Source: Halocynthiibacter sp. SDUM655004 (GTDB lineage: Bacteria > Pseudomonadota > Alphaproteobacteria > Rhodobacterales > Rhodobacteraceae). Taken from it: a stretch of 64,000 nt of DNA. A model generated the notes under the pieces. It was given only the letters and a program-made list of their open reading frames with translations, was not told where the DNA came from and did no database searches. The translations under genes and the position numbers were made by a program. Every line of letters starts with the position of its first letter. Position 1 is the stretch's first letter. Positions 1 to 64,000 of the stretch are shown here, piece after piece. Location: NCBI RefSeq assembly GCF_026015885.1, contig NZ_JAPDUG010000002.1, positions 806,001-870,000 of the forward strand, written 5' to 3'.

Positions 1-1563
1 GCGACCGTCGAGATAAGGCTTATATGGCCCTGCCTCCGCAAGGTATTCTGCAACCACTTCGGCAAGGTCCGGCCCAAAGTCATAGGCGTTCATTGCGTCG
101 CGGAACATGCTATAGCCATCTCCTCCGCTACGAACAAAGTTATTTGAAACGACGCCATAAGTTTTCTCAGGATCAAGCGGTTCGAAACCGGAGCCCATAT
201 CGATCATCACGTCACTAATCCGGTTCCCAGTTGATTCCGATCCGGTGATTGTGAATTTCATGCCCGAAACCTGTGCAAACCGGCCGTCTTTGGACTCGTC
301 GTCATATTGCAACACGGCATTTTCCAAAGCCTCTTTAAGCACAGCGCCAGTAACCTGGAATGTCGCCAGAGTATTCTGGAATGGAAGCACGGTATAAACC
401 TCTCCCATTGTGACTTCACCGGCATCAATGCTGGCACGGAGACCACCACCGTTAGCAAGAGCAACCTGAATGCCTTGATCCTTCACGCGGGCGAGCATCG
501 CATCGGCAACAAGATTACCCATCTGGCATTCCTGTGTCCGGCAGTTTTCGCGCGCGCCGTCAATCGCTTCTGCGGCTTCTGCAACGACTTTGTTGCGGAT
601 TTCATCAAGAGGTTTCGCCGCTTCCATGATCCGCGCAACAGTGTCGGAATCCTCCGATACGGATGCATCGTTCAGCAACGGCTCGCCCACTGCTTCAACA
701 ATCTCGCCAGCATCGTTGAATGTCACGTTCAGTTCGCCAAGAAACTTGCCGTAGGCATAAGCCGAGACGATTGCCGTATTGCCAACCATTGTCGGATATG
801 GCCCTTCGGCTCGATCATTCGTATTCGACAGCAGCGTATTTGTGTGGCCACCAACAATCACGTCAACGCCAGTGGTTTCGGCGGCAACTTTTTGGTCAAT
901 GTTATAACCGGAGTGCGAGAGAACGATGATCTTGTTCACGCCCTCTTCGGTCAGCTTGTCAACTTCGCCCTGAACGGCGTCAACCGGATCGGTAAAAATC
1001 ACGTTGTCACCAGGGCTTGAAAGCTCAGACGTATCGAGCGGTGTCAGGCCGATGAGGCCGATCTTCTCGCCATTTTTCTCGATCACAGTCGATTTCGGCA
1101 ATTTACCGGCAAGTGCAGGTTCCTGTGAAACATCGGCGTTCGACATCAAAACAGGGAATTCCACCGCATCCATGAATCCGGCCAGAACTTCAGGGCCATC
1201 GTCAAACTCATGGTTGCCGACTGTCATTGCGTCGTAACCGAGTTTGTTCATCATCTCGGCAGCGAGTTTCCCTTTATAATAGGTATAGAACAGCGTGCCT
1301 TGGAATTGGTCGCCGCCATCTACAAGGATGCTGTTGTCCGAACGTGCGCGTGCGTCATTTACGGCAGTTACCAGACGTGCAGAACCACCAAAACATTTTC
1401 CTTCGGTGTTATCCTCAGCGGAGCAGCCGGAATCATATTTGCTGATCGGCTCGAAACGCGCGTGGAAATCGTTGGTATGAAGAATTGTCAGTGAGTAATC
1501 CGCGACTGCTGCACCAGCAGACAAAGCCAGTACGGCGGCGGACGTGAAATATCGGGCAAACAT
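1..1563 (-). CDS. 5'-nucleotidase / UDP-sugar hydrolase family, secreted, partial at window edge
   Basis: Periplasmic metallophosphoesterase that releases phosphate and nucleoside from nucleotides. The ATG at 1563 is followed by a signal peptide of about 21 residues (MFARYFTS..., ending AVA before DYS). The metallophosphoesterase domain shows LHTNDFHAR near residues 28-36 (Asp and His metal ligands), GNHEFDDG near 120 and GGHT near 245. The C-terminal nucleotidase domain shows NGGGLRAS near 388 and SNNFVRSGGDGYS near 480. The frame stays open through all 521 codons to base 1, so the last few residues and the stop lie outside the window. It faces away from the DUF952-pyrD pair. The family is clear; the preferred substrate cannot be read from sequence. 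Confidence 0.93.
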   Translation of the reverse strand, partial: MFARYFTSAAVLALSAGAAVADYSLTILHTNDFHARFEPISKYDSGCSAEDNTEGKCFGGSARLVTAVNDARARSDNSILVDGGDQFQGTLFYTYYKGKLAAEMMNKLGYDAMTVGNHEFDDGPEVLAGFMDAVEFPVLMSNADVSQEPALAGKLPKSTVIEKNGEKIGLIGLTPLDTSELSSPGDNVIFTDPVDAVQGEVDKLTEEGVNKIIVLSHSGYNIDQKVAAETTGVDVIVGGHTNTLLSNTNDRAEGPYPTMVGNTAIVSAYAYGKFLGELNVTFNDAGEIVEAVGEPLLNDASVSEDSDTVARIMEAAKPLDEIRNKVVAEAAEAIDGARENCRTQECQMGNLVADAMLARVKDQGIQVALANGGGLRASIDAGEVTMGEVYTVLPFQNTLATFQVTGAVLKEALENAVLQYDDESKDGRFAQVSGMKFTITGSESTGNRISDVMIDMGSGFEPLDPEKTYGVVSNNFVRSGGDGYSMFRDAMNAYDFGPDLAEVVAEYLAEAGPYKPYLDGR

Positions 1564-1648
1564 CTAAACACTCCCATTGTTGTTTTATTAAAGCAGCTTG
1601 GAGAAATTCGACCAAAGAGTCAAAGGTTCCGCGCTCTGGAGATAGAGT

Positions 1649-1669
1649 TCATTTGTAATGCTCAAATGA
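1649..1669. repeat. Inverted repeat TCATTTG-N7-CAAATGA in divergent promoter region
   Basis: A perfect 7-bp inverted repeat with a 7-nt spacer lies between the divergent 5'-nucleotidase (start 1563) and DUF952-pyrD (start 1716). It could be an operator or a weak hairpin in the leader. No regulator can be assigned. Confidence 0.35.
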
Positions 1670-1715
1670 CGTGCGGGGCTTGACCATATCTTTGGCAGAG
1701 GGCAAACCCTTCGCT

Positions 1716-2054
1716 ATGCTGATTTACAAAGTTTTCCGCGTTCGAGAATGGAACGCACTTGCCGGTAGCGGCGAAACAGTGGGCGCGCCGATTGACCGCT
1801 CTGATGGGTTTATTCACTTCTCTACTGCCGAGCAGCTCCGCGAAACCGTTGCCAAGCATTTTGCCGATATTCCCGGCCTCGTCCTTGCGGCCGTAGACAC
1901 TGAATCTTTAGGTGATGACCTGAAGTGGGAAGTGAGCCGAGGTGGAGACAAATTCCCCCATCTTTATCGTAAGCTGAAACTCTCTGAAGTCGTCCACCAT
2001 GCGCCCTTAAAAGAGCTGGATGGCGTACATCTTTTTCCGGATGAGATCCCATGA
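1716..2054 (+). CDS. DUF952 family protein
   Basis: Protein of 112 residues matching the DUF952 family: it starts MLIYKVFR and carries a central [11 protein letters not shown] segment, typical of this small alpha/beta fold related to ADP-ribosyltransferase/glutathione-transferase-like folds. Its biochemical role is unknown. The ATG at 1716 was preferred over one 45 bp upstream because the family begins at this residue and AGAGGG lies upstream. Its stop overlaps the pyrD start by 4 bases (ATGA), so the two are probably translationally coupled. Confidence 0.85.
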
Positions 2055-3112
2055 ACATACTTGAGCGCGTCGGGCTTAAAGCCCTTCACTCCTTTGATCC
2101 CGAAACGGCTCATGGCCTTACCATTACGGCGCTCAAAAAAGGACTGGTTCCACTTCCCGGTGCCCCCGTTGGAGGAACGCGCCTCGCAACAAATCTTTGC
2201 GGTATGGAAATGGCTAACCCGATTGGCCTCGCGGCGGGTTTTGATAAAAACGCTGAGGTGGTCAACGCGTTATCGAAAGCTGGTTTCGGTTTCATCGAAG
2301 TCGGCGCCGCGACCCCGCGCGCCCAAGCTGGCAATCCAAAGCCACGGCTATTTCGGTTGACGGAACAGAAAGCGGTTATCAACCGTTTTGGCTTCAACAA
2401 CCAAGGCCAAGATGCGATCGCTGAACGGCTTGCCGCGGCCCGCCCGATAACGCCGGTTGGCATCAACCTTGGCGCGAACAAAGACAGTGAAAACCGTGCG
2501 GATGATTTTGCTCAGGTGATGCGGGCATGTGGACCACATGTGGATTTTGCTACCGTGAACGTTTCTTCACCGAACACAGAGAAGTTGCGCGACCTTCAAG
2601 GGGCAGAGGCGCTGAATAGCCTTTTAAGCGGTGTCATTGCGGCGCGCGGCGAACACGCCCCGAATGCAAAAGTCCTACTCAAAATTGCTCCTGACCTTAG
2701 TGAAAGCGAGCTCCAAGAAATCGCTGAGGTTGCGAAATCTGTTGGGATCGATGCTATCATCGCAACCAACACAACACTGTCGCGCGACGGTATTCCAAGC
2801 AAGTGGCAGGATGAAGCCGGCGGATTATCTGGCGCGCCGCTGTTTGAAAAAAGCACGCGTATTCTCGCTCAACTCTCCAAGATCACTAACGGTGAAATTC
2901 CACTCGTTGGTGTTGGTGGGATATCGTCCGCTCAAGACGCTTTCGCAAAAATCCAAGCGGGCGGCTCGGCAGTGCAACTATACTCCGCGTTGGTTTATCA
3001 AGGATTTTCGCTCGTATCCGATATTGCCAAGGGACTTGAACAACTTCTTGAACAGAACGGATTTGCGACCGTTGCGGATGCAATTGGCAGCAATCGGGAT
3101 GCTTGGCTTTAA
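2051..3112 (+). CDS. pyrD: Dihydroorotate dehydrogenase (quinone), class 2
   Basis: Fourth step of pyrimidine synthesis: oxidises dihydroorotate to orotate with FMN and passes electrons to the quinone pool at the inner face of the membrane. At 353 residues it has the usual class 2 length, with the N-terminal helical extension that docks on the membrane. Visible motifs are [11 protein letters not shown] (FMN binding), NRFGFNNQG (class 2 signature) and NVSSPNT with the catalytic serine, plus GVGGISS near the C-terminus. It is coupled to DUF952 by a 4-base overlap. Its stop overlaps the stop of the convergent MATE gene by 4 bases, leaving no room for a terminator between them. Confidence 0.97.
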
Positions 3113-4434
3113 GCAGCTTCTTCCGCTCCGCGCTCTAGAGCGGGATAACGCGTGGCCAATGTAAGCGCGCGGGCAACAAAAGATATCAAGAGCGACATCC
3201 AGAGCCCGTGGTTCCCAAAGACTGGCACAAGGATCGCCGCGGCGAGCACATAAACAATCGCTGACTGAAACATCTTGTTGCGCATGTCGCGTGTACGGGT
3301 CGCGCCAATAAATACGCCATCCAAAATCCAAGACCCAAGGCCGGTTAGCGGCGCGAGGATCATATAGATCAGATAAACCCGCGCTTCGGCACGGACAGGT
3401 TCCGCCGTCGTCATTAGGTCGATGAATGTTGTCCCGAAAATGGCAAAGGCGAGTGTTAGAAGTACGCAAACCGCAAATGACCACCCCGAACATAAAACGA
3501 CCGCACGACGCAAATTCGCCCGCGATTTTGCACCCAGCGCTTGCGCCACAAGCGCCTCTACCGCGAAGGCAAACCCGTCCAGCGCATAGGCCGTAACCAT
3601 AAGAAACTGCATCAAGATTTGATTTGCGGCGAGCGGCACATCTCCGAGTCCGGCCGCGAAGAACATAAATGATAGAAACACCATCTGGAGGAGAACAGAA
3701 CGGATCATGATGTCTATGTTGACGCTCATCATCCGCTTGAGTTTCTGCGGGTCGAATATATTGGATTTGGTGCGCCACGCCGTCCCTTTGAAGCCAGCGC
3801 GACAAAACCAAAGCGCAAGAGCACAGCCGCTCCACTCCGCGATGAAGGTTGCGAAGGCAACGCCCTGAACACCCCAGTCAAATCCAAGGACAAATACGAA
3901 ATCGAGAACAATATTCAGCCCGTTCATAACGACCTGAATGGCCAAAACCGCACGTGTGCGCTCTGCCGCAATCAGCCATCCGGTAAGCCCATAAAGAGCA
4001 ATCATTGCTGGCGCCGAGAAAACCCGTATCTGCATATACTCCCGAGCGAGGCTTTCGACCTCGGGCGATGCCGGAGAAACAAGGAACGCCCCCGCAAAAA
4101 GTGGCATCTGGAACAGGATAATCACAACGCCCGCAGTCAAAGCGATAAGAAGCGCACGAATTAGGATCGCGACTGTTTCCTCGGTATCCTTTGCCCCCAT
4201 AGCCTGTCCGGCCAAGCCGGTTGTTCCCATGCGCAGGAACCCGAAAATCCAATAGATCGCCGTCAGGATAACTGCGCCGATCCCCACAGCACCGATCGGG
4301 GCGGCTTCGCCCATTTGGCCAACAACACCCGTATCGACGATGCCGAGCAACGGTACAGTGGCATTCGAGATAACAATCGGAATTGAAATATTCAGAACAC
4401 GGCGATGCGTGATCTCTGGAGTGGCTTCATTCAT
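3109..4434 (-). CDS. MATE family efflux transporter (DinF-like)
   Basis: Multidrug and toxic compound extrusion family antiporter of 441 residues with about twelve hydrophobic segments. The N-terminal part ([22 protein letters not shown], then [13 protein letters not shown]) matches the DinF-like branch. Such carriers export organic cations or other small molecules using a proton or sodium gradient; the substrate here is unknown. The gene starts inside the last codons of the upstream thioesterase (8-base overlap), and two thioesterases precede it in the same transcript. The C-terminus ([10 protein letters not shown]) is cytoplasmic. Confidence 0.9.
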
Positions 4435-4936
4435 CGCGGGCTGGCATCAAAAAGTGTCCTGTAGCCTGAGCGAAAAGACGCGCGCGATTATCTTGCCATG
4501 CTTCGACATGAACACTCGCATATCGCCGCCCAGAGCGGTTAACCCGCGCGCGCGCATAAGCATCGCGCGGCAATCCGGTGCGTAGATAATCAACCGTGAA
4601 ATCAATCGTTTTCGGCATACGTGGCAAGCGTTCGGGCGTTACCTTTGTGGGATCGATTTTACCACTTTCGATATCATCCCAAATGTAAGACCACGACAGA
4701 CCAATAATCGCCGTCACTTCAAGGAATCCAGCGGTCGCCCCACCATGCAGCGCAGGCAGAAGCGGATTGCCAATCAATTTCTCGGAATAGGGCAGAATAG
4801 CCGTAAGCTCGTCTCCGCGCCGATCAAACTCGACGCCGAGAAACTGGATAAAGGGCAAACCTTTGACCAAAGCGCCAAGGGCTGCGTCACGCCGCTGCTT
4901 AACGACTTGAACTGGTTCTGGTGCGGGGCGTCTCAT
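4427..4936 (-). CDS. PaaI-type hotdog thioesterase
   Basis: Probable acyl-CoA thioesterase of 169 residues with the single hotdog fold. The motif LLPALHGGATAGFLE (residues about 58-72) corresponds to the HGG segment that closes the active site in PaaI-like enzymes; TVDYLRTGLPRDAYARARV is the typical later strand. It overlaps the next thioesterase upstream by 4 bases (ATGA) and the downstream MATE gene by 8. The two tandem thioesterases differ clearly in sequence, so they may form a heteromer or act on different acyl-CoAs. The substrate is not known. Confidence 0.85.
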   Translation of the reverse strand: MRRPAPEPVQVVKQRRDAALGALVKGLPFIQFLGVEFDRRGDELTAILPYSEKLIGNPLLPALHGGATAGFLEVTAIIGLSWSYIWDDIESGKIDPTKVTPERLPRMPKTIDFTVDYLRTGLPRDAYARARVNRSGRRYASVHVEAWQDNRARLFAQATGHFLMPARDE

Positions 4937-5370
4937 GATTTGCCCTCCTTCGCGCGCTCAACGGTAAAGGCGCCGGTTGCTGCCGCCACCGGATTGGCGT
5001 CGTCATCGTCAAAAGCTGTTGCGCGTACAAAAGCAACATTGCGTGTCACATGATAGCACTCCGCGCGCGTTTTGATCCGCTGTCCGGGTGTGGCGCTGCG
5101 CATATAGTCGATCCTGAGATCAATTGTTGCCGTCGCAATCGCCATAGTCGGATGCGACATCACAGCTGCCCCACTACATGTATCCATGAGCGCAGAAACC
5201 GCTCCCCCATGAATAACTCCAGTTGAGGGGTCGCCCACCATTCGCTCGTCATACGGCATCGAAATCACAGCGACTCCGTCGTCAATCGCTTCAAGTCTCA
5301 AGTCCAGCGCCTTTGCATATGGAATGGCCTCAATAAATTGGCGAGCGAGGTTTTGGCGATCTTGATCCAT
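4933..5370 (-). CDS. PaaI-type hotdog thioesterase
   Basis: Second hotdog-fold thioesterase, 145 residues. It shows VIHGGAVSALMDTCSGAAV (residues about 54-72), the PaaI-family active-site loop, and IDLRIDYMRSATPGQRI. The frame stays open much further upstream, but the ATG at 5370 is the likely start: it has AGAGGGACCACC directly before it and fits the family length, and the longer reading would run through the promoter region of the divergent MerR gene. It is the first gene of a three-gene minus-strand unit with the second thioesterase and the MATE carrier. Confidence 0.87.
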   Translation of the reverse strand: MDQDRQNLARQFIEAIPYAKALDLRLEAIDDGVAVISMPYDERMVGDPSTGVIHGGAVSALMDTCSGAAVMSHPTMAIATATIDLRIDYMRSATPGQRIKTRAECYHVTRNVAFVRATAFDDDDANPVAAATGAFTVERAKEGKS

Positions 5371-5503
5371 GGTGGTCCCTCTCTTGCATGCCAGCAGGGT
5401 GCAGCAGGCGTTTTGATCAGCAAACATTTTTTTCGACGGCGTCACAACCCTTTGATTGAACCTATTCGCAGATATGCATAAGCTCCAAATCAGGAGAACC
5501 AAT

Positions 5504-5872
5504 ATGTCAGAAACACGCCTCAGTTTTAAAGAGATGTGCGCGAAATTCGATGTCACGCCGCGAACCCTGCGGTATTACGAGTACATTGAATTGCTGCAGC
5601 CAGAAAAAGAGGGCCGCAGCCGTTTCTACACGCCACGCGAAGTTGCGCGGATGGTTCTTATTCTTCGCGGCCGACGTTTTGGCTTCAGTCTTGAAGAAAT
5701 CCGGCAATGGCTGCAGATCTACGAAGAAAAGGGCACGCGCCCGCAGCTTGAAGCATGGATCGACATGGCAGATCGGCAACTCGTTGAACTGCGTAAGCAG
5801 ATGGACGAGCTGGCTGAGTCGATCGAAGACCTTGAAAAGCTCCGCGAGGACGCTGCCAAGATCATAAAGTAG
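5504..5872 (+). CDS. MerR family transcriptional regulator
   Basis: DNA-binding regulator of 122 residues. The N-terminal winged helix-turn-helix ([19 protein letters not shown], residues about 8-26) is followed by the RFYTPREVARM wing and a C-terminal coiled coil (residues about 80-120) for dimerisation. There is no cysteine cluster, so it is not a metal sensor of the MerR/CueR type; it resembles the MerR regulators of acyl-CoA catabolism. The ATG at 5504 has AGGAG at 5492-5496. It is divergent from the thioesterases and followed by a second MerR gene about 55% alike by eye. Confidence 0.88.
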   Translation: MSETRLSFKEMCAKFDVTPRTLRYYEYIELLQPEKEGRSRFYTPREVARMVLILRGRRFGFSLEEIRQWLQIYEEKGTRPQLEAWIDMADRQLVELRKQMDELAESIEDLEKLREDAAKIIK

Positions 5873-5988
5873 CAGTTTTCGCCGCGTCCACTGCCAGCCT
5901 ACGCCCAAATTTCGCGAACTTTTATTGCGTATGACCTAGCGTCACCTTTCTTGACCTTTCGTCAACTTGAAAATGACGCAGCGTTCCG

Positions 5989-6019
5989 TTTACGTCAACG
6001 TCAACTTTCCTTGTAAAGT
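5989..6019 (+). promoter_or_regulatory. Predicted MerR-type promoter/operator upstream of second merR gene
   Basis: TTTACG (5989-5994) and TAAAGT (6014-6019) are separated by exactly 19 bp, the long spacing typical of MerR-controlled promoters. Nested in this stretch is the repeated ACGTCAACGTCAA. A second inverted repeat, TTGAC-N5-GTCAA, lies just upstream at 5951-5965. This suggests autoregulation and control of the downstream acyl-CoA degradation operon. From memory it resembles the operators of the MerR-family LiuR regulator of branched-chain/acyl-CoA catabolism; this is inference. Confidence 0.45.
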
Positions 6020-6069
6020 AGCAGGAAGGCAAACACACTCAATTCGTATTCAAAAAGGAGAGCACCACA

Positions 6070-6462
6070 ATGTCTAAAGTGATGACCATTCGCGAAATGT
6101 GTGACGCCTTTGATGTGACCCCACGCACATTGCGATTCTACGAAGCCAAGGAACTGTTGTTTCCGATCCGAGAAGGGCAACGCCGCTTGTTCACCAAGCG
6201 TGATCGCGCCCGCCTCAAGCTGATCTTGCAAGGCAAACGCTTTGGATTCAGCCTCGAAGACATCCGCCAGTTGCTTGATTTGTACGACATGGGGGATCAG
6301 CAATTTACCCAGCTAAACCGCACATACGAACTCGCTCAGGAGCGCCTTGCTGACATGATCAGCCAACGCGACGAGCTTACCGGTGCAATCGAAGATTTAC
6401 GGCAGCAACTAAAGTGGGGCGAAGAGCGCCTCGCAGAGCTTAAACGGCACGCCGCCGAATAA
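6070..6462 (+). CDS. MerR family transcriptional regulator, probable controller of the acyl-CoA operon
   Basis: Regulator of 130 residues with [26 protein letters not shown] (helix-turn-helix), [16 protein letters not shown] (wing) and a long C-terminal coiled coil (about residues 78-128). It lacks metal-binding cysteines. AAAAAGGAG precedes the ATG. The acyl-CoA dehydrogenase starts 13 bp after its stop, so it heads the operon, which supports a role in fatty-acid or branched-chain acyl-CoA catabolism. The effector is probably an acyl-CoA or related metabolite (inference). It is a close paralogue of the MerR protein encoded at 5504-5872. Confidence 0.88.
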
Positions 6463-6475
6463 GGGAGACTACGAA

Positions 6476-8254
6476 ATGCCCACATACACAGCCCCAATCC
6501 AGGATATGAACTTTGTCCTCCACGAAGTTCTCAAAGTCAGCGAAAGCAACATCCCGGGGTATGACGAGCTTGAATCAGACCTCACCAACGCCGTGCTTGA
6601 AGAAGCGGGCAAAATCGCAAGCGATGTGCTTGCACCGCTGAATGCAGTTGGTGACACTGAAGGCTGCCGTCTTGAAAACGGTGTTGTGTATACGCCGACC
6701 GGCTTCAAAGAAGCTTTCGAACAACTCAAGGAAGGCGGTTGGACCGCGCTTGATTGCGATCCGGAATATGGCGGCCAAGGCATGCCTTATATCCTCGGCA
6801 CAGCAGTGGGTGAAATCTTCGTTTCCTCGAACATGGCGTTTAACATGTACGCTGGCCTGACACACGGCGCATATTCTGCGATCCACGCACACGGTACAGA
6901 CGAGCAGAAACAAACCTACTTGCCCAAGATGGTGAGCTGCGACTGGACCGGCACGATGAACCTGACAGAGCCACATTGCGGCACCGATCTGGGTCTCATG
7001 CGCACCAAAGCAGAGCCACAGGACGACGGCAGCTACAAGATCACTGGCCAAAAAATCTTTATCTCGGCAGGTGACCACGACATGAGTGAGAACATCATTC
7101 ATCTCGTTCTGGCCAAAATCCCTGGTGGCCCCGAAGGTGTTAAAGGCATCTCGCTCTTTATCGTACCGAAATTCATCGTGAACGAGGATGGCTCGCTTGG
7201 CGATCGTAACAGCCTCTCGGTTGGTAAAATCGAAGAGAAAATGGGCATCCACGGCAACTCGACCTGTGTGATGGATTACGACGGCGCAACCGGATACCTG
7301 CTTGGCGACATGCACAAAGGTATGCGCGCAATGTTCACCATGATGAACGAAGCACGACTTGGCGTTGGGCTCCAAGGCTATGCACAAGCCGCAGTCGCTT
7401 ATGAAAATGCGCTTGCTTATGCGAAGGACCGTTTGCAGGGCCGCGACGTGACTGGAACGAAAAATCCGGATGGCCCTGCTGATCCACTGATCGTACACCC
7501 AGACATCCGCCGCAACTTGATGGACCAGAAGTCTTTTGTTGAAGGCGCACGCGCATTTGTTCTTTGGGGTTCATCTCTCATCGACCAAGGGCACAAGCTT
7601 AACGACAAAGACGCCGAAGGCCTCGTAAGCCTGATGATCCCTGTGATCAAAGGGTTCCTCACCGATAAGGGCTTTGAGAATGCTGTAAACGCACAACAAG
7701 TCTATGGCGGCCATGGCTATATCGAAGAATGGGGCATGTCTCAGTTTGCCCGCGATGCGCGGATCACCATGATCTACGAAGGTGCAAACGGCGTTCAGGC
7801 GCTTGACCTTGTGGGCCGTAAACTCGCGACAGATGGCGGCAAGCATGTCATGGCCTTCTTTGAAATGGTGAAAGCTTTCCTCAAGGAAAATGCCGAGCAC
7901 CCCGCCCTTAAGGATGATTTCATCCCGCAACTCAAGCAAGCGTCCAAAGACCTTCAAGCCGCTGGCATGTTCTTTATGCAAAACGGGATGAAGAACCCGA
8001 ATGATGCGCTCTCTGGGTCTTATGACTTCATGCATATGTTCGGCCATGTTTGCCTCGGCCTGATGTGGGCGCGTATGGCAAAGGCTGCGCATGACGCACT
8101 TGAGGGTGGCGCTTCCAACAAAGAGTTCTACACTGCGAAAATCGCAACCGGTCGCTACTACATGGCGCGGCAACTGCCCGCCACTCGTCTGCACCTTGCC
8201 CGCATTGAAACCGGTGGAGATCCGGTCATGGCTTTGGACGCAGAGGAGTTTTAG
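6476..8254 (+). CDS. Acyl-CoA dehydrogenase, large form (DmdC/FadE-like)
   Basis: FAD-dependent first step of beta-oxidation, making an enoyl-CoA. At 592 residues it belongs to the large family with an additional C-terminal helical domain, which includes 3-methylmercaptopropionyl-CoA dehydrogenase DmdC of the DMSP demethylation pathway. Visible: [18 protein letters not shown] (flavin region, about 161-178), the [15 protein letters not shown] strand, and [15 protein letters not shown] near residue 434, where the glutamate is the predicted catalytic base. Roseobacters carry several paralogues, and sequence alone does not show whether this one handles fatty acyl-CoA or methylmercaptopropionyl-CoA. 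It is the first enzyme gene of the operon. Confidence 0.92.
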
Positions 8255-8276
8255 ACCGAAATTTTCGGAGGATCTC

Positions 8277-8489
8277 ATGCCCAAACGCTTTCGCCTGACA
8301 CGTCGCTTTCCCTGCGCAATGACCGAGGATGGTTATCGCCGCCTCAAAAGGTTCGCAGCGGAGGCTGGATTAGACGAAGGCGAGGCACTGAGCTTCTTGT
8401 TCGAGAATTTCACCTCGGTCATCGACGAGGACAACCTGACGCATCGGCTGCGGCTGTTCAACTCGGAGCTTGACGCGCGGAAGCGTTAG
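8277..8489 (+). CDS. Small basic protein of 70 residues in the acyl-CoA operon
   Basis: Small protein starting MPKRFRLTRRFPCAMTEDGYRR, with a helical middle (RLKRFAAEAGLDEGEALSFLFENF) and a charged C-terminus (NSELDARKR). The start is the ATG at 8277 with a strong GGAGG 7 bases upstream; the frame is open further back inside the dehydrogenase gene, but that part has no coding character. It sits 22 bp after the acyl-CoA dehydrogenase and before the glutathione transferase, in the same direction. I do not recognise a domain. The basic start and helix pattern would suit a small DNA- or protein-binding factor, but the function is unknown. Confidence 0.75.
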   Translation: MPKRFRLTRRFPCAMTEDGYRRLKRFAAEAGLDEGEALSFLFENFTSVIDEDNLTHRLRLFNSELDARKR

Positions 8490-8526
8490 GTTGCCTCGAC
8501 GACATATGACTAAAGGATAAGAAAAA

Positions 8527-9162
8527 ATGACCATCCAACTCTATTGTTTCGGTGAAAGCGGACACTCCTATAAAGCGGCACTCGCACTCGAGTTGTCTGG
8601 CCTAGAATGGGAGCCGAAATACGTTGATTTTTTCAACGGAGAGGCGCGCAGCCCAGAATACCTCAAAATCAATGCAATGGGGGAGTGCCCCGCAATCGTG
8701 GATGGCGATCTCTCGCTTTCTCAATCCGGCGTCATCATTGATTATATAACAGAAAAAACAGGAAAATTCGGCGGCAAGACGCCCGAAGAGAAACGCGAAG
8801 TTCTCCGCTGGGTTCTATGGGACAACCATAAACTTAGTGCGCAGCTTGGCCCGCTGCGTTTCATGATGAACTTCCTACCAGAAGAGAAGCGCAACCCTGA
8901 GGTGATCGCGTTCCTAACCGGCCGCACCCAAGCCGCGTTGAAAACGTTGGAATCAGCCCTTGAAGGCAAAGACTGGCTGGTTGGCGACGAAATCACAGCT
9001 GCTGACTTGAGCTGCTGTAGCTATCTCTTCTATCCCGAGCCGTTCGGTTTTACCCGCTCGGATTGGCCAAACATTGACACCTGGCTCGCTCGTATCGAGG
9101 CGCTGCCCGGCTACAAAATCCCTTACGATCTAATGCCCGGTTCGCCGGCAGATCGTGCCTAA
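8527..9162 (+). CDS. Glutathione S-transferase family protein
   Basis: Protein of 211 residues with the two-domain glutathione transferase architecture. The N-terminal thioredoxin-like domain holds a serine-rich start (FGESGHSYKAA, possible catalytic Ser) and MGECPAIVDGDLSLSQSGVIIDYI, with the cis-proline and the SQS glutathione-binding pair. The helical C-terminal domain follows from about residue 85. It probably conjugates or reduces an electrophilic intermediate with glutathione. Its position between acyl-CoA dehydrogenase and thiolase is unusual for a plain fatty-acid operon and suggests removal of a reactive by-product (inference). Confidence 0.9.
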   Translation: MTIQLYCFGESGHSYKAALALELSGLEWEPKYVDFFNGEARSPEYLKINAMGECPAIVDGDLSLSQSGVIIDYITEKTGKFGGKTPEEKREVLRWVLWDNHKLSAQLGPLRFMMNFLPEEKRNPEVIAFLTGRTQAALKTLESALEGKDWLVGDEITAADLSCCSYLFYPEPFGFTRSDWPNIDTWLARIEALPGYKIPYDLMPGSPADRA

Positions 9163-9177
9163 GAAAAGGACAAACCC

Positions 9178-10389
9178 ATGACCGAAGCATATATCTATGA
9201 CGCAGTGCGATCGCCGCGGGGCAAAGGCCGCAAGGACGGCTCTTTGCACGAGGTTACATCGGTGCGCCTTTCGGCTCAGGTTCTGAACGCTGTCAAAGAG
9301 CGGAACGATCTTGATACGAAAGCCATCGAAGATGTGATCTGGGGCAACGTTACCCAAGTAAAAGAGCAAGGCGGCTGTCTTGCGCGGACTGCTGTCTTGG
9401 CAAGCGATTTTGACGAACAGGTTCCTGGCCTTTCGATCAACCGCTTCTGTGCCTCGGGCATGGAGGCCGTGAATCTCGCGGCCAACCAAATCAAAGGTGG
9501 CTCAGGCATGGCCTATGTCGCCGGTGGTGTTGAGATGATGGGCCGTGTTGCAATGGGCAGCGACGGTGCGGCAATTGCCGTTGATCCGTCTGTTGCAATG
9601 AATACCTATTTTGTGCCGCAAGGCATTTCGGCGGACATCATCGCGACAGAATACGGCTTCACCCGTGATCAGGCCGACGCGCTTGCCGTTGAAAGTCAGC
9701 GCCGCGCTGCCGAAGCGTGGGAAGACAAGCGCTTCGCAAAGTCGATCGTCGAGATAAAAGACCAGAATGGCCTAACCATTCTTGACCACGATGAGTACAT
9801 GCGCCCTGGTACCGATATGCAGGCTCTGGGCGCGCTCAACGCAAGTTTTCAGGCAATGGGCGAAGTAATGCCCGGCTTTGATAACGTCGCGCTGATGAAA
9901 TACCCGCACCTTGAGCGGATTAACCACATCCACCACGCAGGGAACTCCTCCGGTATTGTAGATGGTGCAGCCGCTGTGCTGATCGGCAACAAGGAATTCG
10001 GCGAGAAATACGGCCTCAAGCCGCGCGCGCGTATCCGCGCGACTGCGAAAATCGGCACCGATCCGACCATTATGCTCACCGGCCCAGTCCCTGTGACCGA
10101 GAAAATCCTTGCCGACAATGGCATGGACATCAGTGACATTGACCTCTTCGAAGTGAACGAAGCTTTTGCATCTGTGGTTCTGCGCTTCATGCAACGGTTC
10201 GACGTTGATCCATCCGTGGTGAACCCGAATGGCGGCTCAATCGCGATGGGTCACCCGCTCGGTGCGACCGGCGCGATTATCATCGGCACCCTGCTCGACG
10301 AGCTTGAGCGTCAGGACAAAGAAGTTGGTCTTGCAACGCTCTGTATCGCCTCTGGTATGGGCGCGGCCACAATCATTGAGCGGATGTAA
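9178..10389 (+). CDS. Acetyl-CoA C-acyltransferase (thiolase)
   Basis: Last step of beta-oxidation: thiolytic cleavage of 3-ketoacyl-CoA to acetyl-CoA and a shortened acyl-CoA. At 403 residues it is a typical thiolase. The nucleophilic cysteine is Cys91 in NRFCASGMEAV, the second active-site segment is VNEAFA, the histidine loop is GGSIAMGHPLGATGA, and the C-terminal cysteine is Cys389 in LCIASGMGAA. It lies 15 bp after the glutathione transferase gene and is part of the same operon with the downstream cupin and hydratase/dehydrogenase genes. Confidence 0.95.
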   Translation: MTEAYIYDAVRSPRGKGRKDGSLHEVTSVRLSAQVLNAVKERNDLDTKAIEDVIWGNVTQVKEQGGCLARTAVLASDFDEQVPGLSINRFCASGMEAVNLAANQIKGGSGMAYVAGGVEMMGRVAMGSDGAAIAVDPSVAMNTYFVPQGISADIIATEYGFTRDQADALAVESQRRAAEAWEDKRFAKSIVEIKDQNGLTILDHDEYMRPGTDMQALGALNASFQAMGEVMPGFDNVALMKYPHLERINHIHHAGNSSGIVDGAAAVLIGNKEFGEKYGLKPRARIRATAKIGTDPTIMLTGPVPVTEKILADNGMDISDIDLFEVNEAFASVVLRFMQRFDVDPSVVNPNGGSIAMGHPLGATGAIIIGTLLDELERQDKEVGLATLCIASGMGAATIIERM

Positions 10390-10420
10390 GCGGGAGCAAA
10401 GTCAACAACGGGAGGATACT

Positions 10421-10891
10421 ATGAGCAAAATTGACCTTGATAACATTTCAGAGCGCGCAGGCTCTATCTATCCCGGTCGGTATGCGGACGAAATGAAGGG
10501 GCGCTCCTCGCTGCGGATTGGCGCGGCGGGTGGCCTCACACAATTCGGCGCAAACCTCATTATCCTTCAACCGGGCGCGAAATCCTCGCTACGCCATTGG
10601 CATGTAAACGAGGATGAATTCGTAATGGTAACCGAAGGGGTGGTGCAGCTTGTCACGGACGAAGGCGAAACCGAGATGGGCGCAGGTGACTGTGCCGCAT
10701 TTCCCGCCAACGTCCCAAATGGGCATTGCTTCATCAACCGCTCCGGCTCCGAAGCCCGCTTTCTTGTTGTTGGTACATCTGCCCCCGAAGAAACCGCCTT
10801 CTACGCGGATATCGACATGAAATACACGCGGAAGAACGGCCAAAACAGCTTCACCCGCAAAGACGGCAGCCCTCTGCCCGACGATATCTAA
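10421..10891 (+). CDS. Cupin domain protein
   Basis: Protein of 156 residues with a single cupin barrel. The metal-binding motif 1 is visible as LRHWHVNEDEFVMVTEGVV (His-X-His followed by Glu), and motif 2 region as FPANVPNGHCFINRS with a His. The start is the ATG at 10421 with GGGAGGA ahead of it; a longer reading starts inside the thiolase gene and is not credible. Family members include metal-dependent dioxygenases and isomerases as well as non-catalytic binding proteins. In this operon it might act on a stalled acyl intermediate, but no reaction can be assigned. Confidence 0.85.
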   Translation: MSKIDLDNISERAGSIYPGRYADEMKGRSSLRIGAAGGLTQFGANLIILQPGAKSSLRHWHVNEDEFVMVTEGVVQLVTDEGETEMGAGDCAAFPANVPNGHCFINRSGSEARFLVVGTSAPEETAFYADIDMKYTRKNGQNSFTRKDGSPLPDDI

Positions 10892-10934
10892 CGCACGTAA
10901 CACCGATCTACTCCACAGATTTGGGAGACTATAA

Positions 10935-13136
10935 ATGACTGATTTCACATCAAAAACCGACAAAGACGGCGTTGCCGTCATCACATGGGACGTTCCGGAA
11001 AAATCCATGAACGTATTGAACCTCGAAGGGTTCAAAGAACTTGACGAGGCCGTAGACGCAGCCCTTGCTGATGACGCCGTGAAAGGTATCGTTATCACTT
11101 CGGGCAAGCCAGACTTCGCAGGCGGCATGGACCTCAACGTGATCGCATCCATGAAGGACAACGCCGGCGACAATCCAGCCAAGGGCCTGTTTGACGGCCT
11201 AATGAACATGCACAAAGTGCTGCGCAAAATCGAGCGCGCCGGCATGGACCCGAAAACAAACAAAGGCGGCAAACCAATCGCTGCAGCCCTCCCCGGCACC
11301 GCACTTGGCATCGGTCTTGAACTACCTCTTTCGTGCCACCGCATTTTCGCGGCCGACAATCCAAAGGCCAAAATTGGCTTGCCGGAAATCATGGTCGGTA
11401 TCTTTCCTGGTGCGGGCGGTACAACACGCCTTGCCCGCAAGCTCGGCGCGATGGCGGCAAGCCCCTTCCTCCTCGAAGGCAAGCTCTCTGATCCGCAGAA
11501 GGCCAAAGCAGGCGGAATTATCGACGAGGTTGTTCCTGCAGATGAATTGCTTGAGAAAGCCAAAGCGTGGGTTCTTTCGGCGACTGATGCCGATATTCTC
11601 AAACCATGGGATGCCAAAGGATACAAAATGCCAGGTGGCGCGCCCTACCACCCTGCGGGCTTTATGACGTTCGTTGGTGCATCCGCCATGGTAAACAGCA
11701 AAACCAAAGGCGTTTACCCAGCAGCCAAGGCTCTACTCTCTGCTGTTTACGAAGGTGCATTGGTTCCGTTTGATACCGCCCTCAAGATCGAGGCTCGCTG
11801 GTTTACTTCGGTTCTGATGAACCCAAGCTCCAGCGCAATGATCCGCAGCCTTTTCGTCAACAAAGAAGCGCTCGAAAAAGGTGCGGTACGCCCTGCAGAT
11901 GTGGCGGACCAGCGTGTGAAGAAAGTTGGCGTCCTTGGTGCTGGCATGATGGGCGCAGGGATTGCGCTTGTATCTGCCAAGGCAGGGATCGAAGTTGTCT
12001 TGCTCGACCAGGACCAATCCGCTGCGGATCGTGGCAAAGCCTATTCCGAAACCTACATGGACAAAGGCATTTCCCGTCGCAAAGCCACAGAAGAGCAGAA
12101 AGAAGCCCTTCTATCGCGCATCACAGCAACCACGGACTACAACGCGCTTGCTGACTGTGATCTGATTATTGAAGCCGTTTTCGAAGATACAAAGGTTAAG
12201 GCAGACGTGACAGCAAAGGTCGAAGCTGTGATCTCTGAGGACTGCATTTTCGCAACCAACACGTCTACCCTGCCGATCACCGAATTGGCCAAAGCCAGCA
12301 AGGCGCAAGATCGCTTTATCGGCATCCACTTCTTCTCTCCAGTCGAGAAAATGCTGTTGGTTGAGATCATCAAAGGGGCAAAAACCGGTGATCGCGCAGT
12401 TGCGAAAGCGCTCGACTACACGCGTCAAATCCGCAAGACACCAATCGTCGTGAACGACGCGCGGTTCTTCTATGCTAACCGTTGCATTATCCCTTACCTC
12501 AACGAAGGTATTCGGATGGTTTCGGAAGGTGTTGCACCGGCGCTGGTTGAGAATGCCGCGAAGCTGGTTGGCATGCCACTTGGCCCGCTCCAACTTGCAG
12601 ATGAAACATCGATCGACCTCGGCGTAAAAATTGCCAAGGCTACGATGGCAGCAATGGGTGATGACTATACCGACCACGCATCCTCAGACTTGCTGTTCTG
12701 GCTTGCTGACGAGGGCCGACTTGGCCGCAAAGCCAAGGCTGGGTTCTACAACTACGACGAAAAAGGCAAACGCCAAGGATTCTGGGAAGGGCTTGCCGAG
12801 AAACACCCGCATGCGGAAACCCAGCCGGAACTCACCGAAGTCCAACATCGCCTTTTGATGACACAGGTGCTTGAGGCCGTTCGCGCGCTTGAGGAGAATG
12901 TGTTGATGGATATTCGCGAGGGCGACGTTGGCGCAATCCTAGGCTGGGGCTTTGCGCCTTGGTCCGGTGGTCCGTTTAGCTGGCTCGATATCATTGGCGC
13001 TGAACGCGCTGTTGAGATTTGTGATGCACTTACCGAAAAGCACGGCGATCGCTTCACAACACCAGCACTCCTGCGCGAAATGGCGAAAAACGGCGAAACA
13101 TTCTATGGCCGTTTCGGCTCCCAGAAAGCCGCTTAA
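10935..13136 (+). CDS. Bifunctional enoyl-CoA hydratase / 3-hydroxyacyl-CoA dehydrogenase (FadB/FadJ-like)
   Basis: Middle two steps of beta-oxidation in one 733-residue chain. The N-terminal hydratase domain (about 1-190) has an oxyanion-hole region near DFAGGMDLNVI and two glutamates in GLELPLSCH and GLPEIMVG that match the catalytic pair. After a linker, the NAD-binding domain starts at about 330 with KVGVLGAGMMGAGIA, followed by NTSTLPITELA and FIGIHFFSPVEKM, where the histidine is the catalytic residue. Two C-terminal dehydrogenase domains complete it. GGGAGACT precedes the start. It is the last gene of the operon and is followed by a hairpin terminator. Confidence 0.95.
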   Translation: MTDFTSKTDKDGVAVITWDVPEKSMNVLNLEGFKELDEAVDAALADDAVKGIVITSGKPDFAGGMDLNVIASMKDNAGDNPAKGLFDGLMNMHKVLRKIERAGMDPKTNKGGKPIAAALPGTALGIGLELPLSCHRIFAADNPKAKIGLPEIMVGIFPGAGGTTRLARKLGAMAASPFLLEGKLSDPQKAKAGGIIDEVVPADELLEKAKAWVLSATDADILKPWDAKGYKMPGGAPYHPAGFMTFVGASAMVNSKTKGVYPAAKALLSAVYEGALVPFDTALKIEARWFTSVLMNPSSSAMIRSLFVNKEALEKGAVRPADVADQRVKKVGVLGAGMMGAGIALVSAKAGIEVVLLDQDQSAADRGKAYSETYMDKGISRRKATEEQKEALLSRITATTDYNALADCDLIIEAVFEDTKVKADVTAKVEAVISEDCIFATNTSTLPITELAKASKAQDRFIGIHFFSPVEKMLLVEIIKGAKTGDRAVAKALDYTRQIRKTPIVVNDARFFYANRCIIPYLNEGIRMVSEGVAPALVENAAKLVGMPLGPLQLADETSIDLGVKIAKATMAAMGDDYTDHASSDLLFWLADEGRLGRKAKAGFYNYDEKGKRQGFWEGLAEKHPHAETQPELTEVQHRLLMTQVLEAVRALEENVLMDIREGDVGAILGWGFAPWSGGPFSWLDIIGAERAVEICDALTEKHGDRFTTPALLREMAKNGETFYGRFGSQKAA

Positions 13137-13145
13137 AAACGAAGA

Positions 13146-13180
13146 AACGGCGCGTTGCCCTGCATCAACGCGCCGTTCTT
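13146..13180 (+). terminator. Rho-independent terminator after the acyl-CoA operon
   Basis: A perfect 12-bp stem (AACGGCGCGTTG / CAACGCGCCGTT) with an 8-nt loop starts 10 bp after the stop of the hydratase/dehydrogenase gene and is followed by CTTAAAT. The T-run is short, but the stem is strong. The stretch also lies beyond the end of the convergent Hint gene, so it may serve both strands. Confidence 0.75.
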
Positions 13181-13206
13181 AAATAGATCAAATCGCTATA
13201 GAGCGC

Positions 13207-13863
13207 TCAAGCGGCGAAACGGCCCCCATCAACCAGGTCCGCGGCGTCTTCCATAGCAATTGCACTTGCCAATTTCTTGGCTTCAGACATGGGCAGGGCC
13301 TCGTAGGCAGGCTGATCTGCACCTGCCACCTGAACGATGTCCACTTTTTGCCTTTTGGGGCAAAAAAACAATGCGCCGACATTGGCAAAAACCACTTCGT
13401 CACGCGCAAATTCCAAGGTTACCACTTCGGGGCAAAGCTCCGGAGCGGACCGTTCGATGCCACGAATGCCTTCGAGAGCCAAGGCGGGCAACAAAACGAA
13501 CGGGTCGCCATACAGATTTTCGGCTGTATCGCTTTCGACCATCACATGTTGCGATGGCAGTAGAAAAATCTCTTCTCGGTTGCCAAGCGCCTCTGCCGGA
13601 ACGCGCAACAAGAATGAGTTTTCATCAGCGGAGAATTTCTGGCGGGTAATTGCAAGCACTTCCTGCAAACCACCATCAAACGTCAGAACCTTGTCACCAA
13701 CAGTGATATTCTGAACTGGGCTCCATCCCCGGCTCGTCGCAACTTTGGTGCCTGACATTATCCCCGGATTATTGACGGAACACAGATCAGCATCACGAGC
13801 GCCGGAAACTGCACCAGCAGCCTTCCTAACTCTGTTCATTACTGCGTTTCCAAGTCCGAGCAT
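13207..13863 (-). CDS. Standalone Hint-domain protein
   Basis: Protein of 218 residues with a Hint (hedgehog/intein-type) domain from about residue 33: PGIMSGTKVATSRGW, then VGDKVLTFDGGLQEV and the later LPSQHVMVE strand. Such standalone Hint proteins are frequent in Rhodobacteraceae and have no known role. The position normally held by the self-splicing Cys/Ser before the first strand appears to be Ile-Met here, which would prevent autoprocessing. The first 30 residues (VMNRVRKAAGAVSGARDADLC) look like a linker or localisation segment. It is divergent from the M48-like gene across a 513-bp spacer. Confidence 0.8.
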   Translation of the reverse strand: MLGLGNAVMNRVRKAAGAVSGARDADLCSVNNPGIMSGTKVATSRGWSPVQNITVGDKVLTFDGGLQEVLAITRQKFSADENSFLLRVPAEALGNREEIFLLPSQHVMVESDTAENLYGDPFVLLPALALEGIRGIERSAPELCPEVVTLEFARDEVVFANVGALFFCPKRQKVDIVQVAGADQPAYEALPMSEAKKLASAIAMEDAADLVDGGRFAA

Positions 13864-14376
13864 TCGGGTTCTCCGTTTTCGTTACATCGGGCGTTGCTGC
13901 TGTGTGCGGGCAGCTTTTGCCGTCGACTTAACCAATTAGATTGATTCTTTCGTTCAGATCGCGTCGAGATTTGGGCAAAAATTTGTCAGAGTTTCCCGTG
14001 AGAAGACAAAAGGAGCAGACAGGAGTTATTGACTCCGAGAAATGGAAAAAATGCACATTTTTCGTTCATTTAGCGGGCTTTTTTGGGTGAAAATTTTGTG
14101 GAATTTCGTTCGTTATCCGTCCGGACATGTCCTTTTAGGCAGGTGCACTCTATCCGAAAGAGCCAATTTGGAGCGAATCTGTATGAGAAGACCTGTCCTT
14201 TTCGGTAGGTTGACCCAAGTTTTTGAGCAAATGTGGCAAAGCCTGACGTTGGGTAAACTTGATCTTAAGTTTCGTGACCACAATTGTCGTTTGGCGCATG
14301 TGTGAACTGGTTCTTGTTGCGGAAGGGCTGCTCCGCTAATCTCACTTCATATTCATAAGAACCGAGCAGTAAATTA
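13864..14376. other. Gene-free divergent spacer of 513 bp with short repeats
   Basis: I find no convincing gene here. An open frame at 14042-14305 has poor composition and no ribosome-binding site. The octamer TTTCGTTC occurs at 13948-13955, 14060-14067 and 14104-14111, and a 17-bp imperfect repeat lies at 14129-14145 and 14194-14210. The AT-rich part 14040-14110 differs from the flanking coding DNA. The spacer may hold promoters for the two divergent genes or an untranslated RNA. Confidence 0.5.
14129..14210 (+). repeat. Two copies of TGTCCTTTT(A/C)GG(C/T)AGGT, 65 bp apart
   Basis: Copies at 14129-14145 and 14194-14210 agree at 15 of 17 positions, in direct orientation with starts 65 bp apart, about six helical turns. 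Each has weak self-complementarity (CCTTTTAGG in the first; ACCT...AGGT around the second). They lie 167-248 bp upstream of the M48-like gene. They may be binding sites for one regulator or conserved parts of a small RNA. Confidence 0.45.
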
Positions 14377-15390
14377 ATGACCGCACTTTCCGAGTACGAA
14401 CGGTTGGAAACAGAAGGGCTGTGGCGCGAAACGCCCGATGCCCAACTTAGGCGCGTCATTGTGAGCGTTGGGGACACCACGCTCGTTCTAACTGGAAACG
14501 CAGACACACCATTGGCGCACTGGTCGCTTCCTGCGATTGTCAGACTGAATCCTGGTGAACACCCTGCTGTCTTTTCCCCGAGCGCCGACGGCGATGAAAC
14601 GCTTGAGATCGACGAAGAGCTTGTTGTTACCGCGATTGAACGTGTGAAGCGCGCCATTGATCGGCGCCGCTCGCAGCCTGGGCGGTTGCGGTTAATTCTG
14701 ACGGTCGCCTCACTTACCGCCGTCATTGCGCTCAGCGTGTTTTGGCTTCCGCAGGCGTTGGTCGGGTATGCAGCGCGCATAACGCCGGAAATCAAACGTG
14801 CAGAGATCGGAGAAAGCCTTCTCACGCAAATCCGTCGCGTTACGGGGCCTCTATGTTCGCAACCCGAAGCAAATCGGGCCTTGGCACAAATAGCAGCCCG
14901 TCTCGGAATAGAAACCGAACGACTTATTGTTGTACGTTCCGGCGTCGCGACGACAAAGCACCTACCCGGCGGATTTATCCTCTTGAACAGCAGCCTCGTT
15001 GAAGACACCGAAGACCCGAACGTCGTCGCGGGATATATTATCGCGGAACAACAGCGTGCCGCTCAAGACGATCCGCTCGTAGCGTTGTTTTCAGACGCTG
15101 GTGTCACGAGCACCGCGCGCTTCCTGACTTCCGGTCAGATACCCGTTGAAGCGCTCACAGACTACTCCGAGACGCTCCTCACACTTCCGATGGAAGAGCC
15201 GCACATCGAACCGTTGCTGGATCGGTTCCGTACGGCCAACATCCCAGCAACGCCTTATGCCTATGCGCTTGATATCTCTGGCGAAACAACCTTGCACTTG
15301 ATTGAAGCGGACCCAGTCGCGATGACGGCTTACGTACCGATCCTAAGCGACGGAGAATGGGTCGCGCTGCAGGAAATCTGTCAGGGTTAA
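14377..15390 (+). CDS. Membrane protein with degenerate M48-like peptidase domain
   Basis: Protein of 337 residues. The cytoplasmic N-terminus (1-105) has a beta-rich segment and many charges; one transmembrane helix follows at about 108-128 (LILTVASLTAVIALSVFWLP). The outer part contains HLPGGFILLNSSLVEDTEDPN, very like the strand and helix that precede the zinc site of M48 peptidases. Where M48 enzymes have HExxH, this protein reads AEQQRAAQ, so the zinc ligands and catalytic glutamate are missing. It is therefore probably an inactive homologue that binds rather than cuts. The start ATG is preceded by GAGCAG; the upp gene ends 4 bp downstream on the other strand. Confidence 0.75.
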   Translation: MTALSEYERLETEGLWRETPDAQLRRVIVSVGDTTLVLTGNADTPLAHWSLPAIVRLNPGEHPAVFSPSADGDETLEIDEELVVTAIERVKRAIDRRRSQPGRLRLILTVASLTAVIALSVFWLPQALVGYAARITPEIKRAEIGESLLTQIRRVTGPLCSQPEANRALAQIAARLGIETERLIVVRSGVATTKHLPGGFILLNSSLVEDTEDPNVVAGYIIAEQQRAAQDDPLVALFSDAGVTSTARFLTSGQIPVEALTDYSETLLTLPMEEPHIEPLLDRFRTANIPATPYAYALDISGETTLHLIEADPVAMTAYVPILSDGEWVALQEICQG

Positions 15391-15394
15391 CGCC

Positions 15395-16027
15395 CTATTT
15401 AGTGCCGAACATCCGATCACCAGCATCCCCCAAGCCAGGAACGATATAGCCTTTATCGTTCAGGCGTTCGTCCAGAGACGCCGTGACAATCGGGACATCA
15501 GGATGCGCTTCTTTCATGCGCTCCACGCCCTCCGGCGCGGCCAGAAGACACAAGAAGCGAATGTTTTTGGCGCCCGCTTTCTTTAGCAGATCAATCGCAG
15601 CCACCGAGGAGTTACCAGTGGCAAGCATCGGATCTACGGCGATGACAAGCCGATCTTCAAGCTCTGTCGGAACCTTGAAATAATACTGAACCGGTTCGAG
15701 CGTTTCTTCATCACGATAGAGGCCAACAAACCCCACACGCGCGGAAGGGATGAGCTCCAGAACCCCATCAAGCAATCCGTTGCCCGCACGCAGGATCGAA
15801 ATAAGCGCCAGCTTCTTCCCGTCAAGAACTGGTGCCTCCATGTCTTGCATCGGCGTTGTGATCGTTTTGGTGGTCATCGCCAGCCCGCTGGTCACCTCAT
15901 AGGCAAGCAACTGGCTGATTTCGCGGAGCAACTGGCGGAATACTGCGGTCGAGGTTTTCTCTTCGCGCATGAGCGTCAGCTTATGTTGCACGAGGGGGTG
16001 TTCGACGACTGTGAGATGCTGGCTCAT
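15395..16027 (-). CDS. upp: Uracil phosphoribosyltransferase
   Basis: Salvage enzyme that makes UMP from uracil and PRPP. At 210 residues it has the usual length. The PRPP-binding loop is [21 protein letters not shown] (about 127-147); the C-terminal [13 protein letters not shown] is the uracil-binding end. Its start overlaps the stop of add by 4 bases (ATGA). It is the last gene of the cdd-deoA-deoB-add-upp operon, so uracil released from uridine or deoxyuridine by the operon can be recaptured. Confidence 0.97.
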
Positions 16028-17010
16028 GCGGCCTCCAATTTCTTTTCGATTTCACTTCGCGTTTCTTCGGAGCAGAACGCCGAGGAGATCGCGCTTTTGT
16101 TCAATTCACGGAAAATGCTTTCGTCCCAACCGAATGTTTTGTTGAGCATATCATATTCGTTTTTCATCGTTGTGTGAAAGAAGGGTGGATCATCTGTGGA
16201 AACAGAGACTGTGACACCTGATTTGCGCAACAGATCAATCGGATGCTTATCCCACGATGAATAGACGCCCAGCGCGACGTTAGAACCAGGGCAAACTTCA
16301 AGCGCAACACCCTTGTCTTTGATCTCGCGGATCAGGTCTGCGTCTTCTATCGCTCTTACGCCATGACCAACTCGCTTGATGCCAAGGTCGCGGATGGACG
16401 CGCGAACTTCGTCCGGTCCATTCCATTCGCCCGCGTGCGACGTGAGCTGCAACTTGGCTTCTCTCGCCATATCAAAGGCATAAGCATAATCCTTGGGCTC
16501 TCCGTATTTCTCGTCTCCGCCCATGCCAAAACCAACAACCCAATCGCCTGCGGTCTCTGCTGCGCAGAGGGCGGTTTTGCGAGATTGGTCGGCGCCAAAG
16601 TGCCGAACCGCGGTTACGATACCCCGCAGAGTTACACCAAGATCGCGCTCGGCGGCATCCGCAGCTTCCTGAATTGCGTGCAGATACTCTTTCCACGCGG
16701 CCACATCTCCGCCACCGCAGAAGTCCGGCGCGAGGAACGTTTCGGCATAAACGACTCCGTTCGCGGCACACTCCTCGAGAACGGCCGTGGTAAGGCGCGC
16801 GAAATCCTGCGGTGTTTGCAGGCAGGCGGTTGCGGCTTCATAGACTTTCAGGAAATCCCAAAAATCCTTGTATTGATAGTGGCCGTCGTCATCAAAAACG
16901 CCTTCAAGCGGCACGCCTTTTTCTTGCGCTAAGCCGCGAATAAATGTGGGGGGAGCTGCGCCCTCCAGATGAAGATGAAGCTCGACTTTTGGTAGCTCTA
17001 GTATGCTCAT
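16024..17010 (-). CDS. add: Adenosine deaminase
   Basis: Deaminates adenosine and deoxyadenosine to inosine and deoxyinosine. The 328-residue protein shows the zinc motif [10 protein letters not shown] (residues about 9-18), the [13 protein letters not shown] segment with His and Glu of the active site, VGHGVRA, and STDDPPFF with the paired aspartates. The start is the ATG at 17010 within the 4-base overlap with deoB; the frame continues 78 bp into deoB without coding character. A specific adenine deaminase is possible within this superfamily, but the nucleoside operon favours adenosine. Confidence 0.92.
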
Positions 17011-18200
17011 AGCAAATTCTTTCCCGGCCCCTGCGAAGGCACGTCTAGATGTGCAGCGATTGTGGCGGCAACATCCGTAAATTGGCAAATCCCGATCTCA
17101 CCTGTTCCAGCGCCCTTTATGAGAACTGGAACGCGCTCACGCGTATGATCGGTTCCATGCCATGTGGGGTCATTGCCGTGATCAGCGGTGAAAATCACAA
17201 GATCATCTTCTTTGAGGTTCGCGTAGAATGCTGGGAGAGCAGAGTCAAACCATTCAAGCGCTCTGGCATACCCAGAGACATCGCGGCGGTGGCCATACAA
17301 GCTGTCAAATTCCACGAAGTTCGCAAAAATCAGGCTGCCGTCCTCTGCGCTTGCGGCATAATCTGCAAGGTGCTGCATCAACTTTTCATCCGCGCCTTTG
17401 CGGACCTCATCTATGCCACGCATAGAGAAAATGTCACCAATCTTGCCAACCGCATAGACCTTACGCCCTGCACCTTGAACCCAATCACACAGCGCGGGCG
17501 CTGGTGGCAGGATTGCGTAGTCCTTGCGGTTAGTTGTGCGCGTGAACCCGTCTTCCACAGAGCCGACAAAAGGCCGTGCAATTACACGTCCAACTTTCAT
17601 TTCGTGAAGAATTGGCGCGAGCGTTTCACAGAGATCGAGCAATTTTTGCAGCCCGAAGCTTTCTTCATGCGCGGCTATCTGAAACACGCTGTCTGCGGAG
17701 GTATAGCAAATCGGCCACCCTGTTTTGACATGTTCAGCACCGTGCTTCTCGATGATTGCCGTTCCTGATGCATGGCAGTTTCCGAGCGTTCCAGAAACTT
17801 GCGCCGATTTACACACCAGTTCCAGAAGTTCATCGTCAAAGGTGTTCTCCTCTGGAAAATAGTGCCAATCCCACGGCACTGGCAAACCAGACAATTCCCA
17901 ATGACCCGATGGCGTATCTTTGCCGATAGAAACTTCAGTTGCGGCCGCCCAGCGCCCCTCTCTTCCGCCTGTAAGGCCAGGGGCTTTCTCACCCGATGCT
18001 AAAGTAATCGCATCTCCAAGACCGAGCGCATCAAGGTTTGGCAATTTCAGCGGTCCGCTGCGCCCCTCCTCTGCACGACCCTCGGCACAAGCCTGCGCAA
18101 TGTGAAACAGCGTGTTTGCGCCTTCGTCGCCAAACTGAGCAGCATCAGGTGCGCCGCCGCATCCAACGGAATCCAGAACAACCAGAAATGCACGAGCCAT
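17007..18200 (-). CDS. deoB: Phosphopentomutase
   Basis: Interconverts (deoxy)ribose 1-phosphate and 5-phosphate, linking nucleoside cleavage to the pentose pathway. The 397-residue protein belongs to the alkaline-phosphatase superfamily: LDSVGCGGAPDAAQFGDEGANT at the N-terminus, TPSGHWELSG in the middle and TADHGNDPTWHGTDHTRE near the C-terminus supply metal ligands. The ATG at 18200 is preferred over a GTG one codon earlier because GGG is then spaced 7 bases away; it shares one base with the deoA stop (TGATG). Its own stop overlaps add by 4 bases. Confidence 0.97.
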   Translation of the reverse strand: MARAFLVVLDSVGCGGAPDAAQFGDEGANTLFHIAQACAEGRAEEGRSGPLKLPNLDALGLGDAITLASGEKAPGLTGGREGRWAAATEVSIGKDTPSGHWELSGLPVPWDWHYFPEENTFDDELLELVCKSAQVSGTLGNCHASGTAIIEKHGAEHVKTGWPICYTSADSVFQIAAHEESFGLQKLLDLCETLAPILHEMKVGRVIARPFVGSVEDGFTRTTNRKDYAILPPAPALCDWVQGAGRKVYAVGKIGDIFSMRGIDEVRKGADEKLMQHLADYAASAEDGSLIFANFVEFDSLYGHRRDVSGYARALEWFDSALPAFYANLKEDDLVIFTADHGNDPTWHGTDHTRERVPVLIKGAGTGEIGICQFTDVAATIAAHLDVPSQGPGKNLL

Positions 18201-19504
18201 CACGTCACCCTTTCTATTACTAGCGGTCTTTGCTCAGGTGTAGCGTTGCCGATCTGGATTGCATCCGTGACCGACTTTACCGCAATCCGCGCATCAACCT
18301 CGTTGGCTGCATGAACACGCGCTAAAACGTCTCCCTGCTGAACCACAGCACCAAGGCGAATAACATGAGACAAACCAACAGAGGGATCAATCCGAGCGCC
18401 GCCAACCAGCCTTCCACCGCCAAGATGAACAACAGCCTGCCCCAAGGCCTGCCCGTCGATTGCAATTACGCGGCCATTCTCTCGCGCTGGAATATCAATG
18501 ACAAAACGCGCCGCCGGTAGCCGATCGCGCCAGCGTTCAATGAAATCTTTTGGGCCGCCCATTCGGACGATCATTTTGCCAAACCCTTCGGCCGCATGCC
18601 CGCCCTCGATCGATTGGCGGATCATCGTTTGACCCTTCGCCTCTGTGTCGGCCTGCCCACTCAAAGCGAGAAGCGTTCCGCCCAATTCAACAGTAAGATC
18701 TTGGAGCGGTGTTTGGTGTGGCTCCGTTAGGGCTTTTATGATCTCCATAATTTCAAGCGCGTTGCCGAGACTGCTTGCCAAAGGTTGATTCATATCAGTT
18801 ATGAGGCCCGCAGTTTTGCAGCCCGCACCATTACCCGTATTCACCAAGGATTGCGCAAGCGCTCGAGCGTCTTCGACCGTTTCCATAAACGCGCCAGAGC
18901 CACATTTGATATCAAGAACCAAGGCCTCAAGGCCACTTGCAAGTTTCTTTGAGAGGATCGAAGCAGTTATGAGATCAACGCTTTCAACAGTTGCCGTTAC
19001 ATCCCGCACCGCATAGAGGCGTTTGTCTGCGGGTGCGATATCAGCGCTCGCACTTACAATGGCAAAGCCGATATCCTCGACAATCTCGCGAAACTCTTGT
19101 TTTCCAACCTCAGTGGACACACCCGGGATCGCCTCAAGCTTATCCAATGTGCCGCCTGTATGGCCAAGGCCACGACCGGAAATCATCGGAATATAGACAC
19201 CACAAGAGGCCAATGCCGGAGCGAGCAGTAATGAGACACAATCACCAACGCCACCGGTTGAATGCTTATCCACCACCGGCCCGGGCACATCCCAATTCAG
19301 TATTTCGCCGCTGTCGCGCATAGCTTCGGTGAGCGCAACCCGCCCCTCTTCGCCAAGTCCATTGAGACAAACGGCCATCGCGAATGCACCTGCCTGCGCG
19401 TCAGAAATATCTCCGCTAGCAAGCCCATTGGCAAAGTCGCGCAGGTCTTCGCGTGAAGGCGTTTCCCCCTGCCGCAACTCCGCAATGACGGCGCGCGCAT
19501 CCAT
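18200..19504 (-). CDS. deoA: Thymidine phosphorylase
   Basis: Splits thymidine or deoxyuridine with phosphate to base and deoxyribose 1-phosphate. The 434-residue protein has the phosphate and pyrimidine-binding motifs DKHSTGGVGDCVSLL (about 80-94) and SGRGLGHTGGTLDKLEAIPGV (about 109-129), then KCGSGAFME. The start shares one base with the cdd stop (TGATG), and the end shares one base with deoB. Its product feeds DeoB directly. Confidence 0.97.
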   Translation of the reverse strand: MDARAVIAELRQGETPSREDLRDFANGLASGDISDAQAGAFAMAVCLNGLGEEGRVALTEAMRDSGEILNWDVPGPVVDKHSTGGVGDCVSLLLAPALASCGVYIPMISGRGLGHTGGTLDKLEAIPGVSTEVGKQEFREIVEDIGFAIVSASADIAPADKRLYAVRDVTATVESVDLITASILSKKLASGLEALVLDIKCGSGAFMETVEDARALAQSLVNTGNGAGCKTAGLITDMNQPLASSLGNALEIMEIIKALTEPHQTPLQDLTVELGGTLLALSGQADTEAKGQTMIRQSIEGGHAAEGFGKMIVRMGGPKDFIERWRDRLPAARFVIDIPARENGRVIAIDGQALGQAVVHLGGGRLVGGARIDPSVGLSHVIRLGAVVQQGDVLARVHAANEVDARIAVKSVTDAIQIGNATPEQRPLVIERVT

Positions 19505-19896
19505 CAGGAGTTATCCATGTGCGCCTGCGTGAACACACCGGGCAACAGCTCTGCCAGCGTCATAGTTTGAGCGTTTCCTTCGAGCGTTGTCATCGTGACC
19601 TTGACGTCGCCTTTGCCAAACTCGGACAATTTTTGCCGGCACCCGCCACACGGGCTAACGGGCAAAGGCGAATCCGCGATCACAACGACCTCTTCGATTT
19701 CACTATCACCCGCAGCAATCATCGCTGCGATAGCGCCCGCTTCCGCGCAAGTTCCCTCAGGATAAGCCACGTTCTCGACATTGCAGCCCTGATACACATT
19801 GCCAGAGGTTGCGCGGATCGCAGCACCTACTTTGAAATTTGAATAGGGCGCATATGCGCGCTCTCGGATTTCGGTTGCGGCATCTAGCAAAGACAT
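19504..19896 (-). CDS. cdd: Cytidine deaminase
   Basis: Converts cytidine and deoxycytidine to uridine and deoxyuridine. The 130-residue homotetrameric type shows NVENVAYPEGTCAEAGAI, with the zinc cysteine and catalytic glutamate, and PCGGCRQKLSEF with the other two cysteines. The ATG at 19896 has GGGGG 6-10 bases upstream; an ATG 12 bp earlier lies before this signal. It is the first gene of the nucleoside salvage operon and is divergent from maeB across 173 bp. Confidence 0.95.
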   Translation of the reverse strand: MSLLDAATEIRERAYAPYSNFKVGAAIRATSGNVYQGCNVENVAYPEGTCAEAGAIAAMIAAGDSEIEEVVVIADSPLPVSPCGGCRQKLSEFGKGDVKVTMTTLEGNAQTMTLAELLPGVFTQAHMDNS

Positions 19897-20035
19897 ATGA
19901 GCCCCCATTTTTTACCTATCGGTCAACTTTGCCTTGCCCTGCTGAATGATGCAAGTGTTACCGATCGGCAATAAAGTGTTTCTTGATAGCCCGTATTGAC
20001 GCAACGCAAGGCAATGCGTTAGGCATGTCGCGAAA

Positions 20036-20053
20036 TAGTTTAACGCTAAACTA
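20036..20053. promoter_or_regulatory. Operator-like palindrome TAGTTTA-ACGC-TAAACTA upstream of maeB
   Basis: A 7-bp perfect inverted repeat with a 4-nt centre lies 17 bp upstream of the maeB start and just before its ribosome-binding site. The core TTAACGCTAA differs at one base from TTAGCGCTAA, which I recall as the core of the LacI-family CceR site that controls central carbon metabolism in Rhodobacter sphaeroides. A repressor here would block maeB. The assignment to CceR is inference. Confidence 0.5.
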
Positions 20054-20069
20054 TACATGGAGGCCCACC

Positions 20070-22370
20070 ATGAATGACACAGTAAACGACTCGAACCGCC
20101 AAGCTGCGCTATACTACCACGAGTACCCCAAACCGGGGAAACTCGAAGTGCGCGCAACCAAGCCCCTCGCTAACGGACGTGACCTTTCGCGCGCCTATAG
20201 TCCCGGGGTTGCCGAAGCCTGCTTAGAGATCAAATCCGATGCCTCGACAGCCAGTCGATACACTTCACGCGGCAATCTTGTGGCGGTGGTCAGCAACGGT
20301 TCTGCTGTTCTTGGACTTGGCAACATCGGCGCGTTGGCTTCCAAACCTGTGATGGAAGGCAAAGCGGTTCTTTTCAAGAAATTCGCCAATATCGACTGCT
20401 TTGACATCGAAGTTGATGAAACAGACCCGGAAAAGCTTGCAGATATCGTTTGCGCACTTGGCCCGACGTTTGGAGCGATCAATCTTGAGGACATCAAAGC
20501 GCCAGACTGCTTTATCGTGGAGAAAATCTGTCGCGAACGGATGAATATCCCTGTGTTCCACGATGATCAGCACGGAACGGCGATTGTTGTGGGGGCCGCC
20601 GCAACAAACGCGCTTCGTGTGGCTGGCAAAAAATTCGAAGACATCAAAGTTGTCTCGACCGGTGGCGGAGCGGCGGGGATCGCGTGTTTGAACATGCTTC
20701 TCAAGCTTGGCATCAAACGCGAAAACGTTTGGCTCTGTGATATCGACGGCCTCGTCTACAAGGGCCGCGAGAGCGAAATGACTCCGCAGAAAGCGGAATT
20801 CGCCCAAGACAGCGATTTGCGAACTCTTGATGATGTCATCGATGGCGCAGACTTGTTCCTTGGCTTGTCAGGGCCAGGCGTTCTGAAGCCCGAAATGGTT
20901 TCCAAGATGGCGGAAAAGCCAATCATCTTCGCCCTTGCGAACCCGACACCAGAAATCCTGCCGGAATTGGTCCGAGAAGTGGCTCCCGATGCGATTATCG
21001 CCACCGGTCGCAGCGACTACCCTAATCAGGTGAACAATGTTCTCTGTTTCCCGTTTATCTTCCGAGGCGCGCTAGATGCTGGCGCAACAGAGATCAACGA
21101 CGAGATGCAGCTTGCCTGTATCGAAGGGATCGCCGCCCTAGCCCGTGCAACCACGAGCGCAGAAGCCGCTGCCGCCTATAAAGGCGAGCAAATGACATTT
21201 GGCGCAGACTATCTCATCCCTAAACCGTTCGATCCGCGCCTTATGGGTGTTGTTGCCAGCGCAGTTGTAAAAGCTGCAATGAAAAGTGGCGTTGCCAAGC
21301 GCCCAATCGAAGACCTCAAGGCGTATAAGGCAAATCTTGATGGTTCGGTCTTTAAATCGGCGCTCATCATGCGCCCGGTTTTCGAAGCTGCGGCAACCGC
21401 CGAGCGCAAGATTGTATTTGCCGAGGGAGAAGACGAACGCGTTTTGCGCACCGCTAGCGCAATGCTTGAAGAAACAACGGACAAACCGATCCTGATCGGA
21501 CGCCCCGAAGTTATCGAAATGCGGTGCGAACGCGCCGGTCTCTCTATTCGACCAGGCCGCGATTTCGATCTCGTAAACCCAGAAAACGACCCGCGCTATC
21601 GGGACTATTGGGGTACGTATCACCAGTTGATGGCCCGAAAAGGTGTTTCACCAGATCTTGCCAAAGCAATCATGCGCACGAACACCACAGCGATTGCGGC
21701 TGTGGCCGTTGCACGCGGGGATGCAGACAGCCTGATTTGCGGCACTTTTGGCCAGTACCTATGGCATCTGAACTATGTCCAAAACATCCTTGGGACAGGG
21801 CCACGCGAAGATGGCCGCGCAGGGCTGCACCCTGTTGGTGCACTCTCGATGATGATCCTTGAGGACGGACCGCTATTTATTGCCGACACCCACGTTCACC
21901 CCGAACCCACTCCAGCACAAATAGCCGAGAGTGTTGTTGGAGCGGCCCGCCACGTGCGCCGCTTTGGTGTTGAGCCACGAATTGCGATTTGTAGCTACTC
22001 GCAGTTCGGCAACCTTGATTGCGATACAGGGCGCCGTTCCCGCGCTGCACTTGAGATACTCGACAGCGAGCCACGTGATTTCATCTACGAAGGCGAAATG
22101 CACATCGATTCCGCTCTCGATCCTGAACTTCGCTCGCGTATCTTCCCGGATTGCCGCCTTGAAGGCGCCGCGAATATCCTTGTGTTTGCCAATACCGACG
22201 CGGCCTCTGGCGTTCGCAACGTATTGAAAATGAAAGCAAATGGCCTAGAAGTTGGGCCTATCTTGATGGGTATGGGCAACCGCGCGCATATCGTCACGCC
22301 TTCCATTACGGCACGTGGCCTTTTGAACATGAGCGCGATCGCCGGGACGCCTGTTGAATACTACGGCTAG
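20070..22370 (+). CDS. maeB: NADP-dependent malic enzyme with phosphotransacetylase-like domain
   Basis: Oxidative decarboxylation of malate to pyruvate with NADP. The 766-residue chain has an N-terminal malic enzyme part (about 1-430): [33 protein letters not shown] and the nucleotide-binding [12 protein letters not shown]. The C-terminal third (about 440-766) is the phosphotransacetylase-like domain that binds acetyl-CoA as a regulator in related enzymes ([23 protein letters not shown]). The ATG at 20070 has TGGAGG 7 bases before it; an earlier ATG reading would run through the palindrome. It probably supplies pyruvate and NADPH during growth on C4 acids or fatty acids. Confidence 0.96.
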
Positions 22371-22466
22371 AAGGGCGGCAATCGGGCGCAGGCGTGCCTC
22401 TTGCCGCAATTCTCTTGCCCCGCTATGACTTACCTCACGAGAGCGCGATTCTGAGGAGGACGAACC

Positions 22467-24362
22467 ATGGGTTATTCCCAGGTTTATGACGCGTGGAAAC
22501 AAGACCCCGAAAAATTCTGGATGGACGCCGCACAGGGTATTGATTGGGTCACCCCCCCATCAAAGGCGCTGTTTGACGAACGCGCGCCTCTTTACGAATG
22601 GTTTAAAGACGGACAAGTCAACGCGTGTTACAATGCCGTTGATCGGCACGTTGAAAATGGCCGCGGCGAGCAGACCGCACTGATCTATGACAGCCCGATA
22701 ACCCACACAAAACGCGAAATTAGCTATGTCGAGCTTCGCAATCGCGTTGCCAATCTTGCTGGTGCGCTACGAGCCAAAGGCGTTGAGAAAGGTGACCGCG
22801 TTGTCATCTATATGCCGATGATCCCTGAAGCAATTGAGGCCATGCTCGCCTGTGCGCGGCTTGGAGCCGTTCACTCGGTTGTTTTCGGCGGCTTTGCCTC
22901 AAATGAACTCGCAGTGCGGATTGACGACGCAAAGCCAAAAGCGATTATCGCAGCTTCGTGTGGATTGGAACCCGGACGTGTTGTGCATTACAAACCGCTG
23001 CTTGATGGCGCGATTGACCTTGCTACACACAAGCCCGACTTCTGCGTTATTTTTCAGCGGGAACAAGAGGTTGCCGAACTTGTCGAAGGGCGCGATTTTA
23101 ACTGGCACGGATTTCAATACGGTGTTGAGCCTGCTGAATGCGTGCCTGTTTCGGGCGATCACCCCGCGTATATCCTATATACATCAGGCACCACAGGCGC
23201 ACCAAAAGGCGTAATCCGCTCTACTGGCGGGCATCTCGTTGCGCTGAATTGGAGCATGAAGAACGTCTATAACGTCGACCCGGGCGCGGTCTTTTGGGCG
23301 GCGTCTGATGTTGGCTGGGTCGTTGGGCACAGCTATATTTGCTATGGGCCATTAATCCACGGCAATACTTCTATTGTGTTTGAAGGAAAGCCCATCGGCA
23401 CACCCGATGCCGGCACATTCTGGCGCGTAATTTCGGAACATAATGTAAAGAGCTTCTTTACGGCGCCCACAGCGTTTCGCGCCGTCAAACGCGAGGATCC
23501 TAACGGAGATTTTGTCAAGAAATACGATATGTCGTCGCTCAAGGCGGTGTATCTCGCGGGAGAGCGCGCAGACCCAGACACGATTGTTTGGGCGCAGGAA
23601 AAGCTTAACGTTCCGGTGATCGACCACTGGTGGCAGACTGAAACTGGCTGGGCCATTGCTGCAAACCCGCTGGGCATTGAGGAACTGCCCGTCAAGCTCG
23701 GTTCGCCCTCCGTTGCCCTACCCGGTTATCAAGTCGAAGCACTAGATGAAGGCGGACATCCACTTCCCGCCGGAGAGCTCGGCGCGATTGCGATCAAACT
23801 ACCATTGCCGCCGGGCACACTTCCCAACCTCTGGAATGCCGAGGAGCGATTTGTAAAAAGCTATCTCTCGCACTTCCCCGGTTACTACGAAACGGGCGAT
23901 GCGGGTTACATAGATGAGGACGGATATGTCTACATCATGGCGCGCACCGATGACGTGATCAATGTGGCAGGCCATCGGCTTTCAACAGGCGCTATGGAAG
24001 AGGTTTTGGCAAGTCACCCAGATGTTGCAGAATGCGCGGTGATTGGGCCGAAAGACTCTCTCAAGGGGCAAGTTCCGCTCGGGTTTGTCTGTCTCAACGC
24101 AGGGCTTGAGCGGCCACATGACGAAATCAAAGCCGAAATCGTCAAACTGGTGCGCGAAAAAATTGGCCCCGTTGCGGCATTCAAACTGGTTCTTGTAGTA
24201 GATCGGCTCCCCAAAACGCGGTCAGGCAAAATCCTGCGCGGAACAATGGTCAAGATCGCGGACGGCGAGGATTTCAAAGCGCCTGCGACGATTGATGACC
24301 CTGCTATCCTTGATGAAATCCGAGAAGCCCTTGGCGAAATCGGATTTCCTTCAGCAGCCTAA
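22467..24362 (+). CDS. prpE: Propionyl-CoA synthetase (acyl-CoA synthetase family)
   Basis: Activates propionate, and possibly acetate, to the CoA thioester through an acyl-AMP. The 631-residue protein is an AMP-forming ligase: the P-loop-like YILYTSGTTGAPKGVIRST (about 237-255), VIDHWWQTETGW, YETGDAGYIDEDGY and the C-terminal LPKTRSGKILRG with the catalytic lysine. YSQVYDAWKQDPEKFW and DWVTPPSKAL at the start are typical of PrpE rather than Acs. GAGGAGG precedes the ATG. It follows maeB by 96 bp. Propionate is a product of DMSP breakdown in roseobacters, which fits the MeaB gene elsewhere in the window. Confidence 0.9.
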   Translation: MGYSQVYDAWKQDPEKFWMDAAQGIDWVTPPSKALFDERAPLYEWFKDGQVNACYNAVDRHVENGRGEQTALIYDSPITHTKREISYVELRNRVANLAGALRAKGVEKGDRVVIYMPMIPEAIEAMLACARLGAVHSVVFGGFASNELAVRIDDAKPKAIIAASCGLEPGRVVHYKPLLDGAIDLATHKPDFCVIFQREQEVAELVEGRDFNWHGFQYGVEPAECVPVSGDHPAYILYTSGTTGAPKGVIRSTGGHLVALNWSMKNVYNVDPGAVFWAASDVGWVVGHSYICYGPLIHGNTSIVFEGKPIGTPDAGTFWRVISEHNVKSFFTAPTAFRAVKREDPNGDFVKKYDMSSLKAVYLAGERADPDTIVWAQEKLNVPVIDHWWQTETGWAIAANPLGIEELPVKLGSPSVALPGYQVEALDEGGHPLPAGELGAIAIKLPLPPGTLPNLWNAEERFVKSYLSHFPGYYETGDAGYIDEDGYVYIMARTDDVINVAGHRLSTGAMEEVLASHPDVAECAVIGPKDSLKGQVPLGFVCLNAGLERPHDEIKAEIVKLVREKIGPVAAFKLVLVVDRLPKTRSGKILRGTMVKIADGEDFKAPATIDDPAILDEIREALGEIGFPSAA

Positions 24363-24371
24363 GCGTAATCA

Positions 24372-24395
24372 GGAAGGCGGCAATTGCTGCCTTCC
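24372..24395. terminator. Hairpin between convergent prpE and nadK
   Basis: GGAAGGC and GCCTTCC form a 7-bp stem around GGCAATTGCT, whose GCAATTGC core can extend pairing past one mismatch. It lies between the stops of prpE and nadK. There is no T-run on either side, so it may be a weak or Rho-assisted bidirectional terminator. Confidence 0.5.
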
Positions 24396-24403
24396 CACGT
24401 GCC

Positions 24404-25165
24404 CTAAACGAATTGTTCTCGGATTAGGCGCTCTTCCAGACCGTGGCCTGGATCAAACAAAATCCGGTGCGCGATGCTAGGCTCGCTTCGAATTTCAACA
24501 GACAGAACATTCTTTTCCGAACGGCTATCTGCGGCAACCATTACAGGGCGTTTTTCTGGCTCTAGCACATCAAAGCGAACCTTAGCCATTTTCGGCAGCA
24601 ACGCCCCGCGCCAGCGCCGTGGTCGGAACGCAGACATCGCCGTAAGCGCAAGTACATCCGCACCAATCGGCAAGATCGGCCCATGCGCAGAATAGTTATA
24701 AGCTGTTGAGCCTGCTGGCGTAGACAGAAGCGCGCCGTCACAGAAAAGCTCTGGCATCCGGACTTTATCATCCACCGTGATCTGTAGCTTCGCGGCTTGC
24801 GGCCCCGCACGCAGCAGAGAGACCTCGTTAATGGCAAGCTCATCATGGGTGCTGCCGTCCGCGCTAACGGCGTGCATGGCGAGCGGGTTGAGGATTTCTT
24901 CTTCTGCCGCGTCGAGCCGCTCTTCAAGTTCCTCTTCCGAAAATTCGTTCATCAGGAAACCGATAGTGCCGCAATTCATGCCGTAGACGGGGGTATCAAG
25001 ATGCTGCGTTCCGTGGAGCGTTTGCAGCATAAAGCCATCCCCACCAAGCGCGACAATCACCTCAGCCAAATCGGCTTCGGCATTTCCGTGCAAATCCTCA
25101 AGCCGTTTCAGCGCAAATTGCGCGATCTCGCTATTGCTTGCCCTGAAGTGAAACCGCGCGGTCAT
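24404..25165 (-). CDS. nadK: NAD kinase
   Basis: Phosphorylates NAD to NADP with ATP. The 253-residue protein has VALGGDGFMLQTLH (about 45-58, the GGDG motif with the catalytic Asp), NCGTIGFLMNEF and AGSTAYNYSAHGPILP (NAD binding). The frame is open 120 bp further upstream, but the ATG at 25165 fits the family length and has AAGGCAGG before it. It is divergent from glyA and convergent with prpE. Confidence 0.95.
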   Translation of the reverse strand: MTARFHFRASNSEIAQFALKRLEDLHGNAEADLAEVIVALGGDGFMLQTLHGTQHLDTPVYGMNCGTIGFLMNEFSEEELEERLDAAEEEILNPLAMHAVSADGSTHDELAINEVSLLRAGPQAAKLQITVDDKVRMPELFCDGALLSTPAGSTAYNYSAHGPILPIGADVLALTAMSAFRPRRWRGALLPKMAKVRFDVLEPEKRPVMVAADSRSEKNVLSVEIRSEPSIAHRILFDPGHGLEERLIREQFV

Positions 25166-25204
25166 AGCCTGCCTTATCCTTGCCTTTCCAACAGTTTGCC
25201 CGAG

Positions 25205-25231
25205 CCAATCGGAAACACAAGGCCCGATTGG
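25205..25231. repeat. Inverted repeat CCAATCGG-N11-CCGATTGG between nadK and glyA
   Basis: Two perfect 8-bp arms (25205-25212 and 25224-25231) lie in the 192-bp divergent spacer, 40 bp upstream of the nadK start. It may be an operator or a hairpin in the nadK leader. A related AATCGGGC occurs nearer glyA, around 25300. Confidence 0.4.
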
Positions 25232-25357
25232 AAATAAACCATAACGGAATTTCATGATCCATGCGCAAAAAGTCATGGAATGCAATCAAATCGGGCTTTT
25301 GCGAACGGCACGCTTTGGGTAAAAGGCCACATCATTTTTCGCGACAGGGAGACCCCG

Positions 25358-26653
25358 ATGACCGCCACCACAAGCGATAACGGCTTTTTCACAGAAAGCC
25401 TTGAAAGCCGTGATCCGGAAATTTTTGCCGTTACACGGCAAGAGCTCGGACGCCAACGAGACGAGATCGAGCTGATCGCCAGCGAGAACATCGTTTCCGC
25501 CGCCGTTATGGAAGCGCAGGGTACTGTGCTGACCAACAAATACGCCGAGGGATATCCGGGCAAGCGCTACTATGGTGGTTGTCAGTATGTGGATATTGCC
25601 GAAGATCTCGCGATTTCCCGTGCGAAAGAGCTTTTCGGCTGTGAGTTCGCAAACGTTCAGCCCAACTCTGGCTCACAAGCGAACCAAGGTGCCTTTAACG
25701 CGCTCATCAAGCCGGGCGACACAATTCTTGGCATGAACCTCGCATCCGGTGGCCACCTCACCCACGGTGCCGCGCCAAACCAATCGGGCAAATGGTTCAA
25801 CGCCGTTCAATACGGGGTGCGCAAACAAGACAGCCAGATCGACTATGACGCGATCCAAGAGCTTGCAAACGAGCATAAGCCCAAGCTGATCATTGCCGGT
25901 GGTTCTGCAATCCCTCGTCAGATCGACTTTGCAAAGTTCCGTGAAATCGCCGATTCCGTGGGCGCATACCTCATGGTCGATATGGCGCATTTCGCTGGTC
26001 TTGTTGCTGCTGGTGAACACCCATCGCCCTTCCCGCATGCCGATGTTGTGACAACAACAACCCACAAAACTCTTCGCGGTCCGCGCGGCGGCATGATCCT
26101 GACCAACAACGAAGATATCGCCAAAAAAGTCAACTCTGCGATCTTCCCTGGCATTCAGGGTGGCCCGCTCATGCATGTGATCGCCGGCAAGGCCGTTGCC
26201 TTCGGCGAAGCCCTGCGTCCAGAGTTCAAAACCTATCAAAAGCAGGTCCGCGCCAATGCTGTTACGTTGGCTGATCAGCTGATGAAAGGTGGCCTTGATA
26301 TCGTAACTGGCGGTACGGACACACACGTGATGCTCGTTGATTTGCGCCCCAAAGGCGTGAAGGGCAACGCGACTGAAAAAGCGCTCGGACGTGCGAACAT
26401 CACGACCAACAAAAACGGTATTCCGTTTGACCCCGAAAAGCCGTTTGTGACATCCGGTATCCGCCTTGGTACCCCTGCGGGCACCACACGTGGATTTGGC
26501 GAAGAAGAGTTCCGCCAAATTGCCGATATGATTGTTGAGGTCGTTGACGGTCTTGCAACCAATGGCCCTGAAGGCAACGCGGAAGTTGAGGAAGCAGTTA
26601 AGGCAAAGGTCGCTGACCTCTGTGCCAAGTTCCCGATCTACCCGAATCTTTAA
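25358..26653 (+). CDS. glyA: Serine hydroxymethyltransferase
   Basis: Interconverts serine and glycine while loading one-carbon units on tetrahydrofolate, using PLP. The 431-residue protein has [11 protein letters not shown] and [18 protein letters not shown] near the N-terminus, [20 protein letters not shown], and the PLP lysine in [14 protein letters not shown]. The ATG at 25358 with AGGGAG fits the family; an ATG 78 bp upstream gives an untypical leader. In roseobacters it also serves assimilation of C1 units. A strong terminator follows. Confidence 0.97.
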
Positions 26654-26672
26654 GTCTTAGGACAAAGCTTCA

Positions 26673-26702
26673 AGGGGCTCCGCTTTGCGGGGCCCTTTTT
26701 CG
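26673..26702 (+). terminator. Rho-independent terminator after glyA
   Basis: A GC-rich stem (GGGGCTCCGC with GCGGGGCCC, one mismatch, TTT loop) directly followed by TTTTTCGTT starts about 20 bp after the glyA stop. The stem and T-run are classical. Confidence 0.88.
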
Positions 26703-26705
26703 TTG

Positions 26706-27077
26706 CTAAACCAGATCGCGCCAGACAAGAAACGCGATGAAAAGCGCGCCACTCACAAAAATTGCAAAGGAAACACTACCCAAGATCGACATGAACAGCC
26801 CTTTGCGCCGCTCGCTCGGATTGACCGACTTAAGATAGCTCACGCAGGTCTTGTGGGACTTTGCCAATTTCTTCTCGTCAAGCATCCGCGCAAGTTTTGG
26901 ATGCTGTGAAAGCTTCTGGGATTCAACGATGTACTGCGCGTCCTTGCGGACATAGCCCGGAAGCAACCGCCCGCTACGCTTAATCCTTTTCTCTAGTGAC
27001 TTACCCTTTACAGAAAGCTGTTTGGTAAGCAGTGCCGCGACGTCGTCGGCATAACTATCTACTGAAACGATTTTCAT
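26706..27077 (-). CDS. Hypothetical protein with C-terminal membrane anchor
   Basis: Protein of 123 residues that I cannot place in a family. The first 85 residues are soluble, basic and mostly helical (many Lys/Arg: KGKSLEKRIKRSGRLLPGYVRK; LARMLDEKKLAKSHKTCVSYL), and one transmembrane helix follows at about 95-118 (FMSILGSVSFAIFVSGALFIAFLVW), so it is tail-anchored with the basic part in the cytoplasm. GCGGAG lies 8 bases before the ATG. It is convergent with glyA and shares its terminator region; the divergent neighbour is an alpha/beta hydrolase. Confidence 0.7.
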   Translation of the reverse strand: MKIVSVDSYADDVAALLTKQLSVKGKSLEKRIKRSGRLLPGYVRKDAQYIVESQKLSQHPKLARMLDEKKLAKSHKTCVSYLKSVNPSERRKGLFMSILGSVSFAIFVSGALFIAFLVWRDLV

Positions 27078-27154
27078 AAAATACTCCGCGCGCCACGATA
27101 CGGCGCAAACAGATTCGGCTCAAGCGGGTGGCACACAAACTCTATACAGGTTAC

Positions 27155-27919
27155 ATGAGCAACATGCTTAGAGTTGTTTCCCAAGGTTCTCAGACGAACC
27201 TCCCGTCGTTGCTAATTGTCCATGGCTTGTTTGGCTCTGCTCGCAACTGGAATGTTGTAGCAAAGCGCATGTCGGCCACACGTATGGTTTATACGGTTGA
27301 TATGCGCAATCACGGAGAAAGCCCACGCGCGGAAACGCAAAGCTATGCAGATATGGCGGATGACCTCGCGGAAGTGTTGGAAAGCATCCAAGGCAATGTC
27401 GACGTCATCGGTCACTCCATGGGCGGCAAAGCCGCGATGGTTCTGGCATTGCAGCAGCCTGATCTAGTCAATCGCTTACTTGTCGCTGACATCGCGCCAG
27501 TTGGCTATTCACATACGCAAACACCGCTGGTTCACGCAATGAAATCGCTCGACTTGTCAGCCATTGAGCGGCGTAGCGAAGCCGATGGGCAGCTTGCATC
27601 GCAAATCGAGGATGCGGGTGTTCGAGCCTTCCTGCTTCAGTCTCTCGATGTAAAGGAAAAGCGCTGGCGTTTGAATTTGGATGTTCTGGAGGCCGAAATG
27701 GAAAAGATTGTCGGCTTTCCCGATGTGACAGGCCAGTATGACAAGCCGACTCTTTTCCTATCGGGCGCGAACTCTGATTATGTTCAGCCAGAGCATCGCC
27801 CAAAAATTAAATCGCTGTTCCCGAATGCAAAATTTGCGAAAATTCCAGGAGCGGCCCATTGGCTTCATGCAGAAAAACCGCGTGAATTCGAAGCCGCGCT
27901 ACAGGCATTCTTCAATTAA
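27155..27919 (+). CDS. Alpha/beta hydrolase (YbfF-like esterase)
   Basis: Serine hydrolase of about 254 residues. LLIVHGLFGSARNW supplies the oxyanion HG, VIGHSMGGKAAM the nucleophilic serine (GHSMG), and GAAHWLHAEKP the catalytic histidine; an aspartate in FLSGANSDYV completes the triad. The overall pattern resembles E. coli YbfF, an esterase active on short acyl esters and acyl-CoA. The start at 27155 (MSNML) has AGG 6 bases upstream; a GTG nine codons earlier is an alternative. The physiological substrate is unknown. Confidence 0.88.
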   Translation: MSNMLRVVSQGSQTNLPSLLIVHGLFGSARNWNVVAKRMSATRMVYTVDMRNHGESPRAETQSYADMADDLAEVLESIQGNVDVIGHSMGGKAAMVLALQQPDLVNRLLVADIAPVGYSHTQTPLVHAMKSLDLSAIERRSEADGQLASQIEDAGVRAFLLQSLDVKEKRWRLNLDVLEAEMEKIVGFPDVTGQYDKPTLFLSGANSDYVQPEHRPKIKSLFPNAKFAKIPGAAHWLHAEKPREFEAALQAFFN

Positions 27920-27926
27920 ATGCGTT

Positions 27927-28484
27927 TCAGCGCTTCTTAACAAACTCGGTTAAGATCACGATCCGCTGCCCTTCTACACGGCCTTCAATCTGGCCCGCGT
28001 TGTCTTCGACGAGGGAAATGTTACGAACGGCAGTCCCCCGCTTCGCCGTAAAGCCCGCGCCTTTTACAGGCAAATCCTTCACGAGCGTCACAGCATCGCC
28101 CGCAACCAGAACAGTTCCGTTTGCATCTTTGTGCTCGAGTTTGGGCACTGCGGCACCGGCCTTGGCCCACTCCAGTTCATCCGCTTCAAGATCGAGCATA
28201 TCAAATAGATCATGCGCCCATGCCTCGTCTTTCAGACGATCAAGTAAACGCCAGACCAAAACCTTTACGGGCGCATGTTCGCTCCACATTGAAGATGTAA
28301 GACAGCGCCAATGGTGTGGGTCAAGCTCGCCATCGATCTGCTCGATGCACTTCTGGCAAAGAAATGCAGACATATGCACCGTATTGTCGGCGTTTGGCCC
28401 GACATCATATTGCGCAAGATGGTCGCTTGAGCCGCAAAGCTCGCATTGATCGTTTGAGCGGGCGGACAGTGCGGAAAGAGGCAT
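27927..28484 (-). CDS. PhnA-domain (YjdM-like) protein
   Basis: Protein of 185 residues with an N-terminal zinc-ribbon half (CELCGSSDHLAQYDV and FLCQKCIEQIDG, two CxxC pairs) and a C-terminal PhnA domain (VAGDAVTLVKDLPVKG...RVEGQRIVILTEFVKK, residues about 127-183). Despite the old name, proteins of this family are not shown to degrade phosphonates, and no phn genes are nearby. Between the two parts is a helical insert (about 70-115). It ends 7 bp from the convergent hydrolase. Confidence 0.82.
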   Translation of the reverse strand: MPLSALSARSNDQCELCGSSDHLAQYDVGPNADNTVHMSAFLCQKCIEQIDGELDPHHWRCLTSSMWSEHAPVKVLVWRLLDRLKDEAWAHDLFDMLDLEADELEWAKAGAAVPKLEHKDANGTVLVAGDAVTLVKDLPVKGAGFTAKRGTAVRNISLVEDNAGQIEGRVEGQRIVILTEFVKKR

Positions 28485-28565
28485 GGCGGACCTTTATGTT
28501 GAGCTTCGCGTACACGAAGTCTACTCCCGCACCGAAACGATGCCAACCCGCGCAGATGGTCGCGC

Positions 28566-30365
28566 CTAGTCGTCCATCTTGAGCGCGTTGATAAAGGCCT
28601 GCTGTGGGATTTCCACCTTGCCGAATTGGCGCATCTTTTTCTTACCGGCCTTTTGCTTCTCCAAGAGTTTTTTCTTACGAGAAACATCGCCGCCGTAACA
28701 TTTGGCTGTCACGTCCTTGCGCATTGCCGAAAGTGTTTCGCGTGCCACCACACGGCCACCAATAGCCGCCTGAATCGGAATTTTAAACATATGACGCGGA
28801 ATAAGCTCTTTGAGCTTTTCAACAAGCGCGCGCCCGCGTTGCTCTGCGCGGTCACGGTGCACCATGGTCGAAAGCGCGTCCACAGGATCCTCATTCACGA
28901 GAACGGTCATTTTGACCAAAAAATCCTCGCGATAACCAGTGAGTTGATAGTCAAACGAGGCATAGCCCTTAGTCACCGACTTAAGGCGATCATAAAAGTC
29001 AAAGACGACCTCGTTGAGCGGCAAGTCATAAACCACCATCGCCCGCGAACCCGCATAAGTCAGGTCAAGCTGGATGCCGCGGCGGTCTTGGCAAAGCTTT
29101 AGCACGTCACCGAGGTATTCATCCGGCACAAGGATTGTCGCTTTAATCCGCGGCTCTTCTATATGGTCCACATGGGTCAGATCAGGCATGTCAGCGGGAT
29201 TGTGAAGCTCCAGCATCGTGCCGTCACGCATATGCACATGATAAATCACCGACGGCGCGGTCGTGATCAGCTCGATGTTGTATTCACGCTCAATCCGATC
29301 GCGGATCACCTCAAGGTGCAACAGCCCGAGGAAGCCACAGCGAAAGCCAAAGCCAAGCGCTGCCGAGGTTTCCATTTCGTAAGAGAAGCTGGCGTCGTTC
29401 AGAGCGAGCTTCTCAATTGAATCGCGCAGGTCTTCGAACTCGGCATTATCAACGGGGAAGAGCCCACAGAACACAACTGGCTGTGCTGGTTTGAAGCCCG
29501 GCAGTGGCTCCGCGCAACCTTTCTTCTCGTGAGTGATCGTGTCACCAACACGGGTGTCTCGCACTTGTTTGATCGACGCTGTCAGAAAGCCGATCTCGCC
29601 CGGTCCAAGCTCATCAATCATGGTCATCTCTGGCTTAAACACGCCAATACGATCAACCGGATGAACAGAGCCGTTCTGCATCATCTTAATGCGGTCACCC
29701 TTGCGAAGAACTCCGTCAATCACACGCACAAGAACAATCACACCAAGGTAGGCGTCATACCAGCTGTCAACAAGCATTGCCTTGAGTGGTGCATCACGAT
29801 TGCCTTCGGGCGCAGGAAGCTCCTTCACAATCGCTTCAAGCGTTTCGTGGATGCCCTGCCCTGTTTTGGCTGACACCTGAATTGCACCTGTGGCGTCAAT
29901 TCCGATCACGTCCTCGATCTGCTCTGCGACGCGATCGCAATCCGATGCGGGCAAATCAATCTTGTTGAGAACGGGCACAATTTCGTGGTTCGCCTCAATC
30001 GCATGGTAAACGTTTGCCAGTGTCTGGGCCTCTACGCCTTGCGAAGAGTCCACAACAAGCAAGCTGCCCTCAACCGCACGCATACTGCGACTCACCTCAT
30101 AGGCAAAGTCGACGTGGCCCGGCGTGTCGATCAGGTTCAGTACATACTGCTCGCCATCATCGGCAAGGTAATCAATACGCACCGTGTTGGCCTTGATCGT
30201 AATACCGCGCTCTCGCTCGATATCCATCGAGTCGAGCAATTGTTCTTTCATCTCCCGCGTCTCAACGGTGCCGGTCTCTTGGATGAGACGGTCAGCGAGC
30301 GTGGATTTACCGTGGTCAATATGCGCCACGATGGAGAAGTTACGAATTTTGGCGAGATCTGTCAT
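28566..30365 (-). CDS. lepA: Elongation factor 4, LepA
   Basis: Ribosome-associated GTPase that affects translation initiation and back-translocation. The 599-residue protein has the G1 motif AHIDHGKST (about 12-20), the ERGITIKA switch region, DTPGH (G3) and NKIDLP (G4), then EF-G-like domains and the LepA C-terminal domain ending [16 protein letters not shown]. The ATG at 30365 is the family start; an ATG 36 bp earlier adds an untypical leader. It is transcribed away from the small secreted protein at 30631. Confidence 0.97.
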
Positions 30366-30630
30366 GGAATTGGATATGAGGTGGATTCGCGTGCTGGTCA
30401 AGCGGGGTTGACGCTTGGCATCGTCTCAATTGCGGGTTTTTGCAATAAAAATGGCGCAACCCATCGCCAGTGGCGCTCGGGGTGTATTTGAATTGCCTTT
30501 TCGCATCAGGAAAAGAGGAATTTTTATCAACAAATTGATTTTTTCCCTGATTTGAGTCATTCTGCGCTCAGGCAATTCGCACAGAGACTCGCAAAGAGCG
30601 CGTGCGAACATCGGTAGAATAGGTAGACAT

Positions 30631-30948
30631 ATGAAAACGACAGGCATCCTTATGCTGGCGATGGCGGCCAGCCTTTCTCTAACAGCCCCTCAACCTCTTA
30701 ACGCTAGCGCGATCGAAAACGCCTGCAATAGCTCGGGCCGCAAAGCCGCAAACCGTGCGCTTTGCGGATGCATTCAAGATGCAGCAGATATGATCCTGAC
30801 GCGCAGCGACCAACGCAAAGCAGCGAAGTTCTTTAAAGATCCGCATCAAGCACAAGTTATTCGCCAATCCAGCAAGGCAAGTGATGAACGCTTCTGGCTT
30901 CGTTACAAAGAGTTTGGCCAGACAGCAGAAACATTCTGTTCTAGCTAA
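30631..30948 (+). CDS. Small exported cysteine-containing protein
   Basis: Protein of 105 residues with a signal peptide (MKTTGILMLAMAASLSLTAP..., cleavage probably after NASA near residue 26). The mature part has four cysteines (ENACNSSG, ALCGCIQ, ETFCSS), suitable for two disulfides, and a basic helix. Similar small proteins in Rhodobacteraceae are sometimes labelled arginine transporter without evidence. The function is unknown. AGG lies 9 bases before the ATG. A perfect palindromic terminator follows 7 bp after the stop. Confidence 0.75.
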   Translation: MKTTGILMLAMAASLSLTAPQPLNASAIENACNSSGRKAANRALCGCIQDAADMILTRSDQRKAAKFFKDPHQAQVIRQSSKASDERFWLRYKEFGQTAETFCSS

Positions 30949-30955
30949 AACGCGA

Positions 30956-30981
30956 AAAGGCCGGAGAATTCTCCGGCCTTT
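30956..30981. terminator. Bidirectional terminator
   Basis: A fully symmetric 26-bp palindrome has arms AAAGGCCGGAGAA and TTCTCCGGCCTTT. It gives A-run, GC stem and T-run on both strands, between the convergent genes at 30631-30948 and 31003-31524. Confidence 0.88.
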
Positions 30982-31002
30982 CCTACTTAAGACGATAACG
31001 AT

Positions 31003-31524
31003 TTAGTTCGATTTATCGTCATGCTTCATGTCGCCATGGTCCATTTTGGAATGATCCATGTCGCCGTGATCCATCTTGTGATCTGCGCCACGTTCAAGAT
31101 CGACAGGAATGTCGACGGTAATGTCACCCGCGTTTTCAAATGTCAGGGTCACAGAAACTGTCTCGCCCTCTTTGAAGCCTTCGCTCAGGCCCATGAACAT
31201 GACGTGATCGCCACCACGCTCAAGCGCGTGCATACCACCCGCAGGAATGACAAAGCCCTCTTCGACTTCCATCATCTTCATTACGCCGTCACCCATGTCT
31301 TTATGAGTATGCAGCTCTGTACGAGGCGCAACGTCTGAAGAAACCGCCACAAGACGATCGTCCTGATCAGACTTATTCATGATGTGGAAGAACGCACCAC
31401 CCGCTTTTGCGGTTGGTGTGGATGTACGGGCATATGCATCGTGGATTTCGATATCTGCGGCAAAAGCAGGCGCAGCAAGAGCGCCCATGAATACGGAAAC
31501 GGCAAGGGATTTTACAAAAGACAT
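31003..31524 (-). CDS. PCu(A)C-type periplasmic copper chaperone
   Basis: Copper(I)-binding periplasmic chaperone, 173 residues, of the family that delivers copper to cytochrome c oxidase. A signal peptide of about 22 residues ends AFA. The mature domain has the spaced His/Met ligands (FFHIMNKS, then ELHTHKDMGDGVMKM and GGMHALERGGDHVMFMG). The last 28 residues are an additional His/Met-rich tail with repeated MDHGDMDHSKMDHG-type units, which may store or scavenge copper. GAAAGGAC precedes the ATG. It follows the small exported protein gene at 31589-31954 in the same direction. Confidence 0.92.
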   Translation of the reverse strand: MSFVKSLAVSVFMGALAAPAFAADIEIHDAYARTSTPTAKAGGAFFHIMNKSDQDDRLVAVSSDVAPRTELHTHKDMGDGVMKMMEVEEGFVIPAGGMHALERGGDHVMFMGLSEGFKEGETVSVTLTFENAGDITVDIPVDLERGADHKMDHGDMDHSKMDHGDMKHDDKSN

Positions 31525-31588
31525 TTCGAGTCCTTTCTTATGGTCATTGATTGTTAGTTAAGTGTTGGCGGAATCCGCCATGGGTTGC

Positions 31589-31954
31589 TTAGGCAGCTGC
31601 AGGGGGCGCACGTGAGGGCGGCGCTACCGCACTATGTACAGCACGGCGGATTTCGCCCTCGCTTTGGAATATTGCATCCGAATAAACGATAGAGCTTGGG
31701 GTCGCATGTGTTTGCTGCGGCGCACCGAAAGCAACCGTCGCCATACATTCGGGGCAAACTGTCTTCTGCTGAATCGGCTGGCCGTCGGCATCGACCTGAA
31801 CGGTGATATGGCCGTTGCCAACACATAGAACCATCTCGCCCGAAGCATCGGCGCGCATCTGTCCAACCGCCATTGCAACATTGGTCAGCCCAATCAAGGC
31901 AACCAACGCGAAGGCGAGCAACTTGCTCATATCTGGAAAAATCCGGCGGTTCAT
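31589..31954 (-). CDS. Small exported protein, possibly DUF2946-like
   Basis: Protein of about 121 residues (start at the ATG at 31954; 31930 and 31996 are alternatives, none with a clear ribosome-binding site). A hydrophobic signal (LLAFALVALIGLTNVAMAVG) is followed by a mature part with three cysteines, VLCVGNGHITVQ and TVCPECM. This layout recalls DUF2946 proteins, which often accompany copper genes. It lies upstream of the copper chaperone gene in the same direction, 64 bp away, so a shared copper role is plausible but unproven. Confidence 0.6.
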   Translation of the reverse strand: MNRRIFPDMSKLLAFALVALIGLTNVAMAVGQMRADASGEMVLCVGNGHITVQVDADGQPIQQKTVCPECMATVAFGAPQQTHATPSSIVYSDAIFQSEGEIRRAVHSAVAPPSRAPPAAA

Positions 31955-32044
31955 GGCGCGACTATATGGCCGCCTGAAATGCTCCGCCAGTGACAAATTG
32001 TAGCTTCACTTGAGCGCGCTTCGAACCAACTGACGCAAACGAGA

Positions 32045-32073
32045 AAAGCCCCGCCGGTTAGGGCGAGGCCTTT
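32045..32073 (-). terminator. Rho-independent terminator after rpmB
   Basis: Read on the minus strand, GGCCTCGCC and GGCGGGGC form a stem with one mismatch and a CTAACC loop, followed by TTTTC. It starts about 18 bp after the rpmB stop. Confidence 0.8.
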
Positions 32074-32091
32074 AAGAAATCTGAATGCCGA

Positions 32092-32379
32092 TTAAGCGGT
32101 TGCTTGGGCTTTCAGGATGTCTTTTTTGATTTTCAGCGCGTTTTCCGAAAGCTCAGCGTCTTTTGCTTTTGCAAGATACGCGTCCAGACCACCACGGTGA
32201 TCTACAGAGCGCAGAGCAGCAGCAGAGATTTTGAGCTTGAATGTGCGGCCCAGTGTTTCGGACTGCAGGGAAACGTCATTCAGGTTCGGGAGGAACCGAC
32301 GACGTGTACGGTTTTTCGCATGGCTGACATTGTTGCCAACCATAGGGCCTTTTCCGGTCAATTCGCAACGACGTGCCAT
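32092..32379 (-). CDS. rpmB: 50S ribosomal protein L28
   Basis: Large-subunit ribosomal protein, 95 residues. It begins [29 protein letters not shown], the conserved L28 start, and ends [11 protein letters not shown]. The ATG at 32379 has GGAAGA 6 bases upstream; a longer frame to 32454 has no support. The cysteine pair of zinc-type L28 is not present as CxxC (a single CEL), so it is the zinc-free type. It stands alone between meaB and the small exported gene. Confidence 0.96.
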
Positions 32380-32514
32380 GATGATCTTCCTTTGTCGTGG
32401 CCATGTAAGAGCGGATCCCTCACACAACTCGATAACATAAATGGGCGCCAACACAGTGACGCCCTGAATTCCGTTCGCGGTTATTACGTCCGATATGAGG
32501 GGACGTCAAGCGAT

Positions 32515-33534
32515 TCATCCGGTGGTTTTTAACGCTTTCAGCAAGTTTTCCGCGGCAACCGAGGGGCTCACTGTGCCATCACTCACATTGGAGCGGTAGT
32601 TTTGCATTAAATTCCGAATCGTTTCGCTTTCCGTGAGCTGCGCGAGCAGCCCCGCTTCGACCTCTTGTTGAAACCAATCCGCGGCCTGACTTGCGCGAGC
32701 CTTATCCCAAACCCCGCTCTCTTTACGCCAATTGGCAAGAGTTTCGATTTCTTCCCAAACGTCGGCAATCCCCTCCTCCTCAAGTGCAGAGGCAAGCATC
32801 GCCTTTGGAAACCCGTCCGGATCACGCGCGCGCTTTCGAAGCAGCCGAAGCGCACCGGCATAATCTGCACAGGTTCGCGTGGCCGCTTGTTTGAGGTCCC
32901 CATCCGCTTTGTTCACGACGATGATATCGGCAATTTCCATAATGCCGCGTTTTACACCCTGAAGCTCGTCGCCTCCGGCTGGAGCCATAAGCAATAGAAA
33001 GATGTCGGAAACACCAGCTACCATTGTTTCGCTCTGCCCGACTCCCACGGTCTCGATCAGGATCACATCATATCCCGCCGCTTCACACAGGGTAACCGCC
33101 TCGCGCGTTCGCCGTGCAACGCCACCAAGGGTGTTGGAGCTTGGCGAGGGACGAATGAACGCGTTGGGCGCACGCGACAATAGGCTCATGCGCGTTTTAT
33201 CACCAAGGATAGAGCCGCCTGATCGCGCAGAACTTGGATCAACCGCAAGAACCGCAACACGTAAGCCCTTGTTGACGAGCATCATACCGAATGACTCGAT
33301 GAACGTTGATTTCCCGACTCCCGGCGTGCCGGACAATCCAATCCGAAGCGCTTGTTTAGAGTTGTCGCCAGTCTCCTGCCGGACCCGCGACAAAAGCTCG
33401 AGCGCATCTTTGCGATGGCTTGGCTTAACACTTTCGATAAGTGTGATCGCCCGCGCCAAGGCGCGTCGCTGTCCGCCAACCAATCCCTCAGCAAGCTCGG
33501 CGACCTCAGATGTTGGTTTTTCTGGTGCGCTCAA
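32515..33534 (-). CDS. meaB: MeaB/ArgK-type GTPase for methylmalonyl-CoA mutase
   Basis: GTPase that protects and reloads the B12 cofactor of methylmalonyl-CoA mutase. The 339-residue protein has [15 protein letters not shown] (P-loop, about 65-79), [34 protein letters not shown] (G3 region) and VNKADGDL (G4). The mutase itself is not in this window. With PrpE elsewhere in the window it fits a propionate route through methylmalonyl-CoA. It is divergent from the DUF3108 gene across 116 bp. Confidence 0.93.
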
Positions 33535-33650
33535 TGGGCAGCCTTTCGCCTGATAGTGTCACGACTTTGCGCGTGATATTGGATAACATTGCCATTTCCA
33601 CCAAGTATTTGCCATACCAAGAGCCGAATCCACACAGGAATCCTGTCTAT

Positions 33651-34391
33651 ATGTTCAAATCCATTCTGCGCGTCGCTGTTACCCGCATGGCCGCAACACT
33701 TTGTCTCGTAATTTCGACGCCGCTATTGGCCGAAACACTCAAAGATCAAGGGCAATACAAACTGTATCTCAGCGGGATACCCGCGGGCGGACTTGCATTC
33801 AATGCTGTGAACGACGGGAATACTTACCGCATCGGCGGGAAGCTTGCGAGCACAGGCCTTGTTGGTTCAGTGGTTAAAGTTAGCTATGACGCGCAATCCG
33901 CAGGGCTTGTGCGCGGCGACAAGCTGATCCCAACGCGATACTCCGAACAGGCAAACACCGGCCGGCGCAAACAAAGTAGCTCGCTCAATTACAAGAATGG
34001 CGTACCGCAAGTCTTGGAAGTTAAGCCAAAACGCAAACCCAAGAAATACGATGCCGACCCATCAAAACAAAAGGGCACATTGGATACGCTAACATCGATG
34101 TACACACTGCTGCGCAAGGTTGATCAAAAAGACGTATGCACGCTCAATGTTCAAACCTTTGATGGCCGCAGGCGCAGCGAAACGCGCCTGTCAAAGCCAA
34201 TCGTGAACGGAAACGAAATCACATGTAATGGCGTTTACCGGCGTATCGAAGGTTTTTCGCCTCGTGAGATGCGCGAACGCGTTAATTTCGAGTTCAAGGT
34301 CGTTTACTCGAAATTGCCTACGGGGCAGTATCATGTAACCAAAATTTTCACCGACACCCTTTTCGGACGCGCCAGCCTGATACGACAGTGA
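33651..34391 (+). CDS. DUF3108 exported protein
   Basis: Protein of 246 residues of the DUF3108 family. A signal peptide (MFKSILRVAVTRMAATLCLVISTPLLA) ends near residue 27. The mature protein is predicted as a beta-sheet-rich fold that begins KDQGQYKLYLSGIPAGGLAFNA. Family members are exported proteins of unknown role. The ATG at 33651 was chosen because it starts the signal peptide; the frame is open further upstream across the meaB promoter. The stop overlaps the GTG start of hrpB (GTGA). Confidence 0.85.
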   Translation: MFKSILRVAVTRMAATLCLVISTPLLAETLKDQGQYKLYLSGIPAGGLAFNAVNDGNTYRIGGKLASTGLVGSVVKVSYDAQSAGLVRGDKLIPTRYSEQANTGRRKQSSSLNYKNGVPQVLEVKPKRKPKKYDADPSKQKGTLDTLTSMYTLLRKVDQKDVCTLNVQTFDGRRRSETRLSKPIVNGNEITCNGVYRRIEGFSPREMRERVNFEFKVVYSKLPTGQYHVTKIFTDTLFGRASLIRQ

Positions 34392-36856
34392 ACCCAAGCC
34401 AGTTTTCTCTTCCTATTGACGAAGTTGTCGGCGCGTTCTGTGACGCGCTCCACCGGCATGGCCGCGTCGTTTTGCAAGCGCCTCCAGGCGCAGGCAAAAC
34501 AACACGTATCCCTCTAGCGATACGAGAGAGCAGCAAGACCACTGGCCGCATTCTCATGCTTGAACCAAGACGGCTTGCAGCGCGCGCCGCCGCAGAGCGA
34601 ATGGCCAGAACACTTGGCGAAAACGTCGGCGAAACGGTTGGCTATCGGATTAAGGGCGAAGTCAAATCAGGCAAGAATACACGTATTGAGGTTGTAACCG
34701 AAGGTATCTTGACGCGCATGATCCAATCCGACCCCGAATTATCGGGCGTCGACACGATCATATTTGACGAATTCCACGAGCGAAGCCTCAATGCCGATTT
34801 GGGCTTGGCTCTCTGTTGGGAGATCAAGGGTGCGCTGCGTGACGATCTCCAGATTGTCGTAATGTCGGCCACGCTTGACGCTGCTCCAGTTGCTGCATTG
34901 CTTGATGATTGCCCAATTATAACATCAGAAGGCCGCAGTTTTCCGGTAGAGACCCGACACCTGCCAAAACCAATCGCAAGAACCGCCAAGAAACGCGGGT
35001 GGTTTGAAGACGCCGCCGCGAGTTTGATCGAAACAGCGGTGAACGAAACAGAGGGCGGCGTTTTGGTGTTTCTGCCTGGAGAGGGTGAAATCCGGCGTGT
35101 CGAAACGCGACTAAAAGGCCGCGTTCCCTCGGATTGTCATATTCACACACTTTTCGGCGCTATGAACTTCAAAGACCAGCGCGCAGCGATTGCGCCAGCC
35201 AAGTCCGGTCGCAAGATCGTGCTGGCCACCGCAATTGCAGAAACTTCCCTTACAATTGAGGACGTGCGCGTTGTTGTGGATTGCGGACGATCGAGACGCG
35301 CACGTTTTGATCCATCATCAGGCATGTCGCGGCTCGTGACCGAACCGGTGTCCCGAGCAGAGGCGGAGCAGCGCCGCGGTCGCGCGGGCCGCGTTGCCGA
35401 AGGTACGTGTTATCGAATGTGGACAAAAGGAGAGGAAGGCGCACTTTCGGCCTTTCCTCCTGCTGAAATTGAATCAACTGATCTGGCATCCCTTGTGCTG
35501 GAACTCGCGCTTTGGGGCGCAGCAAGCGCAGATGAACTCGCCTTTCTCACTCCACCAAACACCGGTGCAATGATAGAGGCCCGTCGTCTATTACAATCTC
35601 TCGGCGCGCTCGACGATGAAGGGCGCACTTCCCACCATGGCAAACAAATCGCGCGCCTTCCGCTGCATCCTAGATTGGCGCATATGCTGCTAAAGGCTGG
35701 TGACAATGCTATTCCCCTCGCCGCGCTGATTAACGGTCGCGATCCAATTCGCGGCCAAGGATGCGACATACGCAAGCGGCTCGAATTAATCCGCTCGTCT
35801 TCTCCTAAAAACTTTGCCGCAGAGCTTAACCACGCGGCATTTCACTCAATAAAAGATGAAATGAAGTCGCTGGTAAAATCACTCAAAGGGGTCCAGCCCC
35901 CCGAAGTTGACTATTCTGAAGCTGAAATGATTGCACTTGCCTATCCAGACAGGATTGCAATGCGACGTCCGGGCGGGCAGCCAAGGTATATTCTATCCGG
36001 CGGGAAAGGCGCCTTTTTGGCCGACGATGATCCCCTTGCTGGCGCGCGCATGCTTGTGGTCAGCGATCTCGACGGAGACGCGAAAGAAGCGCGAATTCGT
36101 CAAGCACTTCAAATTGACCAAAGCAGCGTAGAACGATTGTTTTCCGATCAACTCATTTGGGTGGAGTCCTGTGAATGGTCACGCCGAGAGCGCAAAGTTC
36201 TGGCGCGCAAACAGCAGAAACTTGGCGCTCTTACTCTAAGCGATACAAACTGGAAAGATGCACCAGATGACGCAATTGCCAATGCTGCGCTTGACGGATT
36301 CCGCGATATTGGCTTGCCAGTGTCAGCAGCAACGGCGCGCTTTCTGTCGCGCGTCGCACTGTTCCCAGACGATCTGCCTGATATGTGCGTTGATAAGATA
36401 CTCGACGATGCAGAGGATTGGTTACTTCCTCATATCGCGGGCCTCAAAACTGAAAACCAATTGCGCGGCTTTGATCCACTCCCCGCGCTGAAGCAGCGAC
36501 TGAACTGGGAGCAAACCAAACTTTTGGACCAACTCGCACCGGCAAGTTTTGTTACGCCACTTGGTCATAAAACGCCGATTGATTATAGCGGAGAAGCTCC
36601 CGAAATATCCGTAAGGCTACAGGAGATGTTTGGGGTTACAGAGCACCCAACAGTTGGAAAAAACAGGACTCCGCTGCGCATAACTTTGCTGTCACCTGCT
36701 CGTCGGCCCTTGCAAACAACCGCCGACCTCCCAGGCTTCTGGGCCAATTCTTATGCTGATGTTCGCAAAGATATGCGCGGGCAGTATCCAAAGCATCCAT
36801 GGCCCGAAGACCCGACCAAAGAGGCACCAACTCTGCGTGCGAAGCGGCGTCAATAG
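34388..36856 (+). CDS. hrpB: ATP-dependent helicase HrpB
   Basis: DEAH-box type RNA helicase family protein of 822 residues. Motifs: Walker A LQAPPGAGKTTRIPLA (about 28-43), LEPRRLAARAAAERMA, TEGILTRMIQ, DEFHERS (motif II, DEFH here as typical for HrpB), SATLD, LATAIAETSLTIEDV and RRGRAGRVAEGTCYRMW. The C-terminal HrpB domain follows. The start is the GTG at 34388 overlapping the DUF3108 stop, which implies coupling. The cellular substrate of HrpB is poorly defined. Confidence 0.95.
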   Translation: MNPSQFSLPIDEVVGAFCDALHRHGRVVLQAPPGAGKTTRIPLAIRESSKTTGRILMLEPRRLAARAAAERMARTLGENVGETVGYRIKGEVKSGKNTRIEVVTEGILTRMIQSDPELSGVDTIIFDEFHERSLNADLGLALCWEIKGALRDDLQIVVMSATLDAAPVAALLDDCPIITSEGRSFPVETRHLPKPIARTAKKRGWFEDAAASLIETAVNETEGGVLVFLPGEGEIRRVETRLKGRVPSDCHIHTLFGAMNFKDQRAAIAPAKSGRKIVLATAIAETSLTIEDVRVVVDCGRSRRARFDPSSGMSRLVTEPVSRAEAEQRRGRAGRVAEGTCYRMWTKGEEGALSAFPPAEIESTDLASLVLELALWGAASADELAFLTPPNTGAMIEARRLLQSLGALDDEGRTSHHGKQIARLPLHPRLAHMLLKAGDNAIPLAALINGRDPIRGQGCDIRKRLELIRSSSPKNFAAELNHAAFHSIKDEMKSLVKSLKGVQPPEVDYSEAEMIALAYPDRIAMRRPGGQPRYILSGGKGAFLADDDPLAGARMLVVSDLDGDAKEARIRQALQIDQSSVERLFSDQLIWVESCEWSRRERKVLARKQQKLGALTLSDTNWKDAPDDAIANAALDGFRDIGLPVSAATARFLSRVALFPDDLPDMCVDKILDDAEDWLLPHIAGLKTENQLRGFDPLPALKQRLNWEQTKLLDQLAPASFVTPLGHKTPIDYSGEAPEISVRLQEMFGVTEHPTVGKNRTPLRITLLSPARRPLQTTADLPGFWANSYADVRKDMRGQYPKHPWPEDPTKEAPTLRAKRRQ

Positions 36857-36864
36857 TCAACTAT

Positions 36865-36893
36865 TTGTAAACTATTAAAAAATAGCCTATATT
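36865..36893 (+). promoter_or_regulatory. Predicted sigma-70 promoter of the Nudix gene
   Basis: TTGTAA (36865-36870) and TATATT (36888-36893) are 17 bp apart, in an AT-rich spacer between hrpB and the Nudix start at 36925. AACTATT is repeated (36859 and 36869), and CTATT/AATAG forms a short inverted repeat inside the spacer. Confidence 0.55.
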
Positions 36894-36924
36894 ATACAAA
36901 ACAAAGAAACGATGAGGCAAAACA

Positions 36925-37383
36925 ATGGGCAATGCTCTTAAGAAAGCATGGGAAGATTACGTATCGCCCCTGATAAAGCGCCCTGCTCGCGTGCAGGTTG
37001 CAGTGCTTTGTTACAAAGGTAACGGAAGCGATAAAAAGGTTCTGCTTGTGACCAGTCGGGACACGGGCCGTTGGATTCTACCCAAGGGTTGGCCGATTGA
37101 CGGCAAAGATGCTCCGAGTGCTGCCATGCAGGAAGCATGGGAAGAAGCCGGTGTCTCCGAGGGAGAAGTCTCCCGTAAAGCCATCGGTCAGTTTTCCTAT
37201 GAAAAGAAGATGGATACAGGCGGCATTGAAGTTTGCGAAACATCTATATTTGCGGTCAACGTGAAAAAGCTCGAGGATTCATTTCCCGAAGCTGCGGAAC
37301 GGGAACGCAAATGGGTAACTCCGACCGAAGCTGCAAACATGGTCCAAGAACCAGAGTTGCAGGCAATTCTCGAAGAATTGTAA
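36925..37383 (+). CDS. Nudix hydrolase (diphosphoinositol polyphosphate phosphohydrolase-like)
   Basis: Small hydrolase of 152 residues. WILPKGWPIDGKDAPSAAM is followed by QEAWEEAGV, the Nudix helix with the metal-binding EE pair. The usual first glutamate and the arginine of the Nudix box are Lys and Gln in this subfamily. The substrate may be a nucleotide or inositol diphosphate; not known. A second member of the same family is encoded at 58400-58864. It has its own AT-rich promoter and precedes the phosphate transporter gene. Confidence 0.85.
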   Translation: MGNALKKAWEDYVSPLIKRPARVQVAVLCYKGNGSDKKVLLVTSRDTGRWILPKGWPIDGKDAPSAAMQEAWEEAGVSEGEVSRKAIGQFSYEKKMDTGGIEVCETSIFAVNVKKLEDSFPEAAERERKWVTPTEAANMVQEPELQAILEEL

Positions 37384-37458
37384 CGGAAGTACGACATTTT
37401 CCTTGATCGAAAGGGTCTCGCCCGTTAGCGATCACCAAAGCCGATTCCGGGGGATGAA

Positions 37459-38940
37459 ATGTCAGACAAACCCAAGAGCAACCAGTGGCAGACACTGGAC
37501 AAAGACCTCAACAAAATCAGCCAAATTGAATCAGCGACCGCGTATATCTCTCGGCCGCTGATTGCGCCGGGCATTGCGCTCGCCTTCATTGTGCTGACAG
37601 TTTTGATGGCGGCGATCTTTTTTGATGCGACGCCTACCAATTTTGTTGTTATCGCCGCAGCCGGTTTCGGCGCGTATATGGCGATCAACATCGGTGCAAA
37701 CGACGTTGCGAACAACATGGGGCCCGCCGTCGGGGCGAATGCGCTTACGATGGGCGCGGCGATTGTCATTGCCGCCTTGTTCGAAAGCGCCGGAGCGCTG
37801 ATCGCGGGGGGCGATGTGGTTTCGACCATCTCGAAAGGTATTGTTGATCCTGCCGGGTTCACCGAAACCCGTGTCTTTATCTGGGCTATGATGGCCGCGC
37901 TAATTAGTTCGGCGCTTTGGGTGAACCTTGCCACTTTTGTCGGTGCACCTGTTTCTACGACGCACTCTGTTGTTGGTGGTGTTATGGGCGCTGGCATCGC
38001 CGCCGCTGGCCTGACCGCTGTAAATTGGCCAACAATGGGCGCTATCGCCGCAAGTTGGGTGATTTCGCCGGTTTTGGGTGGTGTGATCGCCGCTCTGTTC
38101 CTTGCGTTTATCAAGGCCAAAATCATCTATCAAGACGACAAGATTGCCGCCGCAAAGAAGTGGGTACCTGTTCTGATCGGCATCATGGCTGGCGTATTCG
38201 CGACTTACCTCGCGATGAAGGGCCTCAAGAGAATTATGAAGATCGATATCGGAACTGCGCTTCTGATCGGTCTCGTAATCGGCGCAGTCTGCTACGTCGT
38301 TTCCGCACCGCTGATCAACAAGAAGGCAGAAGGCCTAGAGAACCGCAACAAATCGCTAAAGATCCTGTTTGCCGCTCCGCTGGTCATTTCTGCTGCGCTT
38401 CTTTCGTTCGCTCATGGTGCGAACGACGTTGCCAATGCCGTTGGACCATTGGCTGCGATTGTGCACGCCGCAGAGTTTGGTGATTTTGCCGCGAAAGTTT
38501 CTATTCCGTCGTGGGTCATGGTGATTGGCGCTTTGGGCATCTCGTTCGGTCTCGTACTGTTCGGGCCAAAGCTTATCCGCATGGTCGGAAGCCAGATTAC
38601 AAAACTCAACCCGATGCGTGCCTACTGTGTTTCGCTTTCTGCCGCGATTACGGTCATCGTGGCAAGCTGGCTCGGCCTTCCTGTTAGCTCGACGCATATC
38701 GCTGTGGGCGGTGTTTTCGGCGTTGGATTTTACCGCGAATGGCATACTGAAAAGCGCCTGAAGCAAAGCCGCGCAAAACGCCCGCCCGAGCTTCGGATAG
38801 CACCCGAAGAGCGCCGCCGCAGAAAGCTTGTACGTCGCTCGCACTTTATGACCATCATTGCAGCATGGGTGGTCACAGTCCCCGCTGCAGCGATCATGTC
38901 AGCCGTGATCTTTATGATCCTGAACCTATTGGTTGGCTAA
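37459..38940 (+). CDS. Inorganic phosphate transporter, Pit family
   Basis: Low-affinity phosphate permease of 493 residues driven by the ion gradient. It has the duplicated PiT signature: GANDVANNMGPAVGA (about 77-91) and GANDVANAVGPLAAI (about 320-334), each followed by a PVSTTH/PVSSTH motif (about 159 and 412). About ten to eleven membrane helices are visible. A 60-residue N-terminal cytoplasmic tail and a basic loop (KRLKQSRAKRPPELRIAPEERRRRK) near residue 432 are noteworthy. GGGGGA precedes the ATG. It ends at a shared terminator with gnd. Confidence 0.93.
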   Translation: MSDKPKSNQWQTLDKDLNKISQIESATAYISRPLIAPGIALAFIVLTVLMAAIFFDATPTNFVVIAAAGFGAYMAINIGANDVANNMGPAVGANALTMGAAIVIAALFESAGALIAGGDVVSTISKGIVDPAGFTETRVFIWAMMAALISSALWVNLATFVGAPVSTTHSVVGGVMGAGIAAAGLTAVNWPTMGAIAASWVISPVLGGVIAALFLAFIKAKIIYQDDKIAAAKKWVPVLIGIMAGVFATYLAMKGLKRIMKIDIGTALLIGLVIGAVCYVVSAPLINKKAEGLENRNKSLKILFAAPLVISAALLSFAHGANDVANAVGPLAAIVHAAEFGDFAAKVSIPSWVMVIGALGISFGLVLFGPKLIRMVGSQITKLNPMRAYCVSLSAAITVIVASWLGLPVSSTHIAVGGVFGVGFYREWHTEKRLKQSRAKRPPELRIAPEERRRRKLVRRSHFMTIIAAWVVTVPAAAIMSAVIFMILNLLVG

Positions 38941-38949
38941 TCCCAACAA

Positions 38950-38978
38950 AAAAGGGCCGCTCAATCAGCGGCCCTTTT
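38950..38978. terminator. Bidirectional terminator between pit and gnd
   Basis: Arms AAAAGGGCCGCT and AGCGGCCCTTTT form a perfect 12-bp stem with a 5-nt loop, between the convergent pit and gnd stops. A- and T-runs serve both strands. Confidence 0.9.
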
Positions 38979-38997
38979 ATTTTCGTGCTCACGTAAG

Positions 38998-40443
38998 TTA
39001 ACGCGATACGTTCATGTCTTCTGCGCTCAGCGCCCATGGGCCGTGGAAGCCACCACCCTCTTGATCAACACGTTCAAATCCATGCGCACCAAAGAAATCA
39101 CGTTGCGCTTGCACAAGGTCCGTTGTTCCGCGCGCAGTACGCATTGTGTCAAAATAGGCGAGTGCGGCAGAGAATGCTGGTGTCGCTTGACCGTTCATTG
39201 CTGCGGAGGCAACAACGCGGCGCAAAGCCGCAGAGCCGTTCACAAGCCGTTTTGCGAACGCAGGCGCCAAGATTAGGCGGCCTTTTGGCAACTCGCCACG
39301 GAACGCGGCCGAAATATCATCAAGAAGTGCAGACCGAATAATACAACCGGCACGCCAAATCTCTGCAACACGGGCCATATCCAAATCCCAACCATAGGTC
39401 TCTGATGCCGCGGTCAGGATGTCAAAGCCCTGTGCGTAGGCAAGGATACGCGCTGCAAGCAAAGCATCGGCAAGGTCTTCTTCGGATACCTGAGGGCCAC
39501 CCTCTGGCTGAACTGCCAATATCTCAGCGCCCGCTTCGCGAACGTCCTTGGCCGCAGACCAGCTTCGTGCACCGACCGCTGCTTCAATCGTTGACGCAGA
39601 TTGACCAAGGCCAAGCGCTTCAATCACCGTCCAGCGCCCCGTGCCTTTTTGGCCAGCACGATCAAGGATAATATCTACAACCGGTTTGCCAGTCGCTTCA
39701 TCCGTCGCGCCAAGCGCTTTACCGGTTATCTCAACCAGATAACTCTTTAGCTCGCCTTCGTTCCAACGGTCAAATAGAGCGCCCACTTCTGCGGCGGACT
39801 TTCCCTGCCCGTCACGAAGGATGCCCCAGACCTCAGCAATCAATTGCATATCGGCATATTCAATGCCGTTGTGAACCGTTTTAACGAAATGCCCAGCGCC
39901 ATCAGGGCCAAGATGAGCAGCGCAAGGATCGCCTTCATACTTAGCAGCAATTGCATTGATGATTGGCTCAATAGGCTTGAAGCTTTCTTCGGGGCCCCCA
40001 ACCATGATGGACGGACCGAAACGCGCGCCTTCTTCTCCACCAGATACGCCCATGCCAACAAACCGGAAACCATCCGCCGCAAGCTCTGCATCACGGCGTC
40101 GGGTATCGTGGAAGTTCGTGTTTCCCGCATCAATGAGCGTGTCGCCCTCATCAAGATAAGGCTTCAGCGCTTCGATCTGGTCGTCAAACGGCTTCCCTGC
40201 GGGAACCATCACAATAATTGCGCGCGGAGTTTGCAGTGAAGCGACAAAGCTTTCGATATCATCGCAACCGATCAGATATTCAGACAACTCGCCCGCATCG
40301 TTGATAAACTCGCTCACACGCGAAACAGTTCGGTTGGTCACAGCGATCTTGTAGCCATTGTCTGCAATGTTCAGCGCCAGTGCGCTCCCCATCGTTCCAA
40401 GGCCAATCAAGCCAATTGCGGCCTTATTCCCACTGTCACTCAT
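38998..40443 (-). CDS. gnd: 6-phosphogluconate dehydrogenase, decarboxylating
   Basis: Oxidative pentose phosphate enzyme: 6-phosphogluconate to ribulose 5-phosphate with NADP. The 481-residue protein has GLIGLGTMGSALALNIADNG (Rossmann), GMGVSGGEEGARFGPSIM and KTVHNGIEYADMQLIAE with the catalytic lysine region. Two starts are possible; ATG 40443 has GGATGGG spaced 6-10 bases upstream, and ATG 40449 lies too close to it. Upstream, GTTAGCGTAAAAC (40464-40476) is a possible degenerate operator. The gene stands alone between convergent pit and argF. Confidence 0.95.
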   Translation of the reverse strand: MSDSGNKAAIGLIGLGTMGSALALNIADNGYKIAVTNRTVSRVSEFINDAGELSEYLIGCDDIESFVASLQTPRAIIVMVPAGKPFDDQIEALKPYLDEGDTLIDAGNTNFHDTRRRDAELAADGFRFVGMGVSGGEEGARFGPSIMVGGPEESFKPIEPIINAIAAKYEGDPCAAHLGPDGAGHFVKTVHNGIEYADMQLIAEVWGILRDGQGKSAAEVGALFDRWNEGELKSYLVEITGKALGATDEATGKPVVDIILDRAGQKGTGRWTVIEALGLGQSASTIEAAVGARSWSAAKDVREAGAEILAVQPEGGPQVSEEDLADALLAARILAYAQGFDILTAASETYGWDLDMARVAEIWRAGCIIRSALLDDISAAFRGELPKGRLILAPAFAKRLVNGSAALRRVVASAAMNGQATPAFSAALAYFDTMRTARGTTDLVQAQRDFFGAHGFERVDQEGGGFHGPWALSAEDMNVSR

Positions 40444-40494
40444 ATTCATCCCATCCTTGGTCCGTTAGCGTAAAACTTCGCGACAAATACGACC

Positions 40495-41421
40495 TTATAG
40501 GCCGAGACACCAGCGCATGATCGCTTTTTGTGCGTGAAGGCGATTTTCAGCTTCGTCAAACACAACCGATTGCGGCCCGTCCATTACCTGATTGGTCACC
40601 TCTTCTTCGCGATGCGCGGGGAGACAATGCATGAACAATGCGTCGGAGTTTGCCTGCTCCATCAAGGCTTGATTAACCTGATATGGATAGAGCAGATTGT
40701 GCCGCCGTTGACGCGCCGATTGCGGGTCGTGCATCGACACCCATGTATCAGCAACTACCAGGTCCGCGCCCTGTACCGCCTTGGCGGCATCGCGTTCCAC
40801 TTCGACTTTCACGCCTTTCGCGCGGGCTTCGTTCATGAAGACATGCTCAGGATCAAACTCCTCTGGGCCCGCGAAGGTGAAATCAAAGCCAAATTGACCA
40901 GCAGCATGTACAAATGACGCTGCAACATTGTTACCGTCACCGGTCCACACGACTTTCTTGCCCGCAATTGGTCCGTTGTGCTCTTCGAATGTCTGAATGT
41001 CCGCCATGATTTGGCACGGATGCGTTCTATTGGTTAGGCCGTTAATTACGGGAACGGTGGCATATTCTGCCATCTCCAGTAGCGTCGACTCTTCGAACGT
41101 GCGGATCATGATGAGATCAACGTAACGGCTCAGCACCCGAGCGGTATCGGCAATGCTTTCACCGTGACCAAGCTGCATGTCGCTGCCAGAAAGAACCATC
41201 GTTTCCCCGCCCATCTGGCGCACACCAACGTCAAAGGAAACGCGTGTCCGGGTTGAGGGTTTTTCAAAGATCAATGCAACCATCCGCCCCGCAAGAGGCT
41301 GATCGTCGTCCTTCATACCTTTCGGCCGATCATTCCGCGCAGTTTTCATTGACTTCGAGAGTTCAATCATTGCCCGCAGATCATCAGGCGCGGTTTTGTT
41401 GATATCTAGAAAATGGTTCAT
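40495..41421 (-). CDS. argF: Ornithine carbamoyltransferase
   Basis: Makes citrulline from ornithine and carbamoyl phosphate in arginine synthesis. The 308-residue protein has [14 protein letters not shown] (about 54-67, carbamoyl-phosphate loop), [12 protein letters not shown] (HPxQ) and the late [12 protein letters not shown]. Its ATG overlaps the stop of the GNAT gene by 4 bases, and argD lies upstream in the same operon, so the gene order is argD-GNAT-argF. Confidence 0.97.
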
Positions 41422-41975
41422 GTTTTATCCGTTTCGGGTGTTTGTTGGGGCTTGGCAATGCTATCGCCGCCCTTGAATGTCATGATGTATACTGGGTCGC
41501 CCGTTTCACAGATGCGCCTCGGGCCTTGCTCGAACCCGGCGCCCTTGAACATGGCGATGCTTCGTGCGTTTCGGCATTCTGGGTCTGATACAACGCGTGC
41601 GGCGCCATTTGCCAACAGCAGCTCGGCATACTGCCGAACAAATGCTTTTGCATGGCCCTGCCCCAGAAACGCCGCGTCCCCCAGAAACACGTCAATCGCA
41701 CGCGTCCCTGTTGGCACATCGTCCATATGCGGAATATCGACCGTTTCTGGCCCCCAATCCTGAATGAATGCAAAGGGCTGGGCCGCCTCGCGCCCATCGG
41801 CAATGCCCCAAACGATATGCATATTGCAGTCGCCGCCATCGATTTCTTCTTCGATTAAGGCCAGTTCGCGATCCGGATCTCCCCAAAACTCGCGCACCGC
41901 GGCTTGCGAAAGCCATCCGTACAACAACGGGAAATCCTCCCGTGTTGCACGTTTGAATTGATACGTTTGTGGCAT
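41418..41975 (-). CDS. GNAT N-acetyltransferase (AacA4/acetyltransferase-8 type)
   Basis: Acetyltransferase of 185 residues with [18 protein letters not shown] at the start, the [26 protein letters not shown] acetyl-CoA loop and the [18 protein letters not shown] end. It resembles the branch containing aminoglycoside 6'-acetyltransferases and siderophore or ornithine-type acetylases. Its place between argD and argF with overlapping junctions suggests a role in arginine or ornithine metabolism (inference). The ATG at 41975 shares one base with the argD stop; a GTG one codon earlier is less likely. Confidence 0.85.
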
Positions 41976-43147
41976 CACCCGCTCGCCTTTTTCGCAACAG
42001 CCTCAAGCCGCGCCAGCCCTTCGGCAATGTCATCGTCCGTGAGGTTTAGGGGCGGTAAGAGACGGATAACGTTATCCGCAGCGGGCACAGTGATCAGGCA
42101 TTCGTCATAGCCCTTTGCAACGATATCCGCACAGGCCGGAACGCATTTCAGCCCCAACATCAAACCGCTGCCGCGCACTTCGGCGAATACATCCGGATAT
42201 GTTGCAACCAATCCTTCCAGACCTTGGCGCAGCAGCGCAGATTTGCGCGAAACTTCGGCCAGAAACTCCGGTGTGGAGACCTCCGACATCACCGCAGAGC
42301 CAACAGCACAGGCCAGTGGGTTACCCCCATATGTAGAGCCATGCGTGCCCGCAGTCATTCCGCTTGCAGCCTCTTCTTTGGCAAGCACTGCACCGAGCGG
42401 GAAGCCACCTCCGATACCTTTGGCAACCATCATAATATCTGGCTCGATACCTGCGAATTCATATGCAAACAGTTTACCTGTTCGGCCCATGCCACACTGC
42501 ACTTCGTCCAGAATGAGCAGAGCGCCGCAGTCGTCACATATTTCACGAAGGGCCTTGAGTGTGCTGTCAGGAAGCGCGCGAATACCGCCCTCACCCTGAA
42601 TTGGCTCAATCATGATCGCGGCTGTCTTGTCGCTCGCGGCGGCCCTCACTGCGTCGAGGTCGTTGAATGGCAGGTGTGTGAACCCACCGACAATCGGGCC
42701 AAACCCTTTGACCATCTTTTCGCTACCCGCCGCCGCAATACCTGCCGCCGAACGCCCGTGGAATGAACCTTCAAACGTCAGGATTTCAACACGCTCTGGC
42801 TGACCTTTCTCAAACCAGTATTTCCGCGCCATCTTAACGGCAAGTTCACAGGCCTCTGTACCGGAATTGGTAAAGAATACCGTGTCCGCGAATGTCGCAT
42901 CGACGAGTTGATCCGCAAGTTTTTGTTGCTGTGGTATTTGATAGAGGTTGGACACATGCCAGAGTTTCTCTGCCTGTTCTGTCAGCGCCTTTACCAATGC
43001 CGGATGCGCATGCCCGAGTGCCGAAACGGCTATCCCAGCACCAAGATCCAAAAATCGGCGGCCGTCTGCCTCTACAAGCCAAGCACCTTCACCTTTTTCA
43101 AAGGAAAGTGGAGCGCGGTTGTACGTCGGCAGAACGGTAGAAATCAT
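41975..43147 (-). CDS. argD: Acetylornithine aminotransferase
   Basis: PLP enzyme that makes N-acetylornithine from the semialdehyde; often also acts in lysine synthesis. The 390-residue protein shows FFTNSGTEACELAVKMAR (about 95-112), LDEVQCGMGRTGKLFAYE (PLP aspartate region) and VAKGIGGGFPLGAVLA with the PLP lysine. It heads the argD-GNAT-argF operon. A palindrome and TTGACA lie upstream at 43197-43232. Confidence 0.96.
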   Translation of the reverse strand: MISTVLPTYNRAPLSFEKGEGAWLVEADGRRFLDLGAGIAVSALGHAHPALVKALTEQAEKLWHVSNLYQIPQQQKLADQLVDATFADTVFFTNSGTEACELAVKMARKYWFEKGQPERVEILTFEGSFHGRSAAGIAAAGSEKMVKGFGPIVGGFTHLPFNDLDAVRAAASDKTAAIMIEPIQGEGGIRALPDSTLKALREICDDCGALLILDEVQCGMGRTGKLFAYEFAGIEPDIMMVAKGIGGGFPLGAVLAKEEAASGMTAGTHGSTYGGNPLACAVGSAVMSEVSTPEFLAEVSRKSALLRQGLEGLVATYPDVFAEVRGSGLMLGLKCVPACADIVAKGYDECLITVPAADNVIRLLPPLNLTDDDIAEGLARLEAVAKKASG

Positions 43148-43196
43148 GGGTATTGTCCTTATAAGAAGGGGCTTTGGTGCCGTAAGGGCAGCCGTG

Positions 43197-43232
43197 TGTC
43201 AAGATTTTGAGGAGTGTTGCGCAATATTGCGC
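43197..43232 (-). promoter_or_regulatory. Possible argD promoter with palindromic operator
   Basis: On the minus strand a perfect 14-bp palindrome GCGCAATATTGCGC (43219-43232) lies 16 bp upstream of TTGACA (43202-43197), a consensus -35 box. A good -10 is not evident 17 bp further. The palindrome resembles Lrp/AsnC-type operators. It could regulate argD-GNAT-argF. Confidence 0.5.
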
Positions 43233-43346
43233 GAAATCAATAGCGAATTGGCCGCAGCTATACTTAGCGTCGGCGTCGGAAAGATATGTTCGCAGCGTTG
43301 ATCATGCGGCTCGTATAGACGGGAGCGGCTAGAGCTGACAAGCTTT

Positions 43347-44156
43347 TTATGGCTTGAGCCGATAGCCCTTGCGGAACCACGCCCAACATATTGCAATAAT
43401 GCAACCGGTCGTCACGACACAGATCAGCAACCCAAGCCATGGGCCTGTCTCCGCTCCTCCAAGCACTCCATAGCGCACACCGTCAATCAGGTAGTAAATT
43501 GGATTGGCACGTGTGAGTGTTTGGATAAGTGGCGGCAGCGCATCTATGGAGTAAAAAGTTCCGGACAAGAACGCCAAAGGTGTCACTATGAAGTTGGTGA
43601 TTGCCGCAACTTGATCGAACTTATTGGAATAGACGCCAGCAAGAATGCCAAGCCCCCCGAGCATCGCGCTGCCAAGAAACGCAAAGACCAGAGCCCAGAT
43701 CGGATGATGAATCTCGATGCCCAAGATCAAGCTCATTCCAAGGCCGATAACAACGGCAACAAGCATCCCGCGCCCGATCGCCCCTGCTAGGTATCCGGCA
43801 ACGAGTTCAATTGGGGAAAGCGGCGGCATCAATGTATCGACGATATTGCCCTGAACCTTCGCAACGGTGATGGAGGATGAAGTATTCGCAAACGCGTTCT
43901 GAATAACCGTCATCATTAGAATACCCGGCGCGATGAAATGCAGAAACGGCACCCCGTTTACGTCACCACGGGTCGGCCCGATTGCAACGGTGAAAATTGC
44001 AAGGAACAAAGCAGCAGTCACCAACGGCGCAAGTAGCGTTTGCGTCCAGACAACGACAAAACGGCGTATCTCGCGTTGGGCGAGCGTATAGGTTCCAAGC
44101 CAGTTGATCCGGCCAAACTTGCGTTTCTGCTCCGAATATTCCGCCTGCATGCTCAT
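43347..44156 (-). CDS. ABC-2 type transporter permease
   Basis: Inner-membrane permease of 269 residues with about six helices; the pattern FVVVWTQTLLAPLVTAALFLAIFTVAIG, then FIAPGILMMTVIQNAF and PLSPIELVAGYLAGAIGRGMLV fits the ABC-2 family that includes YadH, used for export of polysaccharides, lipids or drugs. No ATPase gene is adjacent in this window, so the partner is encoded elsewhere or the permease is part of a split locus. It is divergent from gcrA. Confidence 0.88.
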   Translation of the reverse strand: MSMQAEYSEQKRKFGRINWLGTYTLAQREIRRFVVVWTQTLLAPLVTAALFLAIFTVAIGPTRGDVNGVPFLHFIAPGILMMTVIQNAFANTSSSITVAKVQGNIVDTLMPPLSPIELVAGYLAGAIGRGMLVAVVIGLGMSLILGIEIHHPIWALVFAFLGSAMLGGLGILAGVYSNKFDQVAAITNFIVTPLAFLSGTFYSIDALPPLIQTLTRANPIYYLIDGVRYGVLGGAETGPWLGLLICVVTTGCIIAICWAWFRKGYRLKP

Positions 44157-44177
44157 ACTTCCTCAACTAATTTCTCG

Positions 44178-44197
44178 GATTCAACCTGAATCGACTC
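44178..44197. promoter_or_regulatory. Three GANTC motifs in the gcrA/ABC-2 divergent region
   Basis: GATTC (44178-44182), GAATC (44188-44192) and GACTC (44193-44197) all lie in 20 bp between the divergent ABC-2 permease and gcrA. GANTC is the CcrM methylation site, and GcrA in Caulobacter recognises methylated GANTC at promoters. It is likely a cell-cycle regulated promoter. Confidence 0.55.
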
Positions 44198-44319
44198 CTG
44201 TGCCTTGTATCCCGTTGCGGGGTGATTAAAATAGGGGGTCAGTTGAATTCTTTCAGGTTGCGGCCTGCGAGACTGTTTTGTGCGGTCTTAATCCCGCGAA
44301 CCGAACCAAAGGAAGTTAT

Positions 44320-44895
44320 ATGTCCTGGACAGATGAGCGCGTCGAAACCCTGAAAAAAATGTGGGGCGAAGGCCAGTCCGCGAGCCAGATTGCCAAGGAA
44401 CTTGGCGGCGTTACCAGAAACGCCGTTATCGGCAAGGTGCACCGTCTTGGCCTTTCCAACCGCACAACCAGCAGCGCCAAGCCAAAAGCCAAAGAAAAGC
44501 CCGCAGCGGCAAAGCCAGCCGCGCGCGCAAAGCCGGCCACACCAAAGGCCGCGCCGGCAGCGGAGAAAGCTGCTGCACCTGCGGAAGCACCCGCTCGCCC
44601 AGCTACACCTGCGCGCAAAGCGATCATTCCTGCCGGACAGCCATTGCCTCCTCAACCTTCGGCCAATGAAATCAGCCCTGAAGCGCTGGCATCGGTTCGT
44701 GAAGTTGAAAAGACGGCCAAGAAGCTTTCGCTCATGGAGTTGACCGAGCGTACATGCAAATGGCCAATTGGCGACCCCGCCACAGACGAATTCTGGTTCT
44801 GCGGTCTCAATGTCCAAACTGGAAAACCTTACTGCGAGGCGCATGTCGGCGTTGCATTCCAGCCAATGAGCAGCCGCCGCGACCGTCGCCGCTAA
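44320..44895 (+). CDS. gcrA: GcrA cell-cycle regulator
   Basis: Alphaproteobacterial transcription factor that binds sigma-70 RNA polymerase and acts at methylated GANTC promoters. The 191-residue protein starts SWTDERVETLKKMWGEGQSASQIAKELGG (DNA-binding helix-turn-helix), has an Ala/Pro/Lys-rich linker at about 50-110, and ends with a C-terminal domain with the cysteines in ERTCKWPIGDP and FCGLNVQTGKPYCEAH. The ATG at 44320 has GGAAG 5 bases upstream; the longer frame to 44278 is unsupported. A terminator follows the gene. Confidence 0.95.
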   Translation: MSWTDERVETLKKMWGEGQSASQIAKELGGVTRNAVIGKVHRLGLSNRTTSSAKPKAKEKPAAAKPAARAKPATPKAAPAAEKAAAPAEAPARPATPARKAIIPAGQPLPPQPSANEISPEALASVREVEKTAKKLSLMELTERTCKWPIGDPATDEFWFCGLNVQTGKPYCEAHVGVAFQPMSSRRDRRR

Positions 44896-44921
44896 GGCTT
44901 CGAAACATTCAAACATTCAGA

Positions 44922-44945
44922 GCGCCTCATCGGGCGCCCTTTTTT
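44922..44945 (+). terminator. Rho-independent terminator after gcrA
   Basis: GCGCC and GGCGC form a short stem with a TCATCG loop, followed by CCTTTTTT. It lies 27 bp after the gcrA stop, before the convergent AsmA gene end. Confidence 0.75.
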
Positions 44946-44953
44946 CTTTCTGG

Positions 44954-46954
44954 CTAGTTTCCGCCGCCCAAAATCTTCATAAGCTCCTTGGTCGCGGTAT
45001 CTTCGATCGTTCGGCGCGCGGCATCCTTCAAGCTCTCGCCCTTTTTCTGTTTGATCCCAAGCTTTTTGGCGATGTCGTTCTTTGCTTTCTTCCTCGCCTT
45101 TTTCACCTTCTTATCAAGATCTTCTTGATCAATATCCAAATCCTTAGCGTTTAGCGCCTCAACATCGAGGAAATAGCGCGGCCCCGCCCACGGGCCTTTG
45201 ATCCGAACTGGAACCTTTACGCCGCCTGTACCGTCTTCTTTCACAAGCGCGGTCGGGACGATGCGGAAATCAAGCATCTGCTCGCCGAGATCGACTTCAC
45301 CTGTACCAACAGCAGTCAGCCCATTTGCCCGAGCATCAAGATCATCCGTACGCGCAATTCCATTCTCCATATCGAAAGATGCCGTCAGGCTGTCAAAAAT
45401 TGTCCGCTTGCCTTCACCTTGCTGATCCGGGTCTGTATTCGCAATCATCCGCTTCAGATCAACACCCTTTAGCGCGCCTTTGCGCATCGCAAGTTGAGCA
45501 GAACCAGAGAAGTTATGCATAATTTCATCAACGGATTCCCCGACGCCAAGGAACTCGATCGAAAAATCTCCCTTTCCGGAAAAGCGTTCTAGATCAACAA
45601 GGTCGACGAGAAGCGGCTCCACATCAACATTTGCTGCTGCAAGATTTCCGCCAACAGAAAGCCCACCTCTCCCATTCATCACAAACTGCCCCGAAAGCGC
45701 ACCGTCATAGGCAGCGGTTTGTTCAAGCGCGAACACAGCCCTGCCCGCTTCAGCCCGCGTTAGAATCTGACTATTGCCGAGCTTCAAACCGCCAAGGACA
45801 AGCTTGTTTGCCCGAAGGGAAACTTCAGCATCGGTCAGAAATAGAAACTCAGTACTGATTTGGTCTTTGGGCCAACCCGTTTGTGTTTTGGGTTTCTTTG
45901 GCCGAGCAGATTGTGGCTTGCCTTGTGAGTTGCGCGATTTTGAAGTTTCGGAAAAGTCCAAGACGTCCGCCGTCAACGCGGCTTTTAACTTCGGCCGATC
46001 CTTGCCTGGAAGGAGGTCGATATCACCGCGCACTTCATTTTCACCAATCGCGATCCGCCCAGAGCGTAAAAAGAGCGCGCCGTCGTCTGTGCGTGTCGCT
46101 TTTCCTGAAAGCGCGAGCGCACCGTCGAATGCGCCCCCTGCGCCACCCATTCGTGCCGCTATGGTCGACAGGTCATTGGCATATGCTGATAGTTGCCCGT
46201 CAAACTCGAAATTGCCGAGGCCCAGCTTACCATCGAAGCTCGCTTTAACGCCGCCATACTCGGCCGAAATTTCAAGCGGCGTGACGAGCCCATCAATGAA
46301 GTTTCGAGCGTTGGTAACGGTCGCTCCCATTTTCACGACTGCGCCGGAATACTCACCCGACCCGACAACCTTAATCGCACCATCTGCATCTGGCATCCGA
46401 AGCGTGAAGTCCACATTTTGAAACCGCTCATGTCGTCCATTCTGGTGGTCAATAAAACGGATGTCCGCCCCCTTCACCGCAGCCTCATCTACGCTGTAGG
46501 ACCTTGAAGTTGCGGCTTTTTCGCCGCCCCCTTCATTTGAGGATGGCGCCTTCACGGCTTGAATGGTCTTCTGGTCAAATGACCAGTTTTCGCGGCCATC
46601 CTCGGCAATTTCGAGTAGAATTTTTGGTTGATTAAACTCAACCGTCTTGATCACGACATCGCCGCTCAGCAACGAAAAGAAGGAGACACCAACTTTCAAG
46701 CCCTCAGCAGTGATCATCGGGCCAGAATCTGACCAATCTGCATTTGCCAGCTTAACAGGTCCGGTTTTAATCGACAGATGCGGAAACAAGCTTGTTGTTA
46801 CATCGCCCTCAATCTGAACATCTCGTCCGGTTACAATTTCCAACCGCTCGCTCGCGAGGTCCGCGAGCTTTTGACCAGGAATAAGCGCGAGTGCGACAAG
46901 TGCAAGAAAGCCGAGGGTAAATAGGAATGCGACACCCCGATAAATCCAACGCAT
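44954..46954 (-). CDS. AsmA family protein
   Basis: Large periplasmic protein of 666 residues with an N-terminal transmembrane segment (about 6-26, [21 protein letters not shown]), the AsmA start [20 protein letters not shown], and a long beta-rich body. A region at about 345-370 ([17 protein letters not shown]) is a charged linker. The C-terminus is basic and helical ([35 protein letters not shown]). AsmA-like proteins are thought to move phospholipid between membranes or to regulate outer membrane assembly. It is convergent with gcrA. Confidence 0.88.
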
Positions 46955-47081
46955 AGCTCACCTCAATTATTTTCTTTCCTGTGTAAGCGCCATTTCAACT
47001 GCCCACAATGGCCCTCACCTCAGTGTGACTTCGCTTATGTTTGTCTTTGCTCCGCATCAAACGCCAGTGTATAGCCACGCC

Positions 47082-48464
47082 ATGAGCCAGAATCCGCCAG
47101 AACTCCGCCCCGACCTTGCACCACGCGCGCAAATCTCTGACCCCATTCGAGAGGGCCAGCCGAAAATCGGTATGGTGAGCCTTGGGTGCCCGAAAGCATT
47201 GGTGGATAGCGAGCGCATCCTTACACGTCTGCGCGCCGAAGGGTATGCTATCTCTCCGGACTATGGCGGAGCAGAGGCTGTGATCGTCAATACCTGCGGT
47301 TTTCTGGATAGTGCGAAGGCAGAGAGCCTTGAGGCGATTGGCGAAGCGATCAACGAAAACGGCCGCGTCATTGTAACGGGATGTTTGGGCGCAGAACCTG
47401 AATACATTACCGGTGCGCATCCAAGCGTTTTGGCCGTAACTGGCCCACACCAATACGAGCAAGTGCTTGATGCGGTTCACCAAGCTGTGCCGCCAAGCCC
47501 CGATCCGTTTGTTGACCTTCTTCCCGCCCGCGGGGTTTCGCTAACACCGCGCCACTTTAGCTATCTCAAAATTTCCGAGGGCTGTAACCACAAATGCAAA
47601 TTCTGCATTATTCCCGACATGCGCGGCAAACTTCAGTCGCGCCCTGCACACGCAGTTTTGCGCGAGGCAGAAAAGCTTGTTGATGCGGGCGTGAAGGAAC
47701 TCTTGGTCATCTCACAAGACACCAGCGCCTACGGCCTTGACCGCAAGTATGATGTAAACCCTTGGAAAGATGGCGAAGTGCGTAGCCACATCACTGATCT
47801 CGCTCGCGAACTGGGGAGTTTGGGCGCTTGGGTTCGGCTGCACTATGTTTATCCCTATCCCCATGTACGTGATCTCATTCCGTTGATGGCGGATGGACAT
47901 ATTCTCCCTTATCTCGACATCCCGTTTCAACACAGCCACCCAGATGTTCTGCGTCGTATGGCACGCCCCGCAGCCGGCGCCAAAACGCTGGACGAAATCA
48001 ATGCGTGGCGCGAAATTTGCCCCGACATAACGCTGCGCAGCACTTTTATCGTCGGCTATCCTGGTGAAACCGAAGAAGAGTTTCAGCATCTGCTCGACTG
48101 GCTGCAAGAGGCGCAACTCGATCGCGTAGGCTGCTTCCAATACGAGAACGTCGAAGGCGCGCGAAGCAATGCCCTCCCCGATCACGTTCCTGCCGAAGTA
48201 AAAGAAGAGCGTTGGCACCGATTTATGGAAGTTTCGCAATCCATCTCGGCCGCGAAACTTGAGCGCAAGGTCGGAACGCTTCAGGACGTCATTGTTGATG
48301 AAGTGGACGACGAAGCCGCCACATGCCGTACCAAAGCCGATGCGCCCGAAATCGACGGAAACCTGTTTATCGACGAAGGGTTTGAGGACCTCAAACCGGG
48401 CGATATGCTTACGGTAAAAGTAGATGAGGCAAGTGAATACGACCTTTGGGGCAAAGCCGTTTAG
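47082..48464 (+). CDS. rimO: Ribosomal protein S12 methylthiotransferase
   Basis: Radical SAM enzyme that methylthiolates an aspartate of ribosomal protein S12. The 460-residue protein has the UPF0004 domain with [15 protein letters not shown] (about 31-45), NTCGFLDSA and [11 protein letters not shown], the radical SAM cluster [11 protein letters not shown] (CxxxCxxC, about 168-178) and a C-terminal TRAM domain. The ATG at 47082 is preferred over one 57 bp upstream because the conserved region starts soon after it. It ends with a 4-base overlap with the convergent tadA. Confidence 0.96.
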
Positions 48465-48913
48465 CGGCGAGATTTGAAGAAGCTTTTTAGCAGCTCTTCT
48501 GACTCTTGCGCCGAAATGCCATCATATACTTCAGGAACATGATGCGCCTGCGGGTGCGCGAAAATTCGCGGCCCCTGCGCAATACCGCCGGACTTTGGGT
48601 CGGCCGCCCCATAATAAACACGCCGGAGACGCGCAGCTGAAATGGCCATTGCACACATCGGACAAGGCTCAAGCGTGACGTAAAGATCGCAATCAGTAAG
48701 ACGCTCGGTCTGAAGCTTTGAACATGCTTCTCTTATGACAAGAACCTCTGCGTGTGCGGTCGGGTCATTAAGCTCACGAGTCCGATTGCCATTCTCTGCA
48801 AGCACTTCACCAGATCCAGAGACCAGCACCGCGCCAACAGGCACTTCCCCACGCTTTGCAGCGTTCTTTGCTTGGATAAGCGCATGTTTCATATGGCTGT
48901 TGAAGCGTGTCAT
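48461..48913 (-). CDS. tadA: tRNA-specific adenosine deaminase
   Basis: Deaminates adenosine 34 of tRNA-Arg(ACG) to inosine. The 150-residue protein has the zinc motif [14 protein letters not shown] (His and catalytic Glu) and [15 protein letters not shown] (two Cys). The ATG at 48913 fits the family; further upstream frame to 48967 lacks support. It is divergent from the pseudouridine synthase gene and overlaps the rimO stop on the other strand. Confidence 0.94.
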
Positions 48914-48988
48914 GGCATCGTTTTGCCTCGTTCTGGGTTCTATGCCAAGCTGCTTTCTATTCTCCAAGAACTGCTATAGAGCGAGCCT

Positions 48989-49912
48989 ATGGAAAAATCA
49001 GCCAATACACCGACCACAAAATCAGGCGACCGGATCGCCAAAGTCCTAGCCCGAGCGGGCGTTGCGTCGCGCCGCGAGGCCGAGCGGATGATTGAAGCTG
49101 GTCGGGTATCGGTCAATGGCAAGGTAATAGACAGCCCCGCTTTGAACGTTACTGAAAAGGACAAGATCGAAGTCGACGGGAAGCCGCTTGCCGAACCAGA
49201 GCACGCACGTATGTGGCTTTACTATAAGCCGCTCGGCCTCGTGACGACAGAAAGCGACGAAAAAGGCCGAGAGACAGTATTTGACGCCCTGCCAGAAGAG
49301 TTGGGGCGCGTTTTGAGCGTTGGCCGGCTGGACATCAATTCGGAGGGGCTCCTGCTTCTAACGAATGACGGCGGCATTAAACGCAAGCTTGAGTTGCCTT
49401 CTACCGGATGGCTGCGCCGCTATCGCGTACGTGTGAATGGCCGCCCCGATGAAACAACCCTTGAACCGTTGCGCAAAGGGATCAGCGTGGATGGAGAAAC
49501 TTTCCAGCCCATGATCGTATCTCTAGACCGCCAACAAGGCGCAAACGCGTGGCTCACGGTCTCTATTCGCGAAGGTAAAAACCGCGAGATCCGGCGCGCT
49601 ATGGCGGCGATTGGGCTAACTGTGAACCGCTTGTTGCGTGTATCTTATGGTCCGTTCAGGCTTGGAGAACTTAAGCCCGGTGAGGTCGAAGAAGTGAAGC
49701 AGCGTGTCCTACGCGACCAACTCGGCCTCGCGCAGGATGAAGGGAAACCTTCAAAGCCAATGCCAGTGCGAAAACGCAAAGAACTTGCAACAAAAGGCAA
49801 GGCAGCAGGTTTCAAGGGAGCGGCGAAATCTGGCGCTTTCGGTGCAAAATCCGCGAAGAAGCCACGCAAGACAACAAGCGCTCGACCACCGCATAAGCGC
49901 AATAAATCCTAG
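48989..49912 (+). CDS. RsuA/RluB-family rRNA pseudouridine synthase
   Basis: Modifies uridine in ribosomal RNA, most likely U2605 of 23S rRNA as RluB does (assignment by resemblance). The 307-residue protein has an N-terminal S4 domain (RIAKVLARAGVASRREAERMIEAG, about 14-37), the catalytic GRLDINSEGLLLLTND (Asp, about 113), RKIRRAMAAIGLTVNRL-type end motif KNREIRRAMAAIGLTV and a basic C-terminal tail (about 250-307, KGAAKSGAFGAKSAKKPRKT) that may bind RNA. It is divergent from tadA across 75 bp. Confidence 0.92.
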   Translation: MEKSANTPTTKSGDRIAKVLARAGVASRREAERMIEAGRVSVNGKVIDSPALNVTEKDKIEVDGKPLAEPEHARMWLYYKPLGLVTTESDEKGRETVFDALPEELGRVLSVGRLDINSEGLLLLTNDGGIKRKLELPSTGWLRRYRVRVNGRPDETTLEPLRKGISVDGETFQPMIVSLDRQQGANAWLTVSIREGKNREIRRAMAAIGLTVNRLLRVSYGPFRLGELKPGEVEEVKQRVLRDQLGLAQDEGKPSKPMPVRKRKELATKGKAAGFKGAAKSGAFGAKSAKKPRKTTSARPPHKRNKS

Positions 49913-50107
49913 GCGATTTCGCGACTGTAAGCTCCTTAAGCGACAGGCAAGAATTTTAAGCGCGCCAGCTTCGAATGGGGCAGCGCATTCTGTCGTGCTT
50001 CGCTCATCCGAAATTTCCCCCTTAAAAATTCGGGTCATGCGCTAGCATGAATCGGTGTACTGCCCTATATCTTAAAGTAATTTTAAAGCACCCGCATGGG
50101 GGAATTC

Positions 50108-50191
50108 ATGGCTGGGACAGGTATTCAAAAACTTGCGTTCATTCTTTTGGTGGTATTGACGCTTTATGTTTCAATCTCCGGAGGGGCATAA
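50108..50191 (+). CDS. 27-residue membrane peptide heading the XpaC-TelA operon
   Basis: Short frame starting MAGTGIQKLAF and continuing with a single hydrophobic helix (FILLVVLTLYVSI) and a SGGA end. GGGGGA lies 4 bases before the ATG. The stop TAA shares its last base with the ATG of the XpaC gene (TAATG), so translation is probably coupled. The ribosome-binding site of XpaC lies within its last codons. It reads as a real, single-span membrane peptide; no homologue is known to me. Confidence 0.65.
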   Translation: MAGTGIQKLAFILLVVLTLYVSISGGA

Positions 50192-51069
50192 TGGCCCAGC
50201 GCTTCGGAGGGAAATACAGCCCGAACGGCGCGACAGAGGGGCAATCTCAGCCCCCTTCACACCCGTTTCGCGGCAAGAAACCGGCGCGCGCTGCCGCGCG
50301 ACTTAACGTCCTTTTCTTTACCCCGCTGCCACTTGCCCTGCTCGCGTTCTTTCGCGAGCCCGCTCAAATGGCTCTCTCTCTCCTCGCAGTAGCGCTGCTG
50401 TTGGCGGCTGCGTGGCTTACCCGTGAAGGTGTACTTGCCCACGAAGCTTATGATTCAAGGCGCGTTGCCCGAAAACCCGCGTTTCCACGCAAGATATTTG
50501 GCTCGGTTTTAACTGGCTGTGGGCTTGGTGTTGCCGGACTTGCTGGCGGCGGCGAAGTGTTTGAAGCTGGCCTCTATTTTACTTTGGGGTCTGCACTTCA
50601 TTTGATTTCGTTCGGCCCTGACCCTTTGAAATCCAAAGGGACCGAAGGTGCAGACGAATTTCAACAAGATCGGGTTGCCCGCGCAGTTGCAGAAGCGGAA
50701 AAACACCTTGAGTACATGTCAAAGGCGATCCGACGTGCGGAAGACCGACAGCTAATTGCTCGCGTCGAACAGTTCCAGACTGTCGCGCGCGATCTCTTTC
50801 GGACCGTTGAGGAAGATCCGCGCGACCTTTCCGCCGCACGTCGCTACATGGGCGTCTATCTAATGGGTGCACGAGACGCGACAACCAAATTTGCCGACAT
50901 TTACAGCCGCACGCAGAACCAGCAAGCCAGACTAGACTACGAGAATTTACTTACTGACCTTGAAACAAATTTCGCAGCCCGCACGCGTTCACTTCTAGAA
51001 GCGGACAAAGGCGATCTTGATGTTGAAATCGAAGTCCTTCGAGAGCGCTTAGCGCGCGAAGGTGTATAG
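50191..51069 (+). CDS. XpaC-like (5-bromo-4-chloroindolyl phosphate hydrolysis) protein
   Basis: Protein of 292 residues of the XpaC family. The N-terminus is polar and disordered (AQRFGGKYSPNGATEGQSQPP). Two hydrophobic segments follow at about 40-78 (LNVLFFTPLPLALLAFF, MALSLLAVALLLAAAWLT), and a glycine-rich pair at about 105-140 (IFGSVLTGCGLGVAGLAGG). The C-terminal 140 residues form a charged, helical cytoplasmic domain. XpaC often stands beside TelA. The name comes from a Bacillus phenotype; the real activity is unknown. It starts with TAATG on the small peptide gene, and TelA follows 8 bp later. Confidence 0.85.
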   Translation: MAQRFGGKYSPNGATEGQSQPPSHPFRGKKPARAAARLNVLFFTPLPLALLAFFREPAQMALSLLAVALLLAAAWLTREGVLAHEAYDSRRVARKPAFPRKIFGSVLTGCGLGVAGLAGGGEVFEAGLYFTLGSALHLISFGPDPLKSKGTEGADEFQQDRVARAVAEAEKHLEYMSKAIRRAEDRQLIARVEQFQTVARDLFRTVEEDPRDLSAARRYMGVYLMGARDATTKFADIYSRTQNQQARLDYENLLTDLETNFAARTRSLLEADKGDLDVEIEVLRERLAREGV

Positions 51070-51077
51070 GGGGAATT

Positions 51078-52265
51078 ATGGACGAAAACATTCGCAAACA
51101 AGCCGAGAAAGCAACCGAATTGGTTGAAGAGGTCGCAAAAGTTGAGCTGGCAGAGCCCTCAAACAGCCTTGTTTCACTCAAGGAAGCCGAACCACCTATC
51201 GCGGAAGAAATCCAAAAACGTATGGATGAGTTAGATCTGACTGATACAGGATCAATTGTGAACTTCGGTTCATCCGCACAAGCAGAGTTGCAAACCATTT
51301 CGCAAGCTATGCTGAGCGATGTGAAGAATAAGGATGTCGGCCCCGCTGGTGACAGCCTGAGAAGCATTGTTTCGACGATACGCGGCTTTAGTGTTTCTGA
51401 GCTAGACGTTCGGCGGAAGCGCAGTTGGTGGGAACGCCTCACCGGACGCGCCGCTCCTTTTGCAAAATTTCTTGCAAAGTTCGAGGACGTTCAGGGGCAA
51501 ATCGACAAGATTACTGACAGCCTCCTCACACATGAGCACAAGCTGCTGAAGGATATTAAGTCGCTTGATAACCTGTATGACAAGACCCTGAGCTTCTATG
51601 ATGAACTCGGGCTGTACATCACAGCAGGCGAAGAAAAAATCGAAGAACTCGACACAAAGACCATTCCAGAGAAAGAGGCTGCAGTTAACAAAGCCGCCGA
51701 AAACGACGCTGTGATGGCGGCCCAAGAGCTTCGTGACATTCGCGCAGCACGGGATGATCTTGAGCGTCGCGTTCACGACCTAAAGCTTACACGACAAGTC
51801 ACAATGCAGAGTTTGCCGTCCATTCGTCTCGTACAAGAGAATGACAAATCTCTCGTTACGAAAATCAACTCTACTTTGGTCAACACCGTTCCGCTTTGGG
51901 AAACCCAATTGGCCCAAGCCGTCACAATTCAACGCAGCTCCGAAGCAGCACATGCCGTTAGAGATGCAAATGATTTGACGAACGAATTGCTAACTGCCAA
52001 CGCCGATAACCTTCGCCAAGCCAACAAAGTTGTCAGAGAAGAAATGGAGCGTGGTGTATTCGATATTGAGGCCGTGAAAGCAGCGAATGAAACTCTGATC
52101 GGTACAATCAACGATAGCCTTGCCATCGCTGACGAAGGCAAACGCCGACGCGCCGAAGCAGAAGAAGAGCTTGTCCGTCTCGAGCACGAGCTTAAAGAAA
52201 CTCTCGCATCAGCAAAGGCGCGCGGAGACAAGACCGGAAGTGAAATCGGGACGTCCGTGAACTAA
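51078..52265 (+). CDS. TelA-type toxic anion resistance protein
   Basis: Soluble, almost entirely helical protein of 395 residues of the TelA family. Typical segments: SIVNFGSSAQAELQTISQAML (about 55-75), FEDVQGQIDKITDSLLTHEHKLLKDIKSLDNLYD and QSLPSIRLVQENDKSLVTKINSTLVNTVPLWETQLAQAV. Family members are associated with tellurite and other envelope stresses; the mechanism is not known. GGGGGAATT precedes the ATG. Its stop shares a base with the next start (TAATG). Confidence 0.9.
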   Translation: MDENIRKQAEKATELVEEVAKVELAEPSNSLVSLKEAEPPIAEEIQKRMDELDLTDTGSIVNFGSSAQAELQTISQAMLSDVKNKDVGPAGDSLRSIVSTIRGFSVSELDVRRKRSWWERLTGRAAPFAKFLAKFEDVQGQIDKITDSLLTHEHKLLKDIKSLDNLYDKTLSFYDELGLYITAGEEKIEELDTKTIPEKEAAVNKAAENDAVMAAQELRDIRAARDDLERRVHDLKLTRQVTMQSLPSIRLVQENDKSLVTKINSTLVNTVPLWETQLAQAVTIQRSSEAAHAVRDANDLTNELLTANADNLRQANKVVREEMERGVFDIEAVKAANETLIGTINDSLAIADEGKRRRAEAEEELVRLEHELKETLASAKARGDKTGSEIGTSVN

Positions 52266-53224
52266 TGAGCACAGTCCGGCGCGCATTAAAAACTGTTGGA
52301 GCAGCGAGCATTCTTTTGCTCGCTGCCTGTCAGAGCGCGCCGCCACCAATGCCGATGCCGAAACCGCGCCCAGAAGCCCCTGCGCCGACGCGCTCGGAAC
52401 TGAGTGAGTTCTATATTCAGCATTTCGCTAGCCTCCAAGAAGACTATCTTGTTCGCGGTTTGCTGCGCACGGATGGAGGCGGCGTTGACGTTCCGTTTGA
52501 CGCGAACGACCTCACGCAGAATTTTATGAAAATCGCATTCTTTGCGGAGTTTTCGCCGCTCAACGACCGCCTCATCGCGCAGGAAATGGCAACACCCCTA
52601 CGTCGTTGGGAAAGACCCGTTGTTATCAGCGTCGAGTTCGGAGAGTCTGTTTCACCGGAAAGCCGCCGCAAAGATACATCTGAAGTCGAGCGATTTGCGC
52701 GCAGGCTGGCATCGGCAACAAAGCATCCTATTTCAACAGGATCGGCAAGGAACGCTAATCTTCATGTGCTGATTTTGAACGAGGATGAACGGCGCGAAAT
52801 AGCGCCTCTCTTGCAAGAGTACGTACCCGGCATTGCTCAAAGAGAAGTCAACGCACTGATAAACATCACGAAAAATGACCTGTGCATCACTCAATCCCAC
52901 AGCGAAAGCGGCAACCCCAACGTCATAGGAAGCGCGGTTGTTATCATTCGAGAAGAGCATCCAGACTTGCTTCGCCAAAGCTGCATTCACGAAGAAATTG
53001 CGCAAAGCCTAGGACTATCAAACGACAGCGATGCCGCGCGACCATCGATTTTCAACGATGACGAGGAGTTCGCTTTGCTAACGACACATGACGAGCAACT
53101 GCTTCGAATTTTATATGACTCTCGGCTTTCCGCTGGAATGGATGCGAGTACGGCCCGCCCGATCGTCAATGAAATTGCCACAGAATTGATGGGTGGCGAA
53201 AAGATAGCCCAATCAGGGAGGTAG
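52265..53224 (+). CDS. DUF2927 lipoprotein
   Basis: Probable lipoprotein of 319 residues. The signal ends in the lipobox LLAAC (Cys22), followed by a Pro-rich linker (SAPPPMPMPKPRPEAPAPT). The DUF2927 domain contains CIHEEIAQSLGLSNDSD at about 240-256, resembling a HExxH-type metallopeptidase site in which the last histidine is Gln. SIFNDDEEFALLTTHDEQLLRILYD is a later conserved stretch. It is coupled to TelA by TAATG and is followed 2 bp later by the SPFH gene. Possible peptidase activity is unproven. Confidence 0.82.
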   Translation: MSTVRRALKTVGAASILLLAACQSAPPPMPMPKPRPEAPAPTRSELSEFYIQHFASLQEDYLVRGLLRTDGGGVDVPFDANDLTQNFMKIAFFAEFSPLNDRLIAQEMATPLRRWERPVVISVEFGESVSPESRRKDTSEVERFARRLASATKHPISTGSARNANLHVLILNEDERREIAPLLQEYVPGIAQREVNALINITKNDLCITQSHSESGNPNVIGSAVVIIREEHPDLLRQSCIHEEIAQSLGLSNDSDAARPSIFNDDEEFALLTTHDEQLLRILYDSRLSAGMDASTARPIVNEIATELMGGEKIAQSGR

Positions 53225-53226
53225 AA

Positions 53227-54330
53227 ATGGGAATTTTTGATTTTCTTACCGGTGAGTTCATTGATGTCATTCATTGGACCGACGACACGCGCGATACCAT
53301 GGTTTGGCGATTTGAGCGTGAAGGACACGAGATTAAGTACGGTGCAAAGCTGACTGTTCGTGAAGGGCAGGCCGCAGTTTTCATCCACGAGGGGCAACTG
53401 GCGGATGTCTTCACGCCCGGACTCTACCTTCTTGAAACCAACAATATGCCCGTACTGACAACGCTGCAGCACTGGGACCATGGCTTCAAAAGCCCCTTCA
53501 AATCCGAAATTTATTTTGTGAACACCACTCGGTTCAACGACCTTAAGTGGGGGACGAAGAATCCGATCATTTGCCGCGATCCTGAGTTTGGTCCGGTGCG
53601 CCTACGGGCTTATGGCACCTATAGTGTGCGTGTGTCCGACCCGGCGGTATTTCTGCGCGAGATTGTCGGGACCGATGGTGAATTCACGATGGATGAGATA
53701 AGCTTCCAGATACGAAATATAATCGTTCAAGAGTTTAGCCGTTCGATTGCCGGAAGCGGCATTCCAGTCTTGGACATGGCGGCAAACACCGCTGACTTGA
53801 GCAAACTCATAGCCAGTCAGATCAGCGCCCAAGTCGCAGAGTATGGACTGGTTTTACCCGAATTATACATCGAAAATATAAGCCTACCCCCAGCAGTAGA
53901 AGCAGCCCTCGACAAAAGGACATCGGTCGGAATTGTTGGAGACATGGCAACCTACACCCAGTTCTCCGCTGCTGAAGCGATGACAGCCGCTGCACAAAAC
54001 CCAGCGGGCGGCGGAATGGCCGCCGGCATGGGGGCCGGAATGGGGCTCGCCATGGCGGGCCAACTCGCTGGACCGTGGGGGCCAAGACCCGCCTCTCCTC
54101 CCAGCGCACCTCCGCCGCCACCGGTTGAAAAAGTATGGCACATCGCAAAAAATGGTGAAACAACAGGCCCATTCTCTAGGGCAACTATGGGGCAAATGGC
54201 GACCGACGGGCGCCTCACACGCGAAAGCTTAGTTTGGACCGCTGGGCTCGATGGGTGGAAGAAAGCAGAAGACGTTTCAGACCTCGCAACCCTGTTTACG
54301 GTGCTACCCCCACCGCCCCCGCTACCTTAG
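53227..54330 (+). CDS. SPFH-domain protein with C-terminal GYF-like domain
   Basis: Protein of 367 residues. The N-terminus (about 1-245) is an SPFH/virion-core-like domain of the B. subtilis YdjI type (IHWTDDTRDTMVWRFE..., GAKLTVREGQAAVFI, LPELYIENISLPPAVEAALDK). A Gly/Ala- and Pro-rich linker (about 258-302) leads to a GYF_2-like domain (WHIAKNGETTGPFSRATM...LVWTAGLDGWKKAEDV, about 306-355), which usually binds proline-rich peptides. The C-terminus ends LPPPPPLP, itself Pro-rich. It is likely a membrane-recruiting scaffold. AGGGAGG lies upstream. Confidence 0.85.
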   Translation: MGIFDFLTGEFIDVIHWTDDTRDTMVWRFEREGHEIKYGAKLTVREGQAAVFIHEGQLADVFTPGLYLLETNNMPVLTTLQHWDHGFKSPFKSEIYFVNTTRFNDLKWGTKNPIICRDPEFGPVRLRAYGTYSVRVSDPAVFLREIVGTDGEFTMDEISFQIRNIIVQEFSRSIAGSGIPVLDMAANTADLSKLIASQISAQVAEYGLVLPELYIENISLPPAVEAALDKRTSVGIVGDMATYTQFSAAEAMTAAAQNPAGGGMAAGMGAGMGLAMAGQLAGPWGPRPASPPSAPPPPPVEKVWHIAKNGETTGPFSRATMGQMATDGRLTRESLVWTAGLDGWKKAEDVSDLATLFTVLPPPPPLP

Positions 54331-54370
54331 AAGCGAGCCTTTTGGGTATGGGATTTGAGGACATTCAGAT

Positions 54371-55450
54371 ATGAACAGCCCCCACGAGGAACACCGTTTC
54401 CCCTGTGAGCAATGTGGTGCGGATCTTAGGTTTTCGCCCGAGACAGGCGTCTTAACCTGCGATCATTGCGGGTTTACCGAAACTGCGGAGAACCCTACCT
54501 CCCCTGAAATTCTAGAGTTGGATTTTCAAGATGCGTTAAGTAATTCGCTGTCCGAAGAACAGTTAGAAGAACGACGCGTCACCAATTGTACAAATTGTGG
54601 CGCTCAAATCACCTTTGATGAGCAGGTCCACGCGGACGAATGCCCGTTTTGTGCCACACCGGTCGTGACTGATACAGGCTTGCATCGCGTGATAAAGCCG
54701 AAAGCGGTTCTCCCTTTTGCTATTCCTGAGAGCGAAGCGCACGATCATATGGAAAAGTGGCTCGGCAGGCTTTGGTTCGCTCCAAACGGGCTTGCCGCTT
54801 ACGCACGTAAAGGGCGCAAAATGCAAGGTGTGTACATACCTTACTGGACGTATGACGCCCAAACCAAAACTCGGTACACTGGCGGCAGAGGAACTGAATA
54901 TACAACAACCAAAACAGTTGTCATTGATGGCAAGCGGCAAAAACGAACTGTTGTGAAAGTTCGGTGGGTTTCTGTCTCCGGTCGGGTATCGCGATTTTTT
55001 GATGACGTTTTGGTTATGGCAAGCCATTCGCTTCCTAAGGGTTACTCAGATGGCTTGCATCCGTGGGACCTCTCATCTCTTGAAACCTATCAGCCACGCT
55101 TTCTTGCCGGTTTTATGTCGGAGGGATACTCAGTTGGACTTGATGAAGGCTTCATTATTGCAAAAGACGTTATGGCCAACCGAATTCGCCGAGACATTCG
55201 TTTCGATATCGGGGGAGACCGTCAAAGAATTGATCGCGCCGAAACTCAGTACTCCGACATAACATTTAAGCACATTTTAGCTCCGATCTGGATGGCCGCA
55301 TACAAGTACAGAGGGAAGTCCTATCGCTTTGTTGTAAATGGCCAAACCGGGAAGGTTCAAGGAGAACGTCCCTATTCAATTTGGAAGATCTTGTTTGCGG
55401 TATTGCTTGCAGTGATAGCGCTTGCCGCAGGTATGTATTTCACGCAGTGA
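54371..55450 (+). CDS. Double zinc-ribbon membrane protein (YdjG-like)
   Basis: Protein of 359 residues. Two zinc ribbons lie at the N-terminus: CEQCG...CDHCG (about 11-34) and CTNCG...CPFCA (about 72-97). The middle part (about 110-330) is a beta-rich domain with VYIPYWTYDAQTKTRYTGGRG. One transmembrane helix near the C-terminus (IWKILFAVLLAVIALAAGMYF, about 336-356) anchors it, leaving the zinc ribbons in the cytoplasm. It resembles YdjG of B. subtilis, which works with the SPFH protein YdjI at the membrane. It starts 40 bp after the SPFH gene; a terminator-type hairpin follows. Confidence 0.82.
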   Translation: MNSPHEEHRFPCEQCGADLRFSPETGVLTCDHCGFTETAENPTSPEILELDFQDALSNSLSEEQLEERRVTNCTNCGAQITFDEQVHADECPFCATPVVTDTGLHRVIKPKAVLPFAIPESEAHDHMEKWLGRLWFAPNGLAAYARKGRKMQGVYIPYWTYDAQTKTRYTGGRGTEYTTTKTVVIDGKRQKRTVVKVRWVSVSGRVSRFFDDVLVMASHSLPKGYSDGLHPWDLSSLETYQPRFLAGFMSEGYSVGLDEGFIIAKDVMANRIRRDIRFDIGGDRQRIDRAETQYSDITFKHILAPIWMAAYKYRGKSYRFVVNGQTGKVQGERPYSIWKILFAVLLAVIALAAGMYFTQ

Positions 55451-55499
55451 CGCTTTTGGTATTGTCTGGCGATTAACGCGCCTAGCGCTCTCTCAAATA

Positions 55500-55528
55500 T
55501 GGCCCACCGAACTAAACCCGGTGGGCCA
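55500..55528. terminator. Hairpin terminator between the stress operon and the chemoreceptor
   Basis: TGGCCCACCG and CGGTGGGCCA form a perfect 10-bp stem with a 9-nt loop, 50 bp after the zinc-ribbon gene and before the convergent chemoreceptor stop. T-runs are short on both sides. Confidence 0.7.
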
Positions 55529-55534
55529 TTACAT

Positions 55535-58105
55535 TCAAAAATCTTCCCACCCGTCGTCGATTCTATCCGGAAGCGAACTTCCATTAACAACAGACTTTGC
55601 CGCAGCAGAATTCGCTCCAGGAGAAGGAGGCGAACTTATTGGAATTGGGCTCGTAACCTGTGGTGGTTGGTTACCTGTGTTGAACTGAGCCATTGTGTTC
55701 GCCAGATTTTCAGCTTCACCGGTCAACGCGTGGCTTGCCGCGGTTGTTTCTTCAAACATAGCTGCGTTTTGTTGTGTAACTTGGTCGAGTTGATTGACCG
55801 CTGTATTGATCTCTGCGAGCCCTCGGGATTGTTCTTCTGCGGAAACTGCGATCTCCGCAACATGGCTCGAAATCTCTGATACGCGATCAAAAATTCCTTT
55901 CAACGCGTCACCAGTCTGATCAACCAAATCTACCCCTCGCTTAACGTGATTTTCACTCGTAGAGATCAACCCATTGATTTCGCGTGCTGCATCTGAGGAA
56001 CGCTGAGCTAAGTCACGAACCTCTGTCGCAACCACTGCGAACCCGCGGCCAGCATCCCCCGCTCTGGCGGCTTCAACACCGGCGTTGAGTGCGAGTAGAT
56101 TTGTTTGGAAGGCGATATCGTCGATGACGCTCGTAATCTTGGATATCTGTTGTGACGAACTTGCAATCTCGCTCATCGCTGTAACTGCTTCTCGAACGAC
56201 ATCGCCGCTGGCCTCTGCATTGTCGCGGGCTTCCGTAACCATTTTCCGCGCAAGTGCTGCGCCATCAGCCGCGGAAGAAACCGAGGACGTCATTTCTTCA
56301 AGCGCGGCCGCGGTTTCTTCCAGAGTTGCGGCTTGGGTTTCTGTACGCCGTGAAAGGTCGTCAGCCGCTTTGCTTATTTCACCGGTTTCGTTGCGGATCA
56401 TGTTTGAGTTCTCGACAACGCTTGTCATGGCTAGGCAAAGCGCCTCGATCGCATGGTTAAAATCGTTGCGGAGTTGTTCATATTCTGGAGCGAAACTTTT
56501 TTCGATTTTTGCAGACAGGTCGCCGTTTGAAAGCTTTTTCAGTCCAACGCGCAATCCGTCTACTACGGCATTTTGCTCGGCTTCCATTTTGGCTCGTGTT
56601 TCTTCTGCAGTTTGGAGCTCGAGCTGTGCAGTTGTTACATCATTCGCAATCATTACAATTCGACTAACGTTGCCTTCTCGATCGACAACCGGACTGAAGC
56701 TGCCATCAAATATTGCTGTTTTTCCTGAACTATCGCGGTAATTAAAACGGCCGACCACAGATTGTCCGCTTGCGAGAGCGTGCCACATAGGCGTGTCATC
56801 TCTATTCGCTAGCTCATTTTGCGGAAGTAAATCCTGACCTTGCTTTCCGGATACTTCCCGCTCTGTCCTCTCGACTACAGAACAGAAATTATCATTTGCC
56901 TTAATAACTTTGCCGTCGGGTTGGAATTCCACACGTGCTTGGCTTGCATCAAGAGACGTTAGAATCGCTCTGTTCAGGCGCTCTTCTGTAACATCTTTCC
57001 ATTCAATCACGCGGCCAATAGGCGCCCCACTCGCGTCATGTACGATATTGATCGACTGTGAAATTCGAACATCGCCCAAAACAATATCCGAGATATGAGG
57101 CAGATTATCCGTATCCGAAAGAATGCGCTCGATACTGTGATCACCTCCAAGTAATTCAGCATAGGGCTTGCCAATAATGTCATTGATCTCGGAGCTTCTG
57201 ATTGCTTTGGGAAGAGCCGCTTCGTTATCTTTCAGAAGCGCAAAAAACGCAGAGTTCACGTAGTTTATTCTGAGCTCTTTATTGACCATCATCATCGCAG
57301 ACGAAGAGGATTCAAACGCGGCTCCTTTAAATTGGCTCTCCCGCGCACTTTTCTCGGCATCTTGCAGCGTTTGGCGAAACTCTTCCAAGGATCGCGCGAT
57401 GTCGCCGATCTCATCGTTGCGCTTCTGACTTGGGACCTCTGCTTCGTAGTTAGCCTTCGCGACGTCTTCCATCGCATGACGAACTTGGACGAGTGGTTTT
57501 GAAAGTAAAGCGCGCAGCACAAACATTACCGAGACCAAGGCAATCAGGAAAACCGCAGCCGCAATGAGCAACGTTTGGATCTGATCCTTTTTCATCTCTG
57601 CAAGCACCAGCGCCGGGGTCCAAGAGAAGGCTATTGCTCCAACGAGGTCATTACTCTTCCCAAAAAACGCAGGCATTGCGATTTGAAAACCGTCGGCAGA
57701 GGTTTGCGCCGCTCCGCTTGAAACTGCTTTTGCGGCTAGTTCATATAGTTCTGTTCCGCCTAGATCCTTATTCTCGTGACTATAGATGACCTCGCTTTTC
57801 AAGTTCAGAACGAGACTGTCTAGGGCGCTACCCTGTGAGGAGGAAACCGCTCCTTTGACAATTGAATCAAGTGCTTCCTTGTTGCCAAACCTGATCGCGC
57901 TCGCGCTTTGGCTTGCTGAAAATGTCGTTACTTTTTGAGCAAATGCTCGTGTGTTGTTTTCAGCGATGTCTTTGCTAGAGACATACGACATGTAAGCCAT
58001 CGTGCCCGCGACAGCAGCGGTACAAACGGCCATGATGGCAGAGACACGAAAGAACACGGATCGAAACGAGCCGACGGACTTCCGCAATGAAGAGATCAGC
58101 GACAT
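55535..58105 (-). CDS. Methyl-accepting chemotaxis protein with PAS domains
   Basis: Chemoreceptor of 856 residues. TM1 at about 16-40 and TM2 at about 180-205 frame a periplasmic sensor domain of about 135 residues; a HAMP segment follows (RHAMEDVAKANYEAEVPSQ). Two PAS domains (about 262-380 and 385-500; ELRINYVNSAFFALL and ARVEFQPDGKVIKANDNF), a second HAMP-like segment and the MA signalling domain (about 580-800, ITSVIDDIAFQTNLLALNAGVEAARAGDAGRGFAVVA) come next. The C-terminus is GWEDF, like the WEEF-type pentapeptide that docks CheR/CheB. The ATG at 58105 has GAGGGAG. The signal sensed is unknown. Confidence 0.93.
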   Translation of the reverse strand: MSLISSLRKSVGSFRSVFFRVSAIMAVCTAAVAGTMAYMSYVSSKDIAENNTRAFAQKVTTFSASQSASAIRFGNKEALDSIVKGAVSSSQGSALDSLVLNLKSEVIYSHENKDLGGTELYELAAKAVSSGAAQTSADGFQIAMPAFFGKSNDLVGAIAFSWTPALVLAEMKKDQIQTLLIAAAVFLIALVSVMFVLRALLSKPLVQVRHAMEDVAKANYEAEVPSQKRNDEIGDIARSLEEFRQTLQDAEKSARESQFKGAAFESSSSAMMMVNKELRINYVNSAFFALLKDNEAALPKAIRSSEINDIIGKPYAELLGGDHSIERILSDTDNLPHISDIVLGDVRISQSINIVHDASGAPIGRVIEWKDVTEERLNRAILTSLDASQARVEFQPDGKVIKANDNFCSVVERTEREVSGKQGQDLLPQNELANRDDTPMWHALASGQSVVGRFNYRDSSGKTAIFDGSFSPVVDREGNVSRIVMIANDVTTAQLELQTAEETRAKMEAEQNAVVDGLRVGLKKLSNGDLSAKIEKSFAPEYEQLRNDFNHAIEALCLAMTSVVENSNMIRNETGEISKAADDLSRRTETQAATLEETAAALEEMTSSVSSAADGAALARKMVTEARDNAEASGDVVREAVTAMSEIASSSQQISKITSVIDDIAFQTNLLALNAGVEAARAGDAGRGFAVVATEVRDLAQRSSDAAREINGLISTSENHVKRGVDLVDQTGDALKGIFDRVSEISSHVAEIAVSAEEQSRGLAEINTAVNQLDQVTQQNAAMFEETTAASHALTGEAENLANTMAQFNTGNQPPQVTSPIPISSPPSPGANSAAAKSVVNGSSLPDRIDDGWEDF

Positions 58106-58399
58106 AAAAACTCCCTCAGAGTAAAAGGCGCATCCCGCTTGGGATACCAATCCACGGGACACAGCCCCACTTGCCCTGACGCTAGAGCGCGAATCTTTCG
58201 AACGGTTTAAGGCCGCGTCTCTCAAGCGCGTGTTGTTCACAAACTTTGATTAAAAAGCCGCGAAACAAACTTGGGGGTGGCAGGCATGCTTCTGTAACTG
58301 TCAAATTCGGACAAACATCTTGCCAATCTCCGATTATCAATGGAAAATTGGCGTTAGATATCAGGTGACGCCATCAGAAAAAAAGTTGAGAAAAAGAAA

Positions 58400-58864
58400 G
58401 TGGCACGCATAAGCCCGCAACCTTTGTATCTTCCCGCGGAAGGAAAGCGCGGGATTCGAACGCAGTTTGGAGCTATTTGTTATCGCGTGGTAAATGCACG
58501 CGTTCAGGTTCTTTTGGTTACAACGCGGCGCTCTGGCCGATGGATTGTACCAAAGGGATGGCCGATGGATGGACAAACCGCTGGGGAAGCCGCCGCTATC
58601 GAAGCTTGGGAAGAGGCTGGCGCGAAAGGCAAAGTTAAAGAATTCTGTGTAGGCGTCTATTCCTATACGAAAGACCCAGACACAAAAGCAGCGCTTCCGT
58701 GTATAGTCGCGCTTTATCCAATCAAAGTAAAAAAGCTGGCCAAAGAATACCCGGAACGCAAATCCCGCAAACGCAAATGGGTAAGCCCGAAAAAAGCCGC
58801 AAAACTTGTGAAAGAGCCAGAATTGGCGGCAATACTTAAGCGGTTCAACCCCAAGATTTATTAA
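58400..58864 (+). CDS. Nudix hydrolase, second copy
   Basis: Hydrolase of 154 residues with GRWIVPKGWPMDGQTAGEAAAIEAWEEAG split over the Nudix region (about 46-74). The EE pair is kept, but the first Glu is Gln and the Arg is Ile. It is a paralogue of the Nudix protein encoded at 36925-37383 (shared PKGWP and EAWEEAG) and has a very basic C-terminal region (ERKSRKRKWVSPKKAAKLVKEPEL). The GTG at 58400 has only a weak ribosome-binding site, GAGAAAAAG. Upstream are about 290 bp shared with the chemoreceptor promoter. The substrate is unknown. Confidence 0.83.
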   Translation: MARISPQPLYLPAEGKRGIRTQFGAICYRVVNARVQVLLVTTRRSGRWIVPKGWPMDGQTAGEAAAIEAWEEAGAKGKVKEFCVGVYSYTKDPDTKAALPCIVALYPIKVKKLAKEYPERKSRKRKWVSPKKAAKLVKEPELAAILKRFNPKIY

Positions 58865-58948
58865 GTATTGCATGGCCGCTTGAATTGGCCTTAAACACGA
58901 GCCGCCGCTTACCTATATAAAGAGTGCACCCAAGATAGGACCCGCTAA

Positions 58949-59401
58949 ATGATCCGCTTTGCCCTGAAATGCAGCAATGAACACAGCTTCGAGAGCTGGT
59001 TTCAATCCGGTGCTGCATTTGAAAAGGTTAATGCGTCTGGGATGGTCTCGTGTCCGGATTGCGGCGATACAGAGATCAGCAAAGCGGTTATGGCGCCACG
59101 TGTTCAATCGGGGATGGCCAAACGTGCCCCGGAAGCCGACCCAACTGATGCAGCGCCCTCTGCGCAGTCTGCTCCTCCAGCTGATATCGAGAAGCAAATT
59201 CGCGAGCTGAAAGCGCATATAGAAGCAACATCAGACTACGTTGGTGATAAGTTTAGCGACGAGGCCCGCGCGATACATGATGGGGATGCGCCGGAGCGCC
59301 CTATCTATGGAGAAACTTCGCTGAAAGATGCGAAGTCTTTAATTGATGATGGCATTCCCGTCGCCCCTCTCCCGTTCGTACCGGCGCGAAAAACGAATTA
59401 A
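58949..59401 (+). CDS. DUF1178 family protein
   Basis: Protein of 150 residues with the DUF1178 start MIRFALKCSNEHSFESWF (residues 1-18, one Cys) and VSCPDCGDTEISKAVMAP (CxxC), so a split zinc-binding site is likely. A Pro/Ala-rich middle, then a helical ERQ-type segment and a conserved end (FSDEARAIHDGDAPERPIYGETS) follow. The function is unknown; the gene is common in alphaproteobacteria. It stands alone 84 bp after the Nudix gene. Confidence 0.85.
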   Translation: MIRFALKCSNEHSFESWFQSGAAFEKVNASGMVSCPDCGDTEISKAVMAPRVQSGMAKRAPEADPTDAAPSAQSAPPADIEKQIRELKAHIEATSDYVGDKFSDEARAIHDGDAPERPIYGETSLKDAKSLIDDGIPVAPLPFVPARKTN

Positions 59402-59524
59402 CCGCGATTGGCACTCGAAACGCGCGTTGAATGACCGTTCTTTTGTGCTGTTTGCTCCTTCCCTGCTTGCTCTTGAGACCACTTCCGCCTAAGACACACG
59501 CGGTTTAACCAAAAAGGAGCACCC

Positions 59525-60763
59525 ATGCCGCTTTTGGTCATGAAATTCGGGGGCACTTCAGTTGCGACACTCGACCGTATTCGGCGTGCAGCCAAACGCG
59601 TCGGCGTAGAGGTTGCGAAGGGCTATGATGTAATCGTTATTGTCTCGGCGATGTCGGGCAAAACGAACGAACTTGTTGGCTGGGTCAAGGAAACGTCACC
59701 ACTATTTGACGCGCGCGAGTACGACGCGGTGGTGAGTTCCGGCGAGCAGGTAACAGCAGGCCTCATGGCATTGACGCTTCAGGAGATGGACGTTCCTGCA
59801 CGAAGCTGGCAAGGCTGGCAGGTTCCGGTGCAAACTACATCCGCACATAGCGCCGCGCGCATTGAAGACATCCAGACAGAAAACATCAACGGCAAGTTTG
59901 CCGAAGGGATGCGTGTTGCGGTTGTTGCTGGTTTCCAAGGTGTCAGCCCAGAGGGCCGGATTACAACGCTTGGTCGCGGCGGCTCAGACACAACCGCTGT
60001 TGCTTTTGCTGCCGCATTTGGCGCAGAGCGCTGCGACATCTATACTGATGTTGACGGTGTTTATACGACTGATCCGCGCATCAGTTCAAAGGCGCGCAAG
60101 CTTGACCGGATCGCATTTGAAGAGATGCTTGAACTCGCCAGTCTTGGGGCAAAGGTTCTGCAAACGCGCTCCGTAGAGCTTGCAATGCGCTATAAAGTGA
60201 AACTGCGCGTTCTTTCGTCCTTTGACGAACAAACAGATACATCCGGCACTCTAGTGTGCGACGAGGAGGAAATCATGGAAAGCAATGTAGTAGCTGGCGT
60301 CGCCTATTCTCGGGACGAAGCGAAGATGACACTTATCTCGGTTGCTGACCGCCCAGGCATTGCCGCCGCGATCTTTGGGCCACTTTCAGAATCAGGCGTA
60401 AATGTTGACATGATCGTGCAGAACATCTCCGAAGATGGCCGTACCGACATGACATTTTCGCTCCCAACAGATCAGGTCGCACGTGCTGAAAAAGCAATGG
60501 AAGATGCTAAAACATCGGGCAGCATCAATTATCATGACCTCGTCACAGATACAGATGTCGCCAAGGTGAGCGTTGTCGGAATCGGCATGAGAAGCCACAC
60601 AGGTGTTGCCGCTAAGATGTTTGCTGCTCTCAACGCCGAGGGCATCAATATCAAGGTTATTACAACCTCAGAGATCAAAGTTTCTGTGCTCATAGACCGG
60701 AAATATATGGAACTTGCGGTCCAAGCCCTGCATGATGCCTTTGAATTGGAAAAAGTGGCTTAG
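59525..60763 (+). CDS. lysC: Aspartate kinase
   Basis: First step of lysine, threonine and methionine synthesis. The 412-residue protein has MKFGGTSVATLDRI (about 6-19), SAMSGKTNELVGWV and LGRGGSDTTAVAFA of the kinase part, and TDVDGVYTTDPR. The C-terminal third carries two ACT domains for feedback control by lysine and threonine (SVADRPGIAAAIFGPL, about 270-285; VGIGMRSHTGVAAKMFAAL, about 350-368). AAAAAGGAG precedes the ATG. The ptsP gene follows after 26 bp. Confidence 0.97.
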   Translation: MPLLVMKFGGTSVATLDRIRRAAKRVGVEVAKGYDVIVIVSAMSGKTNELVGWVKETSPLFDAREYDAVVSSGEQVTAGLMALTLQEMDVPARSWQGWQVPVQTTSAHSAARIEDIQTENINGKFAEGMRVAVVAGFQGVSPEGRITTLGRGGSDTTAVAFAAAFGAERCDIYTDVDGVYTTDPRISSKARKLDRIAFEEMLELASLGAKVLQTRSVELAMRYKVKLRVLSSFDEQTDTSGTLVCDEEEIMESNVVAGVAYSRDEAKMTLISVADRPGIAAAIFGPLSESGVNVDMIVQNISEDGRTDMTFSLPTDQVARAEKAMEDAKTSGSINYHDLVTDTDVAKVSVVGIGMRSHTGVAAKMFAALNAEGINIKVITTSEIKVSVLIDRKYMELAVQALHDAFELEKVA

Positions 60764-60789
60764 TTCACAGGCATTACAAAAGGGGCCAT

Positions 60790-63042
60790 ATGGCCGACAG
60801 CACAGAAAGCGAAAGCCGGAAGCTCCTCGGGCGGCTCAGAGAGGCGTTGGCCGAAGATAGCGAAGGTCAGGAGCGCCTTGATCACATCACCCATCTGATC
60901 GCAGATTCGATGGCGACAGAGGTGTGTTCAATCTACCTCTTCCGTGATGACGAGACGCTAGAACTCTGCGCAACCGAAGGGCTGAAAGCTGAAGCGGTTC
61001 ACCAAACGCGTATGCGACTTGGCGAAGGCCTCGTTGGTCGCGTGGCCAAGAGCGGCTCAGTTGTGAACTCTGCTGATGCGCCAAAAGAGCGTGGCTTCCG
61101 CTATATGCCGGAAACCGGCGAGGAAATATACAGCAGTTTCCTTGGTGTCCCGATTCAGCGGCTTGGCGATGCGCTTGGGGTTCTTGTTGTTCAGTCCAGA
61201 ACCGCCCGCGAATTCTCCGAAGATGAGGTCTATGCGCTCGAGGTCGTTGCGATGGTCCTTGCTGAAATGGCAGAACTCGGTGCCTTTATAGGTGAAGGGG
61301 CCGCTCTGTCTGCGCGTCATCAACACCCGGTTATGATACGCGGCGGCGTCGGACAAGAAGGGACAGCCGAAGGGCATGTCTTTCTCCACGAACCACGCGT
61401 CGTTGTAACGAACCCGATCGCTGATGACCCTCACGCAGAGCGCGAACGTTTGCACGAAGCCGTTGATACATTGCGAATGTCTGTCGATGAGATGCTCGCA
61501 GGCGCGATGACGGGCGACACCGAGCAGGTAAAGGTTCTGGAAGCCTATCGCATGTTTGCCAATTCCAAGGGCTGGATGCGGCGCATGGAAGAAGACATTG
61601 CGCGCGGCCTTTCGGCAGAGGCCGCGGTCGAAAAAGAACAAAGCAAAGCGCGCGCGCGCATGAGTCAGGTGCCGGACGCCTATTTGCGCGAACGGCTCCA
61701 TGATTTGGATGATCTTTCCAACCGTCTTCTGCGTATTTTGACCGGTCAGGGTAAAGACACTGGCGCCGAGATGCCCAGTGATCCCGTATTGGTCGCGCGC
61801 AACATAGGCCCCGGAGAGTTGCTCGAATATGGCCGCAGCCTCAAAGGTATAATCCTTGAAGAAGGGTCAGTCGGGAGCCATGCAGCGATTGTCGCTCGTG
61901 CGCTCGCAATACCTCTTGTTATCAACGCCGATCGGATTATCACCGAAGCCCTTAACGGTGATCACGTGCTCGTGGATGGCGAACAGGGCATCGTCCATCT
62001 TCGCCCCGAAGACAGCATTAAAACTGCTTTCCGCGACAAGATCGCAATGCAGACCACCGCTGCCGAGAAGTATTCCTCGATCCGCGAATTGCCTGCAATT
62101 ACAAAAGACGGAACAGAGATCAGGCTTTCGATGAATGCCGGTTTGATGGCCGATTTGCCGTCGTTGGAATCATCCGGCGCAAACGGCGTTGGACTGTTTC
62201 GCACAGAGCTTCAGTTCCTGATCCGCAACCAAATGCCGAAACGCGGCGAATTGGTTGCCCTGTATCAGCGCGTTCTTGCGGCCGCTGACGGACAGAAAGT
62301 TGTTTTCCGCACGCTGGATATCGGCTCAGATAAGGTTCTGCCCTACATGAAGCCTCAAGAAGAGCCGAACCCAGCTATGGGCTGGCGCGCCATACGCCTC
62401 GGCCTCGACAAGCCGGGCGTTATGCGCATGCAGCTTCAGGCCTTTATCCGCGCCTGTGCTGGACGGCCATTGTCTGTGATGTTTCCCTTCGTGGCTCAGT
62501 TCGATGAATATCGTGTCGCGCGGGCGCTGTTGGAGAAAGAGCTCGAGAACGAAGCCCGCCTCGGTCACATCTTGCCCGAAAGCGTTGAAATTGGAGCAAT
62601 GTTAGAGACCCCATCTCTCGCTTATGCCCCCACGCAATTCTTCGAGAGTTGTGATTTCATTTCGATTGGCGGTAACGACCTTAAACAATTTTTCTTTGCT
62701 GCAGACCGAGAAAACGAGCGCGTTCGCAAGCGATATGATTCACTAAATGTCAGTTTCCTGAGTTTTATTGAGCAAATTGTAGAACGCTGCGAGTCCACAA
62801 ATACACCTGTGTCTTTCTGCGGCGAGGACGCTGGGCGCCCTCTCGAAGCACTTTGCTTTGCCGCGATGGGGCTGCGCACTCTCTCTATGCGGCCAGCATC
62901 AATCGGGCCAATCAAAAGCATGCTTAGAAGCATAAACCTTGCCGAAGCCAAGTCTGTGATTGATGAGGCGCGCAACAGCGGCACCCAGTCCGTGCGTCCC
63001 GCGATCGAAGAGTGGCTGCGCGAGCGCGTTGGCGCTGACTAA
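60790..63042 (+). CDS. ptsP: Phosphoenolpyruvate-protein phosphotransferase PtsP (enzyme I-Ntr)
   Basis: First enzyme of the nitrogen-related phosphotransferase relay: it takes phosphate from PEP and passes it to NPr and EIIA-Ntr. The 750-residue protein has an N-terminal GAF domain (about 20-165, GLVGRVAKSGSVVNSADA), the phosphohistidine domain (GSVGSHAAIVARALAIPLVIN, His about 366), and the PEP-binding barrel (NGVGLFRTELQFL, LDIGSDKVLPYM, SIGGNDLKQFFFA, VSFCGEDAGRPLEAL). The GAF domain may sense glutamine as in other bacteria. In roseobacters the relay controls potassium, carbon and nitrogen balance. It starts 26 bp after lysC. Confidence 0.96.
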   Translation: MADSTESESRKLLGRLREALAEDSEGQERLDHITHLIADSMATEVCSIYLFRDDETLELCATEGLKAEAVHQTRMRLGEGLVGRVAKSGSVVNSADAPKERGFRYMPETGEEIYSSFLGVPIQRLGDALGVLVVQSRTAREFSEDEVYALEVVAMVLAEMAELGAFIGEGAALSARHQHPVMIRGGVGQEGTAEGHVFLHEPRVVVTNPIADDPHAERERLHEAVDTLRMSVDEMLAGAMTGDTEQVKVLEAYRMFANSKGWMRRMEEDIARGLSAEAAVEKEQSKARARMSQVPDAYLRERLHDLDDLSNRLLRILTGQGKDTGAEMPSDPVLVARNIGPGELLEYGRSLKGIILEEGSVGSHAAIVARALAIPLVINADRIITEALNGDHVLVDGEQGIVHLRPEDSIKTAFRDKIAMQTTAAEKYSSIRELPAITKDGTEIRLSMNAGLMADLPSLESSGANGVGLFRTELQFLIRNQMPKRGELVALYQRVLAAADGQKVVFRTLDIGSDKVLPYMKPQEEPNPAMGWRAIRLGLDKPGVMRMQLQAFIRACAGRPLSVMFPFVAQFDEYRVARALLEKELENEARLGHILPESVEIGAMLETPSLAYAPTQFFESCDFISIGGNDLKQFFFAADRENERVRKRYDSLNVSFLSFIEQIVERCESTNTPVSFCGEDAGRPLEALCFAAMGLRTLSMRPASIGPIKSMLRSINLAEAKSVIDEARNSGTQSVRPAIEEWLRERVGAD

Positions 63043-63062
63043 TCAAAAGCTGAGACAAGAAA

Positions 63063-63221
63063 TTGCGATTCGTGGTTAAGGGATTTCTAGTCGCTGTTAT
63101 CGTTACAGTAGCGGCACTTGCTCTTGGCGTTGGTTGGAAATCCTCGTTTCTCCTATACATCGCAAGTGGTATCGCCATTACGTTAGCATTGGCTTTGTTA
63201 GACTTCGCGAAGTCAAAATAA
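63063..63221 (+). CDS. Small two-helix membrane protein
   Basis: Short frame of 52 residues if started at TTG 63063, or 49 from GTG 63072. Two hydrophobic helices, FLVAVIVTVAALALGVGW and FLLYIASGIAITLALALL, end in a basic tail DFAKSK. The coding character and helix spacing suggest a real peptide, but neither start has a good ribosome-binding site (only GAGACAAG). It follows ptsP by 20 bp. I know of no homologue. It could also be chance. Confidence 0.45.
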   Translation: MRFVVKGFLVAVIVTVAALALGVGWKSSFLLYIASGIAITLALALLDFAKSK

Positions 63222-63399
63222 ATGTTTAAAACAAGCAACTTAAGTGCCAGTTATTGCACAGCCGCGATTATCCCTTCTTATTGAAGAATAACGCCCTTTG
63301 TACGAACATGTCTGAAAATACTTTTCCCGTTAACCGGCCAGAAACGATTATTCGGTAGCTTCGATCACAGTTAAGAATTGCGTATCAGGAGGACGCTTG

Positions 63400-63750
63400 A
63401 TGATCGGCTCTGTTGTGATGGGATTTTGTATTGGAAGCATTTCGGCAATTGTGGCTCTGGACGCCGGATTTTCGCTGTCACTCGCGCTGCTCGCCTACTC
63501 CGGGACCGGAACAATGACCTATCTGCTGCTTGCCGCGTGCATTTACTTGATTTCAAGACTACGCCGCCCTGCGAGAAACTGGCCGACCGCAACTGATACG
63601 GCTCCCAGAATTCAAACCGGCATTTTCTCTACAAGCCCTGCACATTCGTCCCAAGCGCCAGCTTGCAACGCAAGGCCAAGTACACGTTCTGGATTGGTTA
63701 ATGGCGGCATGATCACCCCATTCAGTCGGGTAAATCCAAACCGTCCATAA
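63400..63750 (+). CDS. Small membrane protein overlapping an opposite GNAT gene
   Basis: Frame of 116 residues with AGGAGG 6-7 bases before the ATG at 63400. The first 60 residues hold two hydrophobic helices (IGSVVMGFCIGSISAIVAL and LLAYSGTGTMTYLLLAACIYLIS), then a polar tail. The last 46 codons overlap the 3' end of the convergent GNAT gene by 139 bp, which is unusual, and this tail has no clear fold. The true protein may be shorter, with a sequencing frameshift or a recent extension past the original stop. The function is unknown. Confidence 0.5.
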   Translation: MIGSVVMGFCIGSISAIVALDAGFSLSLALLAYSGTGTMTYLLLAACIYLISRLRRPARNWPTATDTAPRIQTGIFSTSPAHSSQAPACNARPSTRSGLVNGGMITPFSRVNPNRP

Positions 63751-64000
63751 TACGGTTCGTCCCCCACAAGCATGACCCGCTCCCAGCTTTCATTTGTTGC
63801 TTTCTCAAGGCTGGAGCGGATCAGCAAGTCTCCCAAACCTTCGCCCTGCCTCGTCGGATGGACGGCAACTGGCCCCAACAACAACACAGGCTGATTATCA
63901 ACCTGCACCGGCCAAAACCTGATGGCACCAGCCAGTATGCCCTCTTCATCACGCGCAACAAGTGACAACCCTTCAACGGGCGGCACGCCGTCACGAAACC
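63612..64000 (-). CDS. GNAT N-acetyltransferase (YhbS-like), partial at window edge
   Basis: C-terminal part of an acetyltransferase. Visible are VPPVEGLSLVARDEEGILAGAIRFWPV, LLGPVAVHPTRQGEGLGDLLI (the acetyl-CoA loop, RQGEGLG) and LVGDEPYYGRFGFTRL, the YhbS-type end. The frame stays open to base 64000 (residues FRDG before VPPV), so the start lies outside the window. The substrate is unknown. Its 3' end overlaps the small membrane protein frame on the other strand. Confidence 0.85.
   Translation of the reverse strand, partial: FRDGVPPVEGLSLVARDEEGILAGAIRFWPVQVDNQPVLLLGPVAVHPTRQGEGLGDLLIRSSLEKATNESWERVMLVGDEPYYGRFGFTRLNGVIMPPLTNPERVLGLALQAGAWDECAGLVEKMPV

Follow-up and report, generated by a model that had tools for sequence, protein, structure and literature searches.

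A conserved alphaproteobacterial operon joining XpaC and TelA to an SPFH and zinc-ribbon pair as a candidate envelope-stress module

TelA and XpaC are widespread proteins whose names come from phenotypes that leave them unexplained, and a compact operon of Halocynthiibacter sp. SDUM655004 raises the question of what they do in the company of an SPFH protein and a zinc-ribbon protein (ZnR). The operon lies in a stretch of 64,000 nucleotides, all of which was analysed and which we call the window, and comprises the following features (window positions):

50108-50191, + strand: small peptide gene (ORF call)
50191-51069, + strand: XpaC gene (PF10112, 8e-29)
51078-52265, + strand: TelA gene (PF05816, 9e-106)
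52265-53224, + strand: DUF2927 lipoprotein gene (PF11150, 1e-57)
53227-54330, + strand: SPFH gene (PF13421, 7e-100, plus GYF_2 PF14237, 1e-20)
54371-55450, + strand: ZnR gene (weak zinc-ribbon Pfam matches, all below cut-off)
55499-55529, no strand assigned: perfect 11-bp hairpin between the operon and a convergent chemoreceptor-like gene

The original prediction of six same-strand genes at 50108-55450 (all +) was borne out by the ORF calls, together with the TAATG junctions, one at 50189-50193 and the other at 52263-52267, and intergenic gaps of 8, 2 and 40 bases. A flanking hairpin had also been described, and this stands for the downstream side and not for the upstream side, where none occurs in 49900-50110; the downstream hairpin is possibly a terminator, though it has no T run. 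Profile searches with Pfam assigned the XpaC, TelA, DUF2927 and SPFH proteins to the families originally named, the matches of ZnR to zinc ribbons being weak and below cut-off.

We surveyed the neighbourhoods of the 80 TelA loci in named genomes that are closest to that of the operon, which are thus its nearest relatives and not an even sample. XpaC and DUF2927 were present at all 80 loci, SPFH at 78 and a downstream ZnR gene at 68, with seven of the 12 loci lacking the latter interrupted by a contig end; gene order was identical in 68/80. In an evenly drawn phylum sample, TelA occurred in 26 of the 27 same-family genomes listed, and every one of these 26 carried SPFH within 3 kb of TelA, while the 27th had neither gene. 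Because of this constant order and the 26/26 linkage, the arrangement is more than chance. The XpaC-TelA-SPFH-ZnR core was also found in four further alphaproteobacterial families (f48, f102, f114 and f142), and outside Alphaproteobacteria the TelA-SPFH linkage was seen in none of the four phylum-sample genomes having both genes. The block is kept together across a large, mostly marine bacterial group, and the genes proved to be co-conserved rather than scattered, so that a single unit, in the sense of a co-conserved gene block, is upheld by the 80-locus, class-sample and phylum-sample surveys. What did not hold is membership of all six genes in the core: DUF2927 is missing from 6/6 core-bearing loci outside the family, and since the core occurs without it in four other families, DUF2927 is an add-on. 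A literature search (titles, abstract openings and passages, with thin coverage of subscription journals) recovered no recognisable paper on the six-gene combination.

There are exceptions to this trend. In the class sample, five of 16 genomes with a strong SPFH match have no adjoining TelA, and 17 of 28 with TelA above cut-off have no adjoining SPFH. Two of 27 family loci are reduced to XpaC-TelA, one of them having DUF2927-SPFH-ZnR on the same strand at a distance of about 35 kb, and in a genus-mate (L027) the ZnR gene is broken across two frames. SPFH-ZnR pairs without TelA nearby occur on Vibrio, Comamonas and Tsukamurella plasmids. A single origin of the linked TelA may account for its distribution: the tree requires at least three changes, as a gain followed by two losses would produce, with inner branches that are unsettled and with disturbance from long branches. 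In Paracoccus and Pseudorhodobacter, the operon sits on very large replicons catalogued as plasmids.

These split arrangements bear on whether the operon encodes one system or two. In Bacillus subtilis, the sigma-W regulon is listed as including xpaC-yaaN, yceC-yceH and pspA-ydjGHI, with xpaC-yaaN and pspA-ydjG-ydjH-ydjI as separate operons (as given in an excerpt of PMC3498285); YceH had been mentioned as the TelA-like protein of Bacillus, and the nearest counterpart of XpaC-TelA is instead xpaC-yaaN. It is conceivable, at a probability we would place near one third, that XpaC-TelA and (DUF2927)-SPFH-ZnR are two separate envelope-resistance units that form no joint complex and have a promoter in common because both respond to the same stress. 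Each half is found alone elsewhere, the B. subtilis halves are co-regulated yet separate (same excerpt), and one relative's block is parted exactly between TelA and DUF2927; against this, genes overlap here, and their order is constant over the whole family and four more families. The reading that we consider to have an even chance is that the genes form one operon for a single envelope-stress module, found in Rhodobacterales and some other Alphaproteobacteria, in which TelA/XpaC partners an SPFH scaffold.

In the first half of the operon a PF10112 gene precedes a PF05816 gene on the same strand, as in an XpaC-TelA (YaaN) unit. This half resembles Bacillus xpaC-yaaN and Listeria lmo1966-1967 in having XpaC and TelA in one operon (putative in the source excerpts); it differs from both in running on into SPFH-ZnR and in being preceded by a membrane micropeptide. 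This peptide of 27 residues, single-pass with a hydrophobic stretch at 9-27, was correctly predicted as a gene: it is recognisable at 60/80 named-genome loci, and 17 copies of length 27 show, in total, 174, 95 and 309 differences from the operon's peptide gene at first, second and third codon positions, with no Pfam match for the peptide. XpaC, a membrane protein, shows clear hydrophobic segments at 36-54 and 58-76 and carries its family domain at 130-283; it lies upstream of TelA at 80/80 loci, fragmented in L103 and L137. TelA, the sole TelA match in the genome, has no detected membrane segment and is predicted to form long helices (AF2 mean pLDDT 71.9). Its candidacy as a PspA/ESCRT-III look-alike drew no support from the fold search, which gave no match at E <= 0.001. 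The best 50 rows were generic helical bundles, BAR domains and alpha-pore proteins; the best VIA Z of 12.3 is within the range that the tool states for helical models, and the absence of PspA or Vipp1 among the rows listed is a weak test with this low-confidence model.

Following the TelA family name, the operon could be taken for a tellurite or toxic-anion resistance system, and TelA is indeed homologous to KlaB of the laboratory plasmid pUZ8002, an annotated tellurium resistance gene. A TelA family member likewise occurs in TerD-TelA regions and in the KlaABC (kilA) region of IncP plasmids. The operon here has neither a TerD family gene nor a KlaC-annotated neighbour, and those plasmid stretches in turn gave no match to SPFH or ZnR. 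We regard a tellurite or toxic-anion function as very improbable: Pfam gives no other tellurite-named family among the six proteins, the operon partners of TelA are of the envelope-stress kind, and a Listeria TelA mutant is hit harder by nisin than by tellurite, with susceptibility raised 4-fold and 2-fold, respectively (PMC12791056, citing Collins 2010).

The second half compares most closely with Firmicute operons. Like B. subtilis pspA-ydjGHI and the Enterococcus gallinarum SPFH-ZnR-TPM operon (L161), it has a Band_7_1 SPFH gene adjoining a YdjG-type ZnR gene whose product carries a terminal membrane segment. The ZnR protein contains two N-terminal zinc ribbons, a conserved middle domain and a C-terminal membrane segment (340-358), with four CxxC motifs in 62/68 proteins and three in 6/68; the YdjG-type assignment made at the outset gained support from hhalign (99.95%, E 6.7e-38), by which ZnR is a full-length homologue of the Enterococcus zinc-ribbon protein. 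Unlike those operons, the one here is joined to XpaC-TelA and lacks PspA and a TPM protein, with no Pfam match to the TPM (YdjH) domain among its six proteins. The SPFH protein ends in a GYF_2 domain (304-353) and a polyproline tail, in contrast to a double-zinc-ribbon-like part (below cut-off) in Enterococcus and a zinc finger in YdjI (excerpt of PMC8581546); GYF_2 was found in 37/37 SPFH proteins by Pfam and the tail in 69/72. Solved structures yielded no sequence relative at E <= 0.001 for the five larger proteins or the DUF2927 profile, the best match being GYF to a gliding protein (0.004). The Vibrio plasmid SPFH-ZnR pair adjoins genes annotated as TIR-domain and TRAFs-binding, as might be expected of an anti-phage or conflict system. 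We consider such a role highly improbable for the operon, which is not patchy in the family (26/27 phylum-sample genomes listed; TelA present in 23/25 and missing from 2/25 of the relatives sample), and for whose five larger proteins PADLOC gives only weak ZnR zinc-ribbon similarities (best 7e-4).

The DUF2927 protein had been called a lipoprotein, in agreement with a lipobox pattern in 70/80 loci. Its model (AF2 pLDDT 90.6) has a predicted matrixin, hence metzincin, fold over about residues 86-287: each of the 50 listed VIA matches is to a matrixin, the strongest with Z 11.5 across 153 residues, and Foldseek gave no match at E <= 0.001. The HExxHxxGxxH/D zinc site is absent, its region reading E243-E244-x-x-Q247-x-x-G250-x-x-N253; the ligand positions are E/Q/N in 78/80 proteins and E/Q/D in one, the pattern not being found in one. 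Thus, while alike in predicted fold, DUF2927 of the operon differs from matrixin peptidases in being a lipoprotein, in its E/Q/N residues in place of zinc ligands and in matching no peptidase Pfam family (58/58 DUF2927 proteins). A distant DUF2927 protein (L241) retains HELAHGFGFAH. Judging from the model, the operon's DUF2927 protein is probably a matrixin that has lost its zinc ligands, which provides a first hypothesis for a family that no paper found in our literature search names.

The predicted absence of PspA also held, with no PF04012 match in the six operon proteins or in the operon's genome, which is 98% complete; the operon lacks the PspA/IM30 gene that a phage-shock (Psp) operon encodes. 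PspA occurs in 5/25 family genomes of the relatives sample, and in 3/11 genomes with linked TelA-SPFH compared with 48/278 others in the class sample, so PspA and the module are not mutually exclusive. The idea that the module replaces PspA gains no support from this distribution.

The function of the operon we infer from these comparisons. In B. subtilis, YdjG and YdjH are required for membrane recruitment of YdjI and PspA (PMC8581546). By analogy, tail-anchored ZnR may recruit soluble SPFH to the inner membrane, as YdjG/YdjH do for YdjI, and GYF domains may bind polyproline tails, crosslinking SPFH assemblies. XpaC would anchor TelA, as a soluble long-helix protein, at the same membrane site, so that the SPFH scaffold would work with a TelA/XpaC unit, whereas in Bacillus its partners are PspA and YdjH, a TPM protein. 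The lipoprotein of Rhodobacterales, with its presumably inactive matrixin fold, would face the periplasm and bind, not cut, an envelope ligand. A bolder and doubtful extension is PspA-independent membrane repair, with TelA/XpaC as a polymer-forming effector recruited by SPFH-ZnR, SPFH-ZnR as a scaffold crosslinked to itself by GYF-polyproline contacts and, in Rhodobacterales, the inactive matrixin lipoprotein as a damage sensor from the periplasmic side.

Upstream of the small gene we detected one further feature:

50042..50070, + strand: promoter-like element CTAG-N18-CCTATAT, ending 37 bases 5' of the small gene

It has one match in 64 kb against 0.01 expected, and it may resemble sigma-32 promoters. 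CTAG-N18-C[CT]TA occurs in 24/81 upstream regions, while any other spacing between 12 and 24 gives 0 or 1. An EM motif search, seeded from the dyad count and with the start approximated where the small gene was unrecognised, found the motif in 31/81 regions with a fuller form, TTCCCCCTAG...CCCCTAAgTT, whose TTCCCC part is absent from the operon here. Overall, this conserved, promoter-like element was found in only 23-31 of 81 regions, depending on the form used. A larger regulon was also considered and none was found, because strict sites were nearly confined to the operon and relaxed counts fell below the reversed control: with 0 mismatches, seven genomes picked for carrying the element had the operon site in 7/7 and one extra site in one (reversed control, three sites in two of the seven), the operon's own genome had no strict site, and with three mismatches counts were under the control in 8/8 genomes.

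The operon unites two membrane-stress units that Bacillus keeps separate under one stress regulator, and is in agreement with independent evidence from their shared sigma-W regulon. New here are the predicted matrixin fold of DUF2927, the GYF and polyproline end of SPFH, and the CTAG-N18-CCTA element before the small gene. The fixed TelA/XpaC-SPFH operon makes the role of TelA a question open to simple tests, and if PspA-independent repair is true, the TelA/XpaC family would gain a place in SPFH-based envelope repair.

Open-frame and translation checks recovered the six genes and the junctions of the original prediction, and Pfam profiles matched the identities expected for XpaC, TelA, DUF2927 and SPFH-GYF; the sixth protein, a zinc-ribbon protein (ZnR), carries four CxxC motifs within its first 94 residues and a single C-terminal membrane segment. 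The predicted flanking hairpin was likewise present, and the convergent gene beyond it reads, by its sequence, like a chemoreceptor gene.

50042-50070, CTAG-N18-CCTATAT, copy of the upstream element
50108-55450, + strand, six genes: 27-residue membrane micropeptide, XpaC, TelA, DUF2927 lipoprotein, SPFH-GYF protein, ZnR
55499-55529, 11-bp hairpin, after the ZnR gene and before the convergent gene

In the window's genome (98% complete), we found a single copy of TelA and, as anticipated, no PspA. The distribution of PspA gives no support to replacement of PspA by the module.

Regions of up to 20 kb around TelA, from 24 relatives and from a class sample (24 loci; 33 TelA matches, the six weakest left out, four of those falling below the family cut-off), were searched with profiles built on the window's proteins. 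The predicted joining of XpaC-TelA to SPFH-ZnR was borne out in the window's family, the Rhodobacteraceae, where, of 27 loci (window included), 26 contained XpaC, 25 SPFH, and 24 each DUF2927 and ZnR; one locus breaks off within SPFH, and another, L027, has ZnR in two frames. These frames of L027, from the window's genus-mate, overlap, reflecting a frameshift or sequence error. Four further families (f48, f102, f114 and f142) account for six loci in which XpaC-TelA-SPFH-ZnR follow one another without DUF2927. A TelA scan of named genomes gave at least 588 stretches, 584 of them confirmed, and the best 80 were analysed; all are close relatives (73-78% identity), forming an uneven sample that overlaps the earlier one. 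Among these best 80 loci, XpaC and DUF2927 were each found in 80/80, same-strand SPFH in 78/80 and a downstream, same-strand ZnR in 68/80; seven of the 12 loci lacking a downstream ZnR are cut by contig ends, the rest being L103, L116, L151, L157 and L158. One or more operon genes are in pieces in L103, L112 and L137.

Individual loci varied in other ways. An additional XpaC-like gene immediately precedes the operon in L090, L096, L098, L102, L114, L141, L147, L158, L159, L029 and L045, and TelA-DUF2927-SPFH-ZnR occurs without a recognisable XpaC on Paracoccus plasmid pFER4 (L076) and in one relative (L047). An open frame between SPFH and ZnR in L033, L052, L053 and L054 encodes a small hydrophobic protein, probably a multi-pass membrane protein. 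The L090 locus is of Rhodobacterales type, and its record, titled Enemella evansiae (a name belonging to the actinobacteria), is probably mislabelled.

The micropeptide was recognisable in 60 of the 80 named-genome loci, with a length of 25-30 residues in 57/60 when a script picked the start codon nearest to 27 residues, and its stop overlaps the next ATG in 26/60 copies, as counted from the listing. The 17 copies that are 27 residues long differ from the window 174, 95 and 309 times at codon positions 1, 2 and 3, a pattern that fits coding sequence, so that on sequence grounds the micropeptide is a gene.

Upstream of the operon, a dyad count followed by a seeded motif search of 81 upstream regions recovered the motif TTCCCCCTAG...CCCCTAAgTT in 31/81. 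CTAG-N18-C[CT]TA occurred in 24/81, with at most one region for each other spacing from 12 to 24 and at most 1 in shuffled controls; the window copy is the sole match within the 64 kb. The strict form is almost confined to the operon in the seven genomes chosen for carrying it, and is absent from the window's own genome. The fixed spacing suggests that this element is a promoter.

Across a phylum sample of 348 genomes (TelA at E <= 1e-10, strong SPFH at E <= 1e-20), TelA was detected in 67 and strong SPFH in 49. Among the 27 genomes listed for the window's family, those without a match being taken nearest kin first, 26 had both and one had neither; in all 26, TelA and SPFH share contig and strand and are no more than 3 kb apart, with a gap too short for DUF2927 in three (G468, G564 and G592). 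Two class members outside the family had both genes, unlinked. Outside the class, TelA was found in 12 genomes, SPFH in 21 and both in 4, with no linkage, the two genes being on different contigs in 4/4. TelA was present in 23/25 family genomes of the relatives sample, and in the class sample of 289 it exceeded the cut-off in 28 genomes; SPFH (E < 1e-50) was present in 16 genomes of this class sample, in 11 of them beside TelA. Given these distributions, the joining of XpaC-TelA and SPFH-ZnR is an alphaproteobacterial trait within the sampled genomes. In one relative, XpaC-TelA and DUF2927-SPFH-ZnR form separate blocks on the same strand ~35 kb apart, which shows the seam between them. The alternative that the operon holds two units under one promoter stands not far behind our main reading, in which ZnR would bring SPFH to the inner membrane and XpaC would anchor TelA there.

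The AlphaFold model of DUF2927, built from 58 sequences, was confident (pLDDT 90.6, pTM 0.84). Foldseek returned no match at E <= 0.001 (best 2.7e-3), and the 50 rows listed were mostly matrix metalloproteinases, the top ones at probability 0.9 and more. With VIA, 50/50 rows listed were matrixins, spanning about residues 86-287, and karilysin aligned at Z 11.5 and rmsd 3.0 over 153 residues. By sequence, none of the 58 proteins matched a peptidase family, and no matrixin was found among solved structures. The zinc-ligand positions of the operon proteins read E/Q/N in 78/80 and E/Q/D in 1/80, with the pattern not found in 1/80; histidine occupies the second of these positions in one relative (L028), and E244, following the first, is invariant in the 58 aligned sequences. 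From the fold matches and ligand positions, DUF2927 is predicted to have a matrixin-like fold in which the usual zinc site is absent. We infer that the protein, which has a lipobox pattern within its first 45 residues in 70/80 copies, is inactive and ligand-binding. A distant DUF2927 protein from another family (L241:2695-3417), above the DUF2927 cut-off, keeps HELAHGFGFAH, a complete HExxHxxGxxH, which fixes the register of the active helix; this protein could be a functional peptidase. Two or three DUF2927 matches were found in many family genomes, and a second protein outside the operon in the window's genome (G000 C2:1343750-1344352; L232:4151-5533, - strand; open frame of 461 aa) shares the E-E-x-x-Q-x-x-G-x-x-N helix with the operon copy.

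GYF domains bind proline-rich peptides. All 37 SPFH members scanned, out of 73 available and counting the window's own, have GYF_2, and a polyproline tail directly follows the GYF domain at the end of SPFH in 69/72; the Novosphingobium (L077) and Burkholderia (L079) proteins lack both in the alignment. Because the tail adjoins a domain of this specificity, self-assembly of SPFH through GYF and tail is plausible.

The halves have counterparts elsewhere. In hhalign, the ZnR profile aligned nearly full-length (probability 99.95, E 6.7e-38) to the central gene of an SPFH-ZnR-TPM operon in Enterococcus gallinarum, and SPFH-ZnR pairs without TelA nearby occur in Vibrio, Comamonas and Tsukamurella. 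On a Vibrio coralliilyticus plasmid (L075), genes with TIR-domain and TRAFs-binding annotations lie divergent to the pair. On a Novosphingobium plasmid (L077), an SPFH whose end is SHOCT-like (below cut-off) adjoins DUF4178, DUF350 and polyamine genes, resembling the band-7 polyamine operons described in a PSP survey (PMC11237479); this survey covers the ydj operon and further band-7 operons, and TelA and XpaC are absent from its main text. The sigma-W operons of B. subtilis include xpaC-yaaN, yceC-yceH and pspA-ydjG-ydjH-ydjI, as listed in PMC3498285, and a plastic-biofilm metaproteome reports Paracoccus TelA among expressed stress proteins (PMC11962581).

In the main reading, the operon's SPFH and ZnR would be the same membrane partners as YdjI/YdjG, and TelA and XpaC are tied to them through gene order in this operon and, in Bacillus, through a common regulon; on these grounds, TelA and XpaC would act where SPFH does. 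The weak step in this chain is the passage from a common operon to a common complex. Our literature searches found no description of this gene combination; the operon is genuine and widely conserved, and combines known parts with one hidden fold.
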